A stretch of 64,000 nt of DNA from the NCBI GenBank assembly GCA_015069695.1, contig JADCRZ010000004.1:248001-312000 (forward strand), in the 5' to 3' direction. The stretch is from Williamsia sp. (lineage in GTDB: Bacteria > Bacteroidota > Bacteroidia > Chitinophagales > Chitinophagaceae). The notes below the pieces were generated by a model. It was given only the letters and a program-made list of their open reading frames with translations, did no database searches and had not been told where the DNA came from. A program made the position numbers and the translations under genes. Positions 1 to 64,000 of the stretch are shown here, piece after piece; position 1 is the first letter of the stretch, and every line of letters begins with the position of its first letter.

Positions 1-498
1 ATTTACAATCATTTTTCCTTCCACACGTCCAACCCTTACTTCGGAAATAATTTCCTGGATGGGAATATCTGAAACGGCCAGGGCAGCGGAGGCAGCCAAA
101 CAGGCGAGTGCATCGGGCATCACTTCCATATCACTGGAGATCAGGGTAATCAGCACCTGCACATCACAAAAATAATCTTCGGGGAACAGGGGTCTCAGGG
201 CGCGGTCAACAAGGCGGGAGGTCAGCACCTCATAGTCGTTGAGCCGGGCTTCCCGCTTGAAAAAAGATCCGGGAATGCGGCCTGCGGATGCAAATTTTTC
301 CTGGTAATCAACGGAAAGGGGGAAAAAATCCTGTCCTTCACGGGGTTCTTTGTTGGCTACAACGGTAGCAAGAATCATGCAGTTACCCTGGCGAACAGTT
401 ACAGATCCATCGGCCTGGCGGGCCAGTTTACCTGTTTCAATGGTAATAGGGCGGCCATCACCTATATCAAAGGTCTTACTGATAGGTTGAGAAATCAT
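1..498 (-). CDS. pnp: Polyribonucleotide nucleotidyltransferase (PNPase), N-terminal part
   Basis: Only the first 166 codons lie in the window; the frame is open to the left edge. The protein starts [17 protein letters not shown] and continues through the first RNase PH domain ([20 protein letters not shown], then [13 protein letters not shown]), which is diagnostic for PNPase. The enzyme degrades RNA phosphorolytically from the 3' end in the cytoplasm. It lies downstream of rpsO on the same strand with a terminator hairpin between them, the classic rpsO-pnp arrangement. The start at 498 is the first ATG and matches the family N-terminus. Confidence 0.96.
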
Positions 499-604
499 AC
501 GCTTAATTTTGTATGTATGAATTACAACTGCAAGGAGAGATCGATGCGCAATTGCAGAGCATACACTTATTTTAACAATCGTGTAACAATTGAACAAAAA
601 AATG

Positions 605-628
605 ATTCCCAACTGCTAAGTTGGGAAT
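605..628 (-). terminator. Intrinsic terminator after rpsO, before pnp
   Basis: A 9-bp perfect inverted repeat (605-613 with 620-628, 6-nt loop) is followed on the minus strand by a run of seven T (602-594 area). It lies 22 bp past the rpsO stop and about 105 bp before the pnp start. It probably works as a partial terminator or mRNA 3' end between the two genes. Confidence 0.85.
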
Positions 629-649
629 GCTCATTTGTTCACTATAAAG

Positions 650-922
650 TTATTTTCTTAATCCAAGCCTTTCAATCAGGCTGCGGTATTGCTGAAGATT
701 GTGCTTGCTAAGATAGGTGAGCAGGCGTTTTCTTTTACCTACCATCTGCATCAGGCCGCGATGGGTAGAGAAGTCTTTTTTGTTTTCCTGTAAGTGTTTG
801 GAAATCTGGCTGATTTTCTCGGTCAGCATGGCAATTTGCGCTTCAACAGAACCTGTGTTGGTAGCAGTTTGGCCGAAATCGGAGAAAATAGATGATTTTT
901 TTTCTGTAGTTAAATACGACAT
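650..922 (-). CDS. rpsO: 30S ribosomal protein S15
   Basis: The 90-residue product is the usual length for S15 and carries the family pattern: GSVEAQIAMLTEKI, LQENKKDFSTHRGL and GKRKRLLTYL near the C-terminus. S15 is a primary 16S rRNA-binding protein that organises the platform of the 30S subunit. It is followed by a terminator and then pnp on the same strand. In other bacteria S15 represses its own translation; no such element was identified here. Confidence 0.98.
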   Translation of the reverse strand: MSYLTTEKKSSIFSDFGQTATNTGSVEAQIAMLTEKISQISKHLQENKKDFSTHRGLMQMVGKRKRLLTYLSKHNLQQYRSLIERLGLRK

Positions 923-1031
923 CTTAAATTTTTTAAAAAGGCATCCGAATGTTTATTCTGCTTAATTTGCCGCGAAAATAAGCAATATTTTTTAATAAAC
1001 CAGACAGAGCTGGGTTTACAAGGAATGTTCT

Positions 1032-2039
1032 ATGAAAGATTACAGGTTTGCTATTATTGGGTGCGGCAAAATTTCAGGCCGGCATGCCACCCAGATAGCA
1101 AGTGTAGGGAAGCTGGCTGCTGTTTGTGACATCGTACCTTCCAGGACTGAAGAACTCGCCGCCCGATACAATGCTGTTCCGTATTATTCAATCAACGACC
1201 TGCTCCGCCACGAGCCCGGGCTGGATGTAGTGAGCGTGTGCACCCCCAATTACCTACACGCCGAACACTCCATCGCCAGTTTGGAGGCTGGATTTCATGT
1301 GCTTTGTGAAAAGCCGCTTGCCATCAGCATGCACGATGCAGAAAGGATGCAGGCTGCTGCAGTTGCCGCAGACAGAAGACTATTTGTAGTAAAGTCTACC
1401 CGCTTTAACCCACCCGTACAATCTGTCAAAAACTTGATAGCAGCGGGAGGATTGGGAAAAATCTTCAGCTTCCAGCTGGGCTGTTTCTGGAACCGGCCGG
1501 CTGCTTACTATGCAGACAGCTGGCGGGGAAAGCTGGAAACAGATGGCGGCACCTTGTTTACGCAGTTCAGTCATTATATAGATGTATTGTACTGGCTGTT
1601 GGGACCGGTGAAGACATGCTTTCCCCTGCGCAAAAACTTTGCTCATGGAGGCATTGTTGAATTTGAAGATACCGGTGCAGCGGCAATCGAAATGGAATCC
1701 GGCGCTATTGGTACCATCAATTACAGTGTGAACTGCTATAGAAAAAACATGGAAGTTTCGCTGGTGCTGGTTGCGGAAAAGGGTACTGTGAAAATTGGCG
1801 GAGAATATCTTAACAAGCTTGAATACCAGCAGCTTGAAGAAGGATCTATTCCGGCATTGCCTTCCGGCAATGCAGCCAACGATTATGGTTTTTACCGGGG
1901 GTCTATGGGAAACCACAAAGATATATATGAAAACCTGGTAAAAGCGCTCAGCGATGCCCGGCACCCTTTTACGGATGTGGAAACAGGCATGCAAACAATC
2001 AAAATTATTGAACAACTGTATGCATCTCCCCTGCTGTGA
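1032..2039 (+). CDS. Gfo/Idh/MocA-family sugar oxidoreductase
   Basis: 335 residues. The N-terminal Rossmann fold carries a GCGKISG nucleotide-binding loop around residues 10-16, and the family signature CEKPLAI appears near residue 95. The C-terminal half is the α/β substrate domain (GGTLFTQFSHYIDVLYWLLG). Such NAD(P)-dependent enzymes oxidise or reduce sugars. Because it precedes a deacetylase-like gene and wecB, a nucleotide-sugar dehydrogenase of the WlbA/WbpB type (UDP-GlcNAc(A) 3-dehydrogenase) is a reasonable inference but not proven. It is the first gene of a five-gene plus-strand block. Confidence 0.85.
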   Translation: MKDYRFAIIGCGKISGRHATQIASVGKLAAVCDIVPSRTEELAARYNAVPYYSINDLLRHEPGLDVVSVCTPNYLHAEHSIASLEAGFHVLCEKPLAISMHDAERMQAAAVAADRRLFVVKSTRFNPPVQSVKNLIAAGGLGKIFSFQLGCFWNRPAAYYADSWRGKLETDGGTLFTQFSHYIDVLYWLLGPVKTCFPLRKNFAHGGIVEFEDTGAAAIEMESGAIGTINYSVNCYRKNMEVSLVLVAEKGTVKIGGEYLNKLEYQQLEEGSIPALPSGNAANDYGFYRGSMGNHKDIYENLVKALSDARHPFTDVETGMQTIKIIEQLYASPLL

Positions 2040-2070
2040 ACGGCTTTCCAAACCCCTATCATAACCATCC

Positions 2071-3372
2071 ATGCTGGTTTTTACACACAAGCTTACCGAA
2101 AGATGCTACTATACATTCCAGCTGGTTTTTAATGAGCTGCTCGGGCTTGCATACACCGTTACAACCGATCCTTCCCACTACCATTCTTTTGCAGGAGAAA
2201 AGCTGGCATACACAGATAGCCCACCAGGAAGTGGATTTTTTTTAGAAGCTGTTCCCCTGCTTTTTGAGACAACCATCACTACTCAATACCCGGCTGTTTT
2301 TCCGTTTGCAGGCACCCGGGCCCTTTTTCCAACATCAAAAAGCCTGTTTCCATTTGATGTACTGGCCGCTTCGTTTTACCTGGTCAGCCGGTATGAAGAG
2401 TACCTCCCCTTTGAACCTGACCAGTACGGCCGGTTTCCGGGCAACAAGAGCCTGGCTTATCAGCATGGCTTTTTAGATGTTCCGGTTGTGAACTGCTGGA
2501 CACAGGAGCTAAAAAAATCTCTTCTCCATTTTTATCCTTCCCTGCATTTTCAAACCACGCCATTTAGATCAACCATCAGCTTTGACATTGATGTGGCTTA
2601 CGCATACAAGGGAAGACCAGGCTGGTGGAGCGCTGGCGCTTTGCTGAAAGATCTTGTCTTCCTGCGCAAAACCTTTCTAACCAGGTTGCGGGTGATCCTG
2701 GGAAGAAAAAAAGATCCCTATGATACTTACAGCGATCTGGATAATATGCTGACCGGCTATCCTGCAGACATCCTTTTTTTCTTCCTGCTGGCCAGCCAAT
2801 CTACCCGGTACGACAGAAATCTTTCTCCCCACTCCACCTGCCTTCGTCAATTGATCAGGCATTGCCATGCAAAGGGCGAAATAGGCATTCATCCATCCTA
2901 TTATAGCATAGACGATGGAGATTTGTTGAAAGAAGAAAAAGGGAGGCTGGAACAGATCAGTGGGCAAACCATCCACCGCAGCAGGCAGCACTATCTCCGG
3001 TTCAGGCTGCCGGATACGTATCTTCAGCTGGCTGAAGCAGGCATTACCGATGAATACTCAATGGGTTATGCCGAATTGCCCGGCTTCCGGGCCGGCATCT
3101 GTACCTCTTTTTATTTCTTTGATCTGATCAGCAACCGGGCAACTACCCTGAGGGTCCATCCCATTACTTATATGGAAGGCACTTTCATCGAAGACCTACA
3201 GCTGAGGCCGGAAGCCAGCCTCACTATCATAAAACAATTGATCAGCAGGGTAAAACAGGTAGAAGGACATTTCTTGTGTATCTGGCACAACCATACCATC
3301 AGCGAATGGGGGGTGTATAAAGAATGGAGGCAAGTGTTTGAGGAAACCCTGCGACTGGTTTACGAAGCTTAG
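2071..3372 (+). CDS. Polysaccharide deacetylase-like protein
   Basis: 433 residues, no signal peptide seen. The middle has SFDIDVAYAY (about residue 170), the metal-site pattern of the NodB-fold deacetylase family, followed by EIGIHPSYYS and, near the C-terminus, CIWHNHTIS. The N-terminal third resembles the extra domain found in Bacteroidetes deacetylases of polysaccharide loci. It probably removes acetyl groups from a surface glycan or its precursor (inference). It begins 31 bp after the dehydrogenase and ends 5 bp before wecB, so it is probably co-transcribed. Confidence 0.7.
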   Translation: MLVFTHKLTERCYYTFQLVFNELLGLAYTVTTDPSHYHSFAGEKLAYTDSPPGSGFFLEAVPLLFETTITTQYPAVFPFAGTRALFPTSKSLFPFDVLAASFYLVSRYEEYLPFEPDQYGRFPGNKSLAYQHGFLDVPVVNCWTQELKKSLLHFYPSLHFQTTPFRSTISFDIDVAYAYKGRPGWWSAGALLKDLVFLRKTFLTRLRVILGRKKDPYDTYSDLDNMLTGYPADILFFFLLASQSTRYDRNLSPHSTCLRQLIRHCHAKGEIGIHPSYYSIDDGDLLKEEKGRLEQISGQTIHRSRQHYLRFRLPDTYLQLAEAGITDEYSMGYAELPGFRAGICTSFYFFDLISNRATTLRVHPITYMEGTFIEDLQLRPEASLTIIKQLISRVKQVEGHFLCIWHNHTISEWGVYKEWRQVFEETLRLVYEA

Positions 3373-3377
3373 AACAA

Positions 3378-4457
3378 ATGGAAAAAACAAAAAAGATAAT
3401 CAGCATAGCCGGCGCCCGCCCGCAGTTTGTAAAGACAGGGATCATGCACCAGTCGCTTGTTCAACACAGCCGGCTGCAGCATCTCATCATTCATACCGGG
3501 CAACACTATGATGCGGATATGTCTGGCAACTTTTTTCATGACCTGCAGATCCCGCCGCCTGCTTATAATTTAAATATCAACCGGCTTTCACATGGTGCCA
3601 TGACGGGCAGGATGCTCGAAGCGATAGAAGCTGTATTGATGAAAGAGATGCCTGATATGGTACTGGTATACGGTGATACCAACAGTACACTGGCCGGTGC
3701 GCTGGCAGCCAAAAAATTACACCTGCCCATTGCACACATAGAAGCCGGCCTGCGTAGCTTTGACAACAGGATGCCGGAAGAAATCAACAGGATCCTTACT
3801 GACCGGATCAGCAACCTTTTATTTTGTCCGACTGAGCAGGCCATTAAAAACCTGGAACAGGAAGGCTACCGCCATTTTGATTGTGAACTGTATCTCTCCG
3901 GCGACATCATGTTTGACGCTGCCCTGCATTTCAGCCGGCTGGGGCAGCCAAAAGGGTTTGCAGCCGCGCCCTTTCTCCTTACCACCCTTCACCGCGAAGA
4001 AACAATTACATCGCCCGGCAGGCTGCGGCATATCGTCAAAGAATTAAACCGGTTGCAACAATCAATCAACATTCTGTTTCCTGCACATCCGCGCACAAAG
4101 GCTGCCCTGGAAAACCTGGAAGAAGAGATTTGCTTTATGATGGTACCGCCGATGGGTTATCTGGATATGTTGCAAGCTTTGGCGCAATGCAGCTGTGTAA
4201 TCACCGACAGTGGCGGCTTGCAGAAAGAAGCTTATTTTTTTCGCAAACCCTGCATCACGCTGAGAGATACAACAGAATGGACTGAACTGGTAAATGCCGG
4301 CGTCAATATGTTGTGGAAGGAAGGAGATAGTCTTGCTGCCCTGTATACAAGCTTTATGGAGAAGGGGCCTGATTTCAGCCAGGCTTTTTACGGAACGGGA
4401 AAAAGCTGCGATTTTATAGCAGAGAAGGTGCTTGCATTTATCAACAGGACCCGATGA
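3378..4457 (+). CDS. wecB: UDP-N-acetylglucosamine 2-epimerase (non-hydrolysing)
   Basis: 359 residues. Family landmarks are present: GARPQFVKTG at the N-terminus, HTGQHYDADMS, VYGDTNSTLAGALAA, the HIEAGLRSFD motif with MPEE, and ITDSGGLQKEA near residue 275. The enzyme interconverts UDP-GlcNAc and UDP-ManNAc in the cytoplasm, supplying ManNAc-type sugars for surface polysaccharide. Its stop overlaps the next glycosyltransferase start (ATGA at 4454-4457), which indicates an operon and translational coupling. Confidence 0.92.
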   Translation: MEKTKKIISIAGARPQFVKTGIMHQSLVQHSRLQHLIIHTGQHYDADMSGNFFHDLQIPPPAYNLNINRLSHGAMTGRMLEAIEAVLMKEMPDMVLVYGDTNSTLAGALAAKKLHLPIAHIEAGLRSFDNRMPEEINRILTDRISNLLFCPTEQAIKNLEQEGYRHFDCELYLSGDIMFDAALHFSRLGQPKGFAAAPFLLTTLHREETITSPGRLRHIVKELNRLQQSINILFPAHPRTKAALENLEEEICFMMVPPMGYLDMLQALAQCSCVITDSGGLQKEAYFFRKPCITLRDTTEWTELVNAGVNMLWKEGDSLAALYTSFMEKGPDFSQAFYGTGKSCDFIAEKVLAFINRTR

Positions 4458-5590
4458 AAAAAAGATTGATCCTCTCCGTTACATCAGACCTGGTAACTGA
4501 CCAGCGCGTGCACAAAGTAGCACAAACGCTGTACGAAGATGGATTTGATGTGTTGCTGATCGGCAGAAAGATGAAGCAGAGCCTTCCCATGGATCAGCGT
4601 GCCTATAAAACCAGGAGGCTAACACCCTTGTTCCAGAAAACCGCCTTGTTTTACGCGAACTTTAACATCCTGCTTTTTTTTTCGCTGCTATTTAAAAAAG
4701 CTGATGTACTGCTCTCCAACGACCTGGATACCCTGCTCCCCAATTATCTTGTTGCAACGTTGAAGAGGATTCCATTGGTGTACGACAGCCACGAATATTT
4801 TACCGGTGTTCCCGAACTCCAGCACCGGCCTGTTATACGGGCTGTATGGGAAGGGATCGAACATTTTATCTTTCCGAAACTAAAACAGGTTTATACCGTA
4901 AATAAATCAATCGCAGGCCTGTATAAAAAAAAGTACAACAAGCCGGTCCAGGTTGTAAGAAACGTGCCTTATCTCTACCCGGGAAAGACCGCTCCCCTCA
5001 CCTACCCTGCAGGTAAAAAAATTATTTTATACCAGGGCTCGGGCATCAATGTAAACCGGGGTGCGGAAGAACTGATTCTATCGATGAAATACCTCTCTGC
5101 AGCGGAGTATTGTTTGTGGGTGATCGGCGGGGGAGATGTGTTTGAACAATTGAAAAGACTGGCGGCTGAGAACAAACTGGATGACCGAATCCGGTTTATA
5201 AACAAAGTGCCTTTCAGCCAATTGCGCGAGCTGACCGTGCAAACGCACCTGGGCATCAGCTTCGACAAGCCTACCAATCTCAACTACCTGTACAGCTTAC
5301 CCAACAAGCTTTTTGATTATCTCCATGCCGGCATTCCGATCCTGTGCACGCCCCTGCCTGAGATCAAAGCGGTTGTGGATGCATATAAGATTGGCTGTTA
5401 CATTGATTCGCACGAGCCTGGCCATATTGCAGAGCGGATCCGGTTTGTGTTCAACAACCCGGAAGAATACCTGCTATGGAAAAAGAATGCTGCTATCGCC
5501 AGCCGGGAACTGTGCTGGCAGCAGGAAGGTAAAATTGTTTCTGCCATTTTCAAGCCCTATTTAGCAAACATCCAAGCCAACAAAGCCTGA
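4454..5590 (+). CDS. Glycosyltransferase, GT-B fold
   Basis: 378 residues. The N-terminal domain has SVTSDLVTDQRVHKVAQTL and YDSHEYFTGVPEL; the C-terminal domain has a GT4-like donor site (YQGSGINVNRGAEELI, then SLPNKLFDYLHAGIPIL with the DYLHAG acidic pattern). This fits a retaining glycosyltransferase of the GT1/GT4 group that adds a sugar from a nucleotide donor to a growing glycan. Donor and acceptor cannot be told from sequence. It overlaps wecB by 4 bp, so it belongs to the same polysaccharide operon. Confidence 0.85.
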   Translation: MKKRLILSVTSDLVTDQRVHKVAQTLYEDGFDVLLIGRKMKQSLPMDQRAYKTRRLTPLFQKTALFYANFNILLFFSLLFKKADVLLSNDLDTLLPNYLVATLKRIPLVYDSHEYFTGVPELQHRPVIRAVWEGIEHFIFPKLKQVYTVNKSIAGLYKKKYNKPVQVVRNVPYLYPGKTAPLTYPAGKKIILYQGSGINVNRGAEELILSMKYLSAAEYCLWVIGGGDVFEQLKRLAAENKLDDRIRFINKVPFSQLRELTVQTHLGISFDKPTNLNYLYSLPNKLFDYLHAGIPILCTPLPEIKAVVDAYKIGCYIDSHEPGHIAERIRFVFNNPEEYLLWKKNAAIASRELCWQQEGKIVSAIFKPYLANIQANKA

Positions 5591-5686
5591 GGCTCAAACA
5601 ATCAGGCGATTTCATTTGTATACAGAATATGCTGTTTACCCTAGCCCATATGCGATGTATATGCTGCTCTTTCATCTTGGTGGGTA

Positions 5687-6835
5687 ATGTATCAAACAGG
5701 TCAAAAAACAAAAGTGGAAAAGCATTTACATATTGTTTGCTTCGATGTTCCCTATCCGCTTAATTATGGAGGCGTGTTTGACCCTTTTTGCATGATCCAG
5801 ACCATGCATGAGATGGGTATACACCTGCATCTGCACTGCTTCGAATATGGACGTGGCCAACAGCTGGAGCTGGAAAAATATTGTGTGGAGGTAAACTACT
5901 ATCCCCGCAACCAGGGTCACAAAGGCTTTTCTACAGAGATTCCTTACATCGTTTCATCCCGTTCGTCAAAGACCCTGTTGGAAAACCTGCAGCAGGATCG
6001 CTATCCCGTATTGCTGGAAGGCATTCATTGCACGTACCCGCTTTATGCCGGTGCCCTGGAAAACAGAAGAGTGATCCTTCGTCTTCACAATGTAGAGTAT
6101 AAATACTACCATCATTTATTCCACCACGAAAAATCATGGTTGAAAAAGGCTTACTTCTACAATGAAAGCCGGCTGTTAAAGCAATACGAGCGCAAGTTGG
6201 CCAACCAGGCCACCATACTTGCCATGTCTGAAAAAGATGTAGACCTGTACAAACAAAAGTTCCAGGCACGGAGTATTTCCTACCTGCCGGTTTTCACCCC
6301 GTTTCAGCAGGTGACCAGCATGGAGGGCTTGGGGACCTACTGCCTTTATCACGGAAATTTATCTGTTGCTGAAAACGAAAAAGCAGCTATATGGTTGCTT
6401 GAAAATGTGTTTGATAAATTAGACCTGCCCTTTGTGATTGCCGGAAAAAACCCGTCAGCCCGGCTGCAACGGATTGCCGAACTGAATGTACAATCATGCG
6501 TGATTGAAAACCCGGATGACCAGGAAATGAAAGACCTGATCAGAAGGGCCCAGATCAATATCCTGCCTTCTTTTAATGATACGGGCATCAAGCTGAAACT
6601 GCTCAATGCCCTGTACAACGGGCGGCATTGTATTGTAAACGAGGCCGCCATTCATCAAACCGGCTTAGAGCCGGCCTGCCATATCGGAACAAATGCCGAA
6701 GCGTTCCAGCACATCATTGTACAGCTTTACAACCATGCCTTCGGCGAGGAAGAGATCACCCTGCGTACAAAACTGCTGGGCGCCCGGTTCAGCAACCGCA
6801 AAAATTGCAAGCAGCTTATTGAATTGATATGGTAG
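5687..6835 (+). CDS. Glycosyltransferase-like protein
   Basis: 382 residues. It begins in the pattern HIVCFDVPYPLNYGGVFDP, typical of Bacteroidetes glycosyltransferases that lack the usual N-terminal annotation, and has RLHNVEYKYYHHLF in the acceptor domain and INILPSFNDTGIKLKLLNAL in the donor domain. A GTG at 5714 would give a protein nine residues shorter and may be the true start, since homology-like sequence begins there. It lies 96 bp after the previous glycosyltransferase. Its last 20 bp overlap the 3' end of the convergent ABC ATPase gene. Confidence 0.75.
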   Translation: MYQTGQKTKVEKHLHIVCFDVPYPLNYGGVFDPFCMIQTMHEMGIHLHLHCFEYGRGQQLELEKYCVEVNYYPRNQGHKGFSTEIPYIVSSRSSKTLLENLQQDRYPVLLEGIHCTYPLYAGALENRRVILRLHNVEYKYYHHLFHHEKSWLKKAYFYNESRLLKQYERKLANQATILAMSEKDVDLYKQKFQARSISYLPVFTPFQQVTSMEGLGTYCLYHGNLSVAENEKAAIWLLENVFDKLDLPFVIAGKNPSARLQRIAELNVQSCVIENPDDQEMKDLIRRAQINILPSFNDTGIKLKLLNALYNGRHCIVNEAAIHQTGLEPACHIGTNAEAFQHIIVQLYNHAFGEEEITLRTKLLGARFSNRKNCKQLIELIW

Positions 6836-7505
6836 CGTTGTCTGTCACCTTTCCTCTTTCTGTTCTAAGCATGCGGGCGGCGTACTTGCTGATCACGATA
6901 TAATCATGTGTTGCCATAATGATAGCGGTCTGGTAATCGCGGCAGATATTAAAGAGCAGCTGCATGATCTCATCAGAAGTTTCCGGATCAAGGTTGCCGG
7001 TAGGTTCATCTGCCAGGATCAGCTTTGGTGAGTTGAGCAGGGCCCGCGCGATGTCTACCCTTTGCTGTTCGCCGCCGCTCATTTCAAAAGGCATTTTAAA
7101 TCCTTTTGATTTTAACCCCACCTTCTCCAGCACATCAGCAATCTTTTCATCTATCAGCTTATCATCTTTCCAGCCGGTTGCCTTTAATACAAACTTCAGG
7201 TTCTCATTTACGTTCCTGTCTGTCAGCAATTGAAAATCCTGAAATATCACGCCCAGTGTCCTTCTTAAATAAGGAACTTTTTTCCAGTCCATTTGCCGCA
7301 GATCAAAACCGGCTACGGTGCCCTCTCCTTCTTTAAGCGGAAGGTCGCCATATAGGGTTTTAAGCAAACTTGATTTTCCTGTTCCGGTTTTTCCCACCAG
7401 GTATACAAATTCTCCCCTGTTTACTGTTATGTTCACATCTTCCAGTATCAGGTTCATGCCCTGGTAAATGTTTACATGCGATAGCTCTACAATCTTTTCC
7501 GCCAT
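6816..7505 (-). CDS. ftsE: FtsE-like ABC transporter ATP-binding protein
   Basis: 229 residues. It has Walker [10 protein letters not shown] (about residue 38), the Q-loop at [12 protein letters not shown] signature MSGGEQQR and Walker [13 protein letters not shown], followed by the H-loop ATHD. The length and the N-terminal pattern ([11 protein letters not shown]) fit FtsE, which with FtsX links septal wall hydrolysis to the divisome at the inner membrane. No ftsX lies next to it; in this phylum the two genes are often apart (from memory). A LolD-type ATPase is the main alternative. Confidence 0.8.
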
Positions 7506-7653
7506 AAGCTAGGTTTAAAAAACAAAAATAGAATAATAATCCTCAAACGGCCTTGTTATCCGCGATAAGTGGCCAATGGGTGGCTGGCATATTTTTTACA
7601 GTCTGATAAACAAAGCCATATAGTGCTTGTTTAACCGATCAAAATAACAAATT

Positions 7654-8103
7654 ATGGAAAACAAAGACGTTCATCTAGAAGTTGAAAAATCATATCCTGT
7701 AGGCGTGGATGAGTTGTATGATGGCTGGGTAAACCCGGAAAAATTAAAGCAATGGTGGAAACCGGCCGGTAACCAGCTCAGGGAGGTAGAAATTGATTTA
7801 AAGGAAGGTGGCCAGTTCCGGTATGTTTTTGAAACAAAGGATGGCGAGGAAGACCTGAAGATCACCGGTGATTATAAGGAAGTAACCCCCAAAAAGAAGT
7901 TGGTATACAGCTGGAACTGGGAGCTTCCGCATACGCAAGCGGTCCCCAACAATGAATTTCAGCTAACCGTTGAGTTTTTGGCTGAGCAGGATTCCAGCAA
8001 GCTGAAAGTAACACAGGAAAACTTCAAGGACCAGGAATCTATCCATCCGCACCAGGAAGGCTGGAACAAAGCCCTGGATGACCTGGGTAATTTTCTTGCA
8101 TAA
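7654..8103 (+). CDS. SRPBCC (AHSA1-like) domain protein
   Basis: 149 residues forming a single START/SRPBCC fold. The family pattern is visible: VGVDELYDGWVNPEKLKQWW, GGQFRYVFE, and a C-terminal helix HPHQEGWNKALDDLGNFL. AHSA1-type proteins bind small hydrophobic ligands or modulate Hsp90; the ligand here is unknown. The thioredoxin gene follows 19 bp later on the same strand. Confidence 0.8.
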   Translation: MENKDVHLEVEKSYPVGVDELYDGWVNPEKLKQWWKPAGNQLREVEIDLKEGGQFRYVFETKDGEEDLKITGDYKEVTPKKKLVYSWNWELPHTQAVPNNEFQLTVEFLAEQDSSKLKVTQENFKDQESIHPHQEGWNKALDDLGNFLA

Positions 8104-8122
8104 CTTTTTATATTTTTAATAA

Positions 8123-8431
8123 ATGAAAAGTTTTGGTGAACTGATCCAATCAGACAAACCTGTACTGGTTGATTTTTTTGCAGAATGGTGTGGCCCCTGC
8201 AAGATGATGCCACCCATTCTCAAAGATGTAAAAAACCGGTTGCAGGACGAGGTGACCATTGTAAAGATTGACATCGACAAAAACCCGCAGGTAGCCAGCC
8301 AGTTTAATATCCAGAGTGTGCCTACGTTGATTGTGTTTAGAAAGGGCGAAATAAAATGGCGGCAATCCGGTGTACCCAATGCAAACCAGCTAACAGGTGT
8401 GCTGTCGCAATTAAAAGCAGAACCCAGCTAA
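8123..8431 (+). CDS. trxA: Thioredoxin
   Basis: 102 residues, the standard thioredoxin length. The redox site WCGPCK is at about residues 23-28, and the cis-proline loop SVPTLIVFRKG is at about residues 67-77. It has no signal peptide, so it is a cytoplasmic dithiol-disulfide carrier. It follows the SRPBCC gene by 19 bp and is probably co-transcribed. A bidirectional terminator lies about 245 bp downstream. The symbol follows the fold and site; several paralogues usually exist. Confidence 0.9.
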   Translation: MKSFGELIQSDKPVLVDFFAEWCGPCKMMPPILKDVKNRLQDEVTIVKIDIDKNPQVASQFNIQSVPTLIVFRKGEIKWRQSGVPNANQLTGVLSQLKAEPS

Positions 8432-8674
8432 GCATGCTGCCGGGCAAATCTTTTTTCGGCTATGCTTGGTTGGCAAACAGGAAGATTTACAATCGCTGCA
8501 TCCCTGTTTCAGGTGCCGGATCGGATCTTAGATGTTTTTACTTATCCGCATTGCTGATTAAACAGTATTTATCAAAAGCTCCTGGCCGGTTTTTATGCCT
8601 GAACGCATAAAATGTTTGATATTTATTGTGGTTTAGTTTTAGTAATTGTGCAATCGTTACTCCCAGCTCTATGT
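8432..8674. other. Intergenic stretch without recognised gene
   Basis: Between the thioredoxin stop and the bidirectional terminator there are about 245 bp (the whole gap to the HPF gene is 325 bp). I see no conserved ORF and no promoter with both boxes. It may simply be the 3' untranslated part of the thioredoxin mRNA. Confidence 0.4.
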
Positions 8675-8701
8675 AAAAACCCACAATCGCTGTGGGTTTT
8701 T
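8675..8701. terminator. Bidirectional intrinsic terminator between trxA and hpf
   Basis: An 11-bp stem (8675-8685 with 8691-8701, loop atcgc) is flanked by A and T runs on both sides, so it can end transcripts from either strand. The convergent thioredoxin and HPF genes both run into it. Confidence 0.9.
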
Positions 8702-8756
8702 TGTTATATACAAGTTGGTTCAGAAAAGCAAGGACTGCTTTTGGCTGAAGTAGCCA

Positions 8757-9068
8757 TTAATCTGCATGCCGCTTGCTGATGCTCTTGTCTTTGTTCTTTT
8801 GCATCATTTTTTGCAAGGCCTCTACAGCATCAACAAGTGCTTTTTCATACAAGTCGCTGTTCTTCTTTACGAAATGGTCGTTTCCGGGAACTTCCAACCT
8901 GATTTCGCAATAATTATTATCCGGGTTGCTGGTTGATCCTTCGTAGAAAGTTACATTGGCCCTGATGATGCGGTCACTCATGTTTGCCAGTTTAGCAAGC
9001 CGCTCGTGTACAAAACTTTCCAGGTTATTGCTAGCTTTAAATCCAACCGATTGAATAATGATGTCCAT
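8757..9068 (-). CDS. hpf: Ribosome hibernation-promoting factor, short form
   Basis: 103 residues counted from MDIIIQSVGFKAS at 9068; an upstream in-frame ATG at 9089 would add seven residues without family support. The protein has the β-α-β-β-β-α pattern of the HPF/YfiA family (FVHERLAKLANMSD, then VTFYEGSTSNPDNNYCEIRLEVPG in two strands, and a C-terminal helix). It lacks the long C-terminal dimerisation domain, so it is a short form. It binds the decoding region of the 30S subunit in slow growth and stabilises inactive ribosomes. Confidence 0.9.
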   Translation of the reverse strand: MDIIIQSVGFKASNNLESFVHERLAKLANMSDRIIRANVTFYEGSTSNPDNNYCEIRLEVPGNDHFVKKNSDLYEKALVDAVEALQKMMQKNKDKSISKRHAD

Positions 9069-9261
9069 AGCAAAAATTTTAGTGAACAAAACGTTTTATA
9101 ATAAGCATACTATTTTCGTACCAGCTTCTGCACTCCTTGTTTTGGCCGGCAAAGTCCTGTTAATACCTTGCTGAACAGGATGTTATCAGAGAGTAAAGGG
9201 TCGTAAAAAGCTATTTTTTTGTAAAATTTGCTCCTTGCTTCAGTCTTTAACAATAATTACC

Positions 9262-9269
9262 TACCTTTG
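9262..9269 (+). promoter_or_regulatory. -7 box TACCTTTG upstream of rplU
   Basis: A perfect match to the Bacteroidetes TAnnTTTG element lies 19 bp before the rplU start. The nearest TTG (9235) is 24 bp away, which is longer than the preferred 19, so the -33 part is weak. Confidence 0.55.
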
Positions 9270-9288
9270 CCACCCTAATTTTAGAAAT

Positions 9289-9591
9289 ATGTTTGCAGTT
9301 GTAAAAATTGCGGGTAAGCAATTCAGAGTTCAAAAAGACCAGACCTTGTATGTTCCGCAAGTGCAGGGCAGCGCAGGCGATACGATAGAATTTTCAGATG
9401 TGTTGCTGATGCAAGGCGAGAACGAGCTGAGCACAGGAGCTGATCTGAAAGCAACCGTGAAAGCAGAAATCGTAGGCCATGTTAAAGGTGAAAAAGTCAT
9501 TGCCTTTAAAATGAAAAGAAGAAAAGGCTTTCGCAAAAAGCACGGTCACAGAACTCATTACACCAGAATCAAAATAAGCGAGATCGCTTAA
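9289..9591 (+). CDS. rplU: 50S ribosomal protein L21
   Basis: 100 residues from [16 protein letters not shown]21 hallmarks are the AGKQFRV start and the C-terminal [20 protein letters not shown] cluster. It is a 23S rRNA-binding protein of the large subunit. The start at 9289 is preferred to an upstream TTG at 9235 because the family begins with this methionine and the promoter -7 box lies between them. rpmA follows after 35 bp, the usual order. Confidence 0.97.
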
Positions 9592-9626
9592 TTATATTAT
9601 TCCACCGCATTTATAATATTTATTTT

Positions 9627-9893
9627 ATGGCACACAAAAAAGGGGAAGGCAGCGTAAAGAACGGCCGCGACTCAGAAAGCAAACGCCTGGGTGTAAAAAT
9701 TTATGGCGGACAACCTGCAATTGCAGGCAACATACTCGTTCGTCAACGTGGCACCGTTTACCACGCAGGTAAAGGTGTAGGTGTTGGAAAAGATTTTACA
9801 CTCTTTGCATTGAATGATGGCGTTGTAGAATTCAGAAAGGGCAGAAACGACAGAACAATCGTATCTATATTAGCAGTTGAGCCGACCGCATAG
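9627..9893 (+). CDS. rpmA: 50S ribosomal protein L27
   Basis: 88 residues starting [20 protein letters not shown], with [17 protein letters not shown] and [16 protein letters not shown]. These are the standard L27 signatures. L27 reaches towards the peptidyl-transferase centre with its N-terminal tail. It forms an operon with rplU. There is no N-terminal extension of the kind cleaved in Firmicutes. Confidence 0.98.
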
Positions 9894-9921
9894 AAAATTT
9901 TAGAGATATTGTCAAATTTTT

Positions 9922-9952
9922 TTTGACATTCTAGGGGAAGTTTTTAAATTTA
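9922..9952 (+). promoter_or_regulatory. Promoter for the Lys/Ala-rich small gene
   Basis: TTTG at 9922-9925, a 19-nt spacer, and TAAATTTA at 9945-9952 match TTTG-N19-TAnnTTTG except for the last base. Transcription would start near 9959, giving a leader of about 33 nt before the ATG at 9992. A 7-bp inverted repeat (9910-9916 with 9922-9928) overlaps the -33 box. Confidence 0.65.
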
Positions 9953-9991
9953 CTAGTGCATTTTTTTTACTAACTATTAAATTCTAAAAAC

Positions 9992-10105
9992 ATGGCAACT
10001 GCAAAAAAAGCCGCACCCAAAAAAGCCGCCGCTCCAAAGAAAGCTGTGGCAAAAAAAGCCGCTCCTAAAAAAGCTGCAAAGAAAGCTGCTCCTAAGAAGA
10101 AATAA
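9992..10105 (+). CDS. Histone H1-like Lys/Ala/Pro-rich small protein
   Basis: A 37-codon ORF from ATG 9992 to TAA 10103-10105. The product is MATAKKAAPKKAAAPKK and then variations of AxKKAAPKK to a KKK end: 16 Lys, 14 Ala and 4 Pro of 37, with no acidic residue. It resembles the C-terminal tail of histone H1 and the H1-like chromatin proteins of some bacteria, so non-specific DNA or RNA binding is likely (inference). It has its own promoter match upstream and a strong intrinsic terminator 27 bp downstream, which argues that it is a real, probably well-expressed monocistronic gene. Confidence 0.8.
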   Translation: MATAKKAAPKKAAAPKKAVAKKAAPKKAAKKAAPKKK

Positions 10106-10130
10106 TCTTTCTTATAGCTAGGAACATAAT

Positions 10131-10155
10131 AAGTCCCGGACATCCTCCGGGACTT
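10131..10155 (+). terminator. Intrinsic terminator after the Lys/Ala-rich gene
   Basis: A 10-bp stem (10131-10140 with 10146-10155, 5-nt loop) with a GC-rich core is followed by a run of T up to 10160. Confidence 0.93.
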
Positions 10156-10245
10156 TTTTTATGCCCCTATTCTTTCCCCTCCGCCTCCCTTTAAGTATAA
10201 ATTTATTCGTACTTTCCGACCAGTTTACCACAACCTGTCTAACAC

Positions 10246-11916
10246 ATGCATCCCGATAACGACTATATAGCCGACCAGTTTTCCCAACTCTCAAAACTGA
10301 TGGACATTCACGGAGAGAATTCTTTCAAAGCAAAATCATACGCGGTTGCTTCCTATACCATAGAAAAATATCCTGAACAGCTGGCTGATATGCCACAGGA
10401 AAAACTGTTTATGATTAAAGGCATCGGGGATGCCATTGCAAAAAAAATCATAGAAATCATTGAAACAGGTGAGCTGAGCCTCCTGCAAAAGCTGTTGCAG
10501 CAAACGCCGCCCGGTGTGGTGGAAATGCTGCTGATAAAAGGCATTGGCCCGAAAAAAATCTCTGTGATCTGGAAAGAAATGGAAATAGAATCCTTGGGAG
10601 AACTGTTGTATGCATGCAATGAAAACCGCCTGACCCTTTACAAAGGCTTCGGAGAAAAAACACAGAAGAATGTTAAGGAAGCCATTGAGTTTTACTTTAA
10701 AAACCAGGACAGCAACTTGTTTGCAGAAGTAGAACAATACGCGCAGGAACTTGACCAGAGATTGAAAAAAGCCTTTCCTGATAAGGAATTTGCACTTGCG
10801 GGCGAAGTAAAAAGACAGCTGGAAACCATCCGCCAGCTTGAATGGGTAACAACAGCCTCTGCAAAAGAATGCATCCATTTCTTTACGCTAAACGGCTTTG
10901 AACAACTGGCAGGCCAACAGGATATACTTGCTTTTAAACAACCTGATTGCCTGCCTGTACTGCTTCACCTCACCACAGAAAATAAATTTTATACCACTGC
11001 AGTGCAGAAAAGTTCAAGCCCCGAATTTGCACAGGCCTTCATACAGAGGGCCGGCAGTGAAACAGAAGGGGCTTCCTCAGAGAAGGCCGTTTTTTCCCAA
11101 CTGCATCTTCCCTATATACCCGCTCCTCTCCGTGAGCATGCCAGCATACTGGACGCTCCGCCTACTGCTTTTATTGAGCCAACAGATATAAAAGGCATCA
11201 TTCACTGCCACAGCAACTGGAGCGATGGCAGCAACACCTTGGAAGAGCTGGTGGAAGCCTGCAAAGCCCGCAAGCTGGAATACCTGGTCATCAGCGATCA
11301 CAGCAAGAGCGCTTTTTATGCAAACGGGCTCGATGAAAACAGGACTGCCGCACAGCAGGCTGCCGTGGATGCCCTGAACAAAAAGACAGCCCCTTTTAAA
11401 ATTTTTAAAAGCATTGAGTGCGATATCCTGAATGATGGAAAGCTGGATTATGCAGATGATGTGCTCTCCACATTTGACCTGGTGATTGCTTCCGTACACT
11501 CCAACTTAAAGATGATCGAGGAAAAAGCCAATCAACGCCTGCTGAAAGCCATTGAAAATCCGTACACCACAATCCTGGGCCATATGACGGGCAGACTCTT
11601 GCTGAGCCGCAAGGGTTATCCGGTAGATCACAAAAAAATCATTGATGCGTGTGCAGCCAACAAAGTAGTGATCGAACTGAATGCACATCCCCGCCGGCTG
11701 GACATTGACTGGCGATGGATCGATTATGCCCTGCAAAAAGGGGTGCTGATCTCGATTGACCCCGATTCGCACGTAACAAGCGGTTTTGATGATACACGTT
11801 ATGGTGTGCTGGTGGCGCAGAAAGCCGGACTGACAAAAGAAAACAACCTGAGCAGCTTTTCCCTGCAGGAGCTGGAAGAATACCTGCTGAAGAGAAAAAA
11901 AGAAAAAGGCATTTGA
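10246..11916 (+). CDS. PolX-like protein: HhH and PHP domains, degenerate polymerase site
   Basis: 556 residues with the architecture of bacterial family X DNA polymerase. Helix-hairpin-helix motifs (IKGIGDAIAKKIIE and IKGIGPKKISVIW) lie in the first 110 residues, a polymerase-fold region follows to about 300, and a PHP domain fills residues about 320-550. The PHP metal ligands look intact: HCHSNWSDGS, ISDHS, ECDIL, ASVHS, ELNAHP and DPDSH. The polymerase site does not: where the family has GS-x-RR and an Asp-x-Asp pair, this protein reads AGEVKRQLETIRQLEWV. It should therefore be a PHP nuclease or phosphoesterase acting in DNA repair rather than a polymerase (inference). It is convergent with the kinase gene; the stops are 2 bp apart. 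Confidence 0.88.
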   Translation: MHPDNDYIADQFSQLSKLMDIHGENSFKAKSYAVASYTIEKYPEQLADMPQEKLFMIKGIGDAIAKKIIEIIETGELSLLQKLLQQTPPGVVEMLLIKGIGPKKISVIWKEMEIESLGELLYACNENRLTLYKGFGEKTQKNVKEAIEFYFKNQDSNLFAEVEQYAQELDQRLKKAFPDKEFALAGEVKRQLETIRQLEWVTTASAKECIHFFTLNGFEQLAGQQDILAFKQPDCLPVLLHLTTENKFYTTAVQKSSSPEFAQAFIQRAGSETEGASSEKAVFSQLHLPYIPAPLREHASILDAPPTAFIEPTDIKGIIHCHSNWSDGSNTLEELVEACKARKLEYLVISDHSKSAFYANGLDENRTAAQQAAVDALNKKTAPFKIFKSIECDILNDGKLDYADDVLSTFDLVIASVHSNLKMIEEKANQRLLKAIENPYTTILGHMTGRLLLSRKGYPVDHKKIIDACAANKVVIELNAHPRRLDIDWRWIDYALQKGVLISIDPDSHVTSGFDDTRYGVLVAQKAGLTKENNLSSFSLQELEEYLLKRKKEKGI

Positions 11917-11918
11917 TT

Positions 11919-14900
11919 TTACAGGATGGGTTCTGCAATGGGAATCTCTACCAGGAATGTTGTTCCTGTTCCTTCCTCTGTTTCAAACCAGATCCTTCCG
12001 CGTATCTGCTCGGTAATGGTTTTACTCATCGCGAGGCCCAGGCCCGTACCGGATGACTTGGTTGTAAAATTGGGCATAAATATTTTCTTTCGCATCGCTT
12101 CCGGTATGCCATCGCCATTGTCACTTACCCTGATCACAATAGCATCATCAGAAAGTTCTTCCGTTACAGAAAGCAAACACAATTCTTTGTTATTGCAAGC
12201 TTCTACCGCATTCTGAAACAAATTGGTAAACAACCTGTTTACCTGTGTTTTATCTGCTTCAATAAAAACAGACTGATGAACAGGAAACCACTTGAACTGC
12301 ACACTATCGACCGACTCATATAACAACCCAAGCGAGTGCAGTATTTCATGCAGGTCGAACACTTCTGTTCTTACATTTCCGATATTGGCAAACTGGGAGA
12401 AATCTGCCGCGATCTTTGACAGATGATCTATTTGCTCGATCAGCGTATTGGCAACATTGGCCGAGAGTTCCTTTACATTACCGGAATTGTTGTTGATCGC
12501 CTTTTGCAGATACTGGATACTTAGCTTCATCGGCGTCAGCGGGTTTTTGATTTCATGGGCTACCTGCCGCGCCATTTCACGCCAGGCTCCTTCGCGTTCA
12601 CTCTTTGCCAAAGCCTGGGCACTCTCCTCCAGCTTCACCACCATCTTGTTATACTCCTTTATCAATCCCCCGATCTCATCATCCCGGTGCCAGGCTATTT
12701 CTTCATTCAGCTTACCGAGGTTGATCTCCCGCATCTTGTGACCAATCAGCAAAAACGAAGAGGTGATGCGGTGGGTGATAAACAAGGCTACAACACCTGC
12801 CAGGAGAAAAATAAAGGCATTCAGGTTGATGATGGTGACCAGGAAATTAGATATCTCTTTTTTTAATTCAGCCTGCGACACAAAGGAAGGGATATTGAGA
12901 TACGCATAGGTATTGCCTTCCGTATCCCTGATCGGGCTGTAAATGCTTTTATAAGGAACATCACCCATCCGTTCCTCGTTCATAAATTCAACCAGTTGCT
13001 CATTGTGGATAAAGTAAAAAGCGACCGGGTTCATTTTAGAACTCAGGATCCCCTTGCTGTAAATAAAGGGATTGGATGCCATCTTGAGGTTGCCATCCAG
13101 GTCGTAGAGGTTCACTTCTGTACCATGAATTTCTGCCACATCATTCAGGAGGTTTTCCAGCTGGTTATCTGACCCGGCGTTGTACGCATTGATCATCTCT
13201 GTGAACGCGCCCTGTCCCCTGATCTTGTTCTGGATATCGTTCACCATGATCTGGATGGCTTTGCTAAGGCGTTCCTTGTTGTTTTTCTCATAGCGGTTAT
13301 AGAAAAATATAACAGTGGCCAGCCCGATAACCAGGAAAGAAAACAAGCTGATAAAAATGATGGTGATATAAATCTGGGAGCGGATGTTCAGCTGCCAGTA
13401 TTGCCTGAAGTTGCGCCACTTCCATTTGGAGTGAATAAGCAGGGCAAAAAATCTGTAAAGGATCGCCAGCATGATAAATGTGCTGAACAGATAGGCAAAT
13501 AACGTAACTGATTCGAGTAAGGTATTGTCCTTTTTTACAAAGATGACGATCTTGTTTTCACCTTCATTGTACCAAAGCAGGTTGTACCCGGCTTTTTTCT
13601 GAATCGACCTGTTTTGCGGTACTTCTTCTGCCTTCAGGTGCGTGGGAAACTCATAATTATTGTAATGATCATACAGCCTCAGGTCGTTGTACACAGCGTA
13701 GGAATAATCGGGAGAAAATTCCGGGAACAATTCCCGATTCTGCCTGAACAACTCGGGAATCAGGGCATCATTCTTATACTGCTTCGGATTCGACATTACA
13801 AATAAATAGCCGGCCTTTTGGCCCGCCGAATCCAGGACCGTTTTTTTGAAGATATAGGCATATTTGTCGTACGACTTTTCATAGTAACGTACATCGTTGA
13901 TAGAAGTAGGGATTCCATCGATCTGGTACACCGTATTCAGCGTATCAAAAGAAAGGGATTCGTCGTTAAAGAGCGGGCGCTCCTGCGCATCAAAGGTGTA
14001 AATCTTTGTATCAAATTTGGTCAGGTAAACAATGAAGTTTCTGTTGGTAAGACTGTCTTTCAGGAACCGGTTGGAGGATGCAGTTTTGAAGCGGTTGAAG
14101 TCAGGGAACATCGCATCATTGCCGAAATAAGCAAACGCAATGCTGATCAGCAATTCGGAGGAAGGGCTTGTTTGCGAAGACAATTTTTCTGCCATGCGTT
14201 TTCTTTGCTCCAGTTCTATCCTCTGGTTTTCAGAAAGTATGATCAGGGAAACAGAAAACGCATAAATAAACAACCAGAAAACAACTGCCGAAACATTTAA
14301 TCTATTGAACAAACCGGCAATGGCCCTTTTCTGGATCAGCCAGGTATAGATTAGCAACCAGATTAAAGCACAGCCGTTCAGCTCAAAAACTTCATACCCT
14401 TTCTGAAAGGTAAGGAGCAATAATCCCGTGGCAGCAATCAGCATATACAGGTATCCCCTTCTGACTTGCTTGACCTGCAATAAGATAATGACTGATTTTA
14501 ACAAGAGCTCTGCAGCATAGAAATAAGTAACGGAGATACACGCCAGTATAAAAAAGCTTAGTACACTGTAGATGTTGAGATTAAAAAAATTGGTAACGGA
14601 GAACGGTATGCGTCCATCCGCGATCAGGCTTTTCACAATATCGGCAGCGCCGAATGTAATTACTACCAGCACAATAACCAGGAGTAATGTGATAGCCCAC
14701 CGGGAGGCATTTGTTCTTCTTGTATTCAAATGACGCAGTACAGTTACCTGCCTGATAAATATGACCAGCCAGCAAGCAAGCAAAGAGTTGATCAGCAAAT
14801 CACCCAGCGAACTCAGGATATATCCGGCACCGTAGATGCCCGGGCGGAACAACCCGTATTGTTTCAGGTTCAGCAGATCAGCAAACAGGTACGTAGCACT

Positions 14901-15677
14901 GCGAAGCAGGAGAATTGTCGCTACAAGAAACAAGATTCCCTTGAGCGCTCCCTGCTTCCTGGCAATAAGAATGGCCGTATTGTTGATGGCAATCAGCAAA
15001 AGGATGACCGATATGGTTCCCAGGAGGGTTGAGACCCAGTTTGATGCGGGTTTGAACGGCTTTGCCTTGAGGTAAAAAAGTGTGTTCTTGTATAAACTTT
15101 TTACGGCCTTTCCTGAACTATCGCGGGAAATAAAAACCCGTTCTCCAGCTCCATAATGCCCCACAAAATCTTCCCGGAGATGGCTGATTTGCATGAAGTA
15201 TTTGCTGTAAACAGGCACAAGGCCGATGGCTAATATTTTTCTGTTGTCTGACAGGCTTAGCTCGCGGCGGATAAATTCAAATTGTCCGCTTGGTAAGGTG
15301 GCAAAACCGTTTGCAGCATGCGAGAACAAGATATCAGGAGACGGCAGCACACCCTGGTTGTTCCAGAATGCAAGCTTGATAAGCCCGTACTGGTCAGATT
15401 GGTATATAAACAACCCGTACTGCTTGGCCACGAGTCTTTTCAAGCCTGCTTCATCATAGGCTTGATCTGTGATTCTCCGAAGCAAGGCAGTGTCCTGTAA
15501 GGTTTTTGAAAAATCTTCTTCTTTGGACTGGATAGACCGTTCAATAGAATGGTGCAGATGATCAAATGTATCAACATGAGTCCATAGATAGCTAACAACG
15601 CGTGAAGCAAGAAAGACCAGGATGGCAACGGAGAGCAGGTAGATATTTATCCGGGAAACAAAATAGGGTCGTTTCAA
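11919..15677 (-). CDS. Large multi-TM sensor histidine kinase
   Basis: 1252 residues, far longer than typical kinases. After an N-terminal TM helix (about residues 11-30) comes a periplasmic region, then a block of about eight to ten hydrophobic helices (about 215-480), a second extracytoplasmic region, another TM, a third sensor-like region, a TM (IFLLAGVVALFITH) and a HAMP-like linker. The HisKA domain has VAHEIKNPLTPMKLS with the phospho-acceptor His at about residue 1041. The HATPase domain carries the N, G1 and G2 boxes (NAVEACNN, VSDNGDGIP, SSGTGLGLAM). It autophosphorylates at the membrane in response to an unknown signal. No response regulator is adjacent. It starts 12 bp after mazG on the same strand. 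Confidence 0.9.
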   Translation of the reverse strand: MKRPYFVSRINIYLLSVAILVFLASRVVSYLWTHVDTFDHLHHSIERSIQSKEEDFSKTLQDTALLRRITDQAYDEAGLKRLVAKQYGLFIYQSDQYGLIKLAFWNNQGVLPSPDILFSHAANGFATLPSGQFEFIRRELSLSDNRKILAIGLVPVYSKYFMQISHLREDFVGHYGAGERVFISRDSSGKAVKSLYKNTLFYLKAKPFKPASNWVSTLLGTISVILLLIAINNTAILIARKQGALKGILFLVATILLLRSATYLFADLLNLKQYGLFRPGIYGAGYILSSLGDLLINSLLACWLVIFIRQVTVLRHLNTRRTNASRWAITLLLVIVLVVITFGAADIVKSLIADGRIPFSVTNFFNLNIYSVLSFFILACISVTYFYAAELLLKSVIILLQVKQVRRGYLYMLIAATGLLLLTFQKGYEVFELNGCALIWLLIYTWLIQKRAIAGLFNRLNVSAVVFWLFIYAFSVSLIILSENQRIELEQRKRMAEKLSSQTSPSSELLISIAFAYFGNDAMFPDFNRFKTASSNRFLKDSLTNRNFIVYLTKFDTKIYTFDAQERPLFNDESLSFDTLNTVYQIDGIPTSINDVRYYEKSYDKYAYIFKKTVLDSAGQKAGYLFVMSNPKQYKNDALIPELFRQNRELFPEFSPDYSYAVYNDLRLYDHYNNYEFPTHLKAEEVPQNRSIQKKAGYNLLWYNEGENKIVIFVKKDNTLLESVTLFAYLFSTFIMLAILYRFFALLIHSKWKWRNFRQYWQLNIRSQIYITIIFISLFSFLVIGLATVIFFYNRYEKNNKERLSKAIQIMVNDIQNKIRGQGAFTEMINAYNAGSDNQLENLLNDVAEIHGTEVNLYDLDGNLKMASNPFIYSKGILSSKMNPVAFYFIHNEQLVEFMNEERMGDVPYKSIYSPIRDTEGNTYAYLNIPSFVSQAELKKEISNFLVTIINLNAFIFLLAGVVALFITHRITSSFLLIGHKMREINLGKLNEEIAWHRDDEIGGLIKEYNKMVVKLEESAQALAKSEREGAWREMARQVAHEIKNPLTPMKLSIQYLQKAINNNSGNVKELSANVANTLIEQIDHLSKIAADFSQFANIGNVRTEVFDLHEILHSLGLLYESVDSVQFKWFPVHQSVFIEADKTQVNRLFTNLFQNAVEACNNKELCLLSVTEELSDDAIVIRVSDNGDGIPEAMRKKIFMPNFTTKSSGTGLGLAMSKTITEQIRGRIWFETEEGTGTTFLVEIPIAEPIL

Positions 15678-15689
15678 TGATGGTTAGTT

Positions 15690-16454
15690 TTACCGCTTAA
15701 CTGAGTTCCACAAATCGTCCATTTCAGATAAGGTAAGCTCATGGAGGTTTTTTCCGTTGGCTGCTGCGATTTCTTCCATACGGGTGAACCGGTGAATAAA
15801 TTTTTTATTGGTAAGCTCCAGCGCGTTCTCGGCATCTATATTCAAAAAACGTGCGTAATTTATCAGGCTAAAAAGCAGGTCGCCAAACTCCTCTTCTATC
15901 TCCGGCTTTTCTTTCACTGCCAAGGCCTCCTGCAATTCGCCCATTTCTTCTTCAACCTTTTCCCAGACCTGCCCGGCATTCTCCCATTCAAAACCAACCT
16001 GTTTTGCCTTTTCCTGCAAACGCATGGCTTTCACAAGTGCAGGCAAGGACCTGGGAACCCCGCTTAACACAGATTTTTTTCCTTCTTTCAGTTTAAGCTT
16101 TTCCCAGTTCTTTTTTACATCTTCTTCTCCACTTACCGCCACATCTCCATAAACATGCGGATGGCGGGCGATTAATTTGGCCGATATTCCTTCAAAAACA
16201 TCCTGCAGCGAAAACCGGGCTTGCTCGTCTGCAATTTTCGCGTAGAAAACAAGGTGAAGCATCAGATCGCCCAGTTCTTCCTTGATGCCCTTCCAATCAT
16301 TCTCCGTAATAGAATCGGCCAGCTCATAGGTTTCTTCGATGGTAAGCTGCCGCAAGCTCTGAATCGTTTGCTTGCGGTCCCAGGGGCACTTTTCACGAAG
16401 ATCGTTCATGATACTGACCAACTGCAAAAAAGAATCTGTTAAACTATCCGCCAT
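15690..16454 (-). CDS. mazG: Nucleoside triphosphate pyrophosphohydrolase MazG
   Basis: 254 residues from MADSLTDSFLQLV at 16454, the usual length for two-domain MazG; an upstream start at 16484 has no family support. The first domain shows CPWDRKQT and the EETYELADSI metal motif, and the second shows EEMGELQEAL and EEFGDLLFSLINYAR. It hydrolyses NTPs to NMP and pyrophosphate in the cytoplasm, removing abnormal nucleotides. It is followed 12 bp later by the giant kinase, so the two are probably co-transcribed. Confidence 0.93.
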   Translation of the reverse strand: MADSLTDSFLQLVSIMNDLREKCPWDRKQTIQSLRQLTIEETYELADSITENDWKGIKEELGDLMLHLVFYAKIADEQARFSLQDVFEGISAKLIARHPHVYGDVAVSGEEDVKKNWEKLKLKEGKKSVLSGVPRSLPALVKAMRLQEKAKQVGFEWENAGQVWEKVEEEMGELQEALAVKEKPEIEEEFGDLLFSLINYARFLNIDAENALELTNKKFIHRFTRMEEIAAANGKNLHELTLSEMDDLWNSVKR

Positions 16455-16542
16455 GGAACTATTTATTTGGGCTAAAAATAACAAGATTTTTACAGCGTTT
16501 CCCTATCCAGACAGGGTATAATCTGTTTATTATTGCACCAGT

Positions 16543-17403
16543 ATGAAGAAGCTGCATACCTATAAAGCGATTTACGTGTTACCAGCTGTTTTGTTGCAGC
16601 TATACACCCTTTCCTGTTTTAGCCAGTACTACTACAAGGATATTTTGAACACCCGGGATGTGAACCATAATTTCCTATTGTACAAAACCAATAAAGTTAG
16701 CCGGATCAAGCTCAACAGTTTTCAGGGAAACACCCCTGTAACCGAAGGCTTTGTGTGCGAGCAAAAAATCACGGGCAACCAGATGGTCACCTACACAAAA
16801 ACGGCTGATGCAGGCGAATCTTACTTCACGGCTTATTACAATGGAAAGTCTTTGCTGACCAGGTCGGTCGACAGTTCGGAAGAAACCATCAGCACCACGC
16901 TGTATGAGTACGATGATGCTGATCATATCTTGAAAATGGCCAATGAAACCCGTGCACGGGATGGCAGTTCCAAAACTGCTGAAGTGCATACCTGGCAATA
17001 CAACCAGGCAGGCAAACCTGTAAAGATGCTCCGGATAAGAGACGGCCGCGATACCACCACCATTCTGTTTACGCTGGATGAAAAGGGAAATGTGTCTGAA
17101 GAAGGCGGTGTAGCCGGTAAAGGACCGGAGAAAATTTATTACTACTACGATGACCAGAACCGCCTGACGGATATTGTACGCTATAACAACAAAGCCAAAC
17201 GTTTGCTGCCTGATTATATGTTTGAATGGGATGAAAATGGTGAACTGGCTACCATGCTGGTGGTGCCTGAAGGCAGCAGTGATTACCTGAAATGGTATTA
17301 CAAGTATGATGAAGCTGGTTTAAAAGCGGTTGATTTCTGCTATAACAAACAAAAAGAACTGCAGGGAAAGATCGAGTACAGCTACAATTCCTCCGGCAAA
17401 TAG
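16543..17403 (+). CDS. Secreted hypothetical protein with YD-like repeats
   Basis: 286 residues with a signal peptide (hydrophobic IYVLPAVLLQLYTLSCFSQ, cleavage near residue 28). The mature part is a series of β-strand repeats with YEYDDADHIL, WQYNQAGKPV, YYYDDQNRLTDIV, YKYDEAGLKAV and EYSYNSSGK. These resemble the YD/RHS-like repeats of Bacteroidetes surface proteins. No enzymatic motif is seen, and no specific function can be given. It stands alone between mazG (divergent) and a kinase gene. Confidence 0.7.
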   Translation: MKKLHTYKAIYVLPAVLLQLYTLSCFSQYYYKDILNTRDVNHNFLLYKTNKVSRIKLNSFQGNTPVTEGFVCEQKITGNQMVTYTKTADAGESYFTAYYNGKSLLTRSVDSSEETISTTLYEYDDADHILKMANETRARDGSSKTAEVHTWQYNQAGKPVKMLRIRDGRDTTTILFTLDEKGNVSEEGGVAGKGPEKIYYYYDDQNRLTDIVRYNNKAKRLLPDYMFEWDENGELATMLVVPEGSSDYLKWYYKYDEAGLKAVDFCYNKQKELQGKIEYSYNSSGK

Positions 17404-17585
17404 TTTGACAGGTCTCCGGTATAAAAAGCCGCCCACATTGAGCTGGTGGTATAATCCTGTTCCCCCAGCTGAAAGCCATGAATCGGTTTTGCTCTCCTGA
17501 ATTAGGGTGATTTCACGGTAACAAGCCGCCTGATGCTTCTTTAATATGCCGTATATTTCAGGTATAAAAGTTTTAAACCGGGACC

Positions 17586-18371
17586 GTGCAAAATGTAGAG
17601 ATCAATATCATCGGGGTGCTTGTTTCCATGCTGGTAGTTGTTTTACTGGCCTTGTGTATCCAGTACATCCTGTATCATTACAAGAAAAGACAGCACTACT
17701 TTATACAGGAAGTAGAATTTTTGAAACTGAACTACGAAAAAGAACTGCTCAGGGCTCAATTAGAGATCCAGGAGCAGACTTTCCAGCATATTTCGCTGGA
17801 GCTGCATGACAATGTAGGGCATTATATTTCGCTCGCCAAGCTGCAGCTGGTTACCCTGAACGGAAACGACGAAGACCTCTCCGGCAAACTCAGCTCTTCT
17901 GTGGACCTGCTGGGCACTTCCCTGCAAGAAATCCGCACACTTTGCTCAAACCTGAACACCAGCAATCTGAAGAACAACGGACTGATCAAAACGGTTGAAC
18001 AGCAGGTAGAGCAGCTCAGCAAATCGGGGCAGTTTGATGTCGCATTTACAGTAAAAGGAAAAACAGTTTATATGGATGAAAAAAAAGAACTGATCCTTTT
18101 CCGCATCATCCAGGAAGGACTTAATAATATTATTAAACATTCGCAGGCAAACAAAATCCGGATACAGCTGGCTTATTGCAAGGATGATATGGAACTCACG
18201 GTTACAGACAACGGAAGGGGCTTTGATGTACAAAAATGTTTAAGCGGAGCAACTGCTTCTTCCGGCATCCGGAACATTGTGAACAGAAGTCTCCTCATCA
18301 ATGCTTCGCAAAAAATATGGAGTGAGCCCGGCAAAGGTACAACGATCCGGATTACCACACCTTACCAATAA
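17586..18371 (+). CDS. NarL-partner sensor histidine kinase (HisKA_3 type)
   Basis: 261 residues with one N-terminal TM helix (about 8-30), a coiled-coil linker and then LELHDNVGHYISLAKL, where His74 is the expected phospho-acceptor. The HATPase domain has FRIIQEGLNNIIKHS and VTDNGRGFD, ending with PGKGTTIRI. The start is a GTG at 17586. No extracellular sensor domain exists, so it may read a membrane or partner signal. The response regulator begins 5 bp after its stop; the two form a pair. Confidence 0.9.
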   Translation: MQNVEINIIGVLVSMLVVVLLALCIQYILYHYKKRQHYFIQEVEFLKLNYEKELLRAQLEIQEQTFQHISLELHDNVGHYISLAKLQLVTLNGNDEDLSGKLSSSVDLLGTSLQEIRTLCSNLNTSNLKNNGLIKTVEQQVEQLSKSGQFDVAFTVKGKTVYMDEKKELILFRIIQEGLNNIIKHSQANKIRIQLAYCKDDMELTVTDNGRGFDVQKCLSGATASSGIRNIVNRSLLINASQKIWSEPGKGTTIRITTPYQ

Positions 18372-18376
18372 AGCGT

Positions 18377-19039
18377 ATGAAAGAAAATCAAACCAAATTG
18401 AGCATAGCCCTGGTAGATGATCACATCCTGCTTCGCGATGCCCTGGCAAACGTGGTAAATGGTTTTGATAATTGTGAAGTAGTTATCCGGGCAAACAATG
18501 GGAATGACCTGATCCAGCAACTAAAAAGCAAATTGGCTCCCCACCTGATTATACTGGACATCAACATGCCGGTGATGGACGGATATGAAACAGCCCGGTG
18601 GATCAAGGAAAACCATCCCGACATCCACATCATCGTTCTGACCATGTTTGATTCCGAGCTTGCGTTGATCCGCTTGCTGCAATCCGGTGTAAAAGCCTTC
18701 TTAAAGAAAGACACCCATCCCAAAGAGCTCCTGTTTGCCATTGAATCGGTGATGGACAGTGGTTTTTATTACTCGCAGAACTCCTCCGGGAAGCTGGCCA
18801 ATGCATTTCGCAATCCCGGCAAAAGTTTTACAACTTACCCGGTGATGCTTACAGACAATGAAATTACCTTTCTGAAATTTTCCAGTACAGAAATGACGTA
18901 CAAAGAAATTGCCACAGAAATGTTTATCAGTCCCCGCACGGTGGACAATTACCGGGATCAGTTGTTTGACAAGCTGAATATCCGCAGCCGGGTGGGGCTT
19001 GCCATGTATGCGATAAAAAACGGGATCGTGAGCTTCTAA
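18377..19039 (+). CDS. NarL/FixJ-family response regulator
   Basis: 220 residues. The receiver domain has the acidic pair VDDH (14-15) and phospho-acceptor Asp61 in IILDINMPVMDG, with a conserved Lys after the LKKD loop. The C-terminal LuxR-type HTH is FLKFSSTEMTYKEIATEM then SPRTVDNYRDQLFDKL. It should be phosphorylated by the kinase encoded just upstream and act as a transcription factor. Its target genes are unknown. Confidence 0.93.
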   Translation: MKENQTKLSIALVDDHILLRDALANVVNGFDNCEVVIRANNGNDLIQQLKSKLAPHLIILDINMPVMDGYETARWIKENHPDIHIIVLTMFDSELALIRLLQSGVKAFLKKDTHPKELLFAIESVMDSGFYYSQNSSGKLANAFRNPGKSFTTYPVMLTDNEITFLKFSSTEMTYKEIATEMFISPRTVDNYRDQLFDKLNIRSRVGLAMYAIKNGIVSF

Positions 19040-19073
19040 GTGGCAGAGGGTTTTACATGCCTCAATAACAGTA

Positions 19074-19733
19074 TTAATCAATCAGCCGGTTGCGCATACC
19101 ATACATGATTAATCCGGCGATCGTTTTTACGCCTACCTTCGACTTCATGTTCTGCCGGATTGTTTCAATGGTACGCGGACTTAAAAAAATATCCTTGGAT
19201 ATTTCCTGGGTTGTTTTGTCATCCGCGAGCAGGCGTAGGATTCTGACTTCTTTTTCATTGAACTGAACGGGCTTGGGATAAAACTGCTTAACCGTACGTT
19301 TTGTATTAAGCTTGCTGATTACAGCATTATTGACGAGTTCGTTGAAGTAAAAATCATCTTTCATGCAGGCTAATATGGCTTTGTAGATTTCCTCCGGGTC
19401 AGAAGTTTTTGTAAGATAGGCATTGGCGCCCAATTCCATCATTTTAGTGATCATTTCCTGGTCTTCGTACATTGTAAGCACAATGATCTTTACATTGTCG
19501 AATCTCTTCTTGATATGTGGAATCGTATTTACCCCATCAAGTTCAGGCATCCGGATGTCCATCAGCAGAATATCAGGGGTCGATTGCCCCATTTTCTCAA
19601 TCAAGTCGTTGCCATCCACCGCTTCCCACAAAACTTTGAGGTAATCTTTGTCTTTTAAGGCCAATCTGATTCCATCCCTGAATATTTTATGATCGTCTGC
19701 CAGTGCTATTTTAATCAGTGAATTTGCGTTCAT
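19074..19733 (-). CDS. NarL/FixJ-family response regulator (no adjacent same-strand kinase)
   Basis: 219 residues counted from MNANSLIKIALADDHK at 19733; the longer frame adds a non-family 22-residue extension. The receiver has ADDH and Asp59 in ILLMDIRMPELDG, and the LuxR-type HTH has EISKDIFLSPRTIETIRQNM. It lies convergent with the preceding regulator gene and has no kinase on its own strand, so it may be served by one of the two neighbouring kinases or be independent. Confidence 0.9.
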   Translation of the reverse strand: MNANSLIKIALADDHKIFRDGIRLALKDKDYLKVLWEAVDGNDLIEKMGQSTPDILLMDIRMPELDGVNTIPHIKKRFDNVKIIVLTMYEDQEMITKMMELGANAYLTKTSDPEEIYKAILACMKDDFYFNELVNNAVISKLNTKRTVKQFYPKPVQFNEKEVRILRLLADDKTTQEISKDIFLSPRTIETIRQNMKSKVGVKTIAGLIMYGMRNRLID

Positions 19734-19923
19734 AACAAGGAGTGGTTTTAACTTTATTGGATTTCTAGTACAGCAAATTTGATTAAGAATATGCTCCAAG
19801 CTACTACATTCTTGATACTTTATAAAATTCTCCTAAATTTATTTAATTCCATCTAAAATTCCCGCAATCTGTGTAATTCAAATTGTTATGCAAGGTTTGA
19901 AGGCGGCATACGGCGTATGATAG

Positions 19924-19953
19924 TTTGATTTTATGGGGAAACCTTTATCTTTG
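19924..19953 (+). promoter_or_regulatory. Promoter match without a nearby gene start
   Basis: TTTG at 19924-19927, an 18-nt spacer, and TATCTTTG at 19946-19953 fit the Bacteroidetes consensus. Transcription would start near 19960. The next convincing plus-strand ORF starts at 20408, about 450 nt downstream. Confidence 0.5.
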
Positions 19954-19959
19954 CCTACA

Positions 19960-20407
19960 TATTATTGACTGATCAGGCGTATTTTTACTGTGGATTTATA
20001 CTTATTGGATTCTTTGGCACATCATTGGTCTGGTATAAAGTATTGATGTTGAAAGCTGTTACCCAGCGCACGTTTAGCCTGTTTTGGCTATAAGATTGAA
20101 AGGGGGGCAACCGGTTTCTCTGCCGGCGTAAAATGACCAATATATCAGGGAGGCTGTAATTTTCCCAATTTTGATTTGATTTTTCTGCAAATTTGCCCTC
20201 GTAAAAATACCATCGCAATTAAGTAGTTTTTCTATATTTTCGCGTGGCTTTATTACACCATAATCCGTTTGAAAGCTCCTGCTGATCACCGTTTTATCCA
20301 ATTCCACGTCACACCAATCTACAAAGCTTACCTGTTGACAATTATGTGGTTTTTGAGGTATTTCACACCATCAAACGACATACGACCAACCTCAAAAATT
20401 TATAACT
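19960..20407. other. AT-rich intergenic region, no supported gene
   Basis: About 450 bp between the promoter match and the 121-residue hypothetical gene. Two short overlapping minus-strand frames exist (19985-20218 and 20074-20307) but neither resembles a protein family or shows a start signal. A 5-bp palindrome with 3-nt loop (CATAC/GTATG) lies just upstream near 19907-19919. It may be a long 5' leader or an unrecognised RNA. Confidence 0.4.
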
Positions 20408-20773
20408 ATGCAATATACAGAAACAAAAAAGCAAGATCTGACTAAGATTGGCGAAGCTATCAGCCATGAATTGGGGGCAAAGATGGTAAAGGATTTTCAG
20501 GACAACCATCCCGAAGAAACAATTGGTAATTACATCGGAAGAGAAATCCTGGAAAAAATCCTCGCCCAGCCAGGATGTATGGGCATCCGTTTTTACAATG
20601 CCATCAACGAAACCGGCCGGAAAACACTTGTGTATGTAGGTATTGATGAAAACAACCAGATCATCGACAAATACACCTGCATCAATTCAGCTGGCGAGCT
20701 GTACACCGATGATGGTACAGTAGCTGATAGAGCAGGTGCACCTGACCCCGAGGATAGCTGGAGTTGGATTTGA
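20408..20773 (+). CDS. Small cytoplasmic hypothetical protein
   Basis: 121 residues, no signal peptide and no TM segment. The N-terminal half is helical and acidic/basic mixed (QDLTKIGEAISHELGAKMV), the C-terminal half has a strand-rich stretch (RKTLVYVGIDENNQIIDKY) and ends in an acidic DPEDSWSWI tail. I do not recognise a family. It precedes a membrane-protein/kinase/regulator group, but a promoter and dyad lie between, so it is probably its own unit. It may belong to the same signalling process (inference). Confidence 0.65.
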   Translation: MQYTETKKQDLTKIGEAISHELGAKMVKDFQDNHPEETIGNYIGREILEKILAQPGCMGIRFYNAINETGRKTLVYVGIDENNQIIDKYTCINSAGELYTDDGTVADRAGAPDPEDSWSWI

Positions 20774-20800
20774 TAGTTTGGTGCAATGCATTTATATTTG
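20769..20800 (+). promoter_or_regulatory. Promoter of the membrane protein gene
   Basis: TTTG at 20769-20772 (overlapping the end of the preceding gene), a 20-nt spacer, and TATATTTG at 20793-20800. Transcription would begin near 20807, about 10 nt before the TTG start codon. Confidence 0.6.
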
Positions 20801-20818
20801 ATAAATATACAATGCATT
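20785..20818. repeat. 15-bp dyad over the promoter and start codon
   Basis: AATGCATT-TATATTT (20785-20799) is repeated inverted as AAATATA-c-AATGCATT (20803-20818), with a 3-bp centre and one extra base. It covers the -7 box and reaches into the TTG start codon. It could be an operator for a dimeric regulator, or a hairpin at the end of the upstream transcript. Confidence 0.75.
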
Positions 20819-21452
20819 GATCAGACTGGTAAGTATACTTTCCACTTTACTACCCATAATCTTTTTTCTTGTTTACAAAAAAAGAAATCAAGAAAGAAGA
20901 TTATGGGTAGTTTTTATTAATTGTTGTCTGTCCTTTCTTTCTGATGCAAGCTATAAGGCCCTCAAAGACCTGAAAAAAACCCTGGAGTTTGACGCATTTA
21001 GCTTCTATACTTTCACTGAATACACGCTGATTGCCATTTTCTTTTATCTTACCCTGAAAACGAATGCGTTTAGAAAAGCGATCATAGTTTGCTCAATTTT
21101 ATTCTACCTGATTTTTCCGCTTAGTATTATCTATTACAGAGACTTGAATTTCGACTCCCTTACCTTTTCTACAGAAGCCGTTTTTGTTGTAGTGTTCAGT
21201 ATCATGTATTTTTACGAACAGATCAATGATCCAAACGTCACTTTTGTTTACGGAACAAAAAGTTTCTGGATTATTATAGGGATTTTACTATATATAACCG
21301 TAGGATTATTTCCTAACATTGTAAAACCTTTTTTGAACCACAAAGAACAAAGACTACTTGCTCCTATTTCTAATATGGCCACCGTATTAAGAAACGTGCT
21401 GTTTATCATATCTTTCCGCATGCTTCCTCCTGTGAGTAAACGGAAAGCATGA
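20817..21452 (+). CDS. Integral membrane protein of unknown function
   Basis: 211 residues with six or so hydrophobic helices (for example ILSTLLPIIFFLVYK, YTLIAIFFYLTL, AIIVCSILFYLIFPLSII, IIIGILLYITVGLF). The start is a TTG; no ATG lies near the beginning of the frame. No catalytic motif is seen. It is followed 26 bp later by a histidine kinase gene that has no sensor domain of its own. It may therefore be the input or partner of that kinase (inference from context). Confidence 0.75.
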   Translation: MIRLVSILSTLLPIIFFLVYKKRNQERRLWVVFINCCLSFLSDASYKALKDLKKTLEFDAFSFYTFTEYTLIAIFFYLTLKTNAFRKAIIVCSILFYLIFPLSIIYYRDLNFDSLTFSTEAVFVVVFSIMYFYEQINDPNVTFVYGTKSFWIIIGILLYITVGLFPNIVKPFLNHKEQRLLAPISNMATVLRNVLFIISFRMLPPVSKRKA

Positions 21453-21478
21453 GAAATCCATTTAACCATTGAAATGCT

Positions 21479-22324
21479 ATGATCCTTCTGCAAGGCAATA
21501 TATCCAATCTTGTACTTTTTACCCTGATTGCTGCGATCGTTATGCTGGCCCTTGGATTGGGCCTTATTACTTTTATCATTTTTCACCAGCGAAAAGTCAT
21601 CCGTTATCAGCAAACCCTCCAGAAAATGGAAGAAGAGCAACAAAATATACTATTAAATGCTTCTATCCGTTTACAGGAAGAAGAGCGCGAACGCCTGGCA
21701 GCTGATCTGCATGACGATGCGGGGCCGTTGCTCGCCACAGCACGTTTATACTTAAACGAAAATCTCGTACACTTGGATCAGACAACCCAAATCCAACATA
21801 TTTTCAATGCCAAGTCTATCCTGGACGATGCTATTCAACTCATCAGAAATATATCGCATAGCCTGATACCACCTACTCTGAAAAACTTTGGATTGGAATC
21901 TGCCGTAAATGATATATTCCAGAAAATCAGCGGTGCAGGCCGCATCAAAACGAGCTGTCATTTTCACGATTATCCTCACCGCCTGGTAATGGAACGCGAA
22001 CAAATTATTTTCCGGATTGTTCAGGAATTGGTTAACAACAATTTAAAGCACAGCAAATCAAGCTTTATAAACTTAACACAACATGTTTACGGCAATTCTT
22101 TTGTCATAAAGATGGAACATGACGGGCATGGCCTGACGCAGCAGGAATTTGAGAAAAAAACCAAAAGTACCGGTGGGATCGGTCTGAAAAACATACAGAG
22201 CAGGTTAAAAGTGCTGCAGGGAACCATCCTTTTTGAAAAAGACCAAACTGATAACAACTATAAGGTAACGATTGAACTGCCCCAGCATGTAGAAATGGCT
22301 GGCAGCAAGCCGCAAGGTTTGTAA
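21479..22324 (+). CDS. Sensor histidine kinase, LytS/NarX type
   Basis: 281 residues with one N-terminal TM helix (about 10-35), a helical linker rich in Gln/Glu and LAADLHDDAGPLLATARL, with His78 as phospho-acceptor. The HATPase part has FRIVQELVNNNLKHSKSS and GGIGLKNIQSRL. Little sensor sequence exists outside the membrane. It follows the membrane protein by 26 bp and precedes the regulator by 35 bp, so the three genes probably form one unit. Confidence 0.9.
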   Translation: MILLQGNISNLVLFTLIAAIVMLALGLGLITFIIFHQRKVIRYQQTLQKMEEEQQNILLNASIRLQEEERERLAADLHDDAGPLLATARLYLNENLVHLDQTTQIQHIFNAKSILDDAIQLIRNISHSLIPPTLKNFGLESAVNDIFQKISGAGRIKTSCHFHDYPHRLVMEREQIIFRIVQELVNNNLKHSKSSFINLTQHVYGNSFVIKMEHDGHGLTQQEFEKKTKSTGGIGLKNIQSRLKVLQGTILFEKDQTDNNYKVTIELPQHVEMAGSKPQGL

Positions 22325-22359
22325 TTTTGCTTATAAACATCCAATATACCTTTTGACCT

Positions 22360-23010
22360 ATGGGATTGATAAAAGTTGCTATTGCTGACGATCATAAGCT
22401 ATTTAGAAAAGGGGTTATTCTCTCTCTAAGACCCTATACAAACATCAAGTTTGTACAAGAAGCAGACAATGGACAAGATTTAATCGACGGTTTACCTGAA
22501 CACCAGCCCGATGTAGTACTGATGGATCTCAGAATGCCTTTGAAAGATGGTATAGATACGACCAAGTATATTACCAAAACCTATCCCCAAATGTATGTGC
22601 TGGCGCTTACCATGTTTGAAGACGAACGTTTTGTAAGCCATATGATGGAAATCGGTGCCAACGGCTACCTACTCAAAAGTGCCGACCCCCAGGAAATAAA
22701 ACAGGCTATCCTGGAAGTTATCAACAAAGGATACTACCTGAACAACTTTGTCAACAGAATCCTGCTGAAAAAATCGCACAACCGGAGCAAAACAGTTCCA
22801 ACATTAAACAGTGAAACGCCTATATCAGACCGGGAAAGAGATGTGTTGAAATATATCTGCATGGAATATACAGCCCAGGAGATCGCGCAGAAACTGGATG
22901 TAAGCCCCCGCACCGTAGAAGCCATCAAAGACCGTTTGATGGAACGCTTCGGCACAAAAAACACGGCAGGACTGGTATTTTACGTCGTGAAAAACAACCT
23001 GATCGAGTAG
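22360..23010 (+). CDS. NarL/FixJ-family response regulator
   Basis: 216 residues. The receiver has IADDHKLFRKG and Asp56 in VVLMDLRMPLKDG; the LuxR HTH is ISDRERDVLKYICMEYTAQE then SPRTVEAIKDRLMERF. It should be the partner of the kinase directly upstream. Its stop is 1 bp from the end of the convergent scoB gene, so there is no room for a terminator. Confidence 0.92.
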   Translation: MGLIKVAIADDHKLFRKGVILSLRPYTNIKFVQEADNGQDLIDGLPEHQPDVVLMDLRMPLKDGIDTTKYITKTYPQMYVLALTMFEDERFVSHMMEIGANGYLLKSADPQEIKQAILEVINKGYYLNNFVNRILLKKSHNRSKTVPTLNSETPISDRERDVLKYICMEYTAQEIAQKLDVSPRTVEAIKDRLMERFGTKNTAGLVFYVVKNNLIE

Positions 23011-23011
23011 A

Positions 23012-23671
23012 TCAGGACACCTGCATCTCAGGAATATTTCCGTTTGTCACCAGCTTACCCCTGGTTTTTGCTTTGATTTCTTCAACACTTACACCAGGGG
23101 CTCTTTCAAGTAAACGGAAGCCTTGTTCAGTAACATCGAGCACTGCCAACTCCGTAACGATCCTTTTTACACAATGGGTTCCGGTAAGGGGAAGTGTACA
23201 CCGGGGCAACAGCTTTGATTCGCCCGCAGGGTTTGTATGCATCATGGCCACGATAATATTTTTTGCACTGGCTACCAGATCCATGGCCCCGCCCATTCCC
23301 TTTACCATTTTTCCGGGGATCTTCCAGTTGGCAATATCTCCCTGTTCGCTTACTTCCATGGCCCCCAGCACCGTGAGATCAATCTTGCCCGCCCTGATCA
23401 TACCAAAGCTCTCTGCGCTGTCGAAGAAGGCACCGCCTGGCAAAAGCGTAACCGTTTCTTTGCCTGCATTGATCAGGTCGGCATCTACCTCATCTTCCCC
23501 TGGGTAAGCTCCCATACCTAAGATCCCGTTCTCGCTCTGCAAAACAATAGAAATTCCCCGGGGAATATAATTGGCTACCAGCGTGGGAATGCCGATACCC
23601 AGGTTCACATACATGCCGTCTTTTAATTCCTGTGCAATGCGTTTTGCAATGCCCCATTTATCGAGCGGCAT
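23012..23671 (-). CDS. scoB: 3-oxoacid CoA-transferase subunit B
   Basis: 219 residues. It has the subunit B patterns [15 protein letters not shown] and SENGILGMG, where the Glu is the expected catalytic residue that forms the CoA thioester, and [17 protein letters not shown]. With subunit A it moves CoA from succinyl-CoA to acetoacetate (or a related acid) for ketone-body or short-chain acid use in the cytoplasm. Unusually, an unrelated gene separates it from scoA; that gene ends 3 bp before scoB starts. Confidence 0.9.
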
Positions 23672-23674
23672 ACC

Positions 23675-24421
23675 TTATTGATTGAGGAGTGATAAAATAT
23701 AGGGTGTCTGCTCCTTTCGTTGCAGCGACCGTTCAAAAAAAGCGCCCAGCAAAGGATTCAGTTCTTTTAGCCGGGTAAATTTCTCCGTCAGAAAAGCAAT
23801 GGCATTGCGGACTCCTGTGCTTCCTGCCCCAAAATCACGAATGGAGTTTTCTTCTCCCTTCCGGTTGTCCTCCTCCAGGTCCATTACATCATCCATGAGC
23901 AAAAATGACGGAATCAGGATATACCAGATTGCTACCAATCTCTGCACAAGATAGTCAGGAACGGCAAGGCTGCAGAGGGCAAACAAATAGGTATCGCCCC
24001 TGTTGAGGGCGGAACTGAAAGTACCCAGGTAGTTGTACGGCACCGCATGATTGCTGAAATAGAGCGAGAGATCGGTATATAAGTTCAGGTTGGCCACCTT
24101 ATCTGTAAGCAGAACTTTGCAGTTGTCTACGTGCTCTTCAAGAGAGATCATTTCGTATTCGTGCATAGCGGCGCTGTGCAGAATTTTTTCTGTCAGCACA
24201 ACAAACTCTTCCTGCAGCAATGCTTCTTTACTGACCCCGGCGCGATACATCAGATCGAAATACAAGGGTATAAAAAGGAATCCGGTTCCTTTTGAAACAT
24301 ACAGGTAGCGGTCTTTCCAATACAAGTTATCAGGCGGAACAGGCCGGTCTACAAAGAATGCAGCGATTTCCGCATCCACGCCCATCCTGTTCTGGAGATA
24401 TTGTTTGCTTGTGTACAGCAT
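23675..24421 (-). CDS. Unrecognised protein between scoA and scoB, with an Asp-rich motif
   Basis: 248 residues, no signal peptide, mostly helical. It contains LLMDDVMDLEEDNRKGEENS at about residues 174-193. A DDxxD-type motif on a helix recalls class I isoprenoid enzymes (polyprenyl synthases, terpene cyclases), but the second motif of that family and the overall sequence are not clear. I do not assign a function. It starts 28 bp after scoA and ends 3 bp before scoB, so all three are very likely in one transcript. Confidence 0.75.
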   Translation of the reverse strand: MLYTSKQYLQNRMGVDAEIAAFFVDRPVPPDNLYWKDRYLYVSKGTGFLFIPLYFDLMYRAGVSKEALLQEEFVVLTEKILHSAAMHEYEMISLEEHVDNCKVLLTDKVANLNLYTDLSLYFSNHAVPYNYLGTFSSALNRGDTYLFALCSLAVPDYLVQRLVAIWYILIPSFLLMDDVMDLEEDNRKGEENSIRDFGAGSTGVRNAIAFLTEKFTRLKELNPLLGAFFERSLQRKEQTPYILSLLNQ

Positions 24422-24449
24422 AAAATGGATATTGAATCAGGAGATAGGA

Positions 24450-25148
24450 TCAGGCCGTTTTGCTAACCGTCCTTTTTTCTATGCGTTTTTCATAACTCTC
24501 GCCTTGAAATATCCGGTGCACGTAGATTCCCGGAACATGGATCGTATCAGGATCAAGCTCACCGGCAGGTACCAGCTGTTCTACTTCGGCAATGGTAATT
24601 TTACCGGCTTTGGCCATCGAAGTAGAGAAATTGCGGGTTGTTTTCCGGAACACCAGGTTGCCCATGGTATCGCCCTTCCAGGCCTTTACAAGAGAAAAAT
24701 CGGCGTGCAGGGCCAGTTCCATCAGGTAATTCTTTCCATCAAATTCACGGATCTCTTTCCCCTCTCCTATTTCTGTTCCGTACCCAGCCGGGGTGTAAAA
24801 AGCAGGAATGCCCATTCCTGCCATGTGGATTCTTGTAGCCAGCGTACCCTGGGGGATGAGTTCCACCTCTAATTCTCCGCTTAACAGTTGCCGCTCAAAT
24901 TCAGCATTTTCTCCGACGTATGAGCTGGTCATTTTTTTGATCTTTCCGGCTCTTAAAAGTAAACCCAGTCCAAAATCATCCACGCCCGCATTGTTGGAGA
25001 TACAAACCAGGTTATTGATTTCTTTTTCAACCAGCGCCCGGATGCAGTTTTCAGGGATACCGCACAAGCCAAACCCGCCCACCATGATAACTGCCCCGCT
25101 CTGGATGTCGGCAACAGCTTCTCTTGCATCAGCGATCTTTTTATTCAT
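24450..25148 (-). CDS. scoA: 3-oxoacid CoA-transferase subunit A
   Basis: 232 residues. It starts [15 protein letters not shown] and has the subunit A glycine-rich loop [31 protein letters not shown] and [10 protein letters not shown]-like [13 protein letters not shown]. It is the partner of the subunit B encoded 780 bp downstream on the same strand. Together they form the α2β2 CoA-transferase. It is preceded by the DUF4296 lipoprotein gene, 56 bp upstream. Confidence 0.9.
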
Positions 25149-25204
25149 ACGGCAAAATTATAGCAGTGAACAAAACCAGCTCACCTCTTCCGGCTGTACC
25201 GTTG

Positions 25205-25564
25205 TTACTTGGAGACAGGAACCTGCGTAGGAACATGGATTGCACTCTGCTCCCTGGTTGCCCTCCCCGAAAGTGAATCTATCATTGTCTTAAACAGATC
25301 AGGTTGGGCAGTGTAATACTTGAAGCTGGCAAAATAGTCCTTGTCAGAAACATGGTGCAGTGTAAATACCTGCTGGTACAGCTTCATCCGTTCTAACTTG
25401 ATGTTTTTGGATGAGTCTTTTGCCAGAAAACCGGTTGCAAATTCATCTACCTGTATCATGTCCCACATTACATTCGTCATCTTGTTTACGGGCAGAATGG
25501 TGGGAGCAGAACGGTGACATCCTGCACAGCTGATAAAGACCAGAAAGATGAATACCACTCTCAT
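25205..25564 (-). CDS. DUF4296 lipoprotein
   Basis: 119 residues. The N-terminus VVFIFLVFISCAGC is a lipoprotein signal with a Cys at the lipobox, so it should be anchored in the envelope. The body (MTNVMWDMIQVDEFATGF, then YQQVFTLHHVSDKDYFASF) matches the DUF4296 pattern as I know it. Function unknown. It overlaps the preceding DUF4835 gene by 4 bp, as is usual in this phylum. Confidence 0.8.
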   Translation of the reverse strand: MRVVFIFLVFISCAGCHRSAPTILPVNKMTNVMWDMIQVDEFATGFLAKDSSKNIKLERMKLYQQVFTLHHVSDKDYFASFKYYTAQPDLFKTMIDSLSGRATREQSAIHVPTQVPVSK

Positions 25565-26478
25565 CGCAATTCTTGTTTATAGCGGTTGGCATTGGTTACA
25601 TCCAGTTTAGCCAGGATTTCCGATGCCCTTGTTTTTTCGTCAGGCGGGGCTTTTTTGAAAATATTGATAAACTCCGTGTTCCTGCCCAGGAAGAAAAACT
25701 GCATGATCATGGAATTCGGTGCATCTGTGTTGATGTTGTTGAGCATGTTCAGGGTGTTCAATACGGATTTGCGTGCATCCACTTCATTATCGTACATTTT
25801 GTCCATACCCAGCCTGTAGTAACTGTACAGGGCGTCATGAATAAGGGTATACCGGCTGTTGGTGAGATTTTCGATGAGCCAATACCGGTTCCGCTGTCCG
25901 TCAAAAGCCCGCCACCCCAGGATGTCGCGGCCATCCGGTGCATTGTTTACAATGTTTTGTGCTTTTTGAAAGTATGCATCACCTCCTTTCAGAGAAAAAG
26001 AGTCGAAGTCGAGGCCCAGGATGATATTCGCGTAGAACGCGAGGATTGCGGTGAGGTTGGAAGCAGACGGATCGGTTCCGGAAACCCTGTTTTCATTAAA
26101 CTCTACCGGCTGGTATTCTATGTATTTAAAACCCACATTCTCGTCCATGAAATTGATGAGCGGGGTTTCGTATGAGGAATTGTACACGGGCCGGGCGGCC
26201 TGCACAACCAGGGAAGATTGATAAAAGTTATTGTCTCCCTGGTTGATGGTGATCAGAAAGTTGCATACAATCCGCTCCGATGGCTGAAATGTTTCCTTTG
26301 TCCATTTGCGTGAATTAAGAAAATTATTCAGCGCCGATTGAAGGGTTTGAAAGATTTTTTTATCTGTTTGAGAGCTGATCCTGCTGGAGTTGATGGTAAC
26401 ACGGGCTTGCAGCTCCTGTGCCCGGCCTGCCATGCAGAAAAGGATCAGCAAGAAGAATATACCCGTTTTTCTAAGCAT
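25561..26478 (-). CDS. DUF4835 (PorD-like) envelope protein
   Basis: 305 residues with a signal peptide (TGIFFLLILFCMAGRAQ). The sequence matches the DUF4835 family: NSSRISSQTDKKIFQTLQ, NFLITINQGDNNFYQSSL, and IILGLDFDSFSLKGGDAYFQ. Members are sometimes labelled as type IX secretion protein PorD, but that role is uncertain to me. It overlaps coaBC by 8 bp upstream and the DUF4296 gene by 4 bp downstream, so translation is coupled along the operon. Confidence 0.82.
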   Translation of the reverse strand: MLRKTGIFFLLILFCMAGRAQELQARVTINSSRISSQTDKKIFQTLQSALNNFLNSRKWTKETFQPSERIVCNFLITINQGDNNFYQSSLVVQAARPVYNSSYETPLINFMDENVGFKYIEYQPVEFNENRVSGTDPSASNLTAILAFYANIILGLDFDSFSLKGGDAYFQKAQNIVNNAPDGRDILGWRAFDGQRNRYWLIENLTNSRYTLIHDALYSYYRLGMDKMYDNEVDARKSVLNTLNMLNNINTDAPNSMIMQFFFLGRNTEFINIFKKAPPDEKTRASEILAKLDVTNANRYKQELR

Positions 26479-27667
26479 ATAGCATTTTTACAATTTGATC
26501 AACAATGTCTTTGGCAACTGCCTCCTTGGGTTTTCTGTCGTATGTGAGCACTTCCCCGCCCCTTTTAAAGATCGTTATTTTGTTGGTATCATGCCCGAAG
26601 CCCGCACCTTCATCCTGCAAAGAATTCAGCACAATCATATCAGCGTTTTTACTTGCCAGCTTTCCCAGGGCATTTTCCTGTTCATTGTTTGTTTCCAGTG
26701 AAAACCCTACCAGCACCTGGTTACCTTGTTTGCGCGCACCCAGCGCTTTGAGGATGTCTTTAGAACGGGTAAGTTCCAAAGTAAGTGTAGCTGCCTGTTT
26801 TTTTATTTTTTGCTTTTCTACTGTTACCGGTGTGTAGTCTGCTACGGCAGCGGCCATAACTCCCACGTCTGAGCCATTGAAAGCATCCATACATGCATCA
26901 TACATTTCTCCGGCCGATTGCACACGCTGTACGACCATGCCCGAGGGATCAAACTTTACGGAGGAAGGTCCCAGCACCAGGGTTACAACAGCGCCTCTCC
27001 GCACCAATTCCTGTGCAATTGCCACCCCCATCTTGCCGGATGAATGGTTTCCGATAAAACGCACCGGGTCAAGGGGTTCATAGGTTGGCCCGGCCGTAAC
27101 CAGGACTTTTTTGCCTGCCAGTTCTCCTGACTGAAAAACATGATCATGCAGGAAACGGGCAATTTCTCCGGGTTCTGCCATGCGTCCGTCGCCTACCAGT
27201 CCACTGGCGAGCTCACCATATTGCGCTGGAATCACTTTGTTGCCATAAGATTGCAGCAGGGAAAGGTTTCGCTTTGTTGCCGGATGATGCCACATATCAT
27301 CATCCATGGCCGGCGCTACTATCACAGGACAAGTAGCCGAGAGGTATGTAGCCAGAAGCAGATTGTCGCACAATCCACCCGCCATCTTGGCGAGGGTATT
27401 ACAGCTCAGGGGTGCAATCAACATGACGTCTGCCCATCTTCCCAGCATAACATGGTTGGCCCAGGTATTTTCTGTAAACAGCTCATCCTGTACTGGATTT
27501 TTTGAAAGGGTTGATAAGGTAAGTGGCGATACAAAACTTTTTGCGGCATGGGTCATCACTACTTTTACCTCTCCTCCCCCTTTCACAATTTGACGGACCA
27601 GCAATACAGACTTGTACGCAGCTATGCTCCCGCTGATACCAAGCAATATTTTCTTTCCCTTGAACAT
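26471..27667 (-). CDS. coaBC: Phosphopantothenoylcysteine decarboxylase / phosphopantothenate-cysteine ligase
   Basis: 398 residues in two parts. The N-terminal flavoprotein decarboxylase (CoaC, about 1-180) has GISGSIAAYKS and the GLCDNLLLATYLS cysteine loop; its PxMNxxMW motif reads APAMDDDMW, with Asp where Asn is usual. The C-terminal synthetase (CoaB) has VTAGPTYEPLDPVRFIGNHS and KMGVAIAQEL. It makes 4'-phosphopantetheine in coenzyme A synthesis. It follows rpoZ by 96 bp in the bamD-rpoZ-coaBC order. Confidence 0.95.
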   Translation of the reverse strand: MFKGKKILLGISGSIAAYKSVLLVRQIVKGGGEVKVVMTHAAKSFVSPLTLSTLSKNPVQDELFTENTWANHVMLGRWADVMLIAPLSCNTLAKMAGGLCDNLLLATYLSATCPVIVAPAMDDDMWHHPATKRNLSLLQSYGNKVIPAQYGELASGLVGDGRMAEPGEIARFLHDHVFQSGELAGKKVLVTAGPTYEPLDPVRFIGNHSSGKMGVAIAQELVRRGAVVTLVLGPSSVKFDPSGMVVQRVQSAGEMYDACMDAFNGSDVGVMAAAVADYTPVTVEKQKIKKQAATLTLELTRSKDILKALGARKQGNQVLVGFSLETNNEQENALGKLASKNADMIVLNSLQDEGAGFGHDTNKITIFKRGGEVLTYDRKPKEAVAKDIVDQIVKMLYA

Positions 27668-27763
27668 ACAGGCTGTGTCTTGCTATCTTTTTGAAAATCC
27701 TGGTACAAACCAAAAACGACAGGTAGATCTGTCGTTTTATAAAATTAGGTGTCTTTCCAGGAA

Positions 27764-28105
27764 CTAGTTAAACAGGTTGTCTTCGTTTTTCCTGTAGTAA
27801 ATCTTTTCATCCATAAACTCCTGGGTGGCGAGGAGTGCCGGGTTGGGCATTCTCTCGTAAGCCCTTGAGATTTCTATCTGCTCCTTGTTCTCATGAATTT
27901 CTTCCAGGCTGTCTGTATGGCTGGCAAATTCTTCCAGCTTGTTGTGCAATTCTTCCTTGAGGGTGATGTTAATCTGGTTGGCCCTTTTAGCGATAATCGC
28001 AATAGATTCGTACAAGTTGCCTGTCTTGTTCTTGATATCAGTCAGGTTCTTGGTTTCCGCCGTATTGGTGGTATTGGTGCTAAGTTGTCTTCTTAACTTG
28101 CTCAT
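27764..28105 (-). CDS. rpoZ: RNA polymerase omega subunit family protein
   Basis: 113 residues counted from MSKLRRQLSTNTTNTAE at 28105; a longer frame from 28162 adds 19 residues lying inside bamD. The conserved omega core is visible (NLYESIAIIAKRANQIN), with an acidic C-terminal part typical for Bacteroidetes. Omega helps fold and stabilise the β' subunit of RNA polymerase. Its first 26 bp overlap the end of bamD. Confidence 0.82.
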   Translation of the reverse strand: MSKLRRQLSTNTTNTAETKNLTDIKNKTGNLYESIAIIAKRANQINITLKEELHNKLEEFASHTDSLEEIHENKEQIEISRAYERMPNPALLATQEFMDEKIYYRKNEDNLFN

Positions 28106-28901
28106 TGTTTTCTTCTTTGATGTTTTTAATGGTATTTTGAGAGGTGCTAAGAAATTTTTCAACTTCTTTCACCAGGCTGCTGTTGGGAAATTTGTCCATG
28201 AAATCATTGCATTCAGTGATGACCTGGGTATAGCGTTCCGACTTTTTCTCCTCAACGCTCAGGGCAGCATACTGAAAATATGCGTGAATAACCTGTAATT
28301 TGTACTGATCGCCTTTTTGCGAGTCAGGATAATTGTTCAGCAAGGTGCTGTAAGCAATTGCGGCTGCTTTGTACTGTCCTACGTTGTAGTACAATTCCGC
28401 ACTTCTGGCTTCTTTTGCTTCCAGCTTGGCGCGGCACAGATCGATAATTTCAGTTGCTTCTTTTGATCTTGGCGAACTGGGATGCGTATTGATAAAGGTT
28501 TGCATGAACCCGATCGCTTTGTGGGTATTGGTTTGATCCAGCTCAACCTTGGGCGATTGTTTGTAGTAGGAATAAGCACGCATATAGCTCATTTCTTCTG
28601 CCCGGGGACTGGTAGGGAACACTTCAACAAAGCCTTTAAAGAGATTTTCAGCATTCATGTAATCTCTTTGATAAAAGGCGCAGTAAGCATATTTGAAATA
28701 GACGTTTTCGAACTTTTCTGTTCCTTTTACAATGGGGAACAGCTCCTCAAATAATTGCTGTGCATAGTTATACTTCTTCTTGTCGTAGTATTCATTGGCC
28801 ATTTGAAGCTTATAGTCATAATCATGGCTTTTTTGAACTTTCGCAAACTTGGAGCAGGAAAACAGCAATGTACAGGCAAGAAACAGCAGAAGAACTCTCA
28901 T
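28080..28901 (-). CDS. bamD: Outer membrane protein assembly factor BamD
   Basis: 273 residues. It begins with a lipoprotein signal (LLLFLACTLLFSCSKF) with the Cys of the lipobox at about residue 16. The mature protein is a series of TPR-like repeats (YNYAQQLFEELFPIVKG, YCAFYQRDYMNAENLFKGFV, QYKAAAIAYSTLLNNYP). BamD is an essential lipoprotein partner of BamA in folding β-barrel proteins. It leads the bamD-rpoZ-coaBC-DUF4835-DUF4296 operon. Confidence 0.92.
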   Translation of the reverse strand: MRVLLLFLACTLLFSCSKFAKVQKSHDYDYKLQMANEYYDKKKYNYAQQLFEELFPIVKGTEKFENVYFKYAYCAFYQRDYMNAENLFKGFVEVFPTSPRAEEMSYMRAYSYYKQSPKVELDQTNTHKAIGFMQTFINTHPSSPRSKEATEIIDLCRAKLEAKEARSAELYYNVGQYKAAAIAYSTLLNNYPDSQKGDQYKLQVIHAYFQYAALSVEEKKSERYTQVITECNDFMDKFPNSSLVKEVEKFLSTSQNTIKNIKEENNEQVKKTT

Positions 28902-28922
28902 ACCTTAAATGTCTATAAACTA

Positions 28923-28953
28923 CAAATATGCATCATTTTTCCCGGCTTTCAAA
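28923..28953 (-). promoter_or_regulatory. Promoter of the bamD operon
   Basis: Reading the minus strand, TTTTG (28954-28950) and CATATTTG (28930-28923) are separated by exactly 19 nt; the second box differs from TAnnTTTG at one position. Transcription would begin near 28916, about 15 nt before the bamD ATG. Confidence 0.6.
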
Positions 28954-28974
28954 AGGGGCGCCGTTAACGATAAT

Positions 28975-29004
28975 GTAAAAACCCTCCTTGCAGAGGGTTT
29001 TTAC
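28975..29004. terminator. Intrinsic terminator after the OmpA-family gene
   Basis: A 12-bp perfect stem (28975-28986 with 28993-29004, 6-nt loop) has A and T runs within its arms. It lies 23 bp past the stop of the minus-strand OmpA gene and upstream of the bamD promoter. It can fold from either strand. Confidence 0.92.
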
Positions 29005-29026
29005 ATAACAATATTTAATGATCAGT

Positions 29027-30661
29027 TTATTTTCTTCTTCTCAGGTTGGGAGAAGGAGCAGGTACTGAGTTGGGAACATCATCAGCGGTTGCTTCTTTCA
29101 GATCCACTGTATCAGCAGCACCTTCAGCCTGGCCGTATTTGAATACGAACCGATCCTGGCTGAGGCCTTCTTTTTCAACCATGTAGTTGATCACTGCGTT
29201 TACACGATCCCAGCTCAGCTGTTGAGCAGCTTTGTTGGATTCGCCGTAACCAACCACAGCTACTCTACATTGTGCGTTTGTACGCATTCTTTCCGCTACA
29301 CCAGCCAGAACAGCTTTCGCATCATTGCTCAGGGCAATTGTACGTCCTTTGAATGATACGCTAGGCAGATCACCGATGCCGCATGTACCACCTGGTCTCC
29401 AACCTGATTTGATCAGGGAATCAAGGGTGTTGCAGCAAGCAGGAGGAGGACAGTTACCTACGCCGTCTGCGTTAACAGGCTGGCATTGTGTGGGGGTAAC
29501 CAGTTCTTTATCCTTGTAGTCAGGTACACCATCACCATCTGTATCGCGGCTTACACCATGAGAGTCAACCGGTGCGTTAGCGGGTGTATTGGGTTCTTGG
29601 TCGAATTGGTCAGTGATACCATCGCCATCGGCATCATCCAGCACTGGCTTCGGAAGTTTCATGTGCTTAGGCTGGTTGATTTCGTTGTAAGCATAGTCAA
29701 GCGGATTAACCCACCAGAGTGGCTCGATAGCATGTTTGCCCAGGTTAATGTTCAAACCTACAGTCAGGTAGTTGAAGGCATCTTTGTCACCAGAAAGGGT
29801 TTTAGCTCCGGTTACACCAGGAATGTTCTGGTAACGTTGACCGTCCAGCAGGTCTGTGGTGGTGAAAGAAAAGCGATCTTCCAGGGCGAGGTTGATTCTT
29901 TTGCTCAGTTTGAATGCGAGGCCGGCTCCTACAGAAGCTGTTGGAGTGAAAGGCAGACCAAACAGTTTTTGCTGCTGATTGCCATTGCTTTCTCCGCTGG
30001 TTTCGTATGAATCATCCAGCAGGTTTTTCAACGCCTTCTTGGTATCTTTTTTATTTGCATTGCTGTTACCGGCAACACTGGCAAAGTTGTACAAAGCATT
30101 GCCATTTAAAGCATTCACTTTAGAGCTAAAGAATGCAGCGCCCAAGCCACCGATCAGGTAAACCTCAACGCTAGATTTGTCTTTGTGAAACTTGATGTTG
30201 TTCAGTGAAGCAATACCTTCGATAGAAAAGTCTTGCAAAGTTGTTTTGTAGTTGTCGTAGATGGGGGTACCAGCTGTATAGCGTGAAAAAGAAGAGCTGA
30301 AACCATTTGTTCTGGATTTCCAGTTCAGTCCTTTTGCCATTCCATACAGGTATTCAGCACGGACAGAGAAAACATATCCCAGTGCTTTTCTCACGTGTAC
30401 ACCAAAACCCGCTGTTGGAATAGTTGCAGGAATATCACCACTGACTGCAAAAGACCCTACTTTAACACCTATTTCCCACTGGTCCCTTGGCTTAGCAGGA
30501 AAAGGATAAGCATTGTTCTTAAATTCGTTGTGCTGAGGAAGATTCTTTTTGGAAATAAGCGAAGAATCCAACACATCATACCCTGTTGTCGTCTGGGCGA
30601 ACGTCCCCAACGCAAAGAGGCATAAGATGCCCGTAAAGAAAGAGTACTTTTTACTTGCCAT
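29027..30661 (-). CDS. OmpA-family outer membrane protein with thrombospondin-3 repeats
   Basis: 544 residues. A signal peptide (ILCLFALGTFAQ) is followed by an outer-membrane β-barrel-like region to about residue 325. Then come calcium-binding thrombospondin type-3 repeats (DADGDGITDQFDQEPNTP, DTDGDGVPDYKDKE), a Cys-rich turn (NCPPPACCNTLD) and an OmpA-like peptidoglycan-binding domain (RVAVVGYGESNKAAQQLS). It should span the outer membrane and grip the cell wall. The gene stands alone, with a perfect promoter match upstream and a strong terminator. Confidence 0.9.
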   Translation of the reverse strand: MASKKYSFFTGILCLFALGTFAQTTTGYDVLDSSLISKKNLPQHNEFKNNAYPFPAKPRDQWEIGVKVGSFAVSGDIPATIPTAGFGVHVRKALGYVFSVRAEYLYGMAKGLNWKSRTNGFSSSFSRYTAGTPIYDNYKTTLQDFSIEGIASLNNIKFHKDKSSVEVYLIGGLGAAFFSSKVNALNGNALYNFASVAGNSNANKKDTKKALKNLLDDSYETSGESNGNQQQKLFGLPFTPTASVGAGLAFKLSKRINLALEDRFSFTTTDLLDGQRYQNIPGVTGAKTLSGDKDAFNYLTVGLNINLGKHAIEPLWWVNPLDYAYNEINQPKHMKLPKPVLDDADGDGITDQFDQEPNTPANAPVDSHGVSRDTDGDGVPDYKDKELVTPTQCQPVNADGVGNCPPPACCNTLDSLIKSGWRPGGTCGIGDLPSVSFKGRTIALSNDAKAVLAGVAERMRTNAQCRVAVVGYGESNKAAQQLSWDRVNAVINYMVEKEGLSQDRFVFKYGQAEGAADTVDLKEATADDVPNSVPAPSPNLRRRK

Positions 30662-30707
30662 AACTGAATTTTATATATTATTATAATTAGACCCTGCTAA
30701 CAAGCCA

Positions 30708-30738
30708 CAAAAATATCAATTGGTGAGTATCTACCAAA
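30708..30738 (-). promoter_or_regulatory. Promoter of the OmpA-family gene
   Basis: On the minus strand, TTTG (30738-30735), a 19-nt spacer, and TATTTTTG (30715-30708) fit the Bacteroidetes consensus exactly. The start of transcription would be about 30701, leaving a leader of about 40 nt. Confidence 0.85.
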
Positions 30739-30752
30739 TTTTTTTGGGCTGC

Positions 30753-30796
30753 TCACGCCAGTAACGTGAACAAAATCAATACCAACCATGGCGTGA
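30753..30796. repeat. TCACG/CGTGA inverted repeats between divergent genes
   Basis: TCACGCCA (30753-30760) is repeated inverted as TGGCGTGA (30789-30796), and a nearer CGTGA lies at 30764-30768. The repeats sit between the OmpA promoter and the polyprenyl synthase gene. They could be operator half-sites; no regulator is known. Confidence 0.5.
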
Positions 30797-30859
30797 ATTT
30801 CAATCTGTGGCCTGATCAAAATTCTAATTCATTGTGTAATTTGCCCCCTTAATCAAAGA

Positions 30860-31822
30860 ATGAAAATATCACACGCAATTATAAGCGAAGAATTGGCTGT
30901 TTTTGAAGAAAAATTCAGAAAATATGTAAAAAGCAATGTTTTATTATTAGACAGAATCATGAGTTTTATAGTAAAACGTAAAGGAAAACAACTACGTCCG
31001 ATGTTCGTTTTACTCACAGCCAAACTCTGCGGTGATATCAATGAATCAACTTACCGGGCTGCATCCCTTGTTGAACTTCTTCATACTGCATCTCTTGTAC
31101 ATGACGATGTAGTAGACGAATCGCTGGAAAGACGGGGATTTTTTTCTACATACGCTTTATGGAAAGCCAAGGTTTCTGTACTCGTAGGTGATTATTTACT
31201 TGCAAAGGGTCTTTTACTCTCTTTGGACAACAGTGATTTTCGTATTTTACAGTTGTTATCAGAAGCCGTAAAAGCTATGAGTGAAGGTGAATTGCTGCAA
31301 ATGGAAAAATCACGCACCCTGAACCTGCAGGAAGACAGCTATTTTGAAATCATTAAAAACAAAACAGCCTCCTTGCTTGCTTCTGCCTGTGCAGCCGGCG
31401 CCTACTCCGTTACGCAAAATGAAGTGTATGCAGACAAGATGCGGGCATTCGGGCAGAATGTAGGCATCGCATTCCAGATAAAAGACGACCTGTTCGATTA
31501 TGGATATGAAGACGTGGGAAAACCCACGGGAAATGACATCAAGGAAAAAAAGATTACGCTTCCTATGATATATACCCTGGGCAAAGTAGGAGCTTCTACC
31601 AAACGCGAAATCATCTACATCATCAAGAATCAAAACCGGGACAAAAAAAAGGTCAACCAAATTATCCAGGAAGTGGTGAAAGCAGGTGGTGTGGAATACG
31701 CAACAGAGAAGATGTTTCAATACCGCGACAAAGCCCTGGAAATTCTGTATGAGTTTCCCGACAATGATATGCGGCGTGGGTTGGAAGAGCTGGTCCGGTT
31801 CACCACCGACCGCAAATATTAA
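30860..31822 (+). CDS. Polyprenyl diphosphate synthase
   Basis: 320 residues. The first Asp-rich motif is LVHDDVVDES (about residues 79-88) and the second is KDDLFDYG (about 213). Both are DDxxD, as in long-chain trans-prenyltransferases, and GKQLRPMFVLLTAKL precedes the first. It chains isopentenyl units to make the side chain of menaquinone or a similar lipid; the chain length cannot be told from sequence. It is divergent from the OmpA gene, and recJ follows 99 bp later. Confidence 0.92.
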   Translation: MKISHAIISEELAVFEEKFRKYVKSNVLLLDRIMSFIVKRKGKQLRPMFVLLTAKLCGDINESTYRAASLVELLHTASLVHDDVVDESLERRGFFSTYALWKAKVSVLVGDYLLAKGLLLSLDNSDFRILQLLSEAVKAMSEGELLQMEKSRTLNLQEDSYFEIIKNKTASLLASACAAGAYSVTQNEVYADKMRAFGQNVGIAFQIKDDLFDYGYEDVGKPTGNDIKEKKITLPMIYTLGKVGASTKREIIYIIKNQNRDKKKVNQIIQEVVKAGGVEYATEKMFQYRDKALEILYEFPDNDMRRGLEELVRFTTDRKY

Positions 31823-31921
31823 AGAAAGGCCCTTCCAGACATCCTTATTTGAAAAACCGATTAATCCGTTTGTATGATGCCCGGGCTCACGGGTATCATA
31901 CCAATCACAGCAACGATCAAC

Positions 31922-33628
31922 ATGGAAAAACGTTGGAAAATCCTTCCGGAAGACGCGACCAGGACTGCGAACTTACAGTCACGCCTGCAGATCAGTTATG
32001 TATTGTGCAATTTGCTGGTTCAGCGTGGACTGGAAACATTCGAGCAGTGTAAGGAGTATTTCCGCCCTCAACTGAGCGATCTTCATAGCCCCTGGCTCAT
32101 GAAAGACATGCAAAAAGCAGTCGATCGGCTGACAGCTGCTTTTTCCAACAGGGAAAAAATTCTTGTGTTCGGTGATTATGATGTAGACGGTACCACATCT
32201 GTTGCGCTGCTTTATCAATTCCTTCACCGTGTATACAGTCCTGATCTGATCGATTTTTATATTCCGCACCGCTACCATGAAGGATACGGGATCAGCAAGA
32301 CCGGGATCGACTATGCAAAGGAACGAGGCTTTTCCCTTATCATATCCCTCGACTGCGGCATCAAAGCTTCCGAGCTGATTTCCTATGCCCGCACGATAGA
32401 CATCGATTTTATCGTCTGCGATCACCATCTTCCTGACAACGAGTTGCCGCCTGCAGTAGCCATTCTCAATCCCAAACAACCTGATTGCAGCTATCCCTAC
32501 AAAGAACTGTGTGGCTGCGGGGTAGGCTTTAAACTGATCAGCGCACTGGCTGAACAATTACAAGTACCTTTCGACCACACCACTTGTTACCTGGAACTGG
32601 TTGCCACCGCCATTGCTGCCGACATCGTACCTATAACCGGAGAGAACCGGATCCTGGCATATCATGGATTAAAAAAAATCAATCAAGATCCCTGTCCGGG
32701 CATCAAAGCCCTCATCCAGCTGAGCGGCATGAACAAAGAGCTGCATATCTCCCACGTCCTGTTTGTAATCGCCCCGCGGGTAAACGCAGCCGGCAGAATG
32801 GATGATGCGAGAAAAGCCGTACAGCTCTTTATAGAAAAGGATTATGAAGCGGCAGTCCTGTTTGCTGAGAAGCTGCATGCTGACAATGCAGACCGGAAGC
32901 AGGCTGACCTGAGCATTACCGAAGAAGCCGTAGCCCTGATCGAGCTGGATACCGTGCAGATCAACAAAAAATCAACTGTTCTCTTTCAACCTCACTGGCA
33001 CAAGGGTGTGGTTGGTATCGTAGCTTCCCGCCTGATTGACCGGTACTACAGGCCTACCATTGTGCTCACCCAAAGCGGCACCCTGGTAGCAGGCAGCGCC
33101 CGGAGTGTAAACGGGTTTAATTTATATGAAGCCATCCACGCCTGCCGCGAACACCTGATTGGGTACGGTGGCCATTTTGCAGCCGCCGGCATGACCCTGC
33201 TGCCCGAAAAAGTAGACGCATTCAGCAGCATGTTTGAAGAAGTTGTTGCTTCTACCATCCTGCCTGACCTGCTTGTTCCTGAACTAACGATCGATGCAGA
33301 AGTCAGGTTTACTTCTCTTACCCGTTCTTTTTTTAATATCATCTGCCAGATGGAACCCTTTGGCCCTGGTAACGACAAACCGGTCTTTATCACCAGGGGC
33401 ATTGCCCACCACCGTTTCTCGCGGATCGTAAAAGACCATCATATCCGTTTTGTATTGCAACAGGACGGTATCCGGCTCTACGGCATTGGATTTAACCTGG
33501 CGGGCAAGTTCCCCCTGCTCCAGCTGCAAAAACCCATCGATGTTGTTTATACCCTGGATGAAAACGACTGGAACAATGAAAAGCACCTCCAGCTAAAAGT
33601 CATCGACTTCCGCCTGTCTGAATGCTAA
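31922..33628 (+). CDS. recJ: Single-stranded-DNA-specific exonuclease RecJ
   Basis: 568 residues from MEKRWKILPEDAT at 31922; an earlier ATG at 31874 adds 16 residues with no family support. DHH-family motifs are in order: VFGDYDVDGTTS, SLDCGIKASE, VCDHHLPDNE, and the DHHA1 glycine motif GYGGHFAAAGMTL. It degrades ssDNA 5' to 3' in recombination and mismatch repair. Its stop overlaps the start of the methyltransferase gene (ATGCTAA at 33622-33628). Confidence 0.94.
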   Translation: MEKRWKILPEDATRTANLQSRLQISYVLCNLLVQRGLETFEQCKEYFRPQLSDLHSPWLMKDMQKAVDRLTAAFSNREKILVFGDYDVDGTTSVALLYQFLHRVYSPDLIDFYIPHRYHEGYGISKTGIDYAKERGFSLIISLDCGIKASELISYARTIDIDFIVCDHHLPDNELPPAVAILNPKQPDCSYPYKELCGCGVGFKLISALAEQLQVPFDHTTCYLELVATAIAADIVPITGENRILAYHGLKKINQDPCPGIKALIQLSGMNKELHISHVLFVIAPRVNAAGRMDDARKAVQLFIEKDYEAAVLFAEKLHADNADRKQADLSITEEAVALIELDTVQINKKSTVLFQPHWHKGVVGIVASRLIDRYYRPTIVLTQSGTLVAGSARSVNGFNLYEAIHACREHLIGYGGHFAAAGMTLLPEKVDAFSSMFEEVVASTILPDLLVPELTIDAEVRFTSLTRSFFNIICQMEPFGPGNDKPVFITRGIAHHRFSRIVKDHHIRFVLQQDGIRLYGIGFNLAGKFPLLQLQKPIDVVYTLDENDWNNEKHLQLKVIDFRLSEC

Positions 33629-34305
33629 AGTACCTGTACTATATCCGCTACTTCTTTTATATCATGTGGAACTGGAACGGGCGGCTGGCTCTTTTTACCA
33701 TGTATCATGAAATAAGGGGAGAAAGTAAATACAAACTCAACACATCAAGACTCAACTCACTGACCGGGCTTGCCGTTACCGGCAACAACCTGCAGCATGC
33801 TGAAATATACCAGGGTGCCAGCTATTTCCTGCTGGAAAACTTATTCGGGCATTTGCGCACCCTGCACCAGGGCAAATCATTTGTTGATATGGGATGTGGA
33901 AAGGGCCGCGCCTTAACCGTTGCTGCCCACTATGGTTTTGTTTACATAACCGGTGTTGATTTTGCCCGCGACTTGTGCAGGGAAGCAGAATACAATTGCA
34001 AAAAACTTCAAACAGACTTCCCAGCTGTGCACTGCCGGATCATCTGCGCCGATGCAGCAGAATACCGTTTTGAAAAAGAGATGGATACCATTTATTTTTT
34101 CAATCCGTTTGATCAGATCGTAATGGCCCAGGTATTAAAAAATTTGCAGGAAAGCTTTTACCACCACCCGAGAACTTTGTTTGTTGTGTATCTGAATCCG
34201 CAGCACAAGGCCCTTTTCTTAAAGGCAGGTTTTGAAGAAGTATACTATATACAAAAAATGGAATTTGTGGAAGCCTCCATATTAAAAAAGCCTGTAGGTG
34301 TTTGA
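33622..34305 (+). CDS. SAM-dependent methyltransferase
   Basis: 227 residues. The AdoMet-binding motif I is FVDMGCGKGRALTVA (about residues 88-102), with motif II-like ITGVDFARDL and a YFFNPFDQ post-motif. The substrate is unknown. An N-terminal aromatic stretch (YLYYIRYFFYIMWNW) may touch the membrane. It overlaps recJ by 7 bp, so the two are co-translated. Its last codons form the arm of a terminator shared with htpG. Confidence 0.82.
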   Translation: MLKYLYYIRYFFYIMWNWNGRLALFTMYHEIRGESKYKLNTSRLNSLTGLAVTGNNLQHAEIYQGASYFLLENLFGHLRTLHQGKSFVDMGCGKGRALTVAAHYGFVYITGVDFARDLCREAEYNCKKLQTDFPAVHCRIICADAAEYRFEKEMDTIYFFNPFDQIVMAQVLKNLQESFYHHPRTLFVVYLNPQHKALFLKAGFEEVYYIQKMEFVEASILKKPVGV

Positions 34306-34322
34306 CCACGCTACAGGCTTTT
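34286..34322 (-). terminator. Intrinsic terminator of htpG, overlapping the methyltransferase stop
   Basis: A 12-bp stem (34286-34297 with 34311-34322, 13-nt loop) has an A/T flank that gives a long T-run on the minus strand and a shorter one on the plus strand. One arm lies inside the last codons of the methyltransferase gene. It serves htpG best, and perhaps both convergent genes. Confidence 0.85.
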
Positions 34323-34340
34323 CAGATAATGGTTTCTATC

Positions 34341-36200
34341 TTATAATGTAATGATCGGACTTTTTTTATCCTGCTCCATCAGCTCAACGCTTCTGCCGAT
34401 AAACGCGGTGAGGTCAACCCCTTTCAGCAATCCTTGCGATAAGAGGGCTAAGTCGGCCAGGTTGCGAACCTGCTTTTCCTGCTTTTCCCCGTTTTCTTCT
34501 TTGAGAATTTGCTGGTAAATAGGATGGTTGCCGTTTACAGTAATGGTTACCTCATCAGGCATATTTGCATAAAATCCGCCCATCGAACCGCTTACTGCAG
34601 CCATGTCTTTCATCCGCCGCATAAATTCCGGACGGGTCGCAACAACCGGCAATGCATCAGCACTCAGGCCTTTGACTTCTACCGTTACATGCAGTCCGGC
34701 ATTCTGTACATTGAACAGCTCTTTTAATTTTGTTTCGTCTTCGCTTGACAGCACACTTGTGGTAGCGTCGGCTTTGTCGATCAGGTTATCTACGATGTCT
34801 GCATCTACCCTGGTAAAATGCACGCTATCCCACTTCATCTCCATCTGGTTCAGGAATGCAGCATCTACCAGCGTTTCTGTTTTTACCACTTTGTATCCCT
34901 TGCGAACAGCTTGCTGGATATATGCATCCTGCTGTACCGGGTCGGTGGTATAGATGATCACAAGTTTGCCGTCCTTGTTTTTTTGCAGCGCTTCGGTCTC
35001 TGTTCTGTACTCATCAAGGGTGTAGAACCGCTTTTTATCACCTTCTGCTACGGCATCTTCAAAGATGTGAAACTTGTTTGCCTTGTCAAGAAATTTGTCG
35101 TCGGTCATCATGCCGTACTTTACAAACAAGCCCAGGCTTTCCCATTTTTCTTCGTAGGAAGGCCGGTCTTTTGTAAACATTTCTTCCAGCTTGTCTGCTA
35201 CTTTTTTGGTGATGTGCGCATTGATCTTTTTTACGTTTGGATCACCTTGCAGATAGCTTCGGCTAACGTTCAACGGTATATCCGGCGAGTCTATCACGCC
35301 ATGCAGGAGCATGAGAAATTCCGGTACAATGTCTTTTACCTCATCAGTAACAAAAACCTGGTTGCTGTAGAGCTGGATTTTGTCTTTTTGAATTTCGTAG
35401 CTCTGCTTGATCTTGGGGAAGTAAAGGATACCGGTGAGGTTGAACGGATAATCTACATTCAGGTGGATCCAGAACAAGGGCGCTTCGCTGAAAGGATAAA
35501 GTTCCTTGTAGAAATTCTGATAGTCTTCGGTTGTGAGATCAGCCGGCTTTTTTGTCCAGGCCGGATTGGTATTGTTGATCTGTTTGCCTTCGAAAGAGAC
35601 AGGAACAGGTAAGAATTTACAGAATTTTTCCAGGATGCCTTTTACTCTGTCGGCTTCTAAAAATTCCTGGCTTTCTTCGTTGATGTGAAGGATGATGTCG
35701 GTGCCTCTTTCTGCTTTCTCGGTTTCTTCGAGTGTGTATTCCGGGCTGCCGTCACATTCCCAGCGCACGGCTTTGGCATCTTCGCGGAAACTCTTGGTAA
35801 CGATCTCTACGCGGTCGCTCACCATGAATGAGCTGTAAAATCCCAACCCGAAATGACCGATGATATTGGCGCCGTTCTGTCCTTTGTATTTGGTCAGGAA
35901 CTCTTCCGCACTGCTGAAGGCAACCTGGTTGATGTATTTGTCTACTTCTTCAGCCGTCATCCCGATCCCCTTATCTGCGATCGTCAAGGTCTTATTTTCA
36001 GCATCCAGCCTGATCTCAATGCCTAACTCACCCAATTCTCCTTTGGCTTCCCCGATTGAAGAATAGGTTTTCAGCTTCTGGGTCGCATCTACTGCATTGC
36101 TGACCAGCTCACGGATAAAGATCTCGTGATCACTGTACAAGAATTTTTTGATAATAGGAAAGATGTTCTCGGTCTGAACGCGGATATTTCCTGTTGCCAT
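34341..36200 (-). CDS. htpG: Molecular chaperone HtpG (Hsp90)
   Basis: 619 residues, typical for bacterial Hsp90. The N-terminal ATPase has FIRELVSNAVDAT, TIADKGIGMT and IGHFGLGFYSSFMV; the middle domain has RSYLQGDPNVK and LGLFVKYGMM. The C-terminal dimerisation domain ends in SPIITL. It assists late folding of client proteins with ATP. The gene is monocistronic, with a terminator after it. Confidence 0.97.
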   Translation of the reverse strand: MATGNIRVQTENIFPIIKKFLYSDHEIFIRELVSNAVDATQKLKTYSSIGEAKGELGELGIEIRLDAENKTLTIADKGIGMTAEEVDKYINQVAFSSAEEFLTKYKGQNGANIIGHFGLGFYSSFMVSDRVEIVTKSFREDAKAVRWECDGSPEYTLEETEKAERGTDIILHINEESQEFLEADRVKGILEKFCKFLPVPVSFEGKQINNTNPAWTKKPADLTTEDYQNFYKELYPFSEAPLFWIHLNVDYPFNLTGILYFPKIKQSYEIQKDKIQLYSNQVFVTDEVKDIVPEFLMLLHGVIDSPDIPLNVSRSYLQGDPNVKKINAHITKKVADKLEEMFTKDRPSYEEKWESLGLFVKYGMMTDDKFLDKANKFHIFEDAVAEGDKKRFYTLDEYRTETEALQKNKDGKLVIIYTTDPVQQDAYIQQAVRKGYKVVKTETLVDAAFLNQMEMKWDSVHFTRVDADIVDNLIDKADATTSVLSSEDETKLKELFNVQNAGLHVTVEVKGLSADALPVVATRPEFMRRMKDMAAVSGSMGGFYANMPDEVTITVNGNHPIYQQILKEENGEKQEKQVRNLADLALLSQGLLKGVDLTAFIGRSVELMEQDKKSPIITL

Positions 36201-36303
36201 ATTTTAAAAATTTAATTATGAACAGATTGTAAGCCTCTTTGTCAAACCGGGTGCCAGACGCGCTACAGGCCTGCGATGCAGAAAAAATGGCAGAAAACAA
36301 GGA

Positions 36304-36346
36304 ATCAGCATGGCAGATATAGAGAAAATCGCCCTGCCATGCTGAT
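36304..36346 (-). terminator. Hairpin after the T9SS substrate gene
   Basis: A 13-bp perfect stem (36304-36316 with 36334-36346) and a 17-nt loop lie 18 bp past the stop of the minus-strand gene. The T-run that follows is weak, so it may be a 3' end stabiliser as much as a terminator. Confidence 0.55.
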
Positions 36347-36363
36347 AAATAGAGAAAGAAAAT

Positions 36364-39300
36364 TCACTCTTTTACAAATTTGAGATTGCTCCGGCTGCCG
36401 GCGCCCTGCAGGGAAATAACGTACATACCGGGCTGGAAGCTGCCGACACGCTGATTCAGGATCCCGTTGATCTGGCTGATCGTTCCTTTGGCCTCTGCCA
36501 CCAGCTTGCCATCCAGTGTGCTTACCCGGGCCGTATAGCTGGCCAGTGCAACTCCTCCCTGGATAGACAGGTAATTTTTCACCGGGTTGGGGAAGAGGGA
36601 CGGACCAGCCGGCTGGGTGCCCAACTTTACCAGGAGTGTGTTGGACTGGGTCTTTTTTCCATCCAGGTCTACCTGCTGGAGGCGGTAATAGTTTAGACCT
36701 GGCAGCGGAAGGGAATCCGTCAGCCCGTAACTGTGCGGTACGCTGCTTGTTCCGGCCCCTGTTACTTTTCCGAGGGGATAGAACGTTCTGCCGTCGGCTG
36801 ATCTTTCTACTATAAAGTAAGCGTTATTTGTTTCCTGGTCGGTTTTCCAGTTTAGCAAAACCTGGCTGCCCTGGGCTGCTGCTTCAAACCGGCTGAGCTT
36901 AACAGGGAGGGCCTGGTCAACCAGCGTCATGCGGGTGAATATAGGAAGGTGATCGGAAGCCGAATTTGCATTGTACCCGGAAATATAAGTTCTGGCATCT
37001 TCGATATCGGTTGAATTGCTGATGTAATTTTTCTTCAACTCGTTGGAGATGATGATGTGGTCAATCAGTCCTGTACCGCTGATAAAGCTGACTTTTCCGG
37101 CGGAATCCAGCGGATAAGTAACGGCGCCGTAATTGGCTGTGTCTGTAACAAATGCCCTGTAAGGAGAAACACCGCCCGCATAGATAGAACCTGCTACCCT
37201 GTCGTTGTAGTCACCGAGCAGAATGATATTGTCGTCTTTGTAGTAAGTATCAAGTGTATCTTTCAAAACACGAACATCGTATACACGCCGGTTGTAGCTG
37301 GTCACATCAGAAGCGGATTTTGCATGAATGTCGATCACCCGCACACGTTTGGTTTTGCCCCCGATTGAAACATCGAATGTAGCCATAAAAGGCAGCCTGC
37401 CGGACGACCAGAAATGGGACGCGGAATCGGGATAGCCTGGCAGCGTTGCCTGGTTGTTACGCAAACTGTCGAACAACCCTTCCATCATAACCCTTTGCTC
37501 CACCAATTGTGCTGTTGCCGCATTGTAGATGAACCCGATCTTTTGTGGTGGGAAAGTAGGATCAGGCGGGTTGAATGAATAAGACCACCGGTTAGACAGC
37601 ACGGCTCCATAGCCGGGGAGCTTTGACATCAGCATACCAATGGCACTATCGCTGGATACTTCTTCCACACCAACTACATCCAGGTTAAGATGCTGGAACA
37701 CCGTAGAAATATTGTCGATTTGGGTGGTAATCTTTTGCGGCGTCGGGTTGTTGGTAGAGTTCGAGCCAAAGAAGCTGAGGTTGTACGCACCCACATCAAA
37801 TGTTTCTGCTTTCGGGTAAGATGAACCAGTAAGCAGGATGATAGAAGAGTCAAGTCCCGAGCCTGTGAATCTTAGCCTTCCTTCAATTTTCAAAGCCTTT
37901 GATGCAGGGGCAAACCGGATATAAACAGGCGTACCATTCTGCAGGGCAGCTGCACTGACCAGGACTGAAGCAGAAAATGCTGTATTGTCCAGGGAAAGCT
38001 GGTAACTCTCCGGAGCAGAAACGGTGACATCACCATAACCAAAGCCCTGCAGGCTGAATGTTTGTGAAGCTGAATTGCTGCCAGCTGATACTTCTCCGAA
38101 GTTAAGGGCAGAAGCGCCCGCTGATAACAGTTTTGAGCGGTCGCTGATATTTACATCATCCAGGGTCCAGCGGGCCGCACCCAGTTCAGGTGAGGAAATA
38201 TATTTAAAGGCGATAAAAAGACGGGGAGAGGATTTGTAAGCAGAGAGGTTGATTCCATCTGTCAGTGTCCACGTATTGAGTACAGTTGGAAAGGCTGCCT
38301 GCAGGTCGGTCCAGGTTGCATTCCGGGGATCGCTGTAACCATCGTAACTTGTGGAGACCAGCAACTGCAGGATAGGGCCTGCAAATTCCACCCGGCTGTA
38401 AAAGTTCAGAATAGGTGTAGCAACTCCACCAATCGCAAGCGGAGACGAAATCAGCCAGTCTTCGTTTTCTACGGCTCCGCCCGAGTAGCCGTTTATATCA
38501 ACCCCATTGGTACTGTTGTTTCCAAACTGGCTGCAGGCAAAAGCCTGTGTTCCGGTAACGCTGTACGATATAAATCCGCCTCCCGGCTGGCCCAATGCAG
38601 TACAGGTATTGAAATTAAAGCTCAGGTTCGCGGGATCAATGCCTTGTCCGTTCACGGAAACGTTTAACGTGGCTGCCCCTGTACTGCTGTTTGCGATGGT
38701 ACCACTCAAAGCTCCGGCAGCAGTTGGCAAAAACTTTACAAACACCGTTTTTGGCGAAACCACATCTTCTGGTGCCAGCTCGAGAGAAGTACTATATGAT
38801 CCGTTTGCAGCACCTGAAATAGTGTAAGGCCCCGAACTCGTTACAGTAATGGGAGCAGAAAGGCTGGTGCCTTTGATTGTATACTGCAGGGGGGCAGAAG
38901 TTTGACCAACGGGCGTAGAAGGAAAACGCAATGCATTCGTATCGAGTGTAAGCAAGGGAGTTCCGGCTGCTGCACTGGCAGCCCCGGCAAACTGCACCCT
39001 GTTCAGGCTGAAAGTACCGCCAGCAGCGCTTGCTCCCCAACCATAGAACCGGATTGTATCGGGCGTGGTGGCATTGCTCAGGTTAAAAGCGATCTTGCAA
39101 TTGGCGATTGCAGTTGTGGTTGATGTGCTTACGAGTTTAAAAATATTGCCTGGTTCAACTGTAAGCTCGCTTCCTCCAAAGCTTGCCGGAAGGTTCGAAT
39201 TGTAGTTATCTGCACTCGAACGCACAGCGAACTGGGAAATGCCTGTACCCGATCGCTGAACTGTAAACGTCATGGTATCCAGAGAAAGGGAATAGTTGGC

Positions 39301-39597
39301 TTGAGGCGTAATAATTACCTCATAGTATTCAGTTAGGTTAATAGTAGAAGTCAGCGGCCAGCCCTGGAAGCTAAAGCGCCCACTGGCATTGGGGTTCGTG
39401 TTGGGATTCCCTACTACATGAAAACTGCCAAAGCTAATACCTGTGGCTGTCGGAACAGGCGTTGGATCGGTCTTGCCTCCTGCTCCGCTTACCACTCCTG
39501 AAAATGTATAAACAGCCGTAAAATTTTGCGCAGACAGGCTAAGGTGTAACAAAAGCACCAGTAAACTGCAGAAAGCAGCAGGTAAAAATTTATGCAT
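36364..39597 (-). CDS. Secreted endonuclease/exonuclease/phosphatase-family protein, T9SS substrate
   Basis: 1077 residues from MHKFLPAAFCSLLVLLLH at 39597, a signal peptide ending near SLSAQ. The N-terminal half consists of Ig-like and choice-of-anchor segments. At about residues 590-890 lies an EEP domain: VVGVEEVSSDSA, VRVIDIHAKSASD, LLGDYNDR and the final SASDHLPI. The C-terminus (PSLFPNPVKNYLSIQGG, then GMYVISLQGAGSRSNLKFVK) is a type IX sorting domain, so the protein should be secreted and attached or released at the cell surface. A phosphodiesterase or nuclease on extracellular substrate is likely (inference). Confidence 0.87.
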   Translation of the reverse strand: MHKFLPAAFCSLLVLLLHLSLSAQNFTAVYTFSGVVSGAGGKTDPTPVPTATGISFGSFHVVGNPNTNPNASGRFSFQGWPLTSTINLTEYYEVIITPQANYSLSLDTMTFTVQRSGTGISQFAVRSSADNYNSNLPASFGGSELTVEPGNIFKLVSTSTTTAIANCKIAFNLSNATTPDTIRFYGWGASAAGGTFSLNRVQFAGAASAAAGTPLLTLDTNALRFPSTPVGQTSAPLQYTIKGTSLSAPITVTSSGPYTISGAANGSYSTSLELAPEDVVSPKTVFVKFLPTAAGALSGTIANSSTGAATLNVSVNGQGIDPANLSFNFNTCTALGQPGGGFISYSVTGTQAFACSQFGNNSTNGVDINGYSGGAVENEDWLISSPLAIGGVATPILNFYSRVEFAGPILQLLVSTSYDGYSDPRNATWTDLQAAFPTVLNTWTLTDGINLSAYKSSPRLFIAFKYISSPELGAARWTLDDVNISDRSKLLSAGASALNFGEVSAGSNSASQTFSLQGFGYGDVTVSAPESYQLSLDNTAFSASVLVSAAALQNGTPVYIRFAPASKALKIEGRLRFTGSGLDSSIILLTGSSYPKAETFDVGAYNLSFFGSNSTNNPTPQKITTQIDNISTVFQHLNLDVVGVEEVSSDSAIGMLMSKLPGYGAVLSNRWSYSFNPPDPTFPPQKIGFIYNAATAQLVEQRVMMEGLFDSLRNNQATLPGYPDSASHFWSSGRLPFMATFDVSIGGKTKRVRVIDIHAKSASDVTSYNRRVYDVRVLKDTLDTYYKDDNIILLGDYNDRVAGSIYAGGVSPYRAFVTDTANYGAVTYPLDSAGKVSFISGTGLIDHIIISNELKKNYISNSTDIEDARTYISGYNANSASDHLPIFTRMTLVDQALPVKLSRFEAAAQGSQVLLNWKTDQETNNAYFIVERSADGRTFYPLGKVTGAGTSSVPHSYGLTDSLPLPGLNYYRLQQVDLDGKKTQSNTLLVKLGTQPAGPSLFPNPVKNYLSIQGGVALASYTARVSTLDGKLVAEAKGTISQINGILNQRVGSFQPGMYVISLQGAGSRSNLKFVKE

Positions 39598-39800
39598 GTA
39601 ACAGTTGATTTTGAACATTCGGAACGCAAGCGATCGCCGGTGGGTGGGTTCTTCAGGGATGGATCAGCAACTCTTCCAGGCAAATCTAAGTGCTTTCCTT
39701 TACTCTGCGGGTTAAAAAACTGTTTCCTTGCTTTGAAAAATTCTTTATCGATCCCGTTAAAAGTCTTCCTTCTGCTGTGTCTCCCGCCCTTTAGAATCTC

Positions 39801-39831
39801 TTTGGCAGAAACAGATAATTATATACCTTTG
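39801..39831 (+). promoter_or_regulatory. Promoter of the rpsF-rpsR-rplI operon
   Basis: TTTG (39801-39804), a 19-nt spacer, and TACCTTTG (39824-39831) match the Bacteroidetes consensus fully. Transcription would begin near 39838, about 55 nt before rpsF. Confidence 0.88.
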
Positions 39832-39892
39832 CACCCCCGTAGCAGAAATTATTCCTATACGGAAATTTTATTTTTTAAACAAAAACAGGGAA

Positions 39893-40246
39893 ATGAACAA
39901 TTACGAATTGATGGTGATTTTTACCCCTGTGCTTTCTGAAGAGGAGTATACTTCGATTCAGAAAAAATATACTGATCTGGTCACTGACAATGGCGGAGAA
40001 GTAGTGCACACCAACCCATGGGGATTAAAATCACTGGCGTACCCGATCCACAAAAAGACCACTGGTCTTTACTGGGTAACGGAATACAAAGCGCCATCCG
40101 ACTTCAATGAGAAGCTGAAAATCCAGCTTCTGCGTGACGACAATGTCATGCGTCACATGTTCACTGCACTCGATAAATACGCCGTCGAGTACAATGCCAA
40201 AAAGAGAAGTGGTGTACCTACATCCAACGAAAAAGTGGAGAGCTAA
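39893..40246 (+). CDS. rpsF: 30S ribosomal protein S6
   Basis: 117 residues beginning [18 protein letters not shown], with [17 protein letters not shown] and [16 protein letters not shown]. These are the S6 family patterns. S6 binds S18 on the platform of the 30S subunit, which fits rpsR just 2 bp downstream. It is the first gene of the S6-S18-L9 operon. The last 20 residues are a polar tail. Confidence 0.96.
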
Positions 40247-40248
40247 CA

Positions 40249-40515
40249 ATGGCAAAGACAAACGAGATCAAGTATTTAACGGCGATCAAGACCGAAAAAA
40301 GACAGAAAAAATACTGCCGTTTCAAAAAGTTCGGGATCAAATACATCGACTATAAAGATGCGGAGTTCCTGAAAAAATTCCTGAACGAGCAGGGGAAACT
40401 ACTGCCCCGCAGAATCACCGGCAACTCGCTGAAATACCAGCGCAAGGTAGCCGAGGCAGTAAAAAAAGCCCGCCAGATGGCAATATTGCCTTACGTAACC
40501 GATCTACTAAAATAA
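40249..40515 (+). CDS. rpsR: 30S ribosomal protein S18
   Basis: 88 residues. It carries [37 protein letters not shown] and [13 protein letters not shown], the S18 core. It partners S6 on the small subunit. It starts 2 bp after rpsF and ends 10 bp before rplI, all in one operon. Confidence 0.97.
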
Positions 40516-40525
40516 GGAGGAACCC

Positions 40526-40978
40526 ATGCAGGTAATATTAATTCAGGATGTTGACAACCTGGGTGGCGTCAACGAGCTGGTAAGCGTAAAAAACGGCTAT
40601 GCAAGGAATTTTCTGATTCCTAAAAAGCTTGCAGTAGAAGCAAGTCCTTCTTCCCTGAAACAAATGGAAGAAAAAAACAAGCAGCTGCGCAAGAAAGAAG
40701 AAAAAATGCTGGCCGAGATCAACAAGGTAACAGAAGTGCTGAAAGCTTCTCCCCTACAGATCGTTGCGAAAACCGGTACTTCAGGCAAAATCTTTGGCAG
40801 CGTTACTTCGCTGCAGATTGCACGGGCTATCAAAGACCAAAAAGGCTTTGACATCGATCGCAGACGCATCCACATCAGCGACGACATCAAGGAACTGGGT
40901 ACCTACAAAGCAACCATCGATTTTGGCAATAACAATACAACGGAGATCGACTTTGAAGTAAAAGGTGAGCAGGCCTAG
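40526..40978 (+). CDS. rplI: 50S ribosomal protein L9
   Basis: 150 residues starting MQVILIQDVDNLGGVNELVS, followed by KNGYARNFLIPKKLA, the L9 N-terminal domain, a long helix (EEKNKQLRKKEEKML) and the C-terminal domain with KIFGSVTSLQIARAI. L9 sits at the base of the L1 stalk. It is the last gene of the operon; a purine-rich AGGAGG (40515-40520) precedes it, which is unusual for this phylum. Confidence 0.97.
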   Translation: MQVILIQDVDNLGGVNELVSVKNGYARNFLIPKKLAVEASPSSLKQMEEKNKQLRKKEEKMLAEINKVTEVLKASPLQIVAKTGTSGKIFGSVTSLQIARAIKDQKGFDIDRRRIHISDDIKELGTYKATIDFGNNNTTEIDFEVKGEQA

Positions 40979-41007
40979 CCGGCTGAAACCGATTGATTTT
41001 CTTGGTA

Positions 41008-41039
41008 ATACTCAAAATATTTTTTTAGATTTTGAGTAT
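41008..41039. repeat. 11-bp inverted repeat between rplI and the RRM gene
   Basis: ATACTCAAAAT (41008-41018) is repeated inverted at 41029-41039 with a 10-nt T-rich loop. It may end the L9 operon or be an operator for the RRM gene, because it overlaps the likely -33 box (TTTG 41031-41034) of the next promoter. Confidence 0.7.
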
Positions 41040-41063
41040 ATTATTAACAAATTTATATCTTCG
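41031..41063 (+). promoter_or_regulatory. Probable promoter of the RRM gene
   Basis: TTTG at 41031-41034 and TATCTTCG at 41056-41063, spaced by 21 nt, match the consensus with one mismatch and slightly long spacing. It would give a leader of about 115 nt. Confidence 0.45.
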
Positions 41064-41119
41064 TACGGCCTTTAATGATCATTACAGTGTAACAATTGTT
41101 CTCTGAGCGTTTCAAGTAA

Positions 41120-41191
41120 ATGTTTCTCTGGTTCATTGGTACTGTGTTTCATTATGGTTTTTCCTTTCATTATTTAAACAAAAAAAGATGA
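41120..41191 (+). CDS. Possible upstream ORF coupled to the RRM gene
   Basis: A 23-codon frame starts at ATG 41120 and ends with TGA at 41189-41191, overlapping the RRM start codon as ATGA. The peptide is rich in aromatic residues (MFLWFIGTVFHYGFSF, then HYLNKKR). It has no known relatives that I recognise. The exact stop-start overlap suggests translational coupling, but a chance frame in the leader is possible. Confidence 0.35.
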   Translation: MFLWFIGTVFHYGFSFHYLNKKR

Positions 41192-41607
41192 ACATTTACG
41201 TCGGAAACCTCAGTTGGACAATGACTGAGCAGGATTTACAAGACTTATTCACCCCCTACGGTGAAGTAACTTCTGCAAAAATTGTTACAGACAAATTCAA
41301 CAACAACCGCAGCAAAGGTTTTGGCTTCGTTGAAATGACAAACGACAGCGAAGGCCAGGCAGCCATCGACGGTTTGAACGGTACTGAAGTATCAGGCCGC
41401 AACATCGTTGTAAACGAATCACAGCCTAAACAAGGCGGCGCTTCAGGCGGCGGTGGTGGTTACAAGAAAAAAACTTTCGGTAGCGGCGGCGGCGGCGGAA
41501 GCCGTGGCGGCTATGGCGGAGGCGGAAGCCGCAGCGGCGGAAGCGGATACGGAAGTGGTGGCGGAAGAAGCAGCGGTGGCGGTTTCAACAGACGCAACGA
41601 CTACTAA
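41188..41607 (+). CDS. RRM-type RNA-binding protein with Gly-rich tail
   Basis: 139 residues. The RRM fold (1-80) has RNP2 NIYVGNLSWTMTE and RNP1 SKGFGFVEM, with aromatic residues that stack on RNA bases. The rest is a Gly/Ser/Arg-rich tail (GGGGGSRGGYGGGGSRSGG) like those of cold-shock-related RNA chaperones in Bacteroidetes and cyanobacteria. It probably binds many mRNAs and prevents misfolding. It is monocistronic with a strong terminator and a long leader. Confidence 0.93.
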   Translation: MNIYVGNLSWTMTEQDLQDLFTPYGEVTSAKIVTDKFNNNRSKGFGFVEMTNDSEGQAAIDGLNGTEVSGRNIVVNESQPKQGGASGGGGGYKKKTFGSGGGGGSRGGYGGGGSRSGGSGYGSGGGRSSGGGFNRRNDY

Positions 41608-41629
41608 AAACTATCATTCTTTGCTCTTA

Positions 41630-41654
41630 AAGGCTGTCTTTTCAAGACAGCCTT
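41630..41654 (+). terminator. Intrinsic terminator of the RRM gene
   Basis: An 11-bp stem (41630-41640 with 41644-41654, 3-nt loop) is followed by a run of T to 41659. Confidence 0.96.
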
Positions 41655-41716
41655 TTTTTATTAAACCATTATTCCTTTACCTTAGCTTCATTTAAATTGT
41701 CAATCATTTTTATACC

Positions 41717-42973
41717 ATGGCAGACGTATTTGAAAAGCTTGTAAAAGACGGAGGGCCAATCGGCCAGCACATGAGCCGGGCTCACGGATATTTTACTTTT
41801 CCCAAGCTGGAAGGAGAATTGGGAAACAGGATGTTTTTCAGGGGAAAGGAGAAAATAGTATGGAGCCTGAATAATTATCTCGGCCTCGCCAACCATCCCG
41901 AAGCGCGAAAAGCTGATACAGAGGCAGCCGAACGCTGGGGAATGGGCTACCCGATGGGCGCCCGCATGATGAGCGGAAACAGTGTTTTGCATGATGAGCT
42001 TGAAACAGTGATTGCTGATTTCTTACATAAAGAAGATGCCATGCTGCTCAACTTCGGCTACCAGGGCATCATGAGCTGTATCGACGCACTGGTAAACAGA
42101 CGCGATGTAATTGTGTACGATGCAGAAAGCCATGCCTGCATTGTAGACGGCATCAGGCTCCATCTGGGCCATAGTTATGCATACAAGCACAACGATGTGG
42201 AAGACTGCGAAAAACAGCTGCAAAGGGCCGTAAAGATGACCGAAAAAACAAATGGCGGCATCCTGCTCATCACGGAAGGTGTGTTTGGAATGGCAGGCGA
42301 CCAGGGCAAGCTGAAAGAAATCGTTGCGCTTAAAAGTCAATACCCCTTCAGGATCTTGATCGATGATGCACATGGCTTTGGTTGTATGGGCCCTACCGGT
42401 GCTGGCGTTGGGGAAGAACAGGGATGCCAGGACGAAATTGACCTGTATTTTTCCACCTTCGTGAAATCAATGGGAAGTATCGGCGCTTTTATCGCCGGTC
42501 CTAAAAACGTGTTGTCCTACCTGCGCTATAATACCCGCTCCCAGATATTTGCCAAGAGCTTGCCCATGATTGTAGTAGAAGGCATGCTCAAGCGCATGGA
42601 AATGCTGAAAACCATGCCCGAGCTCAAGGAAAAACTTTGGTACAATGTCAGAAAACTTCAAAATGGACTCAAAGAAAGAGGGTTCGACATTGGAAAAACA
42701 AACAGTCCTGTTACCCCCGTTTACATGAAAGGCGATGTACCTGAAGCCACCGCCATGATCCTCGACCTCCGCGAGTATTACAATATATTTTGCTCTATCG
42801 TCGTATATCCTGTTATTCCCAGGGGACAGATCATCTACCGGATCATACCTACCGCCGTTCACACAGACGAAGACATTGAATTGACCCTGCAGGCTTTTTC
42901 AGAAACCAAGAAAAAGCTGGACGCCGGTATTTACAAGTCAAAGGAAATCCCCGATATGGCAGAGGCCTTGTAA
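41717..42973 (+). CDS. Serine palmitoyltransferase-like PLP enzyme (α-oxoamine synthase)
   Basis: 418 residues of fold type I. It has SLNNYLGLANHPE, ARMMSGNSVLHDELE, the LIDDAHGFGCMGPTGAG loop holding the PLP-binding Asp and His, and STFVKSMGSIGAF, where the Lys binds PLP. In Bacteroidetes this group includes serine palmitoyltransferase, which starts sphingolipid synthesis, and the length and motifs fit that. 8-amino-7-oxononanoate synthase and 2-amino-3-ketobutyrate CoA ligase are the alternatives. It stands alone. Confidence 0.82.
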   Translation: MADVFEKLVKDGGPIGQHMSRAHGYFTFPKLEGELGNRMFFRGKEKIVWSLNNYLGLANHPEARKADTEAAERWGMGYPMGARMMSGNSVLHDELETVIADFLHKEDAMLLNFGYQGIMSCIDALVNRRDVIVYDAESHACIVDGIRLHLGHSYAYKHNDVEDCEKQLQRAVKMTEKTNGGILLITEGVFGMAGDQGKLKEIVALKSQYPFRILIDDAHGFGCMGPTGAGVGEEQGCQDEIDLYFSTFVKSMGSIGAFIAGPKNVLSYLRYNTRSQIFAKSLPMIVVEGMLKRMEMLKTMPELKEKLWYNVRKLQNGLKERGFDIGKTNSPVTPVYMKGDVPEATAMILDLREYYNIFCSIVVYPVIPRGQIIYRIIPTAVHTDEDIELTLQAFSETKKKLDAGIYKSKEIPDMAEAL

Positions 42974-43402
42974 GCTGCCAGGGGTAAAAAAGAAAATCCC
43001 GCCATACGGCGGGACGCACTAATCAAATACCATTAACCATTAAACCTTATCCTATGAAAACTCGAAGGTAAATGTTCGAGTTGAAACATTGAATCTATTC
43101 AAAAAAAAGTTTGGTTATAATTCCATGAAATTGATGCGGATCAATTTTCGCCTAAGTACTTACCCTGATCTTTCCCTAGGCATTTTCTATCATCCTCCTC
43201 TTATTTTCTCCTTCTACACGGCATAAAAAAGGGCCCGGATAGACATCCAGCCCCGTTTAAAATCCAATATCCTATGAAAAACCTGCCCTACAGACACACA
43301 GTTGTAAAGATTGGTTGCACAGCCAAATGATTATTTATACTTACGTACCGGCACCGTAAATTGGGCCGTTTTAAAACCCGCTTAGAAGCAAATATCTATC
43401 TC
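42974..43402. other. Intergenic region with hairpins and two tiny ORFs
   Basis: A 7-bp GC-rich stem (42997-43003 with 43008-43014) with T-run on its minus strand side, and a 7-bp repeat (43060-43066 with 43075-43081). The motif TATCCTATGAAAA occurs twice (43048 and 43268 areas) at the start of ORFs of 5 codons (43054-43071) and 18 codons (43274-43330). No protein family or promoter with both boxes is seen. It may hold a small RNA or short peptides. Confidence 0.35.
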
Positions 43403-43969
43403 ATGCACAAAATCGTTGTTGCAGTTTCAGGTGCCAGCGGAGCTATTTACGCGCAATTGGTACTCGATAAACTCTTGTCTGTGCCCAGCCAGTGGTCAGA
43501 GGTCTCCCTTGTAATGACAGACAACGCAGCCCAGGTTTGGAAGGGTGAATTAGAGAATGAAGCGTATGCAGACTACCCTTTTAAACAATACCATTTGCGT
43601 GATTTTACCGCCCCATTTGCCTCCGGCTCAGGTCAGTACGATACAATGATTATTGTACCCTGCTCAATGGGTATATTAGGCAGGATTGCCTACGGCATTT
43701 CCAATGATTTAATTACCCGCGCAGCAGATGTGATTTTAAAAGAAAGAAGAAAACTGATTTGTGCGGTCAGGGAAACGCCTTACAACCTGATCCATATCAG
43801 AAACATGGAAACCCTTACCATGGCAGGGGGTATCATATGTGCCGCCACCCCCTCCTTTTATAGCAAACCAAAAACAATACAGGAAGTGGCGGCAACTGTG
43901 GCAGACAGGATCCTCGATCTGGCGGGCATCCGGATTGATACGTTCAGATGGGGGAATGGGGAAGAATAG
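43403..43969 (+). CDS. ubiX: UbiX-family flavin prenyltransferase
   Basis: 188 residues from MHKIVVAVSGASGAIYA at 43403. The flavin-binding start VAVSGASGAIYAQL, the IIVPCSMGILGRIAYGISN loop and RRKLICAVRETPYNLIH are all typical of UbiX/Pad1. It makes the prenylated FMN cofactor used by UbiD-type decarboxylases, as in quinone synthesis. The next ORF (lolA) is convergent with a 6-bp gap. No ubiD lies in the window. Confidence 0.92.
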   Translation: MHKIVVAVSGASGAIYAQLVLDKLLSVPSQWSEVSLVMTDNAAQVWKGELENEAYADYPFKQYHLRDFTAPFASGSGQYDTMIIVPCSMGILGRIAYGISNDLITRAADVILKERRKLICAVRETPYNLIHIRNMETLTMAGGIICAATPSFYSKPKTIQEVAATVADRILDLAGIRIDTFRWGNGEE

Positions 43970-43975
43970 ATTTGC

Positions 43976-44629
43976 TTACCGCAGATCAACTTCTTCTACG
44001 CCGGGATACTTGGCTTTTTCAAATACAAACTGGTTGTCGTTTACAGCAGCATTTCCATTCATGGAGTTAACTGTATACGTGTATTTATTGCCGTTTTTTT
44101 CCAGGATTGAGGCACTGTAGATGGCCTGTGTACCCTTGTCTACATACACATACACCTTGTGAAAGGTCTTGCCTTTATCGGTCGGTGTCATTTCGATTTC
44201 CTGGATGGTTTTGGCACCTACTTTTTTTTCTCCATTCAGTTTGTAAAGAAAATCCTTGTCATAAAAATTGGTAAAAAGTTTCTGCGGTGTGATCGTTGTG
44301 GCCGTGGGGTCAACCTTGGTGATGGTTACTTCATTGGAAGATTTATCGTAGGTCCATACATTTTTTCCATCACAAAAAATTTCCTGTCCCTGCATGGTGA
44401 CGCGGTACTTGGGCCCTTTCATAAATACGGTTCCGGTTTTATTGCCCTGCAGCTTTCCTTTTGCATCTTCTACCTTCAGGTTAAAAGCTGATTGAACGGC
44501 TTTATAGGTTTTGAACTTGGCGCTCACCTTATCCAGGATCTGCTTTGCTTCAGGATCACTGCCGGTTTGGCCTACAGCAATTACAGTTGCGCAAAAAAAC
44601 AAGACAAACAGGATCGCGTTTTTCCTCAT
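43976..44629 (-). CDS. LolA-family outer-membrane lipoprotein carrier
   Basis: 217 residues with a signal peptide (AILFVLFFCATVIAVGQ). The body matches LolA-like proteins: ILDKVSAKFKTYKAVQSAF, GTVFMKGPKYRVTMQGQEIF and the ITPQKLFTNFYDKDFLY. It should be a periplasmic chaperone that carries lipoproteins between membranes. It follows ftsK on the same strand after 95 bp. Confidence 0.85.
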   Translation of the reverse strand: MRKNAILFVLFFCATVIAVGQTGSDPEAKQILDKVSAKFKTYKAVQSAFNLKVEDAKGKLQGNKTGTVFMKGPKYRVTMQGQEIFCDGKNVWTYDKSSNEVTITKVDPTATTITPQKLFTNFYDKDFLYKLNGEKKVGAKTIQEIEMTPTDKGKTFHKVYVYVDKGTQAIYSASILEKNGNKYTYTVNSMNGNAAVNDNQFVFEKAKYPGVEEVDLR

Positions 44630-44724
44630 GTTACTGGCTTTACGTGTTTAAAATTTTGTACAGATGGCTAAAAAGAACAGTCCATTCTGACGACAATCCC
44701 CGCCACAAATATGATAAAGGGCTG

Positions 44725-47280
44725 TTAAGGTATGTCGCTCAGATGCTGTTGCAGGTCAGCTTCTGTTTTTATAAGCACATCCCGTGCCTTACTTCCGAGG
44801 TTAGGACCTACTACTCCAAAGGCTTCCAGTTGGTCCATCAGCCGGCCGGCCCGGTTATAGCCTAGTTTCATGCGTCGTTGCAACAAGGAAGTGGAGCCCA
44901 TCTGGTTTTGCACGATCAGCTTGGCCGCTTCTTCAAAAAGCGGATCGCGGTCGGTAGGATCGAAATCTTTTCCTTCGAGTTCTTTTTCATCCACGTATTC
45001 CGGTAAGAGGAATGCCTGCGGATAGCCCCGTTGGTTACCAATAAATTCTGTTACCTCTTCTACTTCAGGGGTATCCACGAAAGCGCACTGCAAGCGGGTG
45101 ATTTCTCCGTTGTAAGAGATGAGCATGTCTCCTTTACCGATCAGCTGCTCGGCACCGCCGGTATCCAGGATGGTCCGTGAATCTATCTTTGAGGACACTT
45201 TAAAAGCGATGCGGGCCGGAAAGTTGGCCTTGATGGTACCTGTAATGATATTTACAGACGGGCGCTGTGTGGCGATGATCAGGTGAATACCGACTGCCCT
45301 GGCAAGCTGCGCCAACCGGGCGATAGGCATCTCAACTTCCTTTCCGGCTGTCATGATCAGGTCGGCAAATTCATCAATTACCAATACAATAAAGGGCAGG
45401 TACTGGTGCCCTTTTTGCGGGTTCAGCTTGCGCTTGATAAACTTCTCATTGTACTCCTTGATGTTGCGCGTACCGGCTTCCTTAAGCAGGTCGTAGCGGT
45501 TGTCCATCTCGATGCACAGGGCATTCAGGGTATGGATCACCTTCTTGGTATCTGTGATGATCGACTCTTCCTCACCCGGCAGCTTTGCCAGGAAGTGATA
45601 CTCGATCACGCGATAGATGCTTAGCTCTACTTTCTTGGGGTCAACCAGTACAAACTTCAGCTGTGAAGGATGTTTTTTATAAAGAAGAGAAACAAGAATG
45701 GCGTTTAACCCAACCGACTTACCCTGTCCGGTAGCCCCTGCCATCAGCAGGTGAGGCATGGAAGCCAGATCTACAATAAAATTCTCATTGTCGATCTTTT
45801 TACCAATGGCTATTGGCAGGTTGAAGGTGTTGTTCTGAAACTTTTCGGAAGCAAGCAGGGTTTTCATGCTGACCACCGTCTTTTTCACATTGGGAACTTC
45901 TATACCAATGGTTCCCTTACCCGGAATGGGCGCGATGATGCGGATACCCAGGGCCGCCAAGCTCAGCGCAATGTCATCTTCCAGGTTTTTGATCCTTGAT
46001 ATCCTGACGCCCGCTGCAGGAACGATCTCATACAGGGTAACGGTCGGTCCTACGGTAGCGGATATTTTTTGAATGGCAATGTCGTAGTTCTTAAGCGTAT
46101 TGAGGATCTGGTTTTTGTTGGCCTCCAGCTCCGCTGCATCCTGGATGATCTTTTCGCTGCCATGGGTTTCAAATAAATCGAGTGATGGGTATTTGTAATC
46201 ACGCAGGTCCAGCGTAGGCTCGTACAGATCAACGGGCGCAGCCTGTGCACCAGCGGTTGTTACCTCTTCTTCTTCCTCTTTGGCAAGGGGCTGCCTTTTG
46301 ATCTCCAGATCCAGCTTGGGATGCTCCTTAACCTGGGTCTTCTTAGGTGCTTGCTCTACAGGCTTTGTAAAAACGGGCGAAGAAAAAGACTCATCTTCGT
46401 CATCTGCTTCTGTTTCTGCTTGCCGGGAAGCTTGTTCCCGCTCTACGACCTTGAAACTGTTGATGGGCTTGTCCTTTTCTTCATCGTAAGCAGGTGGCAA
46501 AACAACCACGGCTCCTCCTTCTTTGACAGAATTCACCTTGCGGCTTCCGTTCCGGGCCGGTGCAGGTTGTTCTACAAACAACTTGACCTCTTCCTCTTCT
46601 TCCAGTTCCTCTTCCTCCTCCTGCAGCTCACCGGATGCCACTTTATCCGCAACAGGTTGCTTTGCCAGACGAGGCATGCTGAATACCGGATTAAAGCGCC
46701 AGATAATATACATCAGTCCGCCTGCTGACAACAGCACAGCTGCGCCCAGCGGACCGAGCAACCTGCTCAGCCAGTCGCTGCTTACCTCTCCTACTGCCCC
46801 ACCCCAGGGAAATTCATTGCCCTTTGTAATAAAAGCCAGGCAAACGCTTAAAAATGGCAATCCGATAATGATATAGCGCAGGTTCCGGAAGATGGAAAAT
46901 ATCTTTTTTCCGAGCATCAGGTTCACCCCTGTAGTAAAGAAAAATGTGCAGAACAGGTAAGAGGCCAAACCAAATCCCTTGAAGATAAATTCATGCGAAA
47001 TATAAGCTCCCAGGTTGCCCAGCAGGTTGTTTGCTTTGTTGTGGGAAGAGAACAAAATAGAGGGGCCCTGAAATACCTTGGCCTGGTCGTCGCGCCAGGT
47101 AAACAAGTAAGATGTAAATGCGATAAAAAGAAATACGGCAATCAGGATACTGGTGGTTCCCAATATCTTATGGGTGCGTTCATCCTTCACCAGTTCTTTT
47201 ACTGCAACAGATTCTTCCTTCTCCTTCTTCAAAATGGCAGGGTTCGGCTGGCTCTTTTTTGACTTGGTTTTGTTTGCCAT
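44725..47280 (-). CDS. ftsK: DNA translocase FtsK/SpoIIIE
   Basis: 851 residues counted from MANKTKSKKSQPN at 47280. Four or five TM helices fill the first 210 residues, an acidic linker (about 215-350) follows, then the α and β motor domains. Walker A is GATGQGKSVGLNAI, Walker B is VLVIDEFADLIM, and the C-terminal γ domain has LLQRRMKLGYNRAGRLMDQL. It pumps chromosomal DNA through the closing septum. A promoter match ends only 5 nt before the ATG, so the mRNA could be nearly leaderless. Confidence 0.95.
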   Translation of the reverse strand: MANKTKSKKSQPNPAILKKEKEESVAVKELVKDERTHKILGTTSILIAVFLFIAFTSYLFTWRDDQAKVFQGPSILFSSHNKANNLLGNLGAYISHEFIFKGFGLASYLFCTFFFTTGVNLMLGKKIFSIFRNLRYIIIGLPFLSVCLAFITKGNEFPWGGAVGEVSSDWLSRLLGPLGAAVLLSAGGLMYIIWRFNPVFSMPRLAKQPVADKVASGELQEEEEELEEEEEVKLFVEQPAPARNGSRKVNSVKEGGAVVVLPPAYDEEKDKPINSFKVVEREQASRQAETEADDEDESFSSPVFTKPVEQAPKKTQVKEHPKLDLEIKRQPLAKEEEEEVTTAGAQAAPVDLYEPTLDLRDYKYPSLDLFETHGSEKIIQDAAELEANKNQILNTLKNYDIAIQKISATVGPTVTLYEIVPAAGVRISRIKNLEDDIALSLAALGIRIIAPIPGKGTIGIEVPNVKKTVVSMKTLLASEKFQNNTFNLPIAIGKKIDNENFIVDLASMPHLLMAGATGQGKSVGLNAILVSLLYKKHPSQLKFVLVDPKKVELSIYRVIEYHFLAKLPGEEESIITDTKKVIHTLNALCIEMDNRYDLLKEAGTRNIKEYNEKFIKRKLNPQKGHQYLPFIVLVIDEFADLIMTAGKEVEMPIARLAQLARAVGIHLIIATQRPSVNIITGTIKANFPARIAFKVSSKIDSRTILDTGGAEQLIGKGDMLISYNGEITRLQCAFVDTPEVEEVTEFIGNQRGYPQAFLLPEYVDEKELEGKDFDPTDRDPLFEEAAKLIVQNQMGSTSLLQRRMKLGYNRAGRLMDQLEAFGVVGPNLGSKARDVLIKTEADLQQHLSDIP

Positions 47281-47285
47281 ATCCA

Positions 47286-47315
47286 CAAAGATAAGATTAT
47301 AGAAAGACTGCCAAA
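47286..47315 (-). promoter_or_regulatory. Promoter at the ftsK start
   Basis: On the minus strand, TTTG (47315-47312), an 18-nt spacer, and TATCTTTG (47293-47286) match the consensus. The expected transcription start falls at or within a few nt of the ATG at 47280. Confidence 0.6.
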
Positions 47316-47481
47316 GCAGACTCAGGTGCCTCAATTTGCACATTTATCCGCGGCAATTTTTAGCAGCCTTTGCCAGCCTGCGGGCCGCAGGACCCGGTTC
47401 TTTTTCGGGACAACTGAAACCATGCCGCTGTATGAAAACAGGGGGCCTTGCAGAAAAACCCGGGTTATCCGAAGAGAAGCA

Positions 47482-47874
47482 TCAAGGATTGTTCTTCCAC
47501 ACGGCAGCTGCCAGCAAGAGCCAGCCTGCGATGAAGAACAGTCCGCCAAAAGGAGTAATGATGCCGAGCTTTCGCAGGCCCACATTGCCTGATTCCTGTA
47601 TAAACGCCAGGGCATAAAGTGAGCCGGAGAACAGGATGATGCCAGCCAGAAAAGAATAACCCGACCACAAGAGAAATCGGCCCTGGACCTTGTCAAATAA
47701 GATCGCAACGGCGAGCAAAGCAAAAGTGTGATAGAACTGGTATCGTACGCCGGTTTCAAAAGTAAGGATAGATTCAGGCGGCAGGATTTTTTTGAGTCCG
47801 TGTGCACCAAAAGCACCGAGGGCTACGGATATAGCGCCCAATACTGCAGCAATAAGCAGAAAGGATTTATGCAT
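47482..47874 (-). CDS. DUF423-family membrane protein
   Basis: 130 residues from MHKSFLLIAAVLGAISVALG at 47874. The family pattern ALGAFGAHGLKK, then ETGVRYQFYHTFALL and ITPFGGLFFIAGWLLL, gives four TM helices. Function unknown. It overlaps the end of aroK by 8 bp, so it is read in the same mRNA. Confidence 0.88.
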   Translation of the reverse strand: MHKSFLLIAAVLGAISVALGAFGAHGLKKILPPESILTFETGVRYQFYHTFALLAVAILFDKVQGRFLLWSGYSFLAGIILFSGSLYALAFIQESGNVGLRKLGIITPFGGLFFIAGWLLLAAAVWKNNP

Positions 47875-48373
47875 TTGCAATAATTTCTGCAAATGTATCA
47901 ACTGACAAGGTCTCTTCATGGACCATAATGTCTGCCTGTTCATAATACAACCTGCGCCGCAGGATCTTTGAAACGATGTATTGCTTTATTTCCCTGTCTG
48001 CAATGTCTTTGAGCAGAGGCCGGCTGTTTTTTTGCTTTAACAAGCGGCCAACCAGGGTATCTATCTGCGTGTTCAACCAGATCACCAACCCCTTTTGTTT
48101 CATAAATCCGATGTTGTTAAAAAAACAGGGGGTGCCTCCACCGCAGGAAATAATAAAGTCCTTGTTTGCAGCAACCAGTTTTTCCAGGACTTCTTTTTCA
48201 GCATACCGGAAAAACTCCTCCCCCTTTTCAGCGAAAATGTCGGCAATGGTGGCTTTTTCCTTTTGTTCAATCACGGCGTCCAGGTCAAAAAAAGGCAGGT
48301 TCATTTTTTCAGCCAGCAGTTTTCCCCAGTGTGTTTTTCCCGAACCCATAAACCCGATCAGAAAAAGCTTCAT
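47867..48373 (-). CDS. aroK: Shikimate kinase
   Basis: 168 residues. Walker A is GFMGSGKTHWG (8-18), the substrate Asp lies in FFDLDAVIEQ, and SCGGGTPCF is the shikimate-binding Gly loop. The LID region has RPLLKD. It phosphorylates shikimate at O3 in the aromatic amino-acid pathway. The DUF423 gene overlaps its end by 8 bp and ppa lies 48 bp upstream. Confidence 0.93.
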   Translation of the reverse strand: MKLFLIGFMGSGKTHWGKLLAEKMNLPFFDLDAVIEQKEKATIADIFAEKGEEFFRYAEKEVLEKLVAANKDFIISCGGGTPCFFNNIGFMKQKGLVIWLNTQIDTLVGRLLKQKNSRPLLKDIADREIKQYIVSKILRRRLYYEQADIMVHEETLSVDTFAEIIANA

Positions 48374-48421
48374 ATGCCTGGTTTTATCTTGTACGTTAAT
48401 CAGTATCAGTTTCTTGTTACG

Positions 48422-48946
48422 TTAAACAAAGAAGGGGGACCAAATGGTTTCCTTTATCAGTTCCACAGCCCGCTCCGGACCTGAGAAGCGCAGCGGTGTA
48501 AAATGGTGCTCACTTCTTTTCTGGTAAGCTGCAATAAAATCAACCATGTCATCCACAAAATTTTTGTCCAGCTCATCCATCGTCTTGATACTCTTGTACT
48601 GCTTCGACTCAACTGCCACGGCAATGGCCCGGTCGTTTCTGATGCGTTTGCCTTCATCGGTCTGCTCGGCTTCAATAACACCGATCAGGCGTGCTTCCGC
48701 CAAACACCCGGTAAACAGGGGATCGTCTGCCAGGAGGATCACATCAAACGGATCACCGTCATCGGCTTTTGTGTGCGGAACAAAACCAAATTCAAAAGGA
48801 AATACAACACCGGCGGGAAAAATTTCAGAAAGCTTGAACATCTCAGACGCAGGATCGTAATTTATTTTGTGGTGACTTCCACGCGTGCACTCTACTACAA
48901 CATGGATGTTCTCTGACTCTTTCACAAAAGCAGCGGGTAACTTCAT
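48422..48946 (-). CDS. ppa: Inorganic pyrophosphatase, family I
   Basis: 174 residues. The family I signature is ADDGDPFDVILL, with metal-binding Asp residues, and FPFEFGFVPHTKA and NDRAIAVAVES also fit. It hydrolyses pyrophosphate and drives biosynthetic reactions. It is the first gene of the ppa-aroK-DUF423 group on the minus strand. Confidence 0.95.
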   Translation of the reverse strand: MKLPAAFVKESENIHVVVECTRGSHHKINYDPASEMFKLSEIFPAGVVFPFEFGFVPHTKADDGDPFDVILLADDPLFTGCLAEARLIGVIEAEQTDEGKRIRNDRAIAVAVESKQYKSIKTMDELDKNFVDDMVDFIAAYQKRSEHHFTPLRFSGPERAVELIKETIWSPFFV

Positions 48947-49079
48947 GGTTATTACAGATAAGATAGGTTGTCAAAAATACAATGATTCAATCAGATGAGC
49001 GGGAAAATAGCCAGTTCAGTTTGCAGGCTTACCTGGCAGCTTGTACCGGCCCGGCCCTCTGCCCGTTAGCCAAGCTAAA

Positions 49080-49243
49080 AATAAAAACAGGTGGTAGAGA
49101 CCACCTGTCATAAATCAAAATAAAGGAACATTGCTATTAATGAAAACATTATCTGCAAGTGGTTCCTGCACATGAGAAAAATGTATAGTAAATCCCGTTC
49201 TGCAGCTAACAACCAACGGAACGGTAAACTTGGTCGCAGATAA
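49080..49243 (-). ncRNA. Candidate structured small RNA, rod-shaped
   Basis: On the minus strand the predicted transcript begins at about 49243, 7 nt past a consensus promoter, and ends at a terminator hairpin (49108-49087) with a T-rich tail. The first 95 nt can fold into a rod. Its pairs are 49243-49237 with 49155-49149, 49232-49229 with 49159-49156, 49222-49218 with 49166-49162, and 49205-49201 with 49170-49166, with a large one-sided bulge. An alternative 6-bp stem (49224-49219 with 49200-49195) competes. No ORF is present. The rod shape with a bulge recalls 6S RNA, but that is only a suggestion. Confidence 0.5.
49087..49108 (-). terminator. Terminator of the candidate small RNA
   Basis: A 9-bp stem (49087-49095 with 49100-49108, 4-nt loop) is followed on the minus strand by TTTTTATTTTTA. 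No minus-strand protein gene runs into it from the right. Confidence 0.8.
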
Positions 49244-49249
49244 CAGGGT

Positions 49250-49278
49250 CAAAATTATCTCCTTTGTTGAGCAAACAA
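49250..49278 (-). promoter_or_regulatory. Promoter of the candidate small RNA
   Basis: On the minus strand, TTG (49278-49276), an 18-nt spacer and TAATTTTG (49257-49250) fit the consensus. Confidence 0.55.
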
Positions 49279-49424
49279 TGGCACTTCACATAGAGAATCA
49301 ACCTTTCATACCATTTAACGCCCCGCTGCTCAATTCTGCCTCCTGTTTAACCCCTGCAGTCCTGTAGAATTTTATCTACATGAACATAGAAGATGCTTTG
49401 GGTATTTACTTGTTAGCAGGGTAT

Positions 49425-49432
49425 TATTTTTG
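49425..49432 (+). promoter_or_regulatory. -7 box upstream of the small acidic protein gene
   Basis: TATTTTTG lies 32 bp before the ATG at 49465. A TTTG exists at 49397-49400, spaced by 24 nt, longer than usual. Confidence 0.4.
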
Positions 49433-49464
49433 TACCTTTTATGTTACATATAAAACCAATCTAT

Positions 49465-49728
49465 ATGAATCCTGAAAACAGACATCAAACCACTGCTGGT
49501 GAAGGCAATGAAGACCTGGATTTTGACCGCACCAATGTGTCTACAACAGACACGCAAGCTATACAAGACAACGAGATGGGCTCAGAACCGGAGCCGGTTG
49601 ATCAAAACAAGCAGGAAGAACTGGCTGCCAACGAAGTACGTCCTTTGAGCGAAGGGGAAAAACAACCCAAGTTGCAGGATCCGGAGCGGATTGAAGAAAT
49701 GAACAGAAGAACGAGCATCGGAGATTAA
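49465..49728 (+). CDS. Small acidic hydrophilic hypothetical protein
   Basis: 87 residues from MNPENRHQTTAGEGNEDLDF at 49465; an upstream ATG at 49441 adds eight residues but lies only 9 nt after the promoter box. The protein is highly polar, with many Glu, Asp, Asn and Gln, no hydrophobic core and no TM. It is probably disordered. I do not recognise a family. It shares a terminator with the convergent Asp-rich gene. Confidence 0.65.
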   Translation: MNPENRHQTTAGEGNEDLDFDRTNVSTTDTQAIQDNEMGSEPEPVDQNKQEELAANEVRPLSEGEKQPKLQDPERIEEMNRRTSIGD

Positions 49729-49750
49729 CCGGTAAGCAGGGCCAAAATAA

Positions 49751-49773
49751 AGGCCGGATGGTGTATCCGGCCT
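49751..49773. terminator. Bidirectional terminator between two acidic small-protein genes
   Basis: A 9-bp perfect stem (49751-49759 with 49765-49773, 5-nt loop) has T-runs on both strands. Two convergent genes end on either side. Confidence 0.9.
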
Positions 49774-49784
49774 TTATCTGATTT

Positions 49785-50126
49785 TTATACTGTATCGTCG
49801 TCATCGTCATCGTCGTCCTCATCATCATCTTCATCTACCAGATCCTCATCATCATAGTCATCATCCAGGTCTTCATCATCGTCTGAATCATCTTCATCAT
49901 CTGTATCGGTTCCCAGGCTGCTGCTTTCTTCGTTGTCTGCATCCAATGCGTTCTTGCTGAGAGAATCTTTGTCCCGGTCGTTGTCGCCCAGGCTAGAGGT
50001 ATCAGGTGAAGTAAGGGCGTTTCCCGCTTCTCTTGTACTTAAATCGCTCCTGGTGTAATCGTTACCCAGGTTAGGGCCGCCTTGTTCAAGGCCTTCGCTT
50101 CCTATACCGCGGTTTCTTTCTGGCAT
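49785..50126 (-). CDS. Asp-rich hypothetical protein
   Basis: 113 residues. The N-terminal half is Gly/Asn/Ser-rich (MPERNRGIGSEGLEQGGPNL); from about residue 75 the sequence is almost all Asp and Glu (for example DDDEDLDDDYDDEDLVDED) and ends in a run of Asp. It has no signal peptide. Such tails may bind cations or mimic DNA; no function can be assigned. The gene lies next to another polar small protein, so they may respond to the same condition (inference). Confidence 0.6.
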   Translation of the reverse strand: MPERNRGIGSEGLEQGGPNLGNDYTRSDLSTREAGNALTSPDTSSLGDNDRDKDSLSKNALDADNEESSSLGTDTDDEDDSDDDEDLDDDYDDEDLVDEDDDEDDDDDDDDTV

Positions 50127-50275
50127 AGTCGTAGAGTTTTAAAGTTGAATGATTGAATTACCTGGTTAATCATTTAAAAACTATGCCATGCAGAAACCGG
50201 TACTTTCGGAAGCACATAGCCGTTTGCTGAGGCTGCGGAATCTCCTCTTTCCCGGTGCATGATCTGCACATAAAA

Positions 50276-50307
50276 AAAAGAGGCAAGAACACGTCCTTGC
50301 CTCTTTT
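50276..50307 (-). terminator. Intrinsic terminator of the rplM-rpsI-rpsB-tsf operon
   Basis: A 12-bp stem (50276-50287 with 50296-50307, 8-nt loop) is followed on the minus strand by a run of T. It lies 20 bp beyond the tsf stop. Confidence 0.94.
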
Positions 50308-50327
50308 CTATGTCGGAAACAACTTTA

Positions 50328-51185
50328 TTAACCCAGTGCAACCCGTTTAAACACAGCAATCTTTAAAGCAGGGTCTACGCTTTTCAGGTAGTCACCTACG
50401 CTTTTGCTACCGTCTTTTACGTAAGCCTGTGCTGTCAGGGTTTGTTCTTTGAAGAATGCGTTGAGCTTTCCGTCAGCAATTTTTGCGATCATTTCAGCCG
50501 GTTTTCCAGCCATTTTAGGATCAGCAGAAATTTGTTCTGTAACCACTGCTCTTTCTCTTTCTACCACTTCAGCAGGAACACTGTCGGCATCGATTGCCAC
50601 CGGGTTCATTGCTGCAATCTGCATAGCTACGTCTCTACCTGCTTCCAGTGCTTCCGCGCTGTTCTTGTTTAAACCAACCAAAACACCCATTCTGTAAGCA
50701 CCGTGTATATATGCAGCTACACTTTCTGCTTCTACTTTCTCAAAGCGGCTTACACTGATTTTTTCACCAATCTTCGCTACCTGGTCATTTACTTTGTCGG
50801 CAACAGAAGCTCCTTCCAGTTTGGCGGCATTGAGCTCTTCCAGGCTGTTTACGCTGTTTGCAATCGCTACTTCCATGATAGACTGGGCAAAGGCGACAAA
50901 TTCAGCGTTTTTGCTTACAAAATCAGTTTCACAGGCCAGGTTGATGATATAACCTGTCTTGTTATCCGCAGTTGTTTTTGCAATCACAACGCCTTCTTTT
51001 GCTTCGCGGTCGTTGCGCAATGCGGCAACTTTCTGTCCTTTCTTTCTTAAGTAATCAATGGCTGCCTCAAAATCGCCATTGCTTTCTACCAGCGCTTTGC
51101 GGCAATCCATCATGCCTGCACCGGTTTGCTGCCGCAATTTGTTGATTTCGGCAGCTGTTATATTTACAGGTGTGTTTGTGTCCAT
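50328..51185 (-). CDS. tsf: Elongation factor Ts
   Basis: 285 residues. The N-terminal UBA-like domain ends with RQQTGAGMMDCRKAL, and the core has LACETDFVSKNAEFVAFAQ, the TDFV motif that contacts EF-Tu. It ends with VDPALKIAVFKRVALG. EF-Ts exchanges GDP for GTP on EF-Tu. It follows rpsB by 110 bp on the same strand, the usual pair, and is the last gene of the operon. Confidence 0.97.
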   Translation of the reverse strand: MDTNTPVNITAAEINKLRQQTGAGMMDCRKALVESNGDFEAAIDYLRKKGQKVAALRNDREAKEGVVIAKTTADNKTGYIINLACETDFVSKNAEFVAFAQSIMEVAIANSVNSLEELNAAKLEGASVADKVNDQVAKIGEKISVSRFEKVEAESVAAYIHGAYRMGVLVGLNKNSAEALEAGRDVAMQIAAMNPVAIDADSVPAEVVERERAVVTEQISADPKMAGKPAEMIAKIADGKLNAFFKEQTLTAQAYVKDGSKSVGDYLKSVDPALKIAVFKRVALG

Positions 51186-51295
51186 ATATTTATTTTTTAT
51201 CCGCTGTATACCCGCTCCAGGAACAAGGCACCTGTTTGGTAACAGGATGCCGGTTATCCTACTGGTGAGGCAGGTAGCTGAATTTACGACTGATA

Positions 51296-52201
51296 TTATC
51301 TTCCGCCAGGCCTTCTGTTTCCGCCACCACCGGGACCGGAAGAACGGCGCCTTTGCTGGCCGCCGCCGCCTCCACTGCCGGGACCGCCGCCACTGCGGGG
51401 TCTGCCCCCCCGTCCGCGGGCTGCTTCCGCTTCTGCTTCCGCTTGCAAACGGGCCGCTTTCTTTTCGTTCTCGTCGTTTACTTCTTCTACATCATCATCT
51501 TTTGAAGCTTGTCTTTCCGCCAGTCCTTCTGCAATCGCAGCAGTAATATAGTTGGTGATGATCGCGATGGACTTGGTAGCATCATCGTTGGCAGGTATAG
51601 CAAAGTCAACCTTGTTCGGGTCGCAGTTGGTATCTACCATGCCAAATGTGCTGATGCCCAGGCGCTTGGCTTCTGAAAGGGCGATGTGTTCATGGCCGAT
51701 ATCTACCAGGAAAAGGGCTGCCGGTACACGGCCGAGCTGGGCAATACCACCCAATACCTTTTCCATTTTTTCTTTGTCGCGGCTCAGCGTAAGACGCTCT
51801 TTTTTCGTGATGTTATCAAAAGAACCATCACCCAGCATTTTTTCAATGCTTTGCATCTTTTTTACGCTCTTTCTAACGGTGTTGAAGTTTGTGAGCATGC
51901 CACCCAGCCAGCGTTCTGTAACATAAGGCATGTTTACCTTCTGGGCACATTCGGTTACAATCTCTTTCGATTGCTTTTTGGTAGCCACAAACATGATCTT
52001 TTTACCGCTTTTTGCGATCTGCTTCAGGGCTGAAGCAGCTTCCTGCAAAGATTCGGTGGTTTTGTTCAGGTCGATGATGTGGATACCTTTTTTCTCAGCA
52101 AAGATGTAGGGCAGCATCTTGGGGTTCCATTTCTTTTTCAAATGGCCAAAGTGCACGCCTGCTTCTAACAGCTGCTGTTGTAATGAGGTAGTTTGTTCCA
52201 T
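51296..52201 (-). CDS. rpsB: 30S ribosomal protein S2 with Gly/Arg-rich C-terminal extension
   Basis: 301 residues from MEQTTSLQQQLLEAGVHFGH at 52201; an upstream start at 52279 is unlikely. The S2 core has HFGHLKKKWNPKMLPYIF, IHIIDLNKT, WLGGMLTNFNTV and PAALFLVDIGHE. After about residue 235 comes an acidic stretch and then a tail of Gly, Arg and Ser (RGRGGRPRSGGGPG, later RRRSSGPGGGG). E. coli S2 is 241 residues, so about 60 are additional. The tail looks like RGG-type RNA-binding sequence. S2 binds at the neck of the 30S subunit. Confidence 0.95.
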   Translation of the reverse strand: MEQTTSLQQQLLEAGVHFGHLKKKWNPKMLPYIFAEKKGIHIIDLNKTTESLQEAASALKQIAKSGKKIMFVATKKQSKEIVTECAQKVNMPYVTERWLGGMLTNFNTVRKSVKKMQSIEKMLGDGSFDNITKKERLTLSRDKEKMEKVLGGIAQLGRVPAALFLVDIGHEHIALSEAKRLGISTFGMVDTNCDPNKVDFAIPANDDATKSIAIITNYITAAIAEGLAERQASKDDDVEEVNDENEKKAARLQAEAEAEAARGRGGRPRSGGGPGSGGGGGQQRRRSSGPGGGGNRRPGGR

Positions 52202-52309
52202 TTTTTTGCTTTTTGCCAGCGGCCTGGGCTGCCGGCCTGGTATGAAGGGTGATATAGTTGAGCTGCCAAAGTTGAACATCAGCCCTGGCAGCTGGCTATC
52301 AGAAAATGA

Positions 52310-52699
52310 TTAACGTTTAGAGAACTGGAAGCTCTTTCTGGCTTTTTTGTGACCAGGTTTCTTGCGCTCAACGCCGCGCGGGTCGCGCATGAGCAAACCA
52401 GCTGCTTTCAGGGCAGGTCTGAACTCAGGATTGACCTGCAGCAACGCACGGGCAATACCCAGCTTGGCTGCTTCAGCCTGTCCCTTTACACCACCGCCGG
52501 TTGCATTGATCAGTACATCGTACTTTTCAGCTGCTTCGATTGTTTTCAAAGGAAGCTCAACCTGGTTCTGCAGATATACAAGCGAGAAATAATCTTTGTA
52601 ATCTTTGTCATTGATCGTGATCTTTCCCTCTCCCCTGCTGATGAAAACTCTTGTTACAGCTTCTTTACGACGGCCTACAGCATTTTTTTGCTTTTCCAT
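52310..52699 (-). CDS. rpsI: 30S ribosomal protein S9
   Basis: 129 residues. It has AVGRRKEAVTRVFI and GKITINDKDYKDYF at the start, GGGVKGQAEAAKLGIARAL in the centre and the basic end KKPGHKKARKSFQFSKR. This C-terminal tail reaches the P-site tRNA in the family. It follows rplM by 59 bp, the standard order. Confidence 0.97.
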   Translation of the reverse strand: MEKQKNAVGRRKEAVTRVFISRGEGKITINDKDYKDYFSLVYLQNQVELPLKTIEAAEKYDVLINATGGGVKGQAEAAKLGIARALLQVNPEFRPALKAAGLLMRDPRGVERKKPGHKKARKSFQFSKR

Positions 52700-52758
52700 G
52701 TATGTATTTGATTTAGGCTAGTGCCTCCGGAAGGGTCTCCGGCTGTACCAGCCAGCAA

Positions 52759-53202
52759 TTAAAAACTAAGTGTTTGCGGTTTTTGTGCGGTATGCTGGTG
52801 TTCGCTGCCGGCATAAACGAACAGTTTTTTAAACATTTTGCGGCCCAGGCGATTTTTTGGCAGCATCCCTTTGATAGCTCTTTCCAGGAGCGCATCCGGA
52901 CGACGCTTCAGCAGGCTTTTGGCTGATTCGCTTTTCTGGCCACCAGGGTAACCCGAGTAAGTGATGTATTCCTTGTCTTCCATCTTGTTACCGGTAAAGA
53001 CAACTTTATCAGCGTTGATGAGAATAACATAATCGCCGCAGTCTACATGGGGCGTGTAATAGGCTTTGTTCTTACCGCGAAGAACAGCCGCGATCTTTGC
53101 ACACATGCGGCCGACGGTTTGATTAGTACCGTCCACAACATACCAGGTACGCTGTACGGTAGCCTCGTTCGCATGTTTGGTGGTGAAATGTAGTTTGCTC
53201 AT
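52759..53202 (-). CDS. rplM: 50S ribosomal protein L13
   Basis: 147 residues with WYVVDGTNQTVGRMCAKIA, YTPHVDCGDYVILINADKV and GMLPKNRLGRKMFKKLFVY, all L13 signatures. It is an early assembly protein of the 50S subunit. It is the first gene of rplM-rpsI-rpsB-tsf. On its upstream side the -7 box TACCTTTG lies at 53269-53262 (minus strand). Confidence 0.97.
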   Translation of the reverse strand: MSKLHFTTKHANEATVQRTWYVVDGTNQTVGRMCAKIAAVLRGKNKAYYTPHVDCGDYVILINADKVVFTGNKMEDKEYITYSGYPGGQKSESAKSLLKRRPDALLERAIKGMLPKNRLGRKMFKKLFVYAGSEHQHTAQKPQTLSF

Positions 53203-53261
53203 TGTTTGATTTGCTTTTAATAACCCTGCCGCTATCCCGGCAGAAAATTTTAATAAGGGCG

Positions 53262-53269
53262 CAAAGGTA
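53262..53269 (-). promoter_or_regulatory. -7 box of the rplM operon promoter
   Basis: TACCTTTG on the minus strand is a perfect TAnnTTTG box, 60 bp before the rplM start. No TTG is seen at the expected distance upstream. Confidence 0.55.
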
Positions 53270-53475
53270 AGGATAATTTGTGCGAGAAAAGAACAGCTAT
53301 AAATATAAATTTTTATCGTATGCTTGCAACCAATTGATAGCCAATCAAAATTTTACCACCGAAATAAATTACCCTATGAACACGAACTATTTATACCCAG
53401 AATAACTTCCCAACAACTGAATTGCACCGCTTCTTTTCTTCCGGTTCCTTATCTTTCCGCCCCATTATTATTTCT

Positions 53476-54081
53476 ATGTCAGCAATACAACCTCTTGGAA
53501 GATCCCAGTTCGGAAACCCTGCCAATGCAGGTCATACCATGCCGATTGAAGAAGCCCATGCCCTGCTAAACAAGTGGGTAGGCAATGAAAAGCTCCGTTT
53601 GCATATGAAGCAGGTAGCAGCCGTAATGCGGGCATGGGCACTTGAAAGGGAAGGTGCCGATGAACAAACTGCCTTGAAATGGGAACTGGCCGGCCTGCTG
53701 CACGATGCCGACTGGGAAAAATACCCGGATCAGCACTGCCGCATCATCGTTGAGAAACTGGAAGAGCTGAATATAGACCCGGAGATCATTCATGCGATTG
53801 CCTCCCACGGTCCGCGGCATTTTGGCGTTGAGCCGGAAAACGCCATGGATAAAATGATTTATACCTTTGACGAGCTTTCCGGTTTTGTACACGCAGCTGC
53901 CCTGATCCGCCCGACGGGTTATGAAGGAATGGATGTAAAAAGCGTCCAGAAAAAGCTGAAGAACCTGGCCTTTGCTGCACAGGTAAGCCGCGAAGACATA
54001 CAGGATGCGATTTCAAGAATTGATACCAGCCTGGAAGAAATCATCCAGTTTGTGATCGATCACCAGAAAGAGGTCAGGTAA
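53476..54081 (+). CDS. HD-domain hydrolase family protein
   Basis: 201 residues from MSAIQPLGRSQFGNPANAG at 53476; the longer frame from 53422 has no family support. The HD metal motif is LAGLLHDADWEKYPDQH (about residues 75-90), with a further His at IASHGPRHFGV. Such proteins are metal-dependent phosphohydrolases, often of nucleotides; the substrate is unknown. It is convergent with the NrtR-like gene (18-bp gap). Confidence 0.8.
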   Translation: MSAIQPLGRSQFGNPANAGHTMPIEEAHALLNKWVGNEKLRLHMKQVAAVMRAWALEREGADEQTALKWELAGLLHDADWEKYPDQHCRIIVEKLEELNIDPEIIHAIASHGPRHFGVEPENAMDKMIYTFDELSGFVHAAALIRPTGYEGMDVKSVQKKLKNLAFAAQVSREDIQDAISRIDTSLEEIIQFVIDHQKEVR

Positions 54082-54099
54082 TTGGGTGCAGGAGGGATT

Positions 54100-54822
54100 T
54101 CAGAAGTCTATCCCAAACCATTTCTTTCTTTCTTTTTTCTCATACTTCTCATAGTTGAACCGGTACAACTTGCCCGGCCGGTGTGAGACCTCTGCTTCAT
54201 ATTCACCCGTATCAATGAGCAGGTCCATCGAGAAAAATTTCTTGCGGAAATTTCTCCTGTCGAGTTTGGCCCCGGTGATGGCTTCATACAGGTTCTGCAG
54301 CTCGCGGAGGGAAAACTTTTTTGGCAGCAGGCTAAAACCCAGCGGGTGCTCCTGCACCCGTTTCTGCAGCCATCCGTAGCAAACATCCAGGATCTGTTTG
54401 TGATCAAAGGCCATTTCCCGGATGTTCTGCAGCCCATGCCAGTGCAATTCATTGTCCCGGATACCAAGTTCATAGTGCTGCACATTGAGCAGCGAACAAT
54501 AAGCGATGGTAACGACCCGGGCGGCAGGATGGCGGCTCACGCCCCCAAAAGCCCGTACCTGTTCCAGGTATACATCATCCATACCCGTCCGTTCTTTTAA
54601 CACCCTGTAGGCTGCCTGCTCCAGGTCTTCCTGGTTGTTCACCAGATCACCCAGCAAGGACCATTGATCCTTGTACTGGGGCAGGTCACTCTTAATCAGC
54701 AGGACCTTTAACTCGTTCTCATCAAATCCAAAGATGACACAATCGACCGATACGCCAGCTAGCACGCTGTCGTCCAGCTTTTCCAAACCGGTGGTGTTGA
54801 TGTTGGGATGTTTTTGCGGCAT
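54100..54822 (-). CDS. NrtR-like transcriptional regulator (Nudix-like and winged helix domains)
   Basis: 240 residues from MPQKHPNINTTGLEKLDD at 54822. The N-terminal half is a Nudix fold (VSVDCVIFGFDENELKVLLI), but the Nudix box reads YRVLKERTGMDD without the REx2EE catalytic set, so it is probably inactive. The C-terminal half is a winged helix (LPKKFSLRELQNLYEAITG, then LDRRNFRKKFFSM). This layout is that of NrtR and related regulators that sense ADP-ribose-type or sugar ligands. It faces away from ligA across a 200-bp region with an inverted repeat. Confidence 0.85.
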   Translation of the reverse strand: MPQKHPNINTTGLEKLDDSVLAGVSVDCVIFGFDENELKVLLIKSDLPQYKDQWSLLGDLVNNQEDLEQAAYRVLKERTGMDDVYLEQVRAFGGVSRHPAARVVTIAYCSLLNVQHYELGIRDNELHWHGLQNIREMAFDHKQILDVCYGWLQKRVQEHPLGFSLLPKKFSLRELQNLYEAITGAKLDRRNFRKKFFSMDLLIDTGEYEAEVSHRPGKLYRFNYEKYEKKERKKWFGIDF

Positions 54823-54915
54823 TAAAAGGGCTTTATTTCCTGTACATGCATGTTTCAACAGAATAGAAAACAATAAATATATTGATTCATTACCGGCTTT
54901 CTTCCAATAAGATCA

Positions 54916-54948
54916 AAATGCCTGTTGCTTGCTGCCCTGAAGGCATTT
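54916..54948. repeat. Inverted repeat between the NrtR-like gene and ligA
   Basis: AAATGCCT (54916-54923) is repeated inverted as AGGCATTT (54941-54948) with a 17-nt spacer. It lies midway between divergent genes and may be an operator. Confidence 0.5.
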
Positions 54949-55022
54949 AAAACAGCAGGCAAAGAAAAACACGGTAATTAGCAGATGGTATATAAATTTA
55001 CCACGCTCAAACCATATACAAC

Positions 55023-57161
55023 ATGTATTCCCCGGAAAGAACAAAGCAGTTGCAGGCATCGACAACCCAATTTTTAAAGACCCAAAAAACGCTTTCCACC
55101 GGGGATGTCGAACTGCTCCGGGATGTGTTGCGGTTTCATGAATACAGGTATTATATTTTGGATGAACCCCTGGTGTCGGATTTCGAATATGACCAGCTGT
55201 TCAAAGCCCTTGAGAAACTGGAAGCAGACCATCCTGAACTGGTTTCTCCCACCTCCCCGACCCAGCGGGTGGCCAAAGGGCTCACAAAAGATTTCCCTAC
55301 TGTATCGCACCTGGTTCCCATGCTGTCATTGCAGAACTCTTACGATGCCGAAGACCTGAACGACTGGGACCGCAAATGCCGCGAGGCCAGCGGACTGCCG
55401 GCCGTACAATACTGTGTGGAACCCAAATATGACGGAGCAAGTATTTCCGTGATTTATGAGAACGATGTGCTGGTAAGGGCTGCCACCCGCGGCAACGGCG
55501 TACAGGGCGATGAGATCACCACCAATATCCGCCAGATCCGCTCTGTTCCGCTTACAGCCCGGTTCTCCGATTATGGTATTGCGCAGATCGAGATCCGGGG
55601 TGAAGTGCTGATGAACAAAAACAATTTTACCAAATACAATGAACAGCTGGCTGCCCAGCACCTGGCGCCTTTCGCCAATCCCCGCAATGCAGCCTCCGGC
55701 TCGTTGCGCATCAAAGATCCGCAGGAAGTAAAGCGCCGGAACCTGGAAGCTTTTTTTTACCATGTAAGCTATTATACCACCACCGGCGGACTGCGTATGT
55801 CCGTTGACGGGAATACCCGACCGGAAAATTTTGCCCCAGCCCAGGTCCATCCGGCACTCACCACCCATGGAGGAACCCTGCAAATGCTTTGGGACCTGGG
55901 CTTTCGCAGTCCGATGCGGGAGCGGCAGGTATTTGATGGGATTGAAGGAGTGATTGCTTTTTGTCCGGTTGCCGAGGCAGGGCGAGACAACATGCTGTAT
56001 GAAGTTGATGGCATGGTGATCAAGGTCAACGACATCCAGTTGCAGGAAAAGCTTGGCATGACCTCCCACCACCCGCGCTGGGCGGTGGCTTATAAATTTC
56101 AGGCAAGGCAAGCCACCAGCAAGCTGTTGAAAGTAGAATTCAATGTAGGCCGCACAGGGGCCGTTACCCCGGTAGCCAAGATAGAACCCGTATCGGTGAG
56201 CGGGGTAACAGTTTCTTCTATTTCCCTTTTCAACGAAGACGTGGTAAAGGAAAAAGGCATCCTGATCGGGGATACCGTACTGGTGGAAAGGGCCGGCGAT
56301 GTGATCCCTTATATTGTAAAACCCCTGACTGAGCTGCGCACCGGCAGTGAACAGGAAATTCCCTTTCCGCGGCAATGCCCTGCCTGCAACGATGAGCTTA
56401 CCAAACCCGAAAACGAAGCCGTGTGGCGCTGTGTGAACGTAAACTGCAGGGCCCAGGTGCTGGAGCGGATGATCCATTTTGTAAGCAAAGACGCAATGGA
56501 TATACGAAGTTTGGGAGAAGCCAATATCCGGAAGTTCTTTGAGCTGGGCTTTTTGGTGAACATCCCATCTATCTATACCCTGCCCTATGATAAGATCGGT
56601 GAACTGGAAGGATTTGGTCCCAAATCAGTGGGCAACCTCAAAGCAGCCATCGAGCAGTCAAAAACACAGCCGCTGTACCGCCTGATCTTTGCGCTGGGCA
56701 TCCGGTATGTAGGCGAAACCACGGCCAAAACGCTTGCCGGCGCCGTGAGCCACCTGCTCGAATTCCGCAACTATTCGCTCGAGCAGCTGCAACAACTGGA
56801 AGACGTAGGCGTAAAAGTAGCCAACAGCATCTACCTGTTCTTTAGCAATGACGACAACCTGCACGTGTTGCAGGAGCTGGAACAACTGGGGTTAAATTTC
56901 AGCAATACGGTTACCCATTCCACTACCGGTGATTTGCAGAACCTAACGTTTATGTTCACTGGCTCTTTGCCTACCCTCAAAAGAAGCGATGCAGAAACCA
57001 TGGTAGAAGAAAAAGGAGGCAGTGTACTGGGCAGCGTGAGCAGCAAACTTAACTTTCTGGTGGTGGGTGAAGATGCCGGTTCAAAGCTGGAAAAAGCAAA
57101 AAAGATCCAAAGTATCCGGATCATCAACGAAGAAGAATTTATCCGGATGATGAAAGAATAA
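55023..57161 (+). CDS. ligA: NAD-dependent DNA ligase LigA
   Basis: 712 residues. The adenylation domain has CVEPKYDGASIS, with the Lys that takes AMP from NAD, and RGNGVQGDEITTNIRQI. The OB fold follows (NVGRTGAVTPVAKIEPV), then a four-Cys zinc finger (CPACNDEL...CVNVNC), helix-hairpin-helix repeats (KIGELEGFGPKSVGNL, ALGIRYVGETTAKTL) and a C-terminal BRCT domain. It joins Okazaki fragments. It is about 40 residues longer than E. coli LigA, with an insert near residue 250. Confidence 0.97.
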   Translation: MYSPERTKQLQASTTQFLKTQKTLSTGDVELLRDVLRFHEYRYYILDEPLVSDFEYDQLFKALEKLEADHPELVSPTSPTQRVAKGLTKDFPTVSHLVPMLSLQNSYDAEDLNDWDRKCREASGLPAVQYCVEPKYDGASISVIYENDVLVRAATRGNGVQGDEITTNIRQIRSVPLTARFSDYGIAQIEIRGEVLMNKNNFTKYNEQLAAQHLAPFANPRNAASGSLRIKDPQEVKRRNLEAFFYHVSYYTTTGGLRMSVDGNTRPENFAPAQVHPALTTHGGTLQMLWDLGFRSPMRERQVFDGIEGVIAFCPVAEAGRDNMLYEVDGMVIKVNDIQLQEKLGMTSHHPRWAVAYKFQARQATSKLLKVEFNVGRTGAVTPVAKIEPVSVSGVTVSSISLFNEDVVKEKGILIGDTVLVERAGDVIPYIVKPLTELRTGSEQEIPFPRQCPACNDELTKPENEAVWRCVNVNCRAQVLERMIHFVSKDAMDIRSLGEANIRKFFELGFLVNIPSIYTLPYDKIGELEGFGPKSVGNLKAAIEQSKTQPLYRLIFALGIRYVGETTAKTLAGAVSHLLEFRNYSLEQLQQLEDVGVKVANSIYLFFSNDDNLHVLQELEQLGLNFSNTVTHSTTGDLQNLTFMFTGSLPTLKRSDAETMVEEKGGSVLGSVSSKLNFLVVGEDAGSKLEKAKKIQSIRIINEEEFIRMMKE

Positions 57162-57224
57162 GCCCTGTTTAAGAAAAACCCAGTGCTGGTATTGGTTTTG
57201 CTTAACAATTATTAAACCTTTGAT

Positions 57225-57785
57225 ATGATAAAAAAGCTTGCTGGCGAAATATGGAAGCCACTGCAATTCCCGGGATGGAAACAGCTCCGAAAAAAATACG
57301 CATTATCCTCTACAGGACGTATTGCCAGCTACTCAGAAGACATCCTCGAAGACGGTAAATTACTGAACGGCTCACTGACCACCGGTTACAAGACCTTGAA
57401 TCTGCACCGGCCGGGTAACAATGGTACACTGTATATCCACCGTGAAATAGCCAAGCTGTTCCTGAAGAAAAAGTCTGTGAAAGAAAAATACGTGATTCAT
57501 CTTAATCACGACAAAACAGACAATTCAGTAAAGAACCTGAAATGGGCCAGTCTGGAAGAAATGATTGCCCACCAGCAGAACAGTCCGGCCAAGATTGCGT
57601 ACAAACAGGTACAGGCAAACAGAACGGTAGGACTGAAGCTTACTTCTACCCAGGTGAAAGCCATCAAAAAGACACTTACCAGCCGGAACAGGAATGTAAC
57701 CATCCGTCAGCTGGCGGATAAATACAGTGTCAGCGAAATGACGCTCTACCGCATCAAAAGCGGCGAAAACTGGGGAAGAATTTAA
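57225..57785 (+). CDS. NUMOD4 / HNH-type putative DNA-binding protein
   Basis: 186 residues. The N-terminal part (EIWKPLQFPGWKQL, then YALSSTGRIAS) fits the NUMOD4 DNA-binding motif. A likely HNH endonuclease region follows (LYIHREIAKLFL, then IHLNHDKTDNSVKNLKWAS), and a helix-turn-helix ends the protein (TIRQLADKYSVSEMTLYRI). Related proteins are seen in homing endonucleases and in Bacteroidetes chromosomes. It may be a domesticated or free-standing nuclease. It starts 63 bp after ligA. Confidence 0.75.
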   Translation: MIKKLAGEIWKPLQFPGWKQLRKKYALSSTGRIASYSEDILEDGKLLNGSLTTGYKTLNLHRPGNNGTLYIHREIAKLFLKKKSVKEKYVIHLNHDKTDNSVKNLKWASLEEMIAHQQNSPAKIAYKQVQANRTVGLKLTSTQVKAIKKTLTSRNRNVTIRQLADKYSVSEMTLYRIKSGENWGRI

Positions 57786-57815
57786 ACAGTTTTTTCCTTA
57801 CGCTGTTGTAGCTGT

Positions 57816-58481
57816 ATGCTGCAACACTCCACCCTCACCTTTCTCAAGGACTTACATAAGAACAACAACAAGCCCTGGTTCGACGGGAACAGGCAACGCT
57901 ACGAAGCTGCCAAGCAGGACTTTGAACAATTTGTTGCTGCCCTTCTGCAAAAACTTTCTCCGAAGGATGAAGCTATCCGTTCTCTGAATGCGAAAGACTG
58001 TTTGTTCAGGATCAACCGCGACGTCCGGTTTTCAAAAGACAAATCGCCTTACAAAACAAATATGGGTGCTTCTATCAGCAAGGGCGGGAAAAAGTCTCCT
58101 TTTGCAGGTTACTATTTTCACTGCGAGCCCGGGGCGAGTTTCGCCGGGGGCGGTATCTGGATGCCCGAGCCCGGAGATATAAAAAAGATCAGGCAGGAGA
58201 TTGATTATTGTTTTGATGAGTTCAGCAAGATCGTAGGCTCCAAGCGGTTTGTTTCTGTTTACGGCGACCTGAGCAAAGACAAAGAATTCACGCTGGTCAA
58301 TTTGCCCAAGGGTTATGAAAAAGACAATCCTGCAGCAGAATACCTGCGTTTAAAAAGCTGGATCGCGACCAAAGACTTATCAGACAGCGAGCTTACGAGC
58401 GCTTCGCTGTCTGATGAAGTAACAAAAACTTTTGAGGCCCTGATGCCGCTGGTGAAGTTTATCAACCGGGCTTTGGAATAA
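57816..58481 (+). CDS. DUF2461 family protein
   Basis: 221 residues. The family (TIGR02453) pattern is visible: FLKDLHKNNNKPWFDGNRQR, DCLFRINRDVRFSKDKSPYK and GGGIWMPEPGDIKKIRQEI. It is cytoplasmic and of unknown function. It starts 30 bp after the NUMOD4 gene on the same strand and is convergent with asd, whose stop lies 3 bp away. Confidence 0.88.
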   Translation: MLQHSTLTFLKDLHKNNNKPWFDGNRQRYEAAKQDFEQFVAALLQKLSPKDEAIRSLNAKDCLFRINRDVRFSKDKSPYKTNMGASISKGGKKSPFAGYYFHCEPGASFAGGGIWMPEPGDIKKIRQEIDYCFDEFSKIVGSKRFVSVYGDLSKDKEFTLVNLPKGYEKDNPAAEYLRLKSWIATKDLSDSELTSASLSDEVTKTFEALMPLVKFINRALE

Positions 58482-58484
58482 GTG

Positions 58485-59483
58485 TTACTGGGCAGCCAGC
58501 AATCCTTTTTCAACCAGGTACTCTGCTATCTGAACAGCGTTGGTAGCTGCCCCTTTGCGCAAGTTGTCACTTACGATCCACATATTGAGGGTGGCCGGCT
58601 GCGTTTCATCCCTTCTGATCCTGCCAACAAATACCTCATCGCGTTCGTGTGCGTCCATGGGCATCGGGTACTCCTGTGCAGCAGGATTGTCGGTTACCAC
58701 AACGCCGGCTGATTGGCTCAACAGGTCTTTTACTTCCTGTACGTCGTAATCTTGCTCAAATTCTACGTTTACACTTTCACTATGGCCACCCATCACCGGA
58801 ATGCGTACAGTGGTGGAAGTTACCCGGATAGAATCGTCCATCATGATCTTCCTGGTTTCATTCACCATCTTCATCTCTTCCTTGGTGTAGCCATTGTCTA
58901 AAAAGACGTCTATCTGCGGAATCACGTTCAGATCGATGGGGTATTTGTAAGCCATTTCGCCTTTGATACTTTGGCGTTCGTTCATCAGCTGGTTCACGGC
59001 CTTTACACCTGTACCTGTTACGCTTTGATAAGTAGAAACAACCACTCTTTTGATCCTGTATCTTTTGTGCAGCGGATAAAGCGCTACCACCATTTGAATT
59101 GTAGAACAGTTGGGGTTGGCAATGATCTTGTCATTCTCTGTAAGTACCCCGGCATTCACTTCGGGGACCACGAGTTTTTTGGAAGGATCCATTCTCCAGG
59201 CACTTGAGTTATCGATCACGGTTATACCGGCCTCCGCGAAGCGGGGTGCCCATTCCAGCGAGGTGCTGCCCCCGGCAGAAAACAGGGCCACCGAAGGCTT
59301 TGCGGCAATAGCGTCTTCAGCGCTTACAATCCGGTATTGCCGGCCCTTAAATTCCACTTCCTTGCCGATCGACTTTTCAGATGCAACGGGAATCAATTCG
59401 GTTACCGGAAAATTTCTTTCGGCAAGTACCTGCAACATTTTGGTACCCACCAGGCCTGTGGCGCCTACAACTGCTACTTTCAT
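58485..59483 (-). CDS. asd: Aspartate-semialdehyde dehydrogenase
   Basis: 332 residues from MKVAVVGATGLVGTKMLQVL at 59483; a longer frame to 59582 would read through the leader terminator and lacks family support. The NADP loop GATGLVG is at 7-13, and the catalytic Cys126 lies in NPNCSTIQ. HSESVNVE also fits. It reduces aspartyl phosphate to aspartate semialdehyde, the branch point to Lys, Met, Thr and Ile. Its leader looks like a transcription attenuator. Confidence 0.96.
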   Translation of the reverse strand: MKVAVVGATGLVGTKMLQVLAERNFPVTELIPVASEKSIGKEVEFKGRQYRIVSAEDAIAAKPSVALFSAGGSTSLEWAPRFAEAGITVIDNSSAWRMDPSKKLVVPEVNAGVLTENDKIIANPNCSTIQMVVALYPLHKRYRIKRVVVSTYQSVTGTGVKAVNQLMNERQSIKGEMAYKYPIDLNVIPQIDVFLDNGYTKEEMKMVNETRKIMMDDSIRVTSTTVRIPVMGGHSESVNVEFEQDYDVQEVKDLLSQSAGVVVTDNPAAQEYPMPMDAHERDEVFVGRIRRDETQPATLNMWIVSDNLRKGAATNAVQIAEYLVEKGLLAAQ

Positions 59484-59535
59484 TGTTTGGAATGGTTTAA
59501 AATGATGATGTGTTTTCTGCTTGTGACAACAAACA

Positions 59536-59564
59536 AAAAAGCCTTCCGGGTGGGAAGGCTTTTT
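59536..59564 (-). terminator. Attenuator-like terminator in the asd leader
   Basis: On the minus strand a 12-bp stem (59564-59553 with 59547-59536, loop CACCC) is followed by TTTTTTG. It lies after the leader ORF and about 52 bp before the asd start. The left arm contains CCTTCCC, which can pair instead with GGGAAGG at 59599-59593. Confidence 0.88.
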
Positions 59565-59585
59565 CGGAGTATCTTGATACAAGAA

Positions 59586-59642
59586 TCACGCACCTTCCCT
59601 GCGGAGGAAAATCTTGCTGTGCTTCTTGGTATTGATGATCAT
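59586..59642 (-). CDS. Probable asd leader peptide
   Basis: An 18-codon ORF from ATG (59642) to TGA (59588-59586), peptide MIINTKKHSKIFLRREGA. Nine of the first eleven residues (Met, Ile, Ile, Asn, Thr, Lys, Lys, Lys, Ile) belong to the aspartate family. The start lies about 8 nt after the predicted transcription start, and the terminator follows 21 nt after the stop. The layout matches ribosome-stalling leader peptides of biosynthetic operons. Confidence 0.6.
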   Translation of the reverse strand: MIINTKKHSKIFLRREGA

Positions 59643-59656
59643 TGTTTTCACGGCCG

Positions 59657-59687
59657 CAAAAATAACCATAGAAATACATCTGCCAAA
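59657..59687 (-). promoter_or_regulatory. Promoter of the asd leader
   Basis: On the minus strand, TTTG (59687-59684), a 19-nt spacer, and TATTTTTG (59664-59657) match the Bacteroidetes consensus exactly. Transcription would begin near 59650. Confidence 0.82.
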
Positions 59688-59759
59688 AAAAACTTGCAAA
59701 AGCAAAAAAGCAGTCATTTCACCCTGTTACCAAACCAGGGCTTGCATTAGTTTAGTTGG

Positions 59760-61469
59760 ATGCGCTGGCTGTATGGTTTATTGCTTTTATTGTGTGGCGC
59801 CCATTCATCGGGGCAGGTCAACCGATATGATGTGGTGATAGATGAGATCATGGCTGATCCTTCTCCCGTCCGCGGTTTGCCCGAAGTGGAATTTATAGAG
59901 CTGAAAAATGTTTCATCCAAAGGGGTGAACTTAAATGGCTGGAAGATTTCAGATGCCACCGGCACCGCTACGGTTAACCAGAGCTATGTTTTGCAGCCGG
60001 ATAGCTTTGTGATCCTTTGCAGTACAAGTGCAAGCGTACAGCTATCCTCTTTTGGGGCTACCCTGGGCATCCCTAATTTTCCTTCGCTGGATAATGATGG
60101 AGAGCTGCTCACCCTGCGGGCAGGCGATGGAAGGGTGATCCATGCCCTGGCATACAGCAAGCTATGGTACGGCAATGCATTGAAAAGCGAAGGCGGATGG
60201 ACGCTGGAGATGATGGATGTTGCCAACGCCTGCAGTGGTGCTTCCAACTGGACAGCAAGCAGGGCTGAAAGCGGTGGCACACCAGGAAAAAAGAACTCTG
60301 TTGATGCAGTTAACCGGGATGGTAAAGGGCCCGTTCTTCTTCGATCTTATGCACGCGATAGCTTGTCGCTGGTCCTTACTTTCGACGAACCGCTTGATAG
60401 TGCATCGGCAACAGTTGCTGAAAAATACAAAGTCAGTGATGGGATTGGTATTCCCCGCAGTGTTGTGGCTGTCTCACCCCTTTTTACCCAGCTGATCTTA
60501 TTCCTGAACCTCCCGTTGCAAAAGAACAAACCCTATACGGTCGAAGCAAAAAAGGTCCCGGATTGCAGTGGCAATCTCAATCTGCCGGCTGATCCGGTAA
60601 AAACCGGACTGGCGGTCCGGGTTGATACGCCTGACATCGTCATCAACGAGATCTTGTTTAATCCAAAACCCGGTGGAGGGGATTATGTGGAGGTATACAA
60701 CGGGAGCAAAAACATCGTCGATCTGAAAGAGCTTTTTATGGGCAATCGCTCAAGCCTGAATACAATCGGCAACCTGCATCAATTGGCACCAGAAAGCAGG
60801 TTGTTATTTCCGGATGAATACCTGGTCCTAACAGCGGATGCATCCATCCTTCAGCAAGATTATCTGGTAAAGAATCCGGCAGCCGTTATAGAAATGCCGC
60901 TGCCTTCATATCCTGATGACAAAGGAACGGTGGTGCTCTTAAACAATGCAGGCAAAGTGATTGATGAACTGCGTTACGATGAGAAATGGCATTTCAAGTT
61001 GATAGACGACAGGCAGGGTGTGGCATTGGAAAGGATCAGTTTCAACAAACCCACCCAGGATCCCGCAAACTGGCACTCCGCCGCTACTAAGGCAGGATAC
61101 GGCACGCCCACTTACCGGAACTCACAAGCGAGTCTTTACCCGCAGCTGGATGGAACCGTTACAATCAGTCCGCAGTTATTTTCACCCAACAATGACGGAA
61201 GGGATGATTTTACAACCATTGCTTACCAGCTGCAGGAACCCGGCTATGTGTGCAATATTACCCTGTTCAATGTACAGGGATTTGTTGTGAGAATGCTTGT
61301 ACGCAATGCACTCTGTGGCACAAGCGGCTATTTCAGGTGGGATGGATTGGACGAAAAAAACAATGCACTTCCCGGAGGCCAGTATATCGCACTGATTGAG
61401 TTTTTTGATCTGCATGGCAAAACAGGGAGATTCAAGCAGGTGATCACCCTGGTAAAAAGGGTTCAGTAA
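59760..61469 (+). CDS. Secreted lamin-tail-domain protein
   Basis: 569 residues with a signal peptide (WLYGLLLLLCGAHSSGQ). Two lamin-tail-like domains are visible: VVIDEIMADPSPVRGLPEVE with EFIELKNVSSKGVNLNGW near the N-terminus, and IVINEILFNPKPGGGDYVEV at about residue 297. A C-terminal region (SPQLFSPNNDGRDDFTTIAY, then GYFRWDGLDEKNNALPGG) resembles the gliding-motility-type β-sandwich seen at the end of type IX cargo. It is likely secreted or surface-bound; no enzyme motif is seen. Confidence 0.83.
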   Translation: MRWLYGLLLLLCGAHSSGQVNRYDVVIDEIMADPSPVRGLPEVEFIELKNVSSKGVNLNGWKISDATGTATVNQSYVLQPDSFVILCSTSASVQLSSFGATLGIPNFPSLDNDGELLTLRAGDGRVIHALAYSKLWYGNALKSEGGWTLEMMDVANACSGASNWTASRAESGGTPGKKNSVDAVNRDGKGPVLLRSYARDSLSLVLTFDEPLDSASATVAEKYKVSDGIGIPRSVVAVSPLFTQLILFLNLPLQKNKPYTVEAKKVPDCSGNLNLPADPVKTGLAVRVDTPDIVINEILFNPKPGGGDYVEVYNGSKNIVDLKELFMGNRSSLNTIGNLHQLAPESRLLFPDEYLVLTADASILQQDYLVKNPAAVIEMPLPSYPDDKGTVVLLNNAGKVIDELRYDEKWHFKLIDDRQGVALERISFNKPTQDPANWHSAATKAGYGTPTYRNSQASLYPQLDGTVTISPQLFSPNNDGRDDFTTIAYQLQEPGYVCNITLFNVQGFVVRMLVRNALCGTSGYFRWDGLDEKNNALPGGQYIALIEFFDLHGKTGRFKQVITLVKRVQ

Positions 61470-61587
61470 ACTGTTTTTGACAGTTCATCCTGTACAAAAT
61501 ACATTTCATCACATACGCATAAACGGGCGGCAAATACCTGCTGTAGATTTGTGCACACAAACACAAAAACATACAAATACAAACTAC

Positions 61588-61968
61588 ATGAAAAAGACTT
61601 TTATCATCCTGCTTCTTGCCGTAGCAGGTGTTTTATGCAGCACAAACATCATGGCGCAAAGCGCACAACCACAACCAAAATATGTTCAGATCACTACCAT
61701 TGAATCTGTGGTAAACGGTGGACTGGGCCGCTCGAAAATGATCGTAACAAAAGAAGATGGCAGCCAGGACGAAAAAGACCTGAACAATCTTTTCAGCATG
61801 GTGGGCATCAACTTTAAAAACATCCGCGAAAACGAAAGCTCTATCATCGGAACCCTGAAATCCTATACCGACAACGGCTGGAAACTGGTGTCTACCGTAC
61901 CACTTACCCTGAGCCCTGGTAACAACGGAACTGGTATATTCATGACCCGTTACCTGCTCTGTAAATAA
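61588..61968 (+). CDS. Small secreted hypothetical protein
   Basis: 126 residues from MKKTFIILLLAVAGVLC at 61588, with a signal peptide ending near NIMAQ. The mature part (YVQITTIESVVNGGLGRSKM, then GWKLVSTVPLTL) is β-rich, with no Cys motif except a C-terminal LLCK. I do not recognise a family. A TAGATTTG box lies at 61544-61551. It is a separate unit from the lamin-tail gene, 118 bp away. Confidence 0.7.
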   Translation: MKKTFIILLLAVAGVLCSTNIMAQSAQPQPKYVQITTIESVVNGGLGRSKMIVTKEDGSQDEKDLNNLFSMVGINFKNIRENESSIIGTLKSYTDNGWKLVSTVPLTLSPGNNGTGIFMTRYLLCK

Positions 61969-62091
61969 ACAATCGAAATAAACAACCCCTTAACCGCATC
62001 GGACCTCCGGCAGTTTGCTTTCATTCACCCTTTACCCTTTACACCCGACATTTAATCCTTAAACCCAACCACTGCCGGAAAGGTCTGCCTT

Positions 62092-62139
62092 ATGAAAACC
62101 TCGCAATATAAATTATTGGATGCCGGAAGAATTACCTGA
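62092..62139 (+). CDS. Possible 15-residue ORF before a hairpin
   Basis: ATG 62092 to TGA 62137-62139, peptide MKTSQYKLLDAGRIT. It begins with the same TATGAAAA context seen in the 43-kb intergenic ORFs and is followed by a very strong hairpin 13 bp later. It has no known relatives to me and no gene downstream on this strand, so its coding status is doubtful. Confidence 0.25.
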   Translation: MKTSQYKLLDAGRIT

Positions 62140-62151
62140 TCATCCGTCCGT

Positions 62152-62199
62152 ATCAAAGAAGAAAGCCGCTGTACTTTAACAGCGGCTTTCTTCTTTGAT
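62152..62199. terminator. 21-bp perfect hairpin
   Basis: A 21-bp perfect stem (62152-62172 with 62179-62199, 6-nt loop) with T-rich arm on the plus strand. It can fold on both strands and would stop transcription or protect a 3' end. Confidence 0.85.
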
Positions 62200-62266
62200 G
62201 GTATTTATAAAATAGGTCGAGGAAGCATGGTATTATACCAATTAGAATTTAGAAGCATGGCGTCCC

Positions 62267-62432
62267 ATGTTCCGGCAGGAACATTTTGTTGGTAGCGCAT
62301 GTTACACAACCAACATGCGTTCCAGCGGAACGCCGTGTGCAGCGCAGAAAGCCTGCATTTCACACAGCATACCTAGGGCACGCAAGATCAAGATGGGTCA
62401 TGTGCTACCAACAAGGTGTTCCGATGGAACAC
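62267..62432. repeat. REP-like cluster of GTTCC/GGAAC palindromes
   Basis: Three 7-bp palindromes of one design: 62267-62284 (ATGTTCC/GGAACAT), 62317-62333 (GCGTTCC/GGAACGC) and 62416-62432 (GTGTTCC/GGAACAC). TTGTTGGTAGC next to the first (about 62287) is repeated inverted as GCTACCAACAA before the third (about 62404). The whole forms a composite inverted unit like bacterial REP/BIME elements. No transposase is present. Confidence 0.75.
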
Positions 62433-62582
62433 AGAGAAGCTGGTTTCTCCCTGCGAGACAGTACGATAGGAACACGATGAACAGGGAGCCTGGGATCACA
62501 GGGTCTGGTTACCACCGCAGGTGGATATTACCGGAACTTACTATAGTATATTTTATTTAAAATTCAATTCGACTCCCGATGA

Positions 62583-64000
62583 TCACGGGCCCAGGATGAG
62601 CTCTAACGTCAACTCCGATTTTCTGTTGCCTGGAATCAAATCATTTCCCTCACCCAGGCTGTTTTTCTCCGGATAAATGGATTGTGCCCACCGCAGCCAG
62701 CCATCGATCCTGATACCACTCTTGCGGTGAAGAAGTGAGGATACATTGACACGCAGATTGCAATAGTACCGGAAGCTTTTCTCAAAAAATGCAGGCACTG
62801 AAAACGCATACCGAACACTGCTTTCAAAAGCATATAGCCGCGAATTGTATCCGTCGGTCTCAGTGTACTGCACGCGGGCATTGCCGGAAACCGGGAAGTG
62901 GGCAGGGCGGTAATAAATTTCAGAGAAAATCAGAAAGCCCTCTTCCCTGTCCGCCGCTTTTTTGTTATACCATACCATCTCGCACCTGTTTTGCAGCGTC
63001 AGCTTTTTTGAAGGACTGAGATCTATCTGTAAACGCCAGTTTGTTTGTTGTACTGCTTTTACCACGCTCATTACTCCATCACTTCCCGTAGCTGACAGCG
63101 GTTTTGACTGCCAGCGGAACCGGCTCGTAACTTCTACCTGCTTGCTGGGTTTATAGCTGGACTGAACAAGAAATTCTTTTCCTGCCGCCGGCGCATCTAT
63201 CCTGTATTTAAGCCAGGGAAACCGGTATGCGTCACTCGCCACTTCTATCTCCCATCCATCTGCAGGCCTCAACACCATGCCTGTATACAAACCTTGCTCA
63301 TTCGCCGGTTGTGTGTTCTGTGTGTTTGCATCTGCATTGATGGAATGATAATCTCTCGCCAGCATCCGGTGTACAACAGCCAGGTCAACACGCGGATGGA
63401 GTGACAGGAGCATTCCGTTTATGCTTGCGCTGTGAAAATCTTTGTCGACCGCTGTTTCTCCAAACAGGTGCAGGTTGCGACGGGTATAGTTGTAGCTCGC
63501 ACTGACATTTAAAAACGACCGGCCCCTTATCGCGAATAAATTGTAGGGTTGATCTTGTTTTTGAAAAGGCTCTGAAAAACGGTAACTGACAGCCTGCAGG
63601 GCAACGTGTACGGCAGGTGTGGTATATATCAGCGCACCGCCACCTGCAAGCTGGCGGATATTGTTCTTTGTACGCAGCTCACCAACCGTTCTATGGTATC
63701 CCGAAGACAAGAGGGAACGGATGCTCTCCTGCCGGCTCCCTGTGTCAGGTTCGGTATGGGCGCTGAGCTTTTTAAAAGAAACAAAACCGGTTAGCTCCCA
63801 TGCCCTTTTCTGCAGGCTGATGGCTGCTCCCCGATGAAACTGCACTTCGCCGGGTGAACTATAAGGATGCAGCACAGATGATTGCCGCTCCAAGGCAATC
63901 ACGCCCGGTCCCCTCGCGATGGAAAGCCCCTGCCATTGAATAAGTCCCTGCCCCATGCTCACGGTGTAATCACCAACAATCAATTGCTTGATGATGCCCA
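62583..64000 (-). CDS. Outer-membrane β-barrel-like protein, 5' part beyond the window
   Basis: 472 residues of an open frame that runs off the right edge; the true start is outside. The visible part begins GIIKQLIVGDYTVSMGQGL and continues with alternating hydrophobic/polar strands and aromatic girdles (SYNYTRRNLHLFGETAVDK, SRFRWQSKPLS, RYYCNLRVNVSSLLHR). The ending LTLELILGP lacks a type IX sorting domain. Bacteroidetes proteins with this pattern often have an N-terminal helix-hairpin-helix domain, which would lie outside. A trans-envelope role is likely; no substrate can be named. Confidence 0.75.
   Translation of the reverse strand, partial: GIIKQLIVGDYTVSMGQGLIQWQGLSIARGPGVIALERQSSVLHPYSSPGEVQFHRGAAISLQKRAWELTGFVSFKKLSAHTEPDTGSRQESIRSLLSSGYHRTVGELRTKNNIRQLAGGGALIYTTPAVHVALQAVSYRFSEPFQKQDQPYNLFAIRGRSFLNVSASYNYTRRNLHLFGETAVDKDFHSASINGMLLSLHPRVDLAVVHRMLARDYHSINADANTQNTQPANEQGLYTGMVLRPADGWEIEVASDAYRFPWLKYRIDAPAAGKEFLVQSSYKPSKQVEVTSRFRWQSKPLSATGSDGVMSVVKAVQQTNWRLQIDLSPSKKLTLQNRCEMVWYNKKAADREEGFLIFSEIYYRPAHFPVSGNARVQYTETDGYNSRLYAFESSVRYAFSVPAFFEKSFRYYCNLRVNVSSLLHRKSGIRIDGWLRWAQSIYPEKNSLGEGNDLIPGNRKSELTLELILGP

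What the first reader, a model, noticed from the sequence alone, without database searches (positions are those of the whole stretch)
59484..59687. Attenuator-like leader of asd sensing aspartate-family amino acids
Seen: a perfect TTTG-N19-TATTTTTG promoter on the minus strand, an 18-codon ORF (59642-59586) just after it, then a 12-bp terminator with a T6 run before asd. Nine of the first eleven codons encode Met, Ile, Asn, Thr or Lys, all made from aspartate, most of them through the Asd product. The last codons contain GGGAAGG (59599-59593), complementary to the left terminator arm CCTTCCC (59558-59552). A preceding TTTTCCTCC could pair with GGGAAGG, giving the 1-2/2-3/3-4 scheme of classic attenuators. 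Inference: ribosome stalling on scarce aspartate-family aminoacyl-tRNAs would lift termination. I know of no such leader described for asd in this phylum, but I could not search.
Basis: partly seen in the sequence, partly recalled or inferred. Interest (0 to 1): 0.85.

Follow-up and report, generated by a model that had tools for sequence, protein, structure and literature searches.

The report
Lysine-codon leader-peptide attenuator before asd
A short RNA leader in front of the aspartate-semialdehyde dehydrogenase gene, conserved across one family of soil and water bacteria, appears to let the ribosome test whether lysine (perhaps with threonine and methionine) is scarce and, if so, stop RNA polymerase from quitting before it reaches the gene.

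Summary
Promoter, short ORF, GGGAAGG, terminator and asd are at the stated places. Relatives carry the same arrangement: a covariance model built from 26 leaders matches 226 of 296 Chitinophagaceae genomes (about 190 with E<1e-4), and all 30 best-scoring loci precede asd (29) or dapA (1). Three mutually exclusive pairings are supported by compensatory changes: ORF strand A with A', B (GGGAAGG) with the left terminator arm C, and C with C'. Folding predicts that a ribosome stalled on codons 4-14 frees the antiterminator, while one at the stop codon, or none at all, leaves the terminator. Codon content follows the downstream gene: Lys (plus Met, weakly Thr) before asd, Lys before dapA, and His before hisG in leaders of the same layout, including hisG of the window's own genome. 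Corrections: the ORF probably starts at GTG 59651 (21 codons, almost no 5'UTR); the main 1-2 stem is A:A'; Ile and Asn are not supported as signals. It is a new member of a known kind, classical ribosome-mediated attenuation, with unusual lysine specificity. No in vivo data were available.

The parts
59657..59687 (-). Bacteroidota-type promoter: TTTG (59687-59684), 19-nt spacer, TATTTTTG (59664-59657)
   Evidence: Sequence. In 64 of 66 relatives a TAnnTTYG/A box lies just before the leader ORF (shuffled expectation 17%), 60 with a spaced upstream TTG; box-to-start spacing mostly 4-10 nt
59586..59651 (-).
   Evidence: Sequence; start aligned with relatives and with the congener's GTG; conserved Lys/Thr codons vary mostly in the third base
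59616..59632 (-). Strand A (part of segment 1), overlapping the Asn-Thr-Lys-Lys-His-Ser codons; pairs with A'
   Evidence: MFE fold; compensatory changes in relatives; own-versus-permuted duplex energy z -6.6
59603..59611 (-). Strand b' TTTTCCTCC (inner part of segment 1); pairs with B in the predicted fold
   Evidence: MFE fold; weaker comparative support, z -2.5
59593..59599 (-). Strand B GGGAAGG (segment 2): antiterminator strand, masked by a ribosome at the stop codon
   Evidence: B:C pairing: z -7.6, 0 of 2000 permutations; 7 compensatory changes on the Asd tree
59577..59591 (-). Strand A' (outer part of segment 2), GCGTGATTCTTGTAT
   Evidence: Fold and covariation
59534..59566 (-). Intrinsic terminator (segments 3-4): left arm with C CCTTCCC 59558-59552, right arm, T6 59540-59535
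   Evidence: Terminator scan, 14 pairs; covariation of C:C'
58485..59480 (-). asd, aspartate-semialdehyde dehydrogenase, the regulated gene (331 aa)
   Evidence: ORF; homologues at up to 84% identity immediately downstream of the leader in relatives

Best explanation
It is a classical ribosome-mediated transcription attenuator controlling asd. Shown from sequence: a promoter directly before a 21-codon leader ORF, three mutually exclusive pairings (A/b' with B/A'; B with C; C with C'), a terminator with a U-run, and conservation with covariation in relatives. Inferred: the leader is translated as it is transcribed. When charged tRNA-Lys (probably also tRNA-Thr, and tRNA-Met in many relatives) is plentiful, the ribosome reaches the stop codon and covers B, so C pairs with C' and RNA polymerase terminates about 55 nt before asd. 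When Lys is scarce, the ribosome stalls over A, B is free to pair with C, the terminator cannot form and asd is transcribed. With no translation, B is held in the A/b':B/A' hairpin and termination is the default. The result would be feedback on the branch-point enzyme of the aspartate family by its end products, lysine above all.
For: Conservation: 26 leaders aligned upstream of asd; model R1 matches 226 of 296 family genomes, with only weak matches outside the family (best 1.5e-5). Covariation: 66 cells with changes on both sides against 16.6 in shuffles, though on a model-fitted alignment; on the first, unfitted alignment 22 against 6.8; on an Asd tree, compensatory changes A:A' 10, B:C 7, C:C' 15; own-pair duplex energies beat permutation for A:A', B:C and C:C' but not for the negative controls A:C and A':C. 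Mechanism: predicted B:C pairs in the window leader are 0.05 without a ribosome, 7.9 when stalled at codons 5-13, and 0 at the stop; across 56 asd leaders 3.6, 7.5 (Lys codons) and 0.1. Codons: Lys is concentrated where stalling matters, 33.5% against 9.7% elsewhere in the ORF. Gene matching: leaders of the same layout are Lys-rich before dapA and His-rich before hisG, including hisG of this genome. Promoter-like motif between terminator and gene in only 1 of 66.
Against: No RNA or expression data. The window's own leader is divergent: it lacks the consensus KHTKRTKK, has four Lys codons (three in the sensitive stretch), and its folding predicts no effect of stalling at its first Lys, Thr and Met codons. 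In some relatives B:C is predicted to form even without a ribosome (mean 40% of maximum). Covariation of B:C counted by fixed columns is only modest, partly because of register shifts. Leader ORFs were picked by Lys+His content when several frames or starts were possible, which favours those residues slightly. The footprint model (12 nt ahead of the A site) comes from other bacteria.
Confidence: 0.87

Rival explanations
1. A separate small gene (sORF or sRNA) with its own terminator that happens to precede asd; asd has its own promoter downstream.
For: The unit has its own promoter and terminator and a conserved ORF.
Against: The terminator-to-gene interval is often too short for a promoter (median 48 nt, minimum 18) and carries a TAnnTTYG box in only 1 of 66. 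The three alternative pairings and the match of codons to the gene are unexplained. The leader sits only before amino-acid genes in the inspected strong matches.
Confidence: 0.05
2. A ligand-binding riboswitch or protein-bound attenuator in which the ORF is incidental.
For: asd is under lysine-riboswitch control in other bacteria (own knowledge); structured leader with terminator.
Against: No Rfam family at gathering score in the window, none convincing in six loci at a lax threshold. Codons are conserved with mostly third-base variation; codon content switches to His before hisG while the layout stays.
Confidence: 0.04
3. An attenuator as described, but lysine is the only regulatory amino acid; Thr and Met codons reflect RNA pairing constraints and drift.
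For: Thr is nearly as common in hisG leaders (12.3% against 17.1%, p=0.08), so strand A alone (CATACA) may explain part of it; the dapA leaders keep Lys and lose Met and Thr.
Against: Met is enriched in asd leaders over both hisG (p=2e-5) and dapA leaders (p=0.009), and Thr over dapA (p=0.04); these tests ignore relatedness.
Confidence: 0.4

Closest known systems
Thr operon leader thrL of enterobacteria (Rfam RF00506) and the other classical attenuators (his, trp, leu, ilv, phe leaders)
   Same: Promoter, short ORF rich in pathway codons, 1-2 / 2-3 / 3-4 pairings, intrinsic terminator before the first gene
   Different: No significant sequence or model match; different gene (asd rather than thrA), lysine instead of threonine/isoleucine as the main codon, almost no 5'UTR, Bacteroidota promoter
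SEP5 of Sinorhizobium meliloti (PMC10117765)
   Same: Short translated ORF with six Thr and three Lys codons in the 5'UTR of a gene the paper calls 'aspartate dehydrogenase', proposed as a leader peptide for the Thr/Lys pathway
   Different: Alphaproteobacteria; the paper reports no attenuator structures for it in the passage read; no evidence of common origin
Leader-peptide attenuators suggested upstream of amino-acid operons in Flavobacterium psychrophilum (PMC9723704)
   Same: Same phylum, same general mechanism inferred from transcription-unit data
   Different: The main text names no asd gene and the passage read names no amino acid; the supplement could not be read
hisG and dapA leaders of Chitinophagaceae found here
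   Same: Same layout, promoter spacing and switch logic
   Different: His codons and GGTAAGC/GCTTACC strands before hisG; Lys-rich with less Met/Thr before dapA

Membership tests
Classical ribosome-mediated (leader peptide) transcription attenuators | Promoter upstream of a short translatable ORF | tested here: met
   codon-like variation. Translation itself not testable
Classical ribosome-mediated (leader peptide) transcription attenuators | ORF enriched in codons of the amino acid made by the downstream gene, placed where a stall matters | tested here: met
   Lys 33.5% in sensitive codons against 9.7% elsewhere and 3.4% in hisG leaders
Classical ribosome-mediated (leader peptide) transcription attenuators | Intrinsic terminator before the first structural gene | tested here: met
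   covariation in relatives
Classical ribosome-mediated (leader peptide) transcription attenuators | Mutually exclusive antiterminator and 1-2 hairpin, conserved by compensatory change | tested here: met
   A:A' and B:C; column count for B:C modest
Classical ribosome-mediated (leader peptide) transcription attenuators | Readthrough depends on charging of the cognate tRNA | not testable with these tools
   Needs expression data
Rfam Thr_leader RF00506 | Match to the family's covariance model above gathering score | tested here: not met
   No match in window at gathering; lax search gave only a match of 25.3 bits on the minus strand of L001 against the cut-off of 55, E 0.73
Lysine riboswitch (L-box) and other Rfam cis-regulatory families | Match to the family's covariance model above gathering score | tested here: not met
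   No family at gathering in the window

The most novel reading that the evidence does not exclude
A multivalent attenuator: one leader that reads Lys, Met and Thr together and so sets the branch-point enzyme asd by whichever end product is short, belonging to a set of related leaders in Chitinophagaceae (asd, dapA, hisG) in which the same RNA switch was re-aimed at another amino acid by changing its codons and its B/C strands.
Probability: 0.35. Interest if true: 0.7.

Novelty: new member of a known kind. Interest (0 to 1): 0.55.

Why it matters
Leader-peptide attenuation has been worked out mainly in Proteobacteria and Actinobacteria; in Bacteroidota it is only hinted at in the papers that could be read. 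This gives a defined, conserved family with a testable sensor codon (Lys) that is rare among such leaders, acting on the branch-point enzyme of lysine, threonine, methionine and diaminopimelate synthesis. The His, Lys and mixed versions in one bacterial family let one compare how one RNA switch is tuned to different amino acids, and the near absence of a 5'UTR raises the question of how ribosomes load on it in a phylum that makes little use of Shine-Dalgarno sequences (own knowledge).

Tried and rejected
Rfam searches at gathering and at lax threshold: nothing relevant. Weak R1 matches elsewhere in the own genome (L115-L121) show no leader before an amino-acid gene. Own dapA, thrA and a second homoserine dehydrogenase have no such leader. 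Weak R1 matches outside the family were not read individually. The RNAalifold consensus on the MAFFT alignment saw only the terminator, because of register shifts. A first B:C column count was out of register by one and was repeated. Five low-scoring fetched loci (L156, L161, L164, L169, L179) were judged chance matches. Ile and Asn as regulatory codons were tested and rejected.

Full report
What is there. On the minus strand, a Bacteroidota-type promoter (TTTG-N19-TATTTTTG, 59687-59657) is followed by a short ORF, a GGGAAGG strand inside its end, a 14-pair terminator with T6 (59566-59534) and asd (59480-58485). The leader RNA folds at -38.2 kcal/mol against -23.8 for shuffles.

Start codon. 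In relatives the leader ORF starts a few bases after the -7 box (mostly 4-10 nt). The peptide is then MKTMIINTKKHSKIFLRREGA.

Conservation. Of 80 asd loci from genome contigs, 24 have a leader of the same build, as does the congener L083; with the window these gave 26 aligned leaders. Those inspected from Mucilaginibacter, Pedobacter and Saprospiraceae do not have it. The covariance model R1 matched 226 of 296 Chitinophagaceae genomes at E<=0.01, about 190 of them below 1e-4; in a sample of the order, matches outside the family were weak, 1.5e-5 at best. The 30 best-scoring loci had asd (29) or dapA (1) downstream.

Paralogous leaders. Eight genomes with two strong matches had one before asd and the other before dapA. 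Weaker matches led to further dapA leaders and to more than 20 hisG leaders such as MKQTTHIHHHHLPIG. Gene names dapA and hisG rest on recognising the translated proteins (MSLRQTL..GTGVALVTPF; the HisG start ..IAIQKSGRL..), with the hisG of the own genome confirmed by TIGR00070. The window's own genome has a His leader before hisG (MKRSHHTHLFAET), but none before its dapA or thrA. dapA leaders are strong matches to the asd model and are probably copies; for hisG, common origin or convergence is open.

Pairing. A:A' and C:C' covary on the first alignment, which was not fitted to a model: 22 cells with changes on both sides against 6.8 in shuffles. On the model-fitted alignment the figure is 66 against 16.6. 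B:C is not part of the model. By fixed columns its support is modest, 14 against 7.6, but own B with own C pairs better than with permuted partners (z -7.6, 0 of 2000), while A:C and A':C show no such effect. Mapped on an Asd tree, compensatory changes on one branch number 10 for A:A', 7 for B:C and 15 for C:C'. One leader (L018) has moved from CCTTCCC to a GCCCC terminator with B changed to match.

Switch. For RNA transcribed up to the end of C, pairing of B with C was computed with the ribosome placed at each codon, masking 12 nt ahead of the A site. In the window it is 0.05 pairs without a ribosome, 7.9 with a stall at codons 5 to 13 (start codon = 0), and 0 at the stop. Over 56 asd leaders it is 3.6, 7.5 (at Lys codons) and 0.1. 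The stop codon lies within ribosome reach of B in both ORF classes, long and short. In short-ORF leaders B lies outside the ORF and is still conserved, so it is kept as RNA and not only as coding sequence.

Codons. Where a stall would free the antiterminator, asd leaders have 33.5% Lys (9.7% elsewhere in the ORF), dapA leaders 37.6% Lys, hisG leaders 42.5% His. Met is higher in asd leaders than in hisG (p=2e-5) or dapA leaders (p=0.009); Thr only weakly so; Ile not. These tests treat codons as independent and ignore relatedness. Codon-position entropy is 0.41, 0.83 and 1.07 for positions 1, 2 and 3, as expected of a translated ORF.

Rivals. An own promoter for asd downstream of the terminator is unlikely: 1 of 66 intervals carries a -7-like motif, against 64 of 66 upstream of the ORF. 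No riboswitch family matches.

Known or new. The mechanism is classical. Literature found: a survey that knew of no leader-peptide system outside Proteobacteria and Actinobacteria before reporting histidine leaders in bacilli (PMC2965389); hints in Flavobacterium (PMC9723704) and Bacteroides (PMC7366714); and a Thr/Lys leader candidate before a gene called 'aspartate dehydrogenase' in Sinorhizobium (PMC10117765). No paper in the library combined asd with a leader peptide and attenuation. The library lacks most subscription papers, so earlier description cannot be excluded. I file it as a new member of a known kind.

Noticed in passing
L183 (own genome, G000:C152, upstream of hisG at 31258): His-codon leader MKRSHHTHLFAET* with a -7 box, a GGGTAAGC strand and a terminator-like GGGCTGACC hairpin before hisG, same layout as the asd leader; the automated B:C assignment failed on this one.
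   Followed up: partly
L176 (G098:C47:82900-83028, +): Lys-rich leader ORF MNSVIVLKIKKNKLFRKGRPV* with hisG-type strands (GGGTAGGC / GGGCTTACC) before an ORF of 151 aa that looks like a GNAT acetyltransferase; a leader without an obvious biosynthetic gene.
   Followed up: no
L123, L125, L126, L129, L131, L132, L134, L137, L141-L144, L152, L153: Lys-rich leaders before dapA, strong matches to the asd leader model, in several genera of the family; likely copies of the asd leader re-aimed at the lysine branch.
   Followed up: partly
Chitinophagaceae genomes without a match (70 of 296): About a quarter of the family lacks a match; whether asd there has lost the leader or uses another control was not examined.
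   Followed up: no
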